Positions 1 to 26,810 of a stretch of DNA of 26,810 nucleotides are shown one piece after another (the first letter of the stretch is position 1; each line of letters opens with the position of its first letter). The translations under genes were made by a program, and so were the position numbers. The stretch lies in the IMG/VR virus record IMGVR_UViG_3300047678_000272, positions 1 to 26,810 of that record, one strand, 5' to 3'. The stretch comes from a virus. A model generated the notes under the pieces. The model was not told the origin of the DNA and searched no databases. It saw nothing but the letters and a program-made list of their open reading frames with translations.

Positions 1-68
1 GTTAATTTTGAAATTGTATTTAATGAGTTACCATCATTTATTAATTGAAGTAATTTTTGTTTTTCCAT
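1..68 (-). CDS. Partial orphan protein, N-terminus only (HTH-like start)
   Basis: An open minus-strand frame starts at ATG 68-66 and runs off the left edge. It begins MEKQKLLQLINDGNSLNTIS. The pattern of a short helix followed by DGNSLNTISKL resembles the start of the helix-turn-helix found in many phage DNA-binding proteins and HNH endonucleases, but only 22 residues are visible. A TATTTAT element lies 21 nt upstream on the same strand. The function is inferred weakly. Confidence 0.5.
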   Translation of the reverse strand, partial: MEKQKLLQLINDGNSLNTISKL

Positions 69-89
69 AGCTTAATGTGTAATTTAATT

Positions 90-96
90 ATAAATA
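90..96 (-). promoter_or_regulatory. TATTTAT late-type promoter element
   Basis: TATTTAT on the minus strand, 21 nt before the start codon of the partial gene at 68. It is one of the recurrent copies in this window. Confidence 0.35.
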
Positions 97-145
97 TCCA
101 CTAAAATATAAAACAATACTTAAATAAAAACAAAAATAAAAATAT

Positions 146-219
146 GCCTTCGTAGCACAATGGAATAGTGTCTTTGTTTTCTAAACAATTGGATGGGGGT
201 TCGAATCCCCCCGAAGGTT
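146..219 (+). tRNA. tRNA-Arg (TCT)
   Basis: Full cloverleaf with acceptor GCCTTCG/CGAAGGT, D arm GCAC/GTGT, anticodon loop TTTCTAA (anticodon TCT, reads AGA) and T arm GGGGG-TTCGAAT-CCCCC. No CCA is encoded. The next CDS starts 5 nt downstream, so tRNA and mRNA probably share a transcript. Confidence 0.92.
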
Positions 220-223
220 CAAA

Positions 224-412
224 ATGGATTTAAATCATGGAATAGCAATAGCCAAAAAAGATATTGCATATATTAAAAAAGGTGAAAAAGGAATCATCAC
301 CGCATACTTACCAGAAATGGAAAAGTTTGCTGTGATGTTTGAAGATGATAAATGGATAACATTTTCTGATCCTGAAAAATGGTTTTTAGAAAATTTTGAA
401 GTAATAAAATAA
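224..412 (+). CDS. Small orphan protein (62 aa)
   Basis: A 62-residue acidic protein rich in short hydrophobic strands (GIITAYLPEMEKFAVMF, WITFSDPEKW), suggesting a small beta-rich or SH3-like fold. I do not recognise the family. It lies between tRNA-Arg(TCT) and the ArgRS gene, 5 nt after the tRNA and 7 nt before the synthetase, so it is very likely co-transcribed with them. A role in translation is possible only by position. Confidence 0.7.
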   Translation: MDLNHGIAIAKKDIAYIKKGEKGIITAYLPEMEKFAVMFEDDKWITFSDPEKWFLENFEVIK

Positions 413-419
413 TAAAACT

Positions 420-1631
420 ATGTCGGTAGATGCTAATATATTTAAAGTGATTCCTGAAAATTTAGGAATGGGTTTTGGATTTTGTGTTTTTGGTGAAGTT
501 GCTCCAGAAACAATTGACCTAGCCAATTTGTGTAACATGAAGATAGATAAAACTGAAAAGTATACAAATTTTTTTCCCACTGCAGATACTGATTTTAATA
601 AAATGTTCTCTGAAAAGAAATTTAAATATATGGATGGATTTAGTCCGAATTTAAATAAACACCTGCACATCGGCCACTTCTCAAATTTAGTAATAGCAAA
701 AGCTTTTCAGGGCTTGGGTGTATCTGAGCAATATGTTTCAATACTTGGAGATACATTAAATGGTGATGTTAGCAAAGAAGAAGCATTATCAAAATTTTAT
801 GAATACTGTAATAAGTTTAATTACAAGGTTGATAAAATATTTTTTGCATCTGAAATGAAATGCGACCATTCAAAGTTTGTGGATGGATCTGAAGAATACG
901 AAGGAACAAAAGTAGTTGAGGCGGGTGATAATAAAATTGTTGCAATTAAAAAAGATGGAACAACTTCATATTTTTATCAAGACATAGCTCTTGCTGAGAT
1001 ATTGAAAGACGAGACGCTTTATTTAACAGGCTATGAACAAGAAAATCATTTTAATACCTTGAAGAATATTTTTCCTCAAGTAAATCATATAGGACTGGGC
1101 CTTGTAAAATTACAATCCTCATCCAATAAATTGATTGCTGAAAACTGTAAAGGTAAAATGTCAACTCGTCTTGGTAATGTGATATTTCTTGATGATTTGA
1201 TGAATGACTTGATGAAAGAATTTGATGGTAATGAAAAATTGTGTTATAATATTTTTGCTGGATATATTCTTAAGAACAATCCAAAATCAGATAAAGTATT
1301 TAATATGGATACAATTAAGAATCCAAAGAACTCACCAGGATTATATTTAAGCTATACAATGGCTCGTTTAAAAAGCGCAGGAGTTGAAGTTGTTGATCAG
1401 AATGAGTTTAATAAACAGGAATTGAAATTTAGCTTATTAAAAAGTAAATCAACATTAAATCCTATTTACTTATTTGATTCTCTTATTGGTTTGTGTAAAG
1501 AGATTAATACTTTGTATATTGATAACCACATTGAAGGTAATGAAGAAAACAAAAAAATGTTTGCAATTTTACTTGGAGATTTGGCTATTGGAATGAAGAA
1601 TGTTGGAATGTTTGAGGTTGATAAAGTTTGA
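420..1631 (+). CDS. argS: Arginyl-tRNA synthetase, short phage form
   Basis: A class I aminoacyl-tRNA synthetase that would charge tRNA-Arg with arginine. Near residues 75-90 it has SPNLNKHLHIGHFSN, the HIGH motif in ArgRS-type context (usual form SPNPNKPLHLGHLRN). KMSTRLGNVIFLDDL near residue 250 is the KMSxR loop. NSPGLYLSYTMARLKS near residues 300-316 opens the DALR anticodon-binding domain, which ends normally near LGDLAIGMKNVGMFEV. At 403 aa it is far shorter than the usual 550-600. The N-terminal tRNA D-arm-binding (Add-1) domain appears replaced by about 60 unrelated residues. Three tRNA-Arg genes lie within 1.1 kb on either side, a coherent arginine module. Alternative: an ArgRS paralogue with another acceptor substrate. 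Confidence 0.9.
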   Translation: MSVDANIFKVIPENLGMGFGFCVFGEVAPETIDLANLCNMKIDKTEKYTNFFPTADTDFNKMFSEKKFKYMDGFSPNLNKHLHIGHFSNLVIAKAFQGLGVSEQYVSILGDTLNGDVSKEEALSKFYEYCNKFNYKVDKIFFASEMKCDHSKFVDGSEEYEGTKVVEAGDNKIVAIKKDGTTSYFYQDIALAEILKDETLYLTGYEQENHFNTLKNIFPQVNHIGLGLVKLQSSSNKLIAENCKGKMSTRLGNVIFLDDLMNDLMKEFDGNEKLCYNIFAGYILKNNPKSDKVFNMDTIKNPKNSPGLYLSYTMARLKSAGVEVVDQNEFNKQELKFSLLKSKSTLNPIYLFDSLIGLCKEINTLYIDNHIEGNEENKKMFAILLGDLAIGMKNVGMFEVDKV

Positions 1632-1684
1632 TTTGTAGCTCAAATGAATAACAAATAGAGCTCAAAATATAGTTGTTTTGACCT

Positions 1685-1721
1685 ATAAATGATATTTAAA
1701 TGAGCCATAAATGATATTTAA
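1685..1721 (+). repeat. Two 15-bp direct repeats
   Basis: ATAAATGATATTTAA occurs at 1685-1699 and 1707-1721, a 22-bp period (two helical turns), with a degenerate third copy near 1744. They lie between the ArgRS stop and the structured region upstream of tRNA-Arg. The regular period suggests an operator or promoter array; function unknown. Confidence 0.5.
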
Positions 1722-1759
1722 TATTTTGTTTTCACAATAAAAAATGATATATTTAAAGT

Positions 1760-1865
1760 CAGGCCCGTTTTGGCGATGGTTTACGGGGTAGACATGTCAA
1801 TTTAAATCGTCCGACCTCTTGGTGTCGTTAAGGCCAAGTGAAAAAGGTGTCTCCCTACATCTAAG
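1760..1865 (+). ncRNA. Unassigned structured intergenic region
   Basis: No convincing gene lies here. Foldable segments are CCCGT(1764-1768)/ACGGG(1783-1787); GGG-T-AGACA(1786-1794) with TGTCT-CCC(1848-1855), enclosing a hairpin CTTGG(1818-1822)/CCAAG(1834-1838). The two 5' pairings are mutually exclusive, as in a switch. It lies directly upstream of tRNA-Arg(TCT). It could be leader RNA or a decayed tRNA-like sequence. Confidence 0.3.
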
Positions 1866-1901
1866 TTTATTATTCTTGCAAGATGGTAGACAAGGGAATT
1901 T

Positions 1902-1975
1902 GGTTCTATAGCTCAGCTGGATAGAGCACAGGTTTTCTAAACCTGCGGTCCTTGGTTCGAATCCAAGTAGGACTA
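1902..1975 (+). tRNA. tRNA-Arg (TCT), second copy
   Basis: Cloverleaf with acceptor GGTTCTA/TAGGACT, D arm GCTC/GAGC, anticodon stem CAGGT/ACCTG, loop TTTCTAA (TCT) and T arm CTTGG-TTCGAAT-CCAAG. No encoded CCA. Same anticodon as the gene at 146 but a different body, so not a recent duplicate. Confidence 0.95.
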
Positions 1976-1980
1976 CTGTG

Positions 1981-2007
1981 TAACTTTTACGATTAAAAAA
2001 CGTATAA
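1981..2007 (+). promoter_or_regulatory. Class 1 phage promoter
   Basis: TAACTTTT-N12-CGTATAA, exact match to the recurrent motif. It starts six bases after tRNA-Arg and points at the structured RNA at 2015-2170, which has no ORF of its own. Confidence 0.75.
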
Positions 2008-2014
2008 GATACCC

Positions 2015-2170
2015 AAACGAGAGTAAGTTCTGCACGGTGCGTAAAGTATGCAGGGGTTCTAGGTCTTTGATGACTTAAGGTTGTCAAAAAAATAAATGAG
2101 GAACATAAATGGTTGAAGGTTGACCGCTTCTTTAATCTAGCCACCGAATCCTAGGGCGGAACTTGCTTTT
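2015..2170 (+). ncRNA. Candidate structured non-coding RNA
   Basis: About 150 nt, starting just after a class 1 promoter. A 12-bp terminal helix joins AGTAAGTTCTGC (2022-2033) to GCGGAACTTGCT (2156-2167) with two G-U pairs and is followed by TTT. Inside are a hairpin GCGTA-AAG-TATGC (2039-2051), a helix TTCTAGG (2057-2063)/CCTAGGG (2150-2156) and a hairpin TGAC/GTCA (2071-2086). It has no ORF. I could not match it to tmRNA, RNase P, SRP or 6S landmarks. Confidence 0.6.
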
Positions 2171-2184
2171 AATGAATTTTTGAA

Positions 2185-2191
2185 TATTTAT
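2185..2191 (+). promoter_or_regulatory. TATTTAT late-type promoter element
   Basis: TATTTAT followed by ATAAAATAG, 99 nt before the CDS at 2291. Farther from its gene than most other copies. Confidence 0.3.
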
Positions 2192-2290
2192 ATAAAATAG
2201 AACTATGTGCAATCTTAAAATACCACTCTTCAGGCTCAGAGCCAGGCGCTAACTTCAAATGTGTTCTGGTGATGATAAAACCTGAAGCAA

Positions 2291-2590
2291 ATGAAAGATT
2301 ATAAAAGAGCGTTAAGACGTTGGAGATCTAAATGTAAATTCGAGAAGAGGATTAATATTTGGGTTCCAGGAAGTAAGTCTCAATTGTTTATCGGCGATAA
2401 CGGATTTGAACGTATGTCATCGGCAGATTTGAAAAAGAAAATTAGAGACGGTGAGTGTTGGACTTTTTTAAAATGGACATCCACACCCTGCAGTTGTAGT
2501 GGTTGTGCATATCTAAAATACGAAAGAGATCCGAAAGGTAAGATTAACAAAAAAATCTGGGATGATATCCAAGATGATTTGGCCACATAG
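2291..2590 (+). CDS. Orphan protein with CxCxxC cluster (99 aa)
   Basis: A basic N-terminus (KRALRRWRSKCKFEKR) is followed by a region with CSCSGCAYLKYERD near residues 67-80, a compact cysteine cluster that could hold a metal. I do not recognise the family. Its stop codon TAG lies inside tRNA-Arg(CCT): the last 10 bases of the CDS are the first 10 of the tRNA. Translation and tRNA maturation from one transcript are therefore mutually exclusive at this junction. Confidence 0.75.
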   Translation: MKDYKRALRRWRSKCKFEKRINIWVPGSKSQLFIGDNGFERMSSADLKKKIRDGECWTFLKWTSTPCSCSGCAYLKYERDPKGKINKKIWDDIQDDLAT

Positions 2591-2652
2591 TTCAATGGAT
2601 AGAATAAAAATTTCCTAAATTTCAGATGCGAGTTCGATTCTCGCTGAGGCTA
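2581..2652 (+). tRNA. tRNA-Arg (CCT)
   Basis: Acceptor GGCCACA/TGAGGCT (one A-A mismatch), D arm GTTC/GAAT, loop TTCCTAA (CCT, reads AGG) and T arm GCGAG-TTCGATT-CTCGC. No CCA. It overlaps the end of the preceding CDS, whose stop TAG is U8-A9-G10 of the tRNA. Confidence 0.88.
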
Positions 2653-2710
2653 CAAGGAATAAAAAATAAATTAATAACAATTCTATGAACATAGAAATAA
2701 ATGGAACCGC

Positions 2711-2753
2711 AGGAGGGTTATGGCGATCTGATATGTAATTAAATCAGATCGTT
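2711..2753 (+). promoter_or_regulatory. Ribosome binding site with looped-out hairpin
   Basis: A strong Shine-Dalgarno AGGAGG (2711-2716) lies 37 nt from the ATG at 2754, too far to act directly. Between them CGATCTGAT and ATCAGATCG (within 2723-2751) form a 9-bp hairpin. Folding it leaves about 8 nt between the SD and the ATG. T4 gene 38 is known to use such an arrangement. A 13-codon reading frame (2701-2742) overlaps it. Confidence 0.6.
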
Positions 2754-3452
2754 ATGAATACAAAACACCTTCTCTACAAAGAGAAACTCAAAGTTGAAGA
2801 ACAACTTAGCGAGCTTTATGAAATCCAACGCAATCAAAATTGGGTTGAACTTGCCGTGCCTTACAAGGACGGATATTATAAATACACTGACCTCAGAGAC
2901 GACATTAAAAATCGTGCTGATGCTTGGGTTTTCCGTGAATGCTTAAGATTGGTTGGAGGCAGAATTTGGTCTAGAAGCAGATCTTTCAAAAAGAAAATAA
3001 AAAAAGGTAAGTATGAGTATTTGATACCATCCTTCGGAGAAATTTCTGAAGAGCAGTACAGAAATACACACCCTAAAGTTCAAAAGTATTTTGAGCCAGT
3101 TGGTCCTTACAGCAAACGCTGGAATCCATACAGAAAATACTATGTCTGCATAGTTCCAGGTTATTATTTCATTGATAAAATCAAGCCAAGATGGATAACT
3201 CACTACAAAGAGCATGATAACTTAATTGAAGCTCAAATAGCGGAATTAGATGACTACCTTGATTCTAAAAAATTCTGGAATGTTCACTTTTGGCGTGGTT
3301 ATGGCGGAGTTCCAAGAGAATTCACTAAATCTTTCACTCGTTCAGATAGAAGATATAATAAAGCAGCTCTAAAGAAGAATATTGACAATGGCGATGATGC
3401 ATGCGAATACAGATATGCTCACCGCCATTCAGCAAAGTGGTATTATTGGTAA
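2754..3452 (+). CDS. Orphan protein rich in aromatic and basic residues (232 aa)
   Basis: A soluble protein with an N-terminal helix (KHLLYKEKLKVEEQLSELYE), then many Trp, Tyr and Arg residues (GGRIWSRSRSFKKKIKKGKY, RWNPYRKYYVC) and a His/Tyr-rich C-terminus (YRYAHRHSAKWYYW). No signal peptide or membrane segment. The composition would suit nucleic-acid binding, but no domain is recognised. The start is fixed by the hairpin-bridged SD upstream. An intrinsic terminator follows the stop codon at once, so this is the last gene of its unit. Confidence 0.75.
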   Translation: MNTKHLLYKEKLKVEEQLSELYEIQRNQNWVELAVPYKDGYYKYTDLRDDIKNRADAWVFRECLRLVGGRIWSRSRSFKKKIKKGKYEYLIPSFGEISEEQYRNTHPKVQKYFEPVGPYSKRWNPYRKYYVCIVPGYYFIDKIKPRWITHYKEHDNLIEAQIAELDDYLDSKKFWNVHFWRGYGGVPREFTKSFTRSDRRYNKAALKKNIDNGDDACEYRYAHRHSAKWYYW

Positions 3453-3458
3453 AAAAAG

Positions 3459-3480
3459 GCCTAGCTTAGCTAGGCTTTTT
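3459..3480 (+). terminator. Intrinsic terminator
   Basis: GCCTAGC-TTA-GCTAGGC followed by TTTTTGCTTTTT, with an A-run on the 5' side that could also serve the other strand. Confidence 0.85.
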
Positions 3481-3492
3481 GCTTTTTAGAAC

Positions 3493-3499
3493 TATTTAT
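3493..3499 (+). promoter_or_regulatory. TATTTAT late-type promoter element
   Basis: TATTTAT 17 nt before ATG 3517, just after a terminator, so it must head the 3517-6495 gene run. No class 1 motif is present. Confidence 0.5.
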
Positions 3500-3516
3500 T
3501 GAGAAAGATATCTACA

Positions 3517-4017
3517 ATGAATATCAGAAAGATAATAAGAGAGCATTTAGAAGGGGTTTTTAATGAAAACTATCCAGCAGGAGCCGATATGGATCCGAGC
3601 GCTCCTTGGAACCAAAAAGAGCCAAGATATTCAAGATCAATAACACCCAACACTTCTGTGTTTAAAACGATTGCAATTTATCCTCATGAATTAGCTGTTT
3701 TGGCAGATGCTGAGGGTAATAAATATGAATTTTATTTTGGTCATTTAAACAAATCTGATTTTGAGCCATATGCTCAAAGAGAGATTGTTGGTACTGAAAA
3801 AGGAGAGGATGGGCCTGAACACGAATATTCAGACGATTGGGAAATAGACAATCATGTAATTGATGGGTATGTTAATGATAATTTGGAAAGTCTAACTAAA
3901 GGAGAGGGCGTTGGAGCTTGGGAAGATGGTGTTGATATTGTGAAGATTGATGATGGGCTAAAATCTGAATTATTAAAGATTTACGGCAACAACGAACAAA
4001 TTAAAAATTCTATATAA
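3517..4017 (+). CDS. Leader-bearing orphan, possible packaged protein (166 aa)
   Basis: Starts MNIRKIIREHLEGVF, the short amphipathic leader it shares with the products at 4841 and 5956. The rest is acidic (GTEKGEDGPEHEYSDDWEIDNH) with no recognised domain. ATG 3517 is preferred over an upstream TTG because the leader then aligns with its neighbours and the TATTTAT element sits 17 nt upstream. It heads a four-gene run with 2, 14 and -4 nt junctions. The leader contains I-R-E, compatible with the (L/I)xE rule of T4-type prohead proteases; packaging is an inference. Confidence 0.75.
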   Translation: MNIRKIIREHLEGVFNENYPAGADMDPSAPWNQKEPRYSRSITPNTSVFKTIAIYPHELAVLADAEGNKYEFYFGHLNKSDFEPYAQREIVGTEKGEDGPEHEYSDDWEIDNHVIDGYVNDNLESLTKGEGVGAWEDGVDIVKIDDGLKSELLKIYGNNEQIKNSI

Positions 4018-4019
4018 GC

Positions 4020-4826
4020 ATGTTAGTATTAGAAAATATAAGAGACAAGGAGCCGTTTGAAAAAATTATTTTCGACATGGATTTATCTGCAAGAGATTCT
4101 TCAGATAGATTGTTTATAGTTCGCACAATAAAAGATTTTAAAGGCGAAGGTCTTAAAAAATCTCAAGATGGGGTTTGGTATACATTTATTCCTGTTAATG
4201 ATGTAAATAAGTTTTCTGAAAAAGTTGGACAATTTTCTCCTAAGTCAACAGGAGAAATACAGGATTTTACAAAATTCAAAGCAAATAAAGGATTAAAAGA
4301 TAATCAACAAATAACTTTCTTAGATTATAGCATTAGCGAAACAGATCCACCTCTTACTGTTGGATATTTAAAACCTGGATTTATACAATCTCATAAATCT
4401 TTATTGAAATGGACTGATGCAAATGGAAATATTAAAGATGAGTGGATTTACAATAAAGATATTGATATTGATGGATTTTATCATAGAGATCCTAAATCTA
4501 CTACTGTTGTAGGTCCGAAGGTTGAGTTTGGCGTAGACACAAATACTTTATTAGACAAAGAAAAAGAAAGATTAAAGGCTATTGTAAAAGCTCATGGCGG
4601 AAGAATTGACCGCCTATTCGGCAAACAAGGTTACCAAACTACTGGCGGTAAAAATTATGCAATATTTAAACCTAATTTTGACTTCGATAATTTCTATCAA
4701 GATGCGGTAGAGTTCGAACCTTATTATGCAGAGATGGAAAAAGGTAGTATGATGTCTGAAGAAGATGTTATAATGAATGAAGCTAGAAAAGTTGTTAGAG
4801 ATATCTTTAAAAAGATATTTAATTAA
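4020..4826 (+). CDS. Orphan protein with RKIIRE-like C-terminal helix (268 aa)
   Basis: Starts 2 nt after the preceding stop. Mostly a mixed alpha/beta sequence with charged stretches and no recognised motif. The last residues, EARKVVRDIFKKIFN, resemble the N-terminal leader of its neighbours (RKIIRE), but at the other end of the protein. A GGRIDRLFGKQGYQTTGGKNY segment near residue 197 is Gly-rich. The operon position suggests the same fate as the leader-bearing proteins. Function unknown. Confidence 0.72.
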   Translation: MLVLENIRDKEPFEKIIFDMDLSARDSSDRLFIVRTIKDFKGEGLKKSQDGVWYTFIPVNDVNKFSEKVGQFSPKSTGEIQDFTKFKANKGLKDNQQITFLDYSISETDPPLTVGYLKPGFIQSHKSLLKWTDANGNIKDEWIYNKDIDIDGFYHRDPKSTTVVGPKVEFGVDTNTLLDKEKERLKAIVKAHGGRIDRLFGKQGYQTTGGKNYAIFKPNFDFDNFYQDAVEFEPYYAEMEKGSMMSEEDVIMNEARKVVRDIFKKIFN

Positions 4827-4840
4827 AAATACATTATCTT

Positions 4841-5959
4841 ATGAGCATAAGAAAAATCATAAGAAATTCTTTAGAAAATTATTTCAAAATTAAAGAGTTT
4901 GTTGAGGAAGGCAAGAAGAAGAAAAAAAAGTCTAAGAAGCCCTATTATTCAACAGCTACAATGCAAACACCCACTGGGTCCATTTTTTATATGGATGCAG
5001 CTGTTGGTGAAAGTTATTTACATGAAGTAAGTGCGGCCAAAGTTCTTCCTATGAAATTTAATCACCTTAAGTGGAAATTAAATGAAGAACAAAAACATTT
5101 CTTGGACGATTTTGTAAATATACACCCTGATACTCTAAGAGATTCTGATTATAAATACGCATCTAAAAGAACAGGTATTCCTGAAGGAAGTCTTAAATCA
5201 ATACAAAATACTTATGGTAAATGGAATAAACCAAAAGAAGTAATTGATAATTCACACGGAAGATATGCTCTTGGAAAAGGAAAACCAATTACAGCAAATG
5301 AATATGAATTTGAACAAAAATACAGAGATGATGTTGTAAATTTTAAAACAATATCAAAAGACCAAGCTGATGCTTTAAGATACCCAAAGAAAACTAAGAA
5401 GCAAAAAGAATATGAATCTAAATTATACGGATCTATTAAAGGTGGCATAGAAAGGTCAAACACATTAAAAGAAGTGAAGTATGATGATTGGGCTATGTAT
5501 TATATCATAGGAAAATTAAGTCCTAAAGATGGTAGAATAAATGAGCAAAAGAAAATTGTCGAAATAGATTTTGAACCAACTGCAGATTATAACGATTTCC
5601 AAAAGTCAATGCTTAATTCAAATAAGAAAAGTAAATATTGGATTGAAGTGGAAAAGCTGCTAGAAGAATTTAATGAAGGGTTTGGAACAACATTCCAAGT
5701 TGTAGAACAATATGATCTTACAAATTCAAAATCAAAATGTATAAGACTTGTTATTGAAGAATTTAATGTGGGAGAAAAAATGCTTTGGGATAGTACTGAA
5801 AAGAGATATGTAAAGTGGGCTCATGCTCCTATTGATTTAAAGAAACAATATTTAAATAACAGACCAGAGAAGATAATAAAACCAATTCAACCTGTTGATC
5901 ATGAAGAGATGTTGAGTAAGTATCTTGGATTCGATCCTTCAATGTTTAAAGGAATATGA
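4841..5959 (+). CDS. Leader-bearing orphan, possible packaged protein (372 aa)
   Basis: Starts MSIRKIIRNSLENYF, the shared leader, then a lysine run (KKKKKKSKK) and a long basic, soluble protein. GSIFYMDAAVGESYLHE near residue 47 and a C-terminal region with many Lys/Tyr do not match a family I know. The leader here has N in place of the last E (IRN), so a protease site of the IxE type would be lost in this copy. The stop overlaps the next start as ATGA, indicating translational coupling to the acetyltransferase. Confidence 0.72.
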   Translation: MSIRKIIRNSLENYFKIKEFVEEGKKKKKKSKKPYYSTATMQTPTGSIFYMDAAVGESYLHEVSAAKVLPMKFNHLKWKLNEEQKHFLDDFVNIHPDTLRDSDYKYASKRTGIPEGSLKSIQNTYGKWNKPKEVIDNSHGRYALGKGKPITANEYEFEQKYRDDVVNFKTISKDQADALRYPKKTKKQKEYESKLYGSIKGGIERSNTLKEVKYDDWAMYYIIGKLSPKDGRINEQKKIVEIDFEPTADYNDFQKSMLNSNKKSKYWIEVEKLLEEFNEGFGTTFQVVEQYDLTNSKSKCIRLVIEEFNVGEKMLWDSTEKRYVKWAHAPIDLKKQYLNNRPEKIIKPIQPVDHEEMLSKYLGFDPSMFKGI

Positions 5960-6495
5960 TTAGTTTAAGAAAAATAATAAGAGAAGTTTTAGAACAGGTA
6001 AATAAAGTTGTGGCTGATTTTGACACAATGGATATTATGTTGGGCGATAAAGTTGTTGGTGATTTTTATGCATATAAAGATAAAAAAGGAAAATACTTAA
6101 CTTTAAGCAAAATAGAAATATATCCAGAATATCAAAAGTTTGGTTATGCAACTCAGGCTATGGACCAAATAATTGATTATGCAAATAAAAACAATTTAAT
6201 AATTGTTTTGACTCCTGAGGCTTATAAGATTAATTCTGTAAGTTTAAAAAAATCTAACGGCTTAAGCACTGCAAAGTTAACTAAATGGTATAAGTCTTTT
6301 GGATTCATTATGAATAAAGGTAGAAACAAGGATTTTGAAACAATGCAGTTGATGTATAAACTTCCTGACACAATGGAGGAAAACAATTGGCCTCAAAGTA
6401 ATATGAGGAATTTTATACCACCTGCATACCCAACTTTCCCTAATCCTAAGGATTATGATGAGTTTGGAAATAGAATAGAAGATATGAGCCGATAA
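5956..6495 (+). CDS. GNAT acetyltransferase with shared leader (179 aa)
   Basis: The leader MISLRKIIREVLEQV is followed by a GNAT fold. Strands GDKVVGDFYAYKDKKGKYLTLSKIEIYP lead to EYQKFGYATQAMDQII, the acetyl-CoA pyrophosphate loop (Q/R-x-x-G-x-G/A type). A later WYKSFGF is the usual GNAT motif near the C-terminus. The product would transfer an acetyl group to an unknown amine substrate. If the leader is a packaging signal, the enzyme could be injected to modify host proteins, as T4 Alt does by ADP-ribosylation; that is an inference. It overlaps the preceding gene by 4 nt, and its stop lies in a terminator stem. Confidence 0.82.
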   Translation: MISLRKIIREVLEQVNKVVADFDTMDIMLGDKVVGDFYAYKDKKGKYLTLSKIEIYPEYQKFGYATQAMDQIIDYANKNNLIIVLTPEAYKINSVSLKKSNGLSTAKLTKWYKSFGFIMNKGRNKDFETMQLMYKLPDTMEENNWPQSNMRNFIPPAYPTFPNPKDYDEFGNRIEDMSR

Positions 6496-6510
6496 TAATC
6501 GGCTTTTTTT
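6487..6510 (+). terminator. Intrinsic terminator
   Basis: AGCCGAT-AATA-ATCGGCT followed by T8; the 5' arm overlaps the last codons of the acetyltransferase gene. Confidence 0.85.
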
Positions 6511-6512
6511 TA

Positions 6513-6539
6513 TAACTTTTTTTTATTAACTTCGTATAA
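6513..6539 (+). promoter_or_regulatory. Class 1 phage promoter
   Basis: TAACTTTT-N12-CGTATAA. The ATG at 6547 lies seven bases past the last A, so the mRNA would be leaderless or nearly so. Confidence 0.8.
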
Positions 6540-6546
6540 TTATAAA

Positions 6547-7332
6547 ATGGCCCACAGAAACAAGCATAAGAAGAACAATTTATATGGCAATTGTCGTGTA
6601 TACTCTCCAAAAGGAAATTTAATGTTTCTATGTTTAGAAAAGCGTATTAACTGGTATTTAAACAAAGGTTTGGCTGAAAAAATATCAGACAACCCAATAA
6701 CAATAAAATTGCTTTTTGAACCTAAAGATGAAGGTCATCATGGCGATGAATATTATTTATCTCAGAAGCATAATAGGTGTGTGAAGTGTGGAACAGAAGA
6801 TTTGGCTAGTTTAACAAGACATCATATCGTACCTTATCAATATATAAAATTTATGCCTGACGAAGTTAAAAAAGTTAGCGCTTTTGATATTGTGCCTATT
6901 TGTTTTGAACATCATCACTATTATGAGAGATTTGCAGACAAACTTAAACAAAAATTGGCTGAAGAATATGAAGCTCCTGTCGGTGGAATTATAAATAGAA
7001 ACGAAACTCTATTTCTTGCTATATGTGCATCCAAAGCCCTTGTTTGGGGCGGAGATGGAATCCCTTACGACAAAAAAGTTGTTATGGAAGAAAATGTAAA
7101 AGCATATACAAAAAAGGACCACATTTCAAAAGAAGATTTAGATTTTCTAAGAAAGAAAAAAGCAGTAGACTCTAGAACTGTTATTACTCATGGAGAAGTT
7201 GTGATTAGTAAAGTGACAGATTATCAAAAATTTTGTGAAATGTGGAGAGAGCATTTTTTTAAATATTTAGATCCTAAACATATGCCACAACATTGGGATT
7301 TAAAAAGAAGTGTATATAAACAAATAAGATAA
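6547..7332 (+). CDS. EXD2-type HNH-like nuclease domain protein (261 aa)
   Basis: The N-terminal part (NCRVYSPKGNLMFLCLEKRINWYL) and the centre (CVKCGTEDLASLTRHHIVPYQ followed later by DIVPICFEHHHYYE) resemble the C-terminal region of EXD2-type proteins as I recall it. They form a CxxC zinc knuckle plus RHH...H HNH-like metal site. It probably binds or cuts nucleic acid. The last third has no recognised motif. There is no sign of mobility (no target duplication), so it is more likely a resident phage enzyme than a homing endonuclease. First gene behind a class 1 promoter; the HD gene follows 12 nt later. Confidence 0.7.
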   Translation: MAHRNKHKKNNLYGNCRVYSPKGNLMFLCLEKRINWYLNKGLAEKISDNPITIKLLFEPKDEGHHGDEYYLSQKHNRCVKCGTEDLASLTRHHIVPYQYIKFMPDEVKKVSAFDIVPICFEHHHYYERFADKLKQKLAEEYEAPVGGIINRNETLFLAICASKALVWGGDGIPYDKKVVMEENVKAYTKKDHISKEDLDFLRKKKAVDSRTVITHGEVVISKVTDYQKFCEMWREHFFKYLDPKHMPQHWDLKRSVYKQIR

Positions 7333-7344
7333 AAAATAAAAATT

Positions 7345-7926
7345 ATGGAAACAATGAAAGCGGGAATAGCTCTAACCAAAGAAGCGTTGACAATTATCAA
7401 CTCGGAAGAATTAAAAAAAATAGAGGCATTTGCCTTTAAAGCACATCAAGATACAAATCATTATTATGATGAATATTTGCCTTACGAATTTCATCTAAGG
7501 ATGGTTGTAAAGGCGGCAAAAGATTTTATATATCTAATTCCTGTGGATAAGATTTATACTGTAATTGCAGCTTGCTATTGTCATGACAGTGTGGAAGATG
7601 CTAGGCAAAATTACAACAGCATAAAAAAAGTTGCAAACGTAGATGTTGCTGAAATTGTTCGTGCTGTTACAAATTATGGTCGTGGCAGAGATAGAGACGA
7701 GAGAATGCCTGATTTTATTTATGAAGATATTCGCAACACTCCTTTTGCAACATTTGTAAAATTATGTGATCGTATCGCAAACGTACAATATTCAAAAATG
7801 ACAGGTAGTAGCATGTTTTTAAAATACAAAAAAGAACATTCACATTTCAAATATCAATTAGATCAAGTAAAGGGAAATGAGCCTTTATGGGATTATTTAG
7901 ATGAACTTTTTGAGATTGGAAAATAA
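7345..7926 (+). CDS. HD-domain (p)ppGpp hydrolase-like protein (193 aa)
   Basis: Resembles the small alarmone hydrolases (MESH1/SpoT hydrolase fold). AFKAHQDTN...YEFHLRMVVKAA supplies the first His region, CYCHDSVEDARQNY is the HDxxED metal and catalytic motif, AEIVRAVTN matches the VxxVTK helix, and KLCDRIANVQ matches the K-LADRxxN helix. The length (193 aa) fits MESH1 (about 180). It would remove the 3' pyrophosphate from (p)ppGpp and so blunt the host stringent response; phage purpose is inferred. It could instead act on another nucleotide. Co-transcribed with the EXD2-type gene and closed by a terminator. Confidence 0.75.
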   Translation: METMKAGIALTKEALTIINSEELKKIEAFAFKAHQDTNHYYDEYLPYEFHLRMVVKAAKDFIYLIPVDKIYTVIAACYCHDSVEDARQNYNSIKKVANVDVAEIVRAVTNYGRGRDRDERMPDFIYEDIRNTPFATFVKLCDRIANVQYSKMTGSSMFLKYKKEHSHFKYQLDQVKGNEPLWDYLDELFEIGK

Positions 7927-7958
7927 TTTCATAAACCAACGAAATTATCGAATTTTAA

Positions 7959-7982
7959 AGGCTCCTAGTGAGCCTTTTTTTA
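7959..7982 (+). terminator. Intrinsic terminator
   Basis: AGGCTC-CTAGT-GAGCCT followed by a T-run. Confidence 0.85.
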
Positions 7983-8013
7983 TTTAAACAAAGGGTATTT
8001 TTAAATTATAGGA

Positions 8014-8020
8014 TATTTAT
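8014..8020 (+). promoter_or_regulatory. TATTTAT late-type promoter element
   Basis: GATATTTATTATAAG, 51 nt before ATG 8072 and after a terminator. It is the only candidate promoter for that gene. Confidence 0.35.
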
Positions 8021-8071
8021 TATAAGAAGAAATACGTTCTTTATTAGAGTAGAATTTTAAATACAATAGCT

Positions 8072-8395
8072 ATGAAAAAAGCAGTTAAAATTGTCACACC
8101 TAGTATGTTTAATTACGGTGAAGACTGGAAAGATTATTATTTGCAAATTAAAGATTTAAGAAAGGGAGATGTTTTTTATGAATGTTCAGGAAGAGGAGAA
8201 AATTTTGAATTAAAGGTTCTAGAGAACCCTAAAAAAACCCAGGATGGGTGGTTTTGTTTGGTTGAAAACCAAAAGAAAGAAGTGTTCGACTTCTTTGTAT
8301 CAAGCAGTACGAGTTATAGAGGCCCCAATTTTTTTTGGGCACCAATTCACCTTTCTCAATTAGAGAATGGGAACTTTGTATACGTGATAAAATAA
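8072..8395 (+). CDS. Orphan protein (107 aa)
   Basis: A small beta-rich protein (GDVFYECSGRGENFELKVLE, GNFVYVIK). No signal peptide, no cysteine cluster and no recognised domain. It sits alone between a terminator and the class 1 promoter of the DUF3228 gene. The overall pattern, KDLRKGDVFYE then a variable loop, resembles small SH3-like phage proteins, but that is only an impression. Confidence 0.65.
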   Translation: MKKAVKIVTPSMFNYGEDWKDYYLQIKDLRKGDVFYECSGRGENFELKVLENPKKTQDGWFCLVENQKKEVFDFFVSSSTSYRGPNFFWAPIHLSQLENGNFVYVIK

Positions 8396-8446
8396 AGAAT
8401 CAGCGTACTTATTAACAATGTGTAGATAACTTATCTGCGCAAAGTA

Positions 8447-8473
8447 TAACTTTTTGTCGTAACTTTCGTATAA
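8447..8473 (+). promoter_or_regulatory. Class 1 phage promoter
   Basis: TAACTTTT-N12-CGTATAA, ATG 14 nt past the motif; the N12 itself contains GTAACTTT, a partial second copy. Confidence 0.8.
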
Positions 8474-8487
8474 GTGATAATAAACTT

Positions 8488-9222
8488 ATGGAAAAACATA
8501 TACAAAAAGTAAAAGTTACAGATTTTGGTAAAAGACATTTTGAGCCAAAGTTCGGTGGTACAAAAATAACAGACATTTCTGCTGAAGAATTTGAAGCTAT
8601 GATTAATTCAGAGCTTGAAGTTTTTTACAAAATAACAGAAGGAAGAAATATACTTCCTATTGTAAGTGATGTTAAAAAAATAATTCCTGGGTATGCTGAT
8701 TTTTGTAAGCTTGTATGTTTAAAAAACAAGACAAGCGCAAGAACAGGTTCTATGCCAATCGCTATTGAAAATTATCAATATTTGAGATCAGGATTTTCTT
8801 CTAGAACTCCTAGTGAACTTCCTGTGATGGATAGATGGTTTGAATTACCATTGCCTGCATCCAAGGCTGAATATCTGATGATTGTTCTTTATTCAAGAGA
8901 GCAATTATTAAAAGAGCATGAGGAAGATTTAAAAAAGAAATTTAAAAGCTGGGAAGAGACTAGAAATGAAACTTTATCTGAATCTGACAAAAAGGCTATG
9001 TGCGAATTAGATGGATTTAAATTTGATTTGAGTGAAGATGATGAATGGGGTGTTGTTGCTATATTAGGACAAATGTCTTCTGACGAAGAACCAATGAAGC
9101 CTATAACAATGATGCGCAATGCTTTGGGTATCTCCGAAGGTGGTTCTGGAGTCTCGATTGACAGAGAAAGATATGCTCAGAGCGTACATTTCTGGTCCAA
9201 CAATGCAACCGTCAAGACCTGA
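8488..9222 (+). CDS. DUF3228 family protein (244 aa)
   Basis: Matches the DUF3228 pattern as I recall it: IIPGYADFCKLVCL, MPIAIENYQYLRSGFSSRTPSELPVMDRWFELP, YLMIVLYSREQ, WGVVAILGQ and PMKPITMMRNALGISEGGSGV, ending DRERYAQSVHFW. The family is uncharacterised. The final FWSNNATVKT is encoded within the edge of an inserted endonuclease gene (the minus-strand CDS overlaps this stop by 46 nt). A second copy of the same 3' end, FWSKNATVK plus stop, lies beyond that gene at 10329-10358, so the present C-terminus was probably supplied by the insertion. Confidence 0.8.
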   Translation: MEKHIQKVKVTDFGKRHFEPKFGGTKITDISAEEFEAMINSELEVFYKITEGRNILPIVSDVKKIIPGYADFCKLVCLKNKTSARTGSMPIAIENYQYLRSGFSSRTPSELPVMDRWFELPLPASKAEYLMIVLYSREQLLKEHEEDLKKKFKSWEETRNETLSESDKKAMCELDGFKFDLSEDDEWGVVAILGQMSSDEEPMKPITMMRNALGISEGGSGVSIDRERYAQSVHFWSNNATVKT

Positions 9223-10295
9223 TTTATGTTTTCAGTATATTTTATAGCAATTAATCCTATATGTTTTTTTTTACAATATTGTTTCTTTATATAATCTCTG
9301 TTTATTTGTTTTTTAAAATTGTTTTCACCACCAAAATAATTTATTGGCTGGTAATGTTGTTTGCCATTATATTCAATACAAATATTTTGATCAGGTAAGA
9401 AAAAATCAAATGGCAATTTTTTGTGAGTCTCTATGTTTAAACAATCTATAAAAGTGTGTTGAGGTATGTATTTTATGTCATTCTTTTTTAAAAACAATCT
9501 TATACCCTTTTCTCCTTTAGATTCAGAACAAACATTACACCCACGACCATTTAAGTGTGAAGATGGCGCTTGACAAAATTCTCCGTGTTTATGGCAAATA
9601 ATTTTTATTTTTGTTTTTGCATTTATATAATTTGTAAGTGAATAATCATATTTATTTTCATGAATTTCATTTGCTGTTTCTATAAATTCTTTTGTAGAAT
9701 AATTGTGTTTATTTGAACATTTTGGGCATCCAGACCCAGATATATGATGATTAGGTTTTTGATAAAAGAATCCATGATTTATGCATTTTATTTTTATTTT
9801 TTTATTTAAGTTTTCATATTTAATGTGAGAATAGTCATATCTAAGTCCATGTTTTTGTATTGATCTTGTTATAAAATCATTAACTGTTATTTTTGGGTTT
9901 TTAACACAAAGAGGGCATCCGTTTTTAGCAGATATATGATTGTCTGGTGTTTGACAAAACTCTCCATGTTTGGGGCAAATAATTTTTATTTTTGATTTAT
10001 TATTAACATATTCTGATTTAGAATAATCATATTTATTTTTATGTAATGTGTTTGCTTGTTTTACGAATGTATTTATATCTTTTTTTTGTTTTAATTTTGT
10101 TTGTTCATTACCACAAAGTCTACAGCCTTGTCCGTTTAAATGATTATTTGGTGTCATATAAAAATCACCATGCGTCTTACATCTTATTTTTATTTTTAAT
10201 AATGAATGTTTATATACAGTTTCTGAATAATCATATTTATTATTATGTATTCTGCGTGTCTTTTCTAAAAATTTATTAGTTTTTGTGCTAACCAT
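9177..10295 (-). CDS. Homing-type endonuclease: DUF723-like repeats plus VSR-like nuclease (372 aa)
   Basis: About four repeats of roughly 65 aa of the form NKYDYS...KIKIICKHGEF..P.NHL.G.GCP.C, typical of DUF723-like zinc repeats and probably DNA-binding. They are followed by a PDDEXK/VSR-like nuclease domain (LPFDFFLPDQNICIEYNGKQHYQP). Start at M of MVSTKTNKFLE (10295) rather than the longer frame, because a TATTTAT element ends 11 nt upstream and the repeats start there. It lies antisense between DUF3228 and its displaced 3' end: a free-standing mobile endonuclease. Confidence 0.85.
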   Translation of the reverse strand: MVSTKTNKFLEKTRRIHNNKYDYSETVYKHSLLKIKIRCKTHGDFYMTPNNHLNGQGCRLCGNEQTKLKQKKDINTFVKQANTLHKNKYDYSKSEYVNNKSKIKIICPKHGEFCQTPDNHISAKNGCPLCVKNPKITVNDFITRSIQKHGLRYDYSHIKYENLNKKIKIKCINHGFFYQKPNHHISGSGCPKCSNKHNYSTKEFIETANEIHENKYDYSLTNYINAKTKIKIICHKHGEFCQAPSSHLNGRGCNVCSESKGEKGIRLFLKKNDIKYIPQHTFIDCLNIETHKKLPFDFFLPDQNICIEYNGKQHYQPINYFGGENNFKKQINRDYIKKQYCKKKHIGLIAIKYTENINQVLTVALLDQKCTL

Positions 10296-10306
10296 ACTGT
10301 TTTTAA

Positions 10307-10313
10307 ATAAATA
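10307..10313 (-). promoter_or_regulatory. TATTTAT late-type promoter element
   Basis: Minus-strand TATTTAT 11 nt before the ATG of the endonuclease gene ending at 10295. Confidence 0.5.
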
Positions 10314-10328
10314 TGTTAAAAAAATTCT

Positions 10329-10358
10329 TTCTGGAGTAAAAATGCAACAGTTAAATAA
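10329..10358 (+). pseudogene. Displaced 3' end of the DUF3228 gene
   Basis: Encodes FWSKNATVK followed by TAA, homologous to the end of the DUF3228 product (FWSNNATVKT). Similarity starts abruptly at TTTCTGG, with no homology upstream, as expected for the original end pushed away by the endonuclease insertion. Confidence 0.8.
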
Positions 10359-10388
10359 ATTTTTTGTAAATTCGTAAAAAATATAACC

Positions 10389-11402
10389 ATGGAAACAAAA
10401 GTAACTATTAAAGATATTCACGATGATTTTAAAAACGTGGATGTAAACTTAGCCAAGAATCTTATTAAGCCAAGTGAGGCTGAGATGAGCAGAATAAATA
10501 AAATGAGAGAATTGGGTTTCACCAATTTCAAAGAAGCAAAAGAGCTTGATCCTAAAAAAATTAAAGCACAAAATGATAAGTTAGCTCTTATTGAAAAATA
10601 TAGAGTGTTGGCTCCTCAGTATAAGTTCATTCCTAAAGAAGATTGGATTGCATTGTGCAATAAATATGGTTTGATTTGGGGCGACTCAAATCTTTACACA
10701 GAATCAATTCCTGTTGATATACAAGAAAAAGTTATTGCATTTCATATTGCTGATAATTCAGTGCTAGCTGTTAAAGATGTAGAAGCTGATGAAGATTATG
10801 ATGATTGGGATGAGCTTGAACATTTCTCAATAAACAATACAGGATTTAAAACTCCAAAAGATTTTAGAGATCTTGAATGGAGAACTATGAAAGGTGAAGT
10901 TATAAAAGTTAGAAACATTGAAGATAGTCATTTGTTAAATTTGTTGAATTTCACTTTGTCAAATTTAAACAGTTCTGTTAGAAATATGTATAGCGTATTT
11001 GTTTCTGAATTTCTTTGCAGACAAGGAGTGATTTCGTATACAGATAATGGCATTGAATTTGAAGTAAACACTTCAAGAAAAAGATTGCCATTTTGGATAG
11101 GTTCAGTTGATGTTAAAGAAACAACTCAAGCAATTGAGAAATCTTATGCAGACCCCACTACAATGAAAATTGACCCAAGATTTGTTATTTGCGCAGCTAA
11201 ACACATGTTTAATTTGACAAAAAAAACAATTGATTCTAAGACAATGGAAATACTTCCAATTCCAAGACCAATTCCAAAGAGAAATTTCTTTATGGATGAT
11301 GATCCTATTGTTGCTGTTGAAACAGTTGATGGGTTCTTAATGGTTGGCGCTTGGGGTGATGAAGCAAGTCATAGCGAAGCAATAAACCACTTCCTTAATT
11401 AA
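10389..11402 (+). CDS. Orphan protein (337 aa)
   Basis: A soluble acidic protein. The N-terminal helix region (DIHDDFKNVDVNLAKNLIKPSEAEMSRINKMRELG) is followed by YKFIPKEDWIALCNKYGLIWGDSNLYTESIPVD, a pattern I cannot assign, and an Asp-rich stretch (DVEADEDYDDWDELEHF). The C-terminus has repeated Pro (PIPRPIPKRNFF). No catalytic motif is seen. Only a weak promoter-like sequence precedes it; it may be transcribed from upstream through the endonuclease insertion. It converges on the J-domain gene with an 8-bp overlap. Confidence 0.7.
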   Translation: METKVTIKDIHDDFKNVDVNLAKNLIKPSEAEMSRINKMRELGFTNFKEAKELDPKKIKAQNDKLALIEKYRVLAPQYKFIPKEDWIALCNKYGLIWGDSNLYTESIPVDIQEKVIAFHIADNSVLAVKDVEADEDYDDWDELEHFSINNTGFKTPKDFRDLEWRTMKGEVIKVRNIEDSHLLNLLNFTLSNLNSSVRNMYSVFVSEFLCRQGVISYTDNGIEFEVNTSRKRLPFWIGSVDVKETTQAIEKSYADPTTMKIDPRFVICAAKHMFNLTKKTIDSKTMEILPIPRPIPKRNFFMDDDPIVAVETVDGFLMVGAWGDEASHSEAINHFLN

Positions 11403-12159
11403 AGATTGGTCTTACTGCTTGGGGATTTGTTATAATAAAATGTTGTAGTATCTTCATTTTTTTATTCACATCTTCTTCAAAATACCAAATCCATAAATAT
11501 GTAAGCTCTGTGACGCTGTTTGAGTGTCTCAGAGCTTTTATGTTTTTATCGAAATCGCCAACTTCATTATCATCCAATTTATATTCTATATCAAGATCAT
11601 TACAAATTAAATAAATTGAAAATAAATCCTTGGCTTGATAAGCTGTCTTAGCCTTCAAGTAAATATCGTTTAAGAATTTTAACTTAACCTTATCTGGGTG
11701 TGTTCTAGTTGCTATTTGTCTGTATAGCTTTTTAATTTTCTGGTCCTTATCGTCCACTTCTTTATTTGCATCTTCACTTATACCCTCATTTGCACCATCA
11801 TTTAATCCCTCATTCATATCCGCATTCATGCTTGAATTTTCTCTTGTTGTACTTTGAATTTCAGGGGTATAGGGTATTAAACCACATTCCGCAGATTCTT
11901 CATAGGTATAGTCTGAAATTCGCTTTATTTTGTTGCTCTCTTGGATTTCTTTTGACTCCTCATTGTTTTCTGAGGATTCCTTGTAAAATCCAAATAAAGC
12001 ATTAAGGTCTGGTTTGTCCTTTAGGAACGCTCTGATGGCATCTTGGAACTCAGGGCTAATATCTCTCACAAACTCGGACTTATACTCCTCATCGGCCTTT
12101 AAATACCCAAATTCCTTGAATAACTTCTTTATTTGTAGTTTATTTGGCTTCTTCTTCAT
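11395..12159 (-). CDS. J-domain (DnaJ-like) protein (254 aa)
   Basis: The central segment KKLYRQIATRTHPDKVKLKFLNDIYLKAKTAYQ has the HPDK tripeptide-plus-lysine and flanking helices of a J domain, which stimulates Hsp70 ATPase. It would recruit host DnaK to a phage substrate. Ahead of it lies an acidic, low-complexity linker (NADMNEGLNDGANEGISEDANKEVDD, about residues 108-137); behind it is a helical C-terminus. Here the J domain is internal rather than N-terminal, as in several phage and Legionella co-chaperones. One of the few minus-strand, non-endonuclease genes. Confidence 0.8.
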   Translation of the reverse strand: MKKKPNKLQIKKLFKEFGYLKADEEYKSEFVRDISPEFQDAIRAFLKDKPDLNALFGFYKESSENNEESKEIQESNKIKRISDYTYEESAECGLIPYTPEIQSTTRENSSMNADMNEGLNDGANEGISEDANKEVDDKDQKIKKLYRQIATRTHPDKVKLKFLNDIYLKAKTAYQAKDLFSIYLICNDLDIEYKLDDNEVGDFDKNIKALRHSNSVTELTYLWIWYFEEDVNKKMKILQHFIITNPQAVRPIFN

Positions 12160-12164
12160 TTATT

Positions 12165-12171
12165 ATAAATA
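12165..12171 (-). promoter_or_regulatory. TATTTAT late-type promoter element
   Basis: Minus-strand TATTTAT 5 nt from the start codon of the J-domain gene, divergent from the class 1 promoter at 12177. Confidence 0.3.
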
Positions 12172-12176
12172 CTTTG

Positions 12177-12203
12177 TAACTTTTTTAAATTGATATCGTA
12201 TAA
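12177..12203 (+). promoter_or_regulatory. Class 1 phage promoter
   Basis: TAACTTTT-N12-CGTATAA; the -10-like TATAAT lies about 20 nt before ATG 12224. Confidence 0.8.
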
Positions 12204-12223
12204 TAAGATATAAAACGCACAAT

Positions 12224-12628
12224 ATGAAAAAAGTAATCTTAATATTAATCGCTACCTTGGGTTTGACTCTTGGGTCTTTTGCTCAAATTCCAAACATTAA
12301 CAATCCAGCTTTGTTTGGAGGAAAAGATGGTTTTGGAAAGGCTTTTGCAGGTTTTTTGGTGTACCAAAACTTTGAATTGGCTGTAAAGTTTACTTCTAAA
12401 GAGTCAATCAAAAAACATGGAACTGAAGCTGTGTTGAAGTTTTATAAATCTTATAAATTTAATTATAATCTTTCTAGGTCTAGTATTAGTGTTGATGGGA
12501 AATACACTACATTAAGATACAAGACCAACGAAATAGCTACAGGTGTAACAAAGAATTTTGTGGTTATTGTCGAAAACGACTCTTGCAAGATTGTTTTACC
12601 TGATAATCTTAAGGATTTCTTAAAGTAA
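12224..12628 (+). CDS. Secreted orphan protein (134 aa)
   Basis: Begins with a clear Sec signal peptide: MKK, a hydrophobic core VILILIATLGLTLG, and SFAQ as the likely cleavage site after residue 20 or 21. The mature part has alternating strands (YTTLRYKTNEIATGVTKNFVVIVEN) that suggest a small alpha+beta, NTF2-like or DUF4878-like fold, not proven. It has its own class 1 promoter and opens the envelope-related cassette (12224-18499). Export to the periplasm would place it with the substrate-binding domain of the transporter. Confidence 0.75.
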   Translation: MKKVILILIATLGLTLGSFAQIPNINNPALFGGKDGFGKAFAGFLVYQNFELAVKFTSKESIKKHGTEAVLKFYKSYKFNYNLSRSSISVDGKYTTLRYKTNEIATGVTKNFVVIVENDSCKIVLPDNLKDFLK

Positions 12629-12675
12629 TTCGGGCATTTTATTTATTTATTTGTTAAAAAAGTTGCAGATGTCTG

Positions 12676-12702
12676 TAACTTTTTTTAATTTTGGTCGTAT
12701 AA
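12676..12702 (+). promoter_or_regulatory. Class 1 phage promoter
   Basis: TAACTTTT-N12-CGTATAA, 25 nt before ATG 12728. No clear terminator separates it from the upstream secreted-protein gene. Confidence 0.8.
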
Positions 12703-12727
12703 TATCTGACTTAAAAATAAAAAGACA

Positions 12728-13426
12728 ATGTCAAAAGAAAAAAAAGAAGAAAAGAAATCAAGTTTCCTGAGCCGTTTAGGATCAGCTTTTGTAACCTCTG
12801 AGGAGCAAACAACAGAAACCGAAACAAAAGAAGTTAATACTGCAACTGAACAAGTTCAGGCAATTAATCTCACAAACAACGCATCGATACCTCAAATGAA
12901 TGGGGCCTTTGACACAAAGTTCCACGAATACTTGTTAGGTGTTATTGAAAAAAACAATCTTGATGGCGTTGATTATTATGAATTCAACAAGTCAAAGAAA
13001 AATCTTGACAATGCTCCAGGGTTCACCGAGCAAATGAAATACCAATCTGCCTTTGGAGTTCTCCAGGCATCAACAAATCTTACGAAAGAAAGATTGTTAG
13101 AAACAGCAGATCATTATTTAAATGTTCTTGATAATGAAGAAAAAGATTTTGAAGCAAGCAAAAAATCTAAAATCGAATCAGACGTTACAAGTCGTATGAA
13201 CAATGTTTCTGAAAAAGAAAAGATGATTGCTTCTAAATCAGAAGATATTATCAAACTTCAAACTGATATTGCTCAATTAAGAAATGAAATGTCAGTACTT
13301 CAAAACGAAGCTCAAAACGAACAATTCAAAATTGAGTCTACAGCCAAGAATTTTAAATACACTCTTGAAGCTGTAAAGGCGCAAATCGTTTCTGACAAAA
13401 CAAACATTCAAAATTTTATTCAATAA
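12728..13426 (+). CDS. Cytoplasmic coiled-coil protein of the transporter cassette (232 aa)
   Basis: A basic start (MSKEKKEEKKSSFLSRLGSAF), a low-complexity Thr/Glu linker, then a helical domain and a long coiled coil (residues about 140-220: SRMNNVSEKEKMIASKSEDIIKLQTDIAQLRNEM). No signal peptide or membrane segment. I do not recognise a named family. It is translated 2 nt ahead of the membrane coiled-coil gene, so the two probably pair, the soluble coil binding the membrane-anchored one at the inner face of the membrane. Confidence 0.75.
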   Translation: MSKEKKEEKKSSFLSRLGSAFVTSEEQTTETETKEVNTATEQVQAINLTNNASIPQMNGAFDTKFHEYLLGVIEKNNLDGVDYYEFNKSKKNLDNAPGFTEQMKYQSAFGVLQASTNLTKERLLETADHYLNVLDNEEKDFEASKKSKIESDVTSRMNNVSEKEKMIASKSEDIIKLQTDIAQLRNEMSVLQNEAQNEQFKIESTAKNFKYTLEAVKAQIVSDKTNIQNFIQ

Positions 13427-13428
13427 TT

Positions 13429-14451
13429 ATGGAAAAGAAATCATTTTGGTCAAAACCTGAGGGTAAGACAGGATTCTTGTTTATGGCAGGAATAATCGCA
13501 GGTGGCGGATGGTTATTATATAACATGTTGCCAAAAATAATTACATTATTACAAAACACTTTATATGCAACTGGTTTGGCTATATTGGCGTTTGGTATAA
13601 TTTACGTAATAATGGATCCTAAATTCAGAGCAACTATATGGTATCTTTATAAGATGGCTATGCGTGCATTCACAGGAACAATCATCCAAATGAATCCTAT
13701 TGCTATATTGAAGAGTTATATAGATGACTTAGGAGAGAAGAAAAAGAAAATGGAAGTTCAGTTGACTGAATTAAAAAATCAGTTGGGTGTAATGAAAAGA
13801 AAAGTCGCTGATAAAAAAGACAAACTTGAAGAACAAGCAAACTTAGCTAAGGCCGCACAATCTAAAGGCAAGGAAAGAGAAATGGAAATGAATCTTTATT
13901 TAGCTCAGGTTGAGAGATTGAGAAAGAATATTGCAAGCAATCAAAATCTAGTAAATAGAATGGATGTTCTTTATGGAGTTCTTGAAAGAATGCATTATTA
14001 CTCAGGCATCATGATTCTAAACACGAAGAATGAAGTTGAAATGAGAGAAGATGAATACGAAACAATTCGTAAGAGTCATTCTGTTATGAGATCTGCAATG
14101 AGCATTATCAATGGAGGTAGCGATAAGAAACTTATTTTTGATGAAGCTATGCAATTTGTTGTAGAAGATATTGGCGGTAAAATTGGTGAGATGGATAGAA
14201 TGTTAGATCAGTCTGCTCAATTCATAAACACTGTTGATTTAGAAGATGATGTTTATGCAACACAAGGTCTTAAGTTTTTAGAAGAGTTAGAACAAAAAGG
14301 TATTGATAATATCTTTGGTGATAGCAAAAATAAAAAGAGTTTAAATCAAGGATCTACAAATCCAACAATCGATTTCAACGTTAAAAGTGCAACGCCAGTT
14401 AGTTCTGACAAAAAGAGTGAAGAAACAAAACATAAAAATTTCTTCAATTAA
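13429..14451 (+). CDS. Membrane-anchored coiled-coil protein, PspA-like architecture (340 aa)
   Basis: Two hydrophobic segments near the N-terminus (about 16-35 FLFMAGIIAGGGWLLYNML and 42-62 TLYATGLAILAFGIIYVIM) are followed by a long coiled coil (about 95-185, KKKKMEVQLTELKNQLGVMKRKV...), a helical domain and a disordered Ser/Lys-rich tail. The coil recalls PspA/ESCRT-III-type proteins, but the membrane hairpin is not part of that family, so I give architecture only. It is sandwiched between a soluble coil and the substrate-binding/OmpA gene; a scaffold for the transporter is an inference. Confidence 0.75.
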   Translation: MEKKSFWSKPEGKTGFLFMAGIIAGGGWLLYNMLPKIITLLQNTLYATGLAILAFGIIYVIMDPKFRATIWYLYKMAMRAFTGTIIQMNPIAILKSYIDDLGEKKKKMEVQLTELKNQLGVMKRKVADKKDKLEEQANLAKAAQSKGKEREMEMNLYLAQVERLRKNIASNQNLVNRMDVLYGVLERMHYYSGIMILNTKNEVEMREDEYETIRKSHSVMRSAMSIINGGSDKKLIFDEAMQFVVEDIGGKIGEMDRMLDQSAQFINTVDLEDDVYATQGLKFLEELEQKGIDNIFGDSKNKKSLNQGSTNPTIDFNVKSATPVSSDKKSEETKHKNFFN

Positions 14452-14454
14452 TTG

Positions 14455-14481
14455 TAACAAAAACAAACAATAAACGTATAA
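14455..14481 (+). promoter_or_regulatory. Class 1 phage promoter, variant upstream box
   Basis: TAACAAAA-N12-CGTATAA. It keeps TAAC, the spacing and the -10-like box but has A4 for T4. The leader is about 30 nt and purine-rich. Confidence 0.65.
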
Positions 14482-14519
14482 TTAGAGAAAAATAGTAGTA
14501 ACAATAAAAAAAAAGAAAA

Positions 14520-16031
14520 ATGAAAACAAAGTTAACACCGTTCAGTAGAATCCTAATCGCCTTGGTAATTGGCGCAGGATTATTTTTTGGAGTCAAAATG
14601 TTGATTCCCACACCTAAAGTAGATCCAGCGACAGGGCTAGACACAAACGACCAAGAGAAAGTTATGACGATTGGTGTTGTTACCTGGGGCGGATACGCAG
14701 GTGGGCAATACTTTAATGAAGGATTTAAAGCGTCTAAAAACTCAAGATTCTTTAAAGATTATGGCATTCTTGTAGAGTTCAAGCTTATTGATGATTTTAA
14801 TGCATCAAGAGAAGCGTTTAAGGCAGGTAAAGTAGATTTGTTATGGCAAACTGCTGATGCATTCCCAACAGAGGTGAATGGCCTTAAAGAATTTAATCCA
14901 AAAATCGTTTTCCAAACCGATTGGTCAAGAGGTGGCGATGCAGTTGTAGTTCGTAGAGGTATTGCTAGTGTAGCTGACCTTAAAGGCAAAAAAATTGCTG
15001 TAGCTCCTATGACACCATCACACACTTTCCTTTTAAGTTTGTTCAAAGCAGGGGAGTTAAACATTAAAGATGTTCAAATCATTGAGGTTGCGAGTGCAAT
15101 TGATGCAGCCGACCTTTTCAAAAAACAACAAGTTGATGCGGCTGTAGTTTGGTCTCCTGATGATCAAGCATGCGTAGAAGGCGTAGAAGGCTCTAAAATT
15201 TTAATTAGTACGAAAACTGCTAAGAATATTATCGCTGACATTTTCTATGCAAAAGATGAATATATTCAATCTCATAAAGAAGAATTAAGAAAACTTGTTG
15301 AGGGTTGGATGATTGGTTCATCAGAAATTAATAGCAACGAAGACAATAAAAAGAAAGCAGCTCAAATACTTGCTGATGGTCTTGGTCAACCTGTAGATTT
15401 TTGTTTAAACGCAATCAACAATGCTCGTCTTTGTACAGCAGGTGATAACGTTAACTTCTTCAATTTAAATGGAACTTTTGATGGTGTGTCAGGCGAAGAC
15501 TTGTATAACACTATGACTGTTGAATACCAAAAAGTTGGTGTTGTAAACGGAGTTGTTCCATCATGGAGAACAATAGCTTATGTGGATGCTGTTAAAGCTC
15601 TTAAACTTAGTGGCCCTACACATTTAGCTGAAAACTCTTCTAGTTTTGCACCTATTAAAGAAGACCACAAAAATGTAGCAGCCATCTCGACAAAGAAAGT
15701 AACAATTTCTTTCGCTACTGGCGCATACACTTTAGATGAAAATTCTAAATATGTAATTGATAAAGAATTTGTAGATATCGCAAAAGGTTTCTCAGGAGCA
15801 AGAATTAGAATTGAAGGTAACACCGATAATGTAGGTAGTGAAATTCCAAACAAAGCTTTATCAAAAAAGAGAGCACAATCTGTTGCTGATTATTTAATCA
15901 CAGCACATAACTTTGATAAGAATCGTATTGTTGTAATCGGAAACGGCCCTAGTAAGCCAGTGGATGATAACTCAACAGAAGATGGTCGATCTAAAAACAG
16001 ACGTACCGACTTCGAACTTATCCCTGAATAA
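14520..16031 (+). CDS. NMT1/SsuA-like substrate-binding protein fused to OmpA domain (503 aa)
   Basis: One N-terminal membrane segment (ILIALVIGAGLFFGVKMLI, about 11-29) anchors it to the inner membrane. Residues about 48-330 form an ABC solute-binding domain of the nitrate/sulfonate/thiamine-precursor type (MTIGVVTWGGYAGG, DLLWQTADAFP, IASVADLKGKKIAVAPMTPSHTFLL). The C-terminal 110 residues are a peptidoglycan-binding OmpA domain (VTISFATGAYTLDENS, IEGNTDNVG, LSKKRAQSVADYL, GRSKNRRTDFEL) with the conserved Asp and Arg. The protein would bridge inner membrane and cell wall while presenting a ligand to the permease. The ligand cannot be read from sequence. The domain pair is known in bacteria; a phage copy is unusual. 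Confidence 0.9.
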   Translation: MKTKLTPFSRILIALVIGAGLFFGVKMLIPTPKVDPATGLDTNDQEKVMTIGVVTWGGYAGGQYFNEGFKASKNSRFFKDYGILVEFKLIDDFNASREAFKAGKVDLLWQTADAFPTEVNGLKEFNPKIVFQTDWSRGGDAVVVRRGIASVADLKGKKIAVAPMTPSHTFLLSLFKAGELNIKDVQIIEVASAIDAADLFKKQQVDAAVVWSPDDQACVEGVEGSKILISTKTAKNIIADIFYAKDEYIQSHKEELRKLVEGWMIGSSEINSNEDNKKKAAQILADGLGQPVDFCLNAINNARLCTAGDNVNFFNLNGTFDGVSGEDLYNTMTVEYQKVGVVNGVVPSWRTIAYVDAVKALKLSGPTHLAENSSSFAPIKEDHKNVAAISTKKVTISFATGAYTLDENSKYVIDKEFVDIAKGFSGARIRIEGNTDNVGSEIPNKALSKKRAQSVADYLITAHNFDKNRIVVIGNGPSKPVDDNSTEDGRSKNRRTDFELIPE

Positions 16032-16041
16032 TAATCTTAAG

Positions 16042-16070
16042 AGAGGAGTCTAAGGCTCCTCTTTTTTTTT
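16042..16070 (+). terminator. Intrinsic terminator or attenuator
   Basis: AGAGGAG-TCTAAGG-CTCCTCT followed by T9. It sits between the binding-protein and permease genes, so it may set a higher level for the binding protein. Confidence 0.85.
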
Positions 16071-16087
16071 ACCCAAATCAAAAAAAT

Positions 16088-16870
16088 ATGAAAGAATTTT
16101 TTGAATTAAGAGGCGAACTCAACAAAAATAAAACGTTGACTTTGCAAATAGCAGGATTTCTTATTCTTGTTATTATTTGGCAATTAACATCAATGTTTAT
16201 CGGATCTAATGCGATATTGCCACCACCATTAAATATAATAACAGCATTCCATGATTTACATTTTAATGATTTTTTATTGTATAATGCCTCAATATCAATT
16301 AAATTAAATTTGTTAGGATTTCTAGAAGCAGTTTTAATTGCTGTTCCTATAGGTTTTGTTTTAGGCTTATTTCCTTTGTTTAGAGAGCTTTTTGGCAAGC
16401 CCATTGATGCTTTAAGGTTTGTTCCTTTAACTGCGCTTACAGGCTTGTTTATAGCTTGGTTTGGCATAGAAACAAATATGAAAGTTCAGTTCTTAGCGTT
16501 TGGTATTATTGTTTACTTACTTCCAGTAGTTATTCAAAGAATTGCAGAAGTAGATAAGGTTTATCCTCAAACATCATATACATTAGGAGCAGTAAAATGG
16601 CAAACAATAAAGTCAGTTTATTTTCCTGCAGTTATGGCCAAGGTTTCTGACGACATAAGAGTGTTGACTGCAATTTCATGGACATACATAATTGTTCCTG
16701 AGATGATCAACCAAAATGGTGGTGTTGGTGCAATGATATTTAAATCAGCTCGTCAAAGTAGATTGGATAAAGTGTTTGCAATACTTATTGTTATTGTGAT
16801 AATAGGATTTTTGCAAGACAGATTATTTAAATGGTTAGATAAAAAATTATTCCCTTACAAATACATTTAA
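16088..16870 (+). CDS. ABC transporter permease, SsuC/TauC-like (260 aa)
   Basis: About six membrane helices, starting TLQIAGFLILVIIWQLTSMFI. The EAA coupling loop is SYTLGAVKWQTIKSVYFPAVM (near residues 163-183), which docks the ATPase. Upstream, RFVPLTALTGLFIAWFG is typical of the nitrate/taurine/sulfonate permease branch (P-L-x-A-x-x-P in usual members; Pro is partly replaced here). The length is standard. The ATPase gene follows after 3 nt, so the two are translationally linked. A homodimer would form the channel. Confidence 0.9.
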   Translation: MKEFFELRGELNKNKTLTLQIAGFLILVIIWQLTSMFIGSNAILPPPLNIITAFHDLHFNDFLLYNASISIKLNLLGFLEAVLIAVPIGFVLGLFPLFRELFGKPIDALRFVPLTALTGLFIAWFGIETNMKVQFLAFGIIVYLLPVVIQRIAEVDKVYPQTSYTLGAVKWQTIKSVYFPAVMAKVSDDIRVLTAISWTYIIVPEMINQNGGVGAMIFKSARQSRLDKVFAILIVIVIIGFLQDRLFKWLDKKLFPYKYI

Positions 16871-16873
16871 GAT

Positions 16874-17680
16874 ATGCAATTTATAAATACAGAATTACCT
16901 GATATTATAGAGCTTCGTAATATCTCTCAGGTTTATGACAACACCAATGTTGTTTTAAAAGATTTTAATCTCCTAATAGAGGATCAGCCAAACAGAGGTC
17001 AATTCGTTTGTTTGCTTGGCGCTAGTGGTTGCGGTAAATCAACCATTCTTCGTTATGTAACAGGCTTACAAGAACCAACAAGCGGAGAAATATTTTTTAA
17101 AGGAAGGCCTATAACAAAAAAAGATAGAGTAGGAATGGTATTCCAACAATACTCATCATTTCCATGGCTTAGTGTTTTAGAGAATGTAGCCCTTGGTTTA
17201 GAATTTCAAGGCATTTCAAAAAAAGAAAGAAACGATAGAGCAATGGAAATGTTGCAAATTGTAGGTCTTGAAAAACACAAAGACAAGTATGCAAAATATC
17301 CAACGCTTTCTGGTGGACAACTACAAAGAGTCGCTATTGCAAGAAGCTTGCTTTCAAATCCTGAGATTATTGTTATGGATGAGCCATTTGGTGCATTAGA
17401 TATAAACACACGTCTTAGAATGCAAGATATGTTGATGGACATATGGATGAAAGTAAAACCAACAATTATTCTTGTTACACATGATATTTCTGAAGCAGTT
17501 TATCTTGGTGATGATATTTATATCATGAGAGCAAATCCAGGTATAATAACAGAACATGTAAAGGTAAATTTTCCAATACCAAGAGTAAAAGAATTAAAAA
17601 GAACTCCTGATTTTATGAACATGGTTCATATGATAGAAGATAAAATGGTTCAAGTAGAACAAACAAGTATAAAAAAATAA
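16874..17680 (+). CDS. ABC transporter ATPase, SsuB/TauB-like (268 aa)
   Basis: All nucleotide-binding motifs are present: Walker A GASGCGKST (near 49-57), Q-loop VFQQYSSFPW, signature LSGGQLQRVAIARSL, Walker B IIVMDEPFGALD and H-loop THDISEA. There is no missing catalytic residue, so it should hydrolyse ATP. The closest branch is the nitrate/sulfonate/taurine importers, in agreement with the permease and binding protein. It starts 3 nt after the permease and ends 3 nt before the diiron-protein gene. Confidence 0.93.
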   Translation: MQFINTELPDIIELRNISQVYDNTNVVLKDFNLLIEDQPNRGQFVCLLGASGCGKSTILRYVTGLQEPTSGEIFFKGRPITKKDRVGMVFQQYSSFPWLSVLENVALGLEFQGISKKERNDRAMEMLQIVGLEKHKDKYAKYPTLSGGQLQRVAIARSLLSNPEIIVMDEPFGALDINTRLRMQDMLMDIWMKVKPTIILVTHDISEAVYLGDDIYIMRANPGIITEHVKVNFPIPRVKELKRTPDFMNMVHMIEDKMVQVEQTSIKK

Positions 17681-17683
17681 ATC

Positions 17684-18499
17684 ATGATGCATATTTTAAA
17701 CCACATTAAAGATCAAAAGTTTAATAATTTTGATGAGTGTTTACCTAAATTAAGAATGGTAAAGGATGATGTTAAAAATCTTCATTCTAGCACAAACTGG
17801 GCAGTACAGCGTAGATTTGAAATGACCACAAGTCAATTAAAATTTTTAATTGAACAATATTCTGTTTTTTCTAGAGAAGCCATACACATGCTTGTAGATG
17901 CTATGATTAGAAATCATGATTGGCCAGAACTTTTTAAAGAGCTTCAGAACAATATCAATGAAGAAAAAGGCGAAGAAACAAAAGGTATTCCTCATTTAGA
18001 AATAATGAGAAGAGGATATGAGAAGGATCTTGGAATTTTAACCGATTCTGTTATTCCTTGTTTAATTACTCAATCTTTTATAAACAAAATGAATAACATT
18101 TTCAATAATAATGATAATGCATATTCAGCAGGTGCGCTTCTAGCATTTGAAGGTGTGGCAATACAAGAGTTTCATATTGTTGATAAAATAGTAAAACAAT
18201 ATGATGTAGCAAGCAAACTCCTCAATGTTCAACACGATGATAAGTTAACTAATTATTATATAAATGGGCATAAGGATTTTGAAATTGGGCATGAAGAACA
18301 TTTAGCTAATTCAATACGACCTTATATCAATCAAGGAAATATATCTAAGATGATTGTTGGTTATCTTGATGTATGCTTTGTAATGAATTTATGGTGGGAA
18401 CAACTTATGTTAGAGTCTATGCAAATAAGTTTTTCAGAGGAAAATAAATTAAACGACATAGAAGAATTTAACGTGGAATCAGCCATATTTAATAAATAA
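17684..18499 (+). CDS. Haem-oxygenase-like diiron (HDO/TenA/PqqC-fold) protein (271 aa)
   Basis: An all-helical protein with the spaced ligands of haem-oxygenase-like diiron oxidases: INEEKGEETKGIPHLEIM (Glu...His, near 92-108), FEGVAIQEFH (near 163-172) and HKDFEIGHEEHL (near 207-218). The pattern resembles CADD, UndA and related iron-containing redox enzymes. It would oxidise a small molecule using O2. Coupling to an NMT1-type importer recalls thiamine-precursor loci, where TenA (same fold) accompanies ThiXYZ, but TenA is not a diiron enzyme. The substrate is unknown. Last gene of the cassette; I see no clear terminator. Confidence 0.75.
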   Translation: MMHILNHIKDQKFNNFDECLPKLRMVKDDVKNLHSSTNWAVQRRFEMTTSQLKFLIEQYSVFSREAIHMLVDAMIRNHDWPELFKELQNNINEEKGEETKGIPHLEIMRRGYEKDLGILTDSVIPCLITQSFINKMNNIFNNNDNAYSAGALLAFEGVAIQEFHIVDKIVKQYDVASKLLNVQHDDKLTNYYINGHKDFEIGHEEHLANSIRPYINQGNISKMIVGYLDVCFVMNLWWEQLMLESMQISFSEENKLNDIEEFNVESAIFNK

Positions 18500-18531
18500 A
18501 AAAACATTTACTTTATTTAGAAAATATTTTA

Positions 18532-18538
18532 TATTTAT
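18532..18538 (+). promoter_or_regulatory. TATTTAT late-type promoter element
   Basis: TATTTAT 24 nt before ATG 18563. Confidence 0.4.
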
Positions 18539-18562
18539 TACTAAACCTAATAAATATAAACT

Positions 18563-18766
18563 ATGAGCAAACCAATCGTAATTGAAGGCTATTGTATGAA
18601 ATTAAAAAGTAAACAACCCTTCGTAGATCCTATTATTTCTAAAAACGCAAAAGGCGGATATGTATGTAAAGGAGAAACTAAAGATGGACATAAGATGTGT
18701 GCCATCATGTCAAAAGAAAAAGCTGAAGCTGCAGTAGCAAGCGGAGTAAAAAAAGAAGGATTTTAA
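18563..18766 (+). CDS. DUF5679-like small protein (67 aa)
   Basis: EGYCMKLKSKQPFVDPIISKNAKGGYVCKGE followed by GHKMCAIM resembles the small phage DUF5679 fold, which usually has two CxxC knuckles (YCxKCK ... CPxCG). Here three single Cys remain and the CxxC pairs are lost, so zinc binding is doubtful. Function unknown. The gene has its own TATTTAT element, suggesting late expression. Confidence 0.65.
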   Translation: MSKPIVIEGYCMKLKSKQPFVDPIISKNAKGGYVCKGETKDGHKMCAIMSKEKAEAAVASGVKKEGF

Positions 18767-18829
18767 TTTTTTTCGAACTGACTTTCAAATAGTTAAAAGA
18801 AAAGTGAAAAAAAAGTTTGCAGTTACATG

Positions 18830-18856
18830 TAACTTTTACTAACTTTGTTCGTATAA
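18830..18856 (+). promoter_or_regulatory. Class 1 phage promoter
   Basis: TAACTTTT-N12-CGTATAA driving a single 40-codon ORF. A partial copy GTTAC/TAACTTT overlaps. Confidence 0.8.
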
Positions 18857-18903
18857 ATTATCAAGAAAAGAAAAATTATAACTATTTAAATTAAAGAACA
18901 CCG

Positions 18904-19026
18904 ATGAAACAAGTAATTACATATTCAATAAACATGCCAGCGATGCCGAAAGGCGCTGCAGGGATGGGGTATGCTCCAGCGGATTATAGCGGGGTAGCGA
19001 GTATGTTAACTTTATTTGGATCATAA
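18904..19026 (+). CDS. 40-residue microprotein
   Basis: Reads MKQVITYSINMPAMPKGAAG, continues MGYAPADYSGVASMLTLFGS and stops. It is small, Met/Gly/Ala-rich and uncharged after the start, with no membrane segment of full length. It has a dedicated class 1 promoter, a roughly 40-nt leader and a strong terminator, so it looks like a real one-gene unit rather than a chance ORF. Function unknown; the size suits an anti-host peptide or a regulator. Confidence 0.6.
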   Translation: MKQVITYSINMPAMPKGAAGMGYAPADYSGVASMLTLFGS

Positions 19027-19053
19027 TGGTTTAAAAAAATATTAAAAGTTAAG

Positions 19054-19088
19054 AAACTCGCTCCCAAAAAGAGCGAGTTTTTTTTGTT
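19054..19088 (+). terminator. Intrinsic terminator
   Basis: AAACTCGCTC-loop-GAGCGAGTTT followed by T8, one of the strongest in the window. It also separates the microprotein from the tRNA array. Confidence 0.9.
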
Positions 19089-19112
19089 CATTGAATTATT
19101 GGAATTTTATTT

Positions 19113-19240
19113 TGGGGATTAGTGTAACGGTAGCACAGTAAAAAAAGCTCATACAAGAAATCTCTGGCAACAGTAGTGATGCAACGAGTTACATCGCAAT
19201 TCATAAATGCCTAGTCCAAGTTCGAATCTTGGGTCCCCGA
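19113..19240 (+). tRNA. tRNA (CAT), interrupted by a structured insertion
   Basis: 5' exon: acceptor TGGGGAT, T8-A9, D arm GTGT-AACGGTA-GCAC, A26 (19113-19137). 3' exon: loop TTCATAA (anticodon CAT at 19202-19204), variable TAGT, T arm CCAAG-TTCGAAT-CTTGG, acceptor GTCCCCG. Between them lie about 55 nt that fold around the hairpin CTCTG-GCAA-CAG-T-AG (19162-19176) and CTC/GAG. The anticodon stem as read has only three pairs, so exact splice points are uncertain. Confidence 0.75.
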
Positions 19241-19250
19241 CAAAAATTAT

Positions 19251-19345
19251 CAGGAGTTGCAAGAGTTGGTTTAATTGGCTAGTCTTGGAAACTAGTGTGG
19301 GGACTCAGTTGTTCTCCACCGAGGGTTCGACTCCCTCACTCCTGA
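19251..19345 (+). tRNA. Class II tRNA with anticodon loop CTTGGAA (TGG; Ser-like body)
   Basis: Acceptor CAGGAGT/ACTCCTG, three-pair D stem CAA/TTG with GG in the loop, anticodon stem CTAGT/ACTAG, a 7-bp variable arm GTGGGGA/TCTCCAC, T arm GAGGG-TTCGACT-CCCTC. The long arm is that of Ser/Leu/Tyr tRNAs, yet in the only well-paired register the anticodon is TGG (Pro). Reading GGA (Ser) needs a shifted, poorly paired stem. An endonuclease insertion follows it. Confidence 0.85.
19326..19345 (+). repeat. 20-bp direct repeat, copy 1 (tRNA 3' end)
   Basis: TTCGACTCCCTCACTCCTGA, identical to 20131-20150. Together they bracket the minus-strand endonuclease gene. Confidence 0.95.
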
Positions 19346-19411
19346 GGCAATCAAAGTTGAAGTACCTGTACGTGGTGATTGCTACACGCTGATTAATCAG
19401 TGACCAAATTT

Positions 19412-20095
19412 TCAACAATTGTTCTTTGATTTATTGTTTATGATATCTATTATGATATTAAGGAATTCTATACTAGTGCTTTCTTTAAAGTATTTTTGTT
19501 TAGAAACATCTATAATGCATAGTGAGATACTATTTTCTAAACAAGCTTTAAACTTGCGTTGATCATTATTTTGTATTTGATCTAATTTTTCAGAACCATA
19601 TATTGGTTCATAATGAAAAATACCGTTAAGTTCAAATGCGAGTTTTAAAGATGGAATGTAAATATCAAGTTCAGAATTAATTGCTTCCTTTTTGTTGAAA
19701 TCAATATTTAATTGAGGGTAATAAGAAGTAAGTTTTTGTTCTAAATAAATTTCTAGTTTTGATCTTTTTGTGCCAATTTGTTTGTGAGTATTCTGATATG
19801 TGGCTGCGCAAGATCGAGAACAGAAGTGGTTCTTTGTTTTTTTGATTTGACTGTTTTTTTTAATAAAAATTGTATTACAATTTGAACAAGGTGTTTGTAT
19901 GGTATTGTTTTTAAAGTTAGCTGCACATTTTAAGTTGCAAAATTTAACAGAACCTGCCTTTGATGTTTTGTTTAAAAAAGAATTAATATATTTTTTCTTT
20001 TTATAAAAAACATTAGAACATGAATAACATTCAAAAGGTAAAAGTTCGTTTACTTTAGATAATGTAAATTTGTCTTTAGAGTAAAGTGGTTTCAT
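19412..20095 (-). CDS. Homing-type endonuclease: zinc fingers plus VSR/DUF559-like nuclease (227 aa)
   Basis: The N-terminal half has paired Cys knuckles (CYSCSNVF, FCNLKCAANF, CSNCNTIF, FCSRSCAATYQ), probably DNA-binding. The C-terminal half is a PDDEXK-type nuclease of the VSR/DUF559 branch: SKLEIYLEQKL, SELDIYIPSLKLAFELNGIFHYEP with the E...ELD...ExN...H pattern. A minus-strand TATTTAT lies 13 nt before the ATG. The gene sits between a complete class II tRNA and a second copy of that tRNA's last 20 bp, so it entered at the tRNA 3' end and left the tRNA intact. Confidence 0.82.
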   Translation of the reverse strand: MKPLYSKDKFTLSKVNELLPFECYSCSNVFYKKKKYINSFLNKTSKAGSVKFCNLKCAANFKNNTIQTPCSNCNTIFIKKNSQIKKTKNHFCSRSCAATYQNTHKQIGTKRSKLEIYLEQKLTSYYPQLNIDFNKKEAINSELDIYIPSLKLAFELNGIFHYEPIYGSEKLDQIQNNDQRKFKACLENSISLCIIDVSKQKYFKESTSIEFLNIIIDIINNKSKNNC

Positions 20096-20108
20096 AAGTT
20101 ATTTTTAT

Positions 20109-20115
20109 ATAAATA
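20109..20115 (-). promoter_or_regulatory. TATTTAT late-type promoter element
   Basis: Minus-strand TATTTAT 13 nt before the endonuclease ATG at 20095. Confidence 0.5.
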
Positions 20116-20130
20116 GTTATAAATTTAATT

Positions 20131-20150
20131 TTCGACTCCCTCACTCCTGA
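20131..20150 (+). repeat. 20-bp direct repeat, copy 2 (displaced tRNA 3' end)
   Basis: Exact copy of 19326-19345, preceded by unrelated sequence. Best explained as the original 3' end of the tRNA left behind by the insertion. Confidence 0.9.
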
Positions 20151-20223
20151 CACAGAAACGGGTTCTCTATTTAGACCTCTATATGATGACGATTGTATAA
20201 GTTTGTTTAGCGACCCGTATGAA

Positions 20224-20296
20224 CGAGATGTGGCGCAATTGGGAGCGCACGTGCTTTGGGAGCACGGGGTTGCAGGTTCGAGTCCTGTCATCTCGA
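20224..20296 (+). tRNA. tRNA-Pro (TGG)
   Basis: Acceptor CGAGATG/CATCTCG, D arm GCGC/GCGC, anticodon stem CGTGC/GCACG, loop TTTGGGA and T arm GCAGG-TTCGAGT-CCTGT. All stems are complete. Confidence 0.95.
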
Positions 20297-20309
20297 CAAA
20301 AAATAAAAT

Positions 20310-20397
20310 GGTGGTGTAGTTCAGTTGGAAGGCGCAAGCCAAGAATGCTCCCCTGTCACGGGAGAGGTCGAGGGTTCGAGTCCCTTCATCACCGCCA
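20310..20397 (+). tRNA. tRNA-Asp (GTC) with hairpin inserted in the D loop
   Basis: Acceptor GGTGGTG/CATCACC, D stem GTTC/GAAT, anticodon stem CTCCC/GGGAG, loop CTGTCAC, T arm GAGGG-TTCGAGT-CCCTT, discriminator G and encoded CCA. Relative to a normal Asp D loop (AGTTGGAA) there are 12 extra bases (20331-20342) with GGC-GCAA-GCC, a GNRA-capped mini-hairpin. Confidence 0.9.
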
Positions 20398-20400
20398 TAG

Positions 20401-20410
20401 GTTGGAGAAC
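20401..20410 (+). repeat. GTTGGAGAAC spacer repeat, copy 1
   Basis: GTT-GGAG-AAC mini-hairpin, followed by an A/T stretch and ACTCAAA, ahead of the second tRNA-Asp. The same unit recurs before the third Asp gene (near 20540) and in the mini tRNA-like sequence (near 24045). Confidence 0.6.
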
Positions 20411-20423
20411 TTTAAACTCAAAC

Positions 20424-20497
20424 GGATTGTTAGTAGAGCTGGTCACAATGTCGCCCTGTCACGGCGAAGGTCACGGGTTCGAGTCCCGTACAGTCCG
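20424..20497 (+). tRNA. tRNA-Asp (GTC), second copy
   Basis: Acceptor GGATTGT/ACAGTCC, anticodon stem TCGCC/GGCGA, loop CTGTCAC and T arm ACGGG-TTCGAGT-CCCGT. D stem GTAG/CAAT has one mismatch. No CCA. Confidence 0.9.
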
Positions 20498-20539
20498 CAC
20501 AAGTAGTATTTGGTCTACTGTACACTATCAAAATCCAAC

Positions 20540-20550
20540 GTTGGAGAACG
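20540..20550 (+). repeat. GTTGGAGAAC spacer repeat, copy 2
   Basis: CGTT-GGAG-AACG followed by TAAAACTCAAATGG. With copy 1 it shows that a spacer+tRNA-Asp unit was duplicated. Confidence 0.6.
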
Positions 20551-20562
20551 TAAAACTCAAAT

Positions 20563-20639
20563 GGTGTTGCAGCATATTGGTGTATGATGCCTCCCTGTCA
20601 CGGAGGAGATTGCGGGTTCGAGTCCCGTCGATACCGCCA
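20563..20639 (+). tRNA. tRNA-Asp (GTC), third copy
   Basis: Acceptor GGTGTTG/CGATACC, anticodon stem CCTCC/GGAGG, loop CTGTCAC, T arm GCGGG-TTCGAGT-CCCGT, discriminator G plus encoded CCA. Position 8 is C instead of T and the D stem pairs poorly. Confidence 0.85.
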
Positions 20640-20682
20640 GAATGTTTTTTGTATTTTTTTTCTATAATAAAAAAGTACCTAT

Positions 20683-20753
20683 GGGAAAACGGCCAGGGTA
20701 GCCAGGAACGTCTGTAAAACGTAGCCAAGAGAGTTCGATTCTCTCTTTTCCCA
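20683..20753 (+). tRNA. tRNA (GTA, Tyr) with a short class I variable region
   Basis: Acceptor GGGAAAA/TTTTCCC, D stem GGC/GCC with loop CAGGGTA, loop CTGTAAA (GTA at 20714-20716) on stem ACGT/ACGT and T arm GAGAG-TTCGATT-CTCTC. The variable region is only GCCAA, whereas bacterial tRNA-Tyr is class II. T8 is replaced by C. Confidence 0.8.
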
Positions 20754-20760
20754 CACATTG

Positions 20761-20798
20761 AGGTGCGCCAACGCAGGAGAGTTGGGACAGTCTGTAAA
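20761..20798 (+). pseudogene. 5' half of a tRNA-Tyr-like gene, cut after the anticodon loop
   Basis: AGGTGCG, a D-like arm CCAAC-GCAGGAGA-GTTGG (20768-20785), then GTCTGTAAA, which matches a Tyr anticodon loop and stops there. No 3' half follows. The fragment's last 9 bases pair with TTTATAGAC (20103 bases upstream-numbered as 20803-20811 in the next line of the stem), forming a hairpin. The HNH gene and then an intact tRNA-Tyr lie downstream. Confidence 0.5.
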
Positions 20799-20840
20799 AT
20801 AATTTATAGACAATTTGGTTCTTTTCTTGTTTTTTATTAA

Positions 20841-20847
20841 TATTTAT
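20841..20847 (+). promoter_or_regulatory. TATTTAT late-type promoter element
   Basis: TATTTAT 16 nt before the HNH start at 20864. Confidence 0.5.
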
Positions 20848-20863
20848 AATTAAAATACGTATT

Positions 20864-26810: not shown

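Follow-up and report, generated by a model that had tools for sequence, protein, structure and literature searches.

Bacteriophage T4 encodes two small RNAs, RNAC and RNAD (species 1 and 2 RNA), whose genes, rnaD (119 nt) and rnaC (139 nt), lie directly behind a tRNA-Arg gene, the successive genes being 1 and 6 nt apart. The available part of a review describes their biological roles as unknown (PMC3014915), and the accessible text of a transcriptome study classes both as late, by northern blot as well (PMC9697503). For the jumbo phage PhiKZ, Grad-seq yielded noncoding RNAs of about 100 and about 180 nt (PMC8545117). The candidate analyzed here shares with these the status of a jumbo-phage noncoding RNA candidate, but the accessible portion of that report assumes the ~100-nt RNA to be processed from the 3′ end of an mRNA, locates the ~180-nt RNA within a 5′ UTR, and describes an own promoter for neither (PMC8545117).

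The DNA under study is a viral contig of 26.8 kb (IMGVR_UViG_3300047678_000272), which was analyzed at its full length of 26,810 nt and is referred to as the window. Its proteins point to a huge-phage origin. The ArgRS-like protein (positions 420 to 1631; PF00750) is 46.7 to 51.5% identical to proteins of two phages of 634 to 636 kb, and an OmpA/NMT1 protein (14520 to 16031) gave matches of approximately 38% to a 735-kb phage and to Prevotella Lak phages. Because the window proteins match huge phages, including the Prevotella Lak phages, the host is probably a member of the Bacteroidota. The NMT1-like/OmpA fusion protein, also present in the Lak and 735-kb phages, is followed consecutively by a permease-like and an ABC ATPase-like protein (14520 to 17680), the last two named by eye. 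Elsewhere, two similar ORFs (23323 to 25617), homing-endonuclease-like by eye and 84% identical over their first 292 nt, sit in strongly folding stretches (z = −5.6 at 23323 and −4.3 at 24805).

The window contains 18 tRNA genes, three of which are tRNA-Arg genes flanking the small-RNA locus. Across positions 146 to 26775, several anticodons are served by pairs or triples of genes (Arg TCT, Pro TGG, Asp, Tyr, Ala, Gly TCC, Gly GCC, and Met). The RNA (2015 to 2170) begins 38 nt downstream of the tRNA-Arg gene at 1902 to 1976. Between the ArgRS-like gene and tRNA-Arg(TCT) lies another noncoding stretch that is richer in GC (1755 to 1895); it had no Rfam match and folded no better than shuffled sequences (z = −0.48). 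The features of the locus are as follows.

1902 to 1976, plus strand: tRNA-Arg(TCT), directly 5′ of the RNA and a neighbor only; Rfam tRNA score of 67.1 bits.
1979 to 2007, plus strand: ECF-type promoter TGTAAC-N16-CGTATAA, class 1 of the preliminary description; zero mismatches to the shared motif.
2013 to 2170, plus strand: proposed small RNA; no plus-strand ORF of at least 50 aa; predicted fold of −45.7 kcal/mol, z = −2.8.
2019 to 2033, plus strand: 5′ arm of closing helix P1 (GAGAGTAAGTTCTGC); 15 bp with 2156 to 2170, pair probability 0.75 to 1.0.
2038 to 2052, plus strand: predicted hairpin TGCGTA-AAG-TATGCA; pair probability 0.75 to 0.97.
2053 to 2152, plus strand: predicted inner helix (2053 to 2059 with 2146 to 2152) around two more hairpins; pair probability 0.88 to 0.95.
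2066 to 2088, plus strand: predicted hairpin (2066 to 2075 with 2079 to 2088); pair probability 0.66 to 0.88.
2089 to 2110, plus strand: A-rich stretch of 22 nt, predicted unpaired; unpaired in the minimum free energy (MFE) structure, no partner above 0.4.
2111 to 2142, plus strand: weakly supported hairpin; pair probability 0.42 to 0.58.
2156 to 2170, plus strand: 3′ arm of P1 (GCGGAACTTGCTTTT); pairs with 2019 to 2033, pair probability 0.75 to 1.0.
2180 to 2200, plus strand: second promoter-like motif, TTTTTG-AA-TATTTATATA, for ORF 2291; TATTTAT also stands before other window ORFs and before the homologue of ORF 2291 in the phage loci L086 and L109.
2291 to 2590, plus strand: ORF 2291, a 99-aa phage protein and a neighboring unit; homologues with 66% (L086) and 43% (L109) identity.

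As a noncoding RNA of roughly 120 to 150 nt adjoining a phage tRNA gene, the candidate resembles RNAC and RNAD, which are of similar size and likewise adjoin a phage tRNA-Arg gene (the T4 anticodon is TCT by reading). It differs from them in sequence and predicted fold, blastn giving no match to either at E ≤ 1, and in the ECF-type promoter located between tRNA and RNA; moreover, rnaC ends in a T-arm-like stretch, which the window RNA lacks. Since position and size are common to both but sequence, fold, and T-arm are not, we regard the window RNA as arranged like the T4 RNAs and do not file it in their family.

The preliminary description had placed a class 1 promoter before the RNA, and this was borne out. 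The copies of the promoter were first noticed in a repeat search of the window; the shared motif is TGTAACTTTT-N12-CGTATAA, and the site at 1979 to 2007, which reads TGTAACTTTTACGATTAAAAAACGTATAA, fits it without mismatch. With up to three mismatches allowed, the window holds six sites, all on the plus strand, compared with 0.26 expected, a number reached in none of 100 shuffles. In the viral collection, 82 stretches contain the motif exactly; with one mismatch, it is present in 24 of 26 records searched, those 24 having been preselected for the motif; the other two, 630-kb phages not so preselected, have no site with up to one mismatch. Among eight relatives chosen regardless of the motif (with the exception of G013), four carry it (G025, as TGGAAC, G046, G013, and G028) and four do not. 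At 90 of the 113 distinct sites in the fetched phage loci an ORF starts within 110 nt, which is why we consider the motif to behave as a promoter. The site at 1979 to 2007 is unlike most of these in that it leads into 156 nt closed by a helix. A literature search found no description of the motif in phages. Behind another copy, at 18828, come an ORF of 40 codons (MKQVITYSINMPAMPKG...) and, at 19051, a strong terminator (stretch 18828 to 19083); similar small ORFs stand behind the same promoter in L006, L032, L054, and L076, and the ORF possibly encodes a conserved phage micro-protein.

With AAC in the −35 element, a spacer of about 16 nt, and a −10 element starting with CG, the AAC-N16-CGT layout resembles promoters of ECF sigma factors. 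The pattern given for ECF group 16 in the accessible part of a published survey is tGTAACc-N16-CGAA (PMC3420878); the window motif shares with it GTAAC, the 16-nt spacing, and the CG opening of the −10 element, but continues as CGTATAA instead of CGAA.

In the phage G006, the class 1 motif lies ahead of an ECF-like sigma gene (L129 10768 to 11427; 10768 to 11478 including the motif). The gene encodes a protein of 219 aa that contains sigma-70 regions 2 and 4_2, and the motif begins 51 nt upstream of the ATG. A motif placed before the sigma gene itself is the self-regulated arrangement of ECF sigma genes, and its occurrence in G006 suggests that this ECF-like sigma factor is self-regulated. Sigma region 2 was matched in 10 of 12 records searched and region 4_2 in 9 of 12, six of these above the cut-off; the 291-aa sigma factor of G013 is RpoD-like by reading of its sequence. 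The window contig gave no match to either region.

Transcription from the promoter would start at about 2013 to 2015, 6 to 8 nt past the −10 element; for EcfF, the available text of the survey gives a start 6 bp downstream (PMC3420878). The 3′ end is placed from the helix. A sequence of approximately 150 nt closed by a 12-bp helix (2022 to 2033 with 2156 to 2167) had been claimed earlier, and this pairing proved genuine and continues without interruption over 15 pairs, 2019 to 2033 with 2156 to 2170, starting about 6 nt past the point where transcription should begin. Of 361 distinct best long-span helices in the contig, P1 has the highest score. Its score was reached by none of 1,000 dinucleotide shuffles of 2008 to 2230, its length by four, and when the test was repeated with wider limits on the span the count was 1 of 400. 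The z score of the MFE was −2.8 to −2.9, and −2.04 for 2008 to 2180. As 6.4% of 342 windows across the contig reach −2.8 and the value for 2008 to 2180 is lower in magnitude, global stability alone is not convincing; unlike the overall fold stability, the long closing helix beside the promoter is. The same 6.4% would suit a helix formed by chance within a spacer that is transcribed but has no function, as would the failure to find a homologue or covariation and the fact that one of three closing helices in G013 (see below) is little above its shuffles. We nevertheless consider such a chance origin very unlikely, given that none of the 1,000 shuffles reached the score of P1, that P1 ranks first in the contig, and that it begins right at the expected transcript start. 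Coding sequence was rejected as an explanation of the stretch; the only long ORF over it is a GTG-started minus-strand frame (1797 to 2144) that crosses the tRNA gene. The RNA contains three copies of CTAG, compared with 45 across the contig, and palindromic CTAG stretches serving as a switch or in dimer formation are an idea.

The 22-nt stretch predicted to be unpaired (2089 to 2110) could belong to an antisense regulator whose A-rich loop pairs with mRNAs of phage or host. However, none of 22 window start regions tested clearly beat its shuffles (best z = −1.58), and we give this function a very low probability. The location beside tRNA genes also brings to mind a tRNA-derived or tRNA-like RNA, for example, a tRNA that has decayed or carries an intron, or an element similar to tmRNA. 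A T-arm-like stretch forms the end of T4 rnaC itself, relatives have unusual tRNA-like RNAs (L109 3164 to 3390), and a T-arm-like UCUAG/CUAGG hairpin abutting P1 can be drawn. Forcing that hairpin, however, costs about 7 kcal/mol (−39.0 versus −45.7), a canonical T-loop sequence is absent by eye, ARAGORN called no gene in 1977 to 2300 with introns allowed and in tmRNA mode, and no Rfam tRNA or tmRNA match lies over the RNA; a tRNA-like nature is therefore extremely unlikely. The stretch in L109 is noncoding, with tRNA-like ends (TTACCAG/CTGGTAA, T-arm CGGGTTCGATTCCCG) around a long insert, and was not called as a tRNA even with introns allowed.

At the 3′ end, the preliminary description had the helix end in a T-run. 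This run is only TTTT and falls within the helix, and no entry appears there in the terminator scan. The scan listed nothing at 2150 to 2190, where a short hairpin with a T-run would mark the 3′ end of the RNA, and no plus-strand terminator between 2170 and 3454, where a strong one follows (3454 to 3480). Without a recognizable terminator, transcription may read through, and the RNA may form the 5′ portion of a longer transcript. The 156 nt might accordingly be a structured leader of a polycistronic transcript that runs via ORF 2291, tRNA-Arg(CCT), and ORF 2754 to the terminator at 3454 to 3480, its fold regulating or protecting the mRNA or being cut off by RNase III. The absence of a listed terminator up to 3454 fits such a leader, and the next gene is indeed ORF 2291, starting 283 nt past the −10 element of the promoter at 1979 to 2007. 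That distance contrasts with the 90 of 113 class 1 sites that have an ORF within 110 nt, and ORF 2291 has its own promoter-like motif. Upstream of its start are the TATTTATA motif and a hairpin, in the window (2185 to 2290) and, by direct reading, also in L086 (~7213 to 7335) and L109 (~4296 to 4392). In these two nearest syntenic relatives the RNA is absent from the locus: in L086 the homologue of ORF 2291 follows the ArgRS gene at about 130 nt, too little space for the RNA; the L109 homologue stands behind a gene that looks TrpRS-like by eye. Since both keep gene and leader without the RNA, the latter is an extra unit in the lineage of the window, adjoining an independent gene, and we judge a leader function to be unlikely. 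TATTTAT, often after TTG or TTTTTG, was also observed shortly upstream of several ORFs (2185, 3493, 8014, 18532, 20841, 23346, and 24820).

The earlier statement that no ORF stands behind the promoter is thus correct for 283 nt, after which ORF 2291 follows with a promoter-like motif and leader of its own. The stand-alone structured RNA unit proposed there is similarly upheld in part: the dedicated promoter, a helix that opens about 6 nt behind the presumed start, and the separate motif for ORF 2291 speak for it, whereas the 3′ end has no recognizable terminator.

The RNA had initially not been placed in a known class, and it fell into no family in Rfam searches at gathering and permissive thresholds either: Rfam 15 gave no match over the RNA at the gathering score and none overlapping 2015 to 2170 at E ≤ 5. 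Having no Rfam match, 6S RNA, RNase P RNA, and SRP RNA were ruled out. With blastn, 50,697 phage records returned tRNA or chance-level matches only. A covariance model built from the single sequence found nothing at E ≤ 0.1 in 26 records, one match in 24 loci (E = 5.1, the helix alone), and one of 45 bases in 22 further records (E = 0.18). All 11 matches of two DNA patterns in the viral contig collection were unrelated by eye and lacked promoter and helix. Some protein-anchored scans gave no relative and others gave relatives but no homologue of the RNA, and a scan of the genome contig collection gave no relative. The literature listings searched for such RNAs in huge phages contained no description of this element. 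The locus is probably a small-RNA gene of a known general kind, a phage tRNA-region small RNA, that belongs to no recognized family.

Similar layouts were found in two other phages. In G013 (L074), two tRNA-Arg(TCT) genes are followed by a promoter variant, TGTAACATTT..CGTATAG at 8402, and by approximately 490 nt without an obvious gene, after which come a tRNA-like stretch and a homologue of window ORF 2754-3452 (50% identity). The noncoding DNA (8402 to 8895) may comprise three helix-closed units, whose helices were equaled or beaten in 45, 17, and 5 of 400 shuffles, respectively, so that the last two alone are better than chance, at about 4% and 1%. In G006 (L130 4738 to 5118), promoter, tRNA-Met, a 238-nt segment, and tRNA-Glu occur in this order, and the segment has a 12-bp closing helix running into a T-run (3 of 400 shuffles; MFE z = −4.49). 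No kinship in sequence or structure to the window RNA was found for either noncoding segment; what the three phages have in common is the layout.

On balance, and with slightly better than even confidence, we interpret the locus as a huge-phage gene dedicated to a small RNA and located beside tRNA-Arg; the RNA is most likely stable and structured and acts in trans. The promoter motif, the closing helix, and the separateness of the ORF 2291 leader are shown; we infer transcription, 3′ end, stability, and trans action of the RNA as follows. An ECF-type sigma factor, probably phage encoded, would initiate transcription at about 2013 to 2015, next to tRNA-Arg in the tRNA-bearing region, and the transcript would fold into a multibranched RNA of approximately 155 nt, in which the 15-bp helix would lock both ends together and so provide protection from exonucleases. 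The stable RNA would then act in trans by binding a protein or a component of translation, and not through long antisense pairing. In its position, its size, and its probable stability, the RNA resembles T4 RNAC and RNAD.

A broader generalization, which we put forward as speculative and quite unlikely, is that huge Bacteroidota phages recurrently produce fast-evolving, helix-closed stable RNAs from phage ECF-sigma promoters in tRNA clusters, the window, G013, and G006 being cases. Such RNAs would be functional counterparts of RNAC and RNAD, perhaps decoys or inhibitors of host defenses that target tRNAs, or modulators of a phage-controlled translation machinery. If true, a decoy or modulator role would explain the turnover of sequence despite constant architecture and location. 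The comparable layout in unrelated huge phages would suggest that RNAs of this kind recur in phage translation regions, and the ECF-type promoter would serve as a handle for finding more of them from sequence alone.

Follow-up and report, generated by a model that had tools for sequence, protein, structure and literature searches.

A covarying RNA module inside an interrupted tRNA(CAT) and around putative permuted tRNAs of large phages

Interrupted tRNA(CAT) and Its Inserted Module

The window analyzed in this study (the whole 26,810-nt stretch of IMG/VR record IMGVR_UViG_3300047678_000272) contains a tRNA(CAT) gene interrupted by 57 nt, and this insert belongs to an undescribed family of phage RNA modules, small and structured, which carry tRNA-related or other cargo in several topologies. 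The covarying family is absent from Rfam 15, occurs on dozens of large phage contigs, and points to permuted tRNA genes in phages. In the explanation that we consider best, and to which we give even chances, the module would not be spliced out but remain part of the RNA, serving as a display or an additional arm, and the composites would be tRNA look-alikes or armed tRNAs, most likely directed against tRNA-attacking host systems. Retention would make the module a novel route to tRNA look-alikes and a candidate counter-defence, and removal would make it a splicing element of roughly 57 nt, for which we know of no counterpart in bacteria. The retrieved parts of the literature, in a search that left aside preprints and most subscription journals, held no report of permuted phage tRNAs or of the module.

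The tRNA(CAT) and its insert comprise the following elements:

19113..19138, + strand: 5′ part of tRNA(CAT), with acceptor 19113–19119, D stem 19122–19125/19133–19136, and A19137 G19138
19139..19195, + strand: inserted RNA module, with A-rich strand 19139–19146 and TACATC 19190–19195
19147–19150 (GCTC) with 19186–19189 (GAGT), + strand: P2 of the insert, not favoured in the free RNA fold
19164–19166 (CTG) with 19171–19173 (CAG), + strand: P1 of the insert, capped by GCAA
19162–19163 (CT) with 19175–19176 (AG), + strand: CT/AG pairing around bulged T19174
19196..19242, + strand: 3′ part of tRNA(CAT), with GCA 19196–19198, anticodon CAT 19202–19204, and TGCCT 19208–19212
19216–19240, + strand: further elements of the 3′ part, with T arm 19216–19232, acceptor 3′ strand 19233–19239, and discriminator A19240

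The first-pass annotation had described an interrupted tRNA(CAT) with intact acceptor and T arm, which is confirmed by the seven pairs of 19113–19119 with 19233–19239 (five Watson–Crick and two GU) and by the T arm at 19216–19232 with its 5-pair stem; a 4-pair D stem and G18G19 are also present. The distance from D arm to T arm is 99 nt, compared with 43–57 nt in 13 other normal-order genes of the window measured by the same script. With the insert present, the gene is called neither by ARAGORN nor by Rfam at the gathering score. ARAGORN calls tRNA-Met(cat) when the insert is left out; on joined sequences it accepts many junctions and is too tolerant for choosing one. The annotation had further placed the interruption outside the anticodon loop, at 19138–19193, with a 26/27 junction equal to the breakpoint of a permuted tRNA-Gly downstream. 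An extra stretch between the D arm and the anticodon loop is indeed found, but its limits are 19139–19195 (57 nt), and the junction shares its place with that of the tRNA-Gly but is best put at 28|29, two pairs into the anticodon stem. In the joined form, A19137 G19138 pair with C19211 T19212.

Without 19139–19195, the lowest-energy fold of the window RNA is a cloverleaf with a 9-nt anticodon loop, the alternative for this arm being an A31–A39 mismatch. The unjoined RNA has no cloverleaf as its lowest-energy fold, with probabilities of 0.002 for P2 and 0.08 for the D stem; the shuffle z-score of this copy is only −1.6, and minimum free energy folding of the unjoined RNA does not support the module. 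The exact 5′ part has no match in IMG/VR, and among 988 ARAGORN calls in the loci, the nearest uninterrupted tRNA shows only distant similarity to the tRNA(CAT) body. An ordinary tRNA with a long arm was rejected because the insert matches a family found elsewhere.

Two further module copies were identified in the window:

23006..23144, + strand: second copy, around a circularly permuted tRNA-Gly(TCC) (32.5 bits, E 1.8e-5)
23006 to about 23035, + strand: module 5′ part of the second copy, followed by the tRNA 3′ half to 23079 and a linker to 23084
23085–23112, + strand: tRNA 5′ half of the second copy, followed by the module 3′ part
23156..23230, + strand: third, free copy with a short hairpin as cargo (49.9 bits, E 1.7e-9)

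Two short strings of the insert recur in both of these copies, and the annotation was right that the insert and the permuted tRNA-Gly at about 23006–23144 have a scaffold in common. The downstream copies have the module open at P1 with the cargo inside its loop, whereas the order is reversed in the tRNA(CAT), with the tRNA outside and P1 closed by GCAA. The three window copies are circular permutations of one layout. The copy in the tRNA(CAT) is the inside-out form, in which the tRNA keeps its own ends and the GNRA-capped module protrudes from the anticodon stem at the step from pair 28:42 to pair 29:41.

The Module as an RNA Family

The consensus of the module consists of P1 with a bulged U, a TAGTAA/TGGCAA core, P2, and TACTTC opposite an A-rich strand, with a size of about 57–80 nt without cargo; the window insert shows the same core as the family alignment (A3). 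An initial covariance model (R1) was built from seven free copies, in which eight of 12 pairs change on both sides. IMG/VR was scanned with patterns, and the covariance search, which covered 87 of 188 loci, gave 133 matches at E ≤ 0.01, the seven training copies included, on 65 phage contigs or records. The alignment has 118 distinct rows, in which each of the 12 pairs shows changes on both sides and 96.7% of cells are paired, a level reached by none of 500 shuffles. Because this alignment was fitted to the structure, slid controls matter, and these were 41–58% paired. Across the family, the pair beside the bulged U switches between AG/CU and GG/CC.

By our own estimate, the matches of the first pattern scan were close to chance expectation and many loci were coding sequence; we therefore relied on structure and covariation. 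A chance motif was considered and set aside on these two grounds, the structure script having found 130 copies over the loci and four on the reversed sequence. The counts of topologies given below are biased because the IMG/VR scan patterns came from early examples.

No credible Rfam 15 family was identified on the module, either in a gathering scan of the window, in an E ≤ 5 scan of 18000–26810, or in an E ≤ 10 scan of two free copies in another locus (L020); the Rfam matches that overlap the module are weak and far below cut-offs. These comparisons show the module to be an RNA family with two covarying helices and conserved single strands that is unlisted in Rfam 15.

Many large phages carry the module in tRNA-rich regions. 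The 634-kb phage LR745206, discussed as a relative of a marine megaphage in PMC9723777, has four copies at E ≤ 0.01, one of them around a permuted tRNA-Cys, and LR756504 has none at this threshold. BLAST of four module regions against named phages returned LR745206 itself or nothing. One record with several copies (IMGVR_UViG_2681813498_000001, L171) has an IMG number unlike those of the metagenome records in style; it may be isolate-derived and perhaps offers a host that can be grown in the laboratory. On the bacterial side, the module was found in none of 296 genomes from the phylum of a Cytophagales MAG (G008), in a search run without a positive control, and a pattern scan of genome contigs gave two matches, both coding-like and with no module by eye.

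Cargo and Topologies

The cargo of module copies ranges from short hairpins to tRNA bodies that lack an acceptor stem, and it also includes permuted tRNAs, which are opened either at 28|29 or within the variable loop. When the script copies were sorted by a strict T-arm test, 36 were permuted tRNAs with an acceptor, 16 had a T arm without a recognized acceptor, one was a tRNA in normal order, and 77 lacked a T arm, some of these being missed tRNAs or false. A circularly permuted tRNA, with its 3′ half first and the acceptor rebuilt, is represented by 23006–23144 and its relatives (the 36 script matches) and not by the window tRNA(CAT), which has normal order. Permuted tRNAs in three loci (L122, L140, and L151) have the loop ATCATAA and a similar body. 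Ten copies share one acceptor-less body composed of a short D arm, an anticodon arm, and a T arm followed by TGTT, and their loops would read as at least eight different anticodons.

A search for the module inside normal-order tRNAs yielded 22 raw rows and none on reversed sequences; after 15 rows were dropped (two of identical sequence and 13 neighbouring copies or chance), seven distinct true cases were left, namely the window gene, two in L141, and one each in L037, L153, L124, and L164, so the arrangement is not due to chance. P1 is GNRA-capped in five of the seven; judged by eye, several of the other cases appear to have the module within or close to the D loop.

In two different phages, module copies (L009 2578–2709 and L010 2943–3072) each contain a whole normal-order tRNA whose anticodon, TTA, would decode the stop codon UAA. 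Three other copies (L120 7433–7756, L121 8455–8756, and L132 6069–6368) have cargo of about 250 nt, short strings of which also occur in the part of 23S rRNA around ATAACGGTCCTAAGGTAG and CACGAATG. A 23S-like identity of this cargo is supported neither by Rfam nor by a lax whole-cargo alignment, which was no better than shuffles, and this leaves only short motif agreement.

The module looks like a display, since its cargo includes anticodon hairpins, whole tRNAs placed in several orientations, and bodies that lack an acceptor and differ by exchanged anticodons. Phage tRNAs counter host tRNA-cleaving defences, which makes a role of the module RNAs as decoys or shielded tRNAs an obvious guess. 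A broader and tentative proposal, possible rather than probable in our estimation, is that large phages carry a modular RNA display, in which one scaffold would present hairpins, acceptor-less bodies, permuted tRNAs, and perhaps 23S-like pieces as decoys or shields against host enzymes attacking the translation apparatus, the window tRNA being its inside-out form.

Retention or Removal of the Module

The main alternative, somewhat unlikely in our view, is that the module is an intron-like element whose excision would yield an ordinary tRNA; in the permuted cases, this would resemble permuted intron–exon circularization followed by normal end processing. The halves of 15 of 15 permuted tRNAs form exactly five Watson–Crick anticodon-stem pairs across the junction, as rejoining needs, with positions 27–28 always from the 5′ half and the junction at 28|29 in every case (four of 19 rows, L094, L111, L167, and L173, had been dropped because the loop was misread); swapped halves also give five pairs in 50 of 210 combinations. 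Conserved module letters adjoin the junction. In 14 of 36 permuted cases, the acceptor is followed by N-CCA, as though genuine tRNA ends were produced, and the window RNA folds as a cloverleaf when joined and not when unjoined.

The position of the junction relative to conserved letters argues against removal. Measured from TACTTC|G, the junction that restores five pairs lies at −2/−1 in nine of the permuted tRNAs, at 0 in two, and at +3 to +5 in four; the tRNA thus uses module letters in some copies, whereas in others these letters are surplus. Self-splicing at a fixed site was rejected because no cut position fits all copies; splicing with a site measured on the tRNA could still account for the drift. 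Hairpin, acceptor-less, and minihelix cargos could not be turned into tRNAs by splicing, and tetraloop-capped acceptors also speak against it: in seven of 36 permuted cases, the acceptor is closed by a linker of at most 5 nt, GCAA and TTCG included. The roughly 73-nt spliced product that the first-pass annotation expected is thus not established, since the joined cloverleaf and the fit of the halves in 15 of 15 agree with it but the lack of a single cut site and the non-tRNA cargos do not.

Ligase families bear on both sides of this question. Among 12 large records, RtcB was found in one, PF09414 in eight, and PF09511 in two; at least one of the three is present in seven of 10 module-bearing large records, as an intron would favour, and none in the other three. 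The large records may be fragments, however, and a ligase could come from the host. The drifting junction, the non-tRNA cargos, the short-linker acceptors, the GNRA-capped P1 of five of the seven normal-order copies, and the patchy ligases together lead us to favour, though not strongly, retention of the module as a display or extra arm over an intron, a reading that we put at about an even chance of being right.

Two other explanations are each improbable. The module itself might be the functional element, for instance by binding a protein or marking tRNA operons for processing, with the tRNAs as passengers that chanced to enter its loop. This would suit the 53 distinct free copies that carry short hairpins and the sequence GTTCTTTGAAA, which we take to be boxA-like, upstream of several copies, but permuted tRNAs are not made by simple insertion, and 10 of the 53 short hairpins have a 7-nt loop resembling an anticodon loop together with a stem of three or more pairs (3.6 expected; two of 500 shuffles as high). 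It is similarly doubtful that module copies fell into decaying tRNA copies to give composites without function. The odd anticodon arm of the window tRNA (9-nt loop or A–A mismatch) and several other irregular tRNAs nearby would fit decay, but the helices covary across the family, and a related tRNA(CAT) in another contig (L037) preserves the architecture of the window gene although its acceptor differs by a compensatory change (A6:T67 to G6:C67) and its module has GG/CC in place of AG/CT.

Other Features of the Window

A second interrupted tRNA is located at 26546–26697, with a CAT-containing anticodon arm, the acceptor AGCAACG/CGTTGCC, and about 75 extra nt without the module core between the D arm and the anticodon arm; its distance from D arm to T arm is 120 nt by the same script. 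An apparent tRNA-Leu(TAG) at 24504–24682 has acceptor strands CGGTATG/CATACCG about 170 nt apart and, also by eye, a long insertion 3′ of the anticodon arm. The gene at 19250–19346, called Pro(TGG) by ARAGORN, has a long variable arm; its body resembles the Ser type, and its anticodon appears to have been exchanged. The tRNA(GTC) at 20310–20394 contains a small hairpin (GGCGCAAGCC) in its D loop. The segment GCCGAG...CTCGGCTCCA at 24021–24068, with the hairpin CTGTTGGAGAACAG, resembles a shrunken tRNA, and its string GTTGGAGAAC recurs 5′ of two tRNA-Asp genes near 20400 and 20540.

Four putative mobile endonucleases lie among the tRNA genes (19412–20095, 20864–21535, 23369–24010, and 24841–25617), of which one is HNH, two are GIY-YIG-like, and one has no Pfam match. 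The region 420–1631 encodes a 403-aa protein with a weak relation to class I arginyl-tRNA synthetases (PF00750) that is about half identical to proteins of LR745206 and LR756504; the search for protein relatives returned none for the DUF3865 protein at 17684–18499 or the protein at 10389–11402.

Comparison With Known Systems

Group I introns of bacterial tRNAs resemble the insert in lying near the anticodon, but the insert is only 57 nt, and no group I core or any intron family was found in 18000–26810 of the window at E ≤ 5. Permuted two-piece tmRNA is also a permuted tRNA-like RNA, and the RNAs described here may likewise consist of two pieces after processing, whereas the module family includes many isotypes and free copies; the only RF04321 match in the window is sub-threshold and lies elsewhere (22747–22804).

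Among known systems, GOLLD comes nearest: according to PMC12286853, this large phage RNA can hold tRNAs in its linker. GOLLD and ROOL resemble the module in being structured phage RNAs near tRNA islands without known function; they differ in that they are large (many GOLLD exceed 800 nt; PMC12286853) and have Rfam models, in contrast to the module of about 57–80 nt with no Rfam match. Length and the Rfam scans of the window and of 18000–26810 accordingly place the module outside both families.

As described by Soma (2014; PMC3978253), the permuted tRNA genes of algae and archaea resemble those reported here in having the 3′ half first, a short linker, and halves that rebuild one tRNA. The junctions given there are 20/21, 37/38, 50/51, and 59/60, none of which corresponds to the 28|29 of the present permuted tRNAs. 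Unlike the algal and archaeal genes, those found here open at 28|29 or in the variable loop, occur in phages, and are always accompanied by a conserved module, some of whose cargos are not whole tRNAs.
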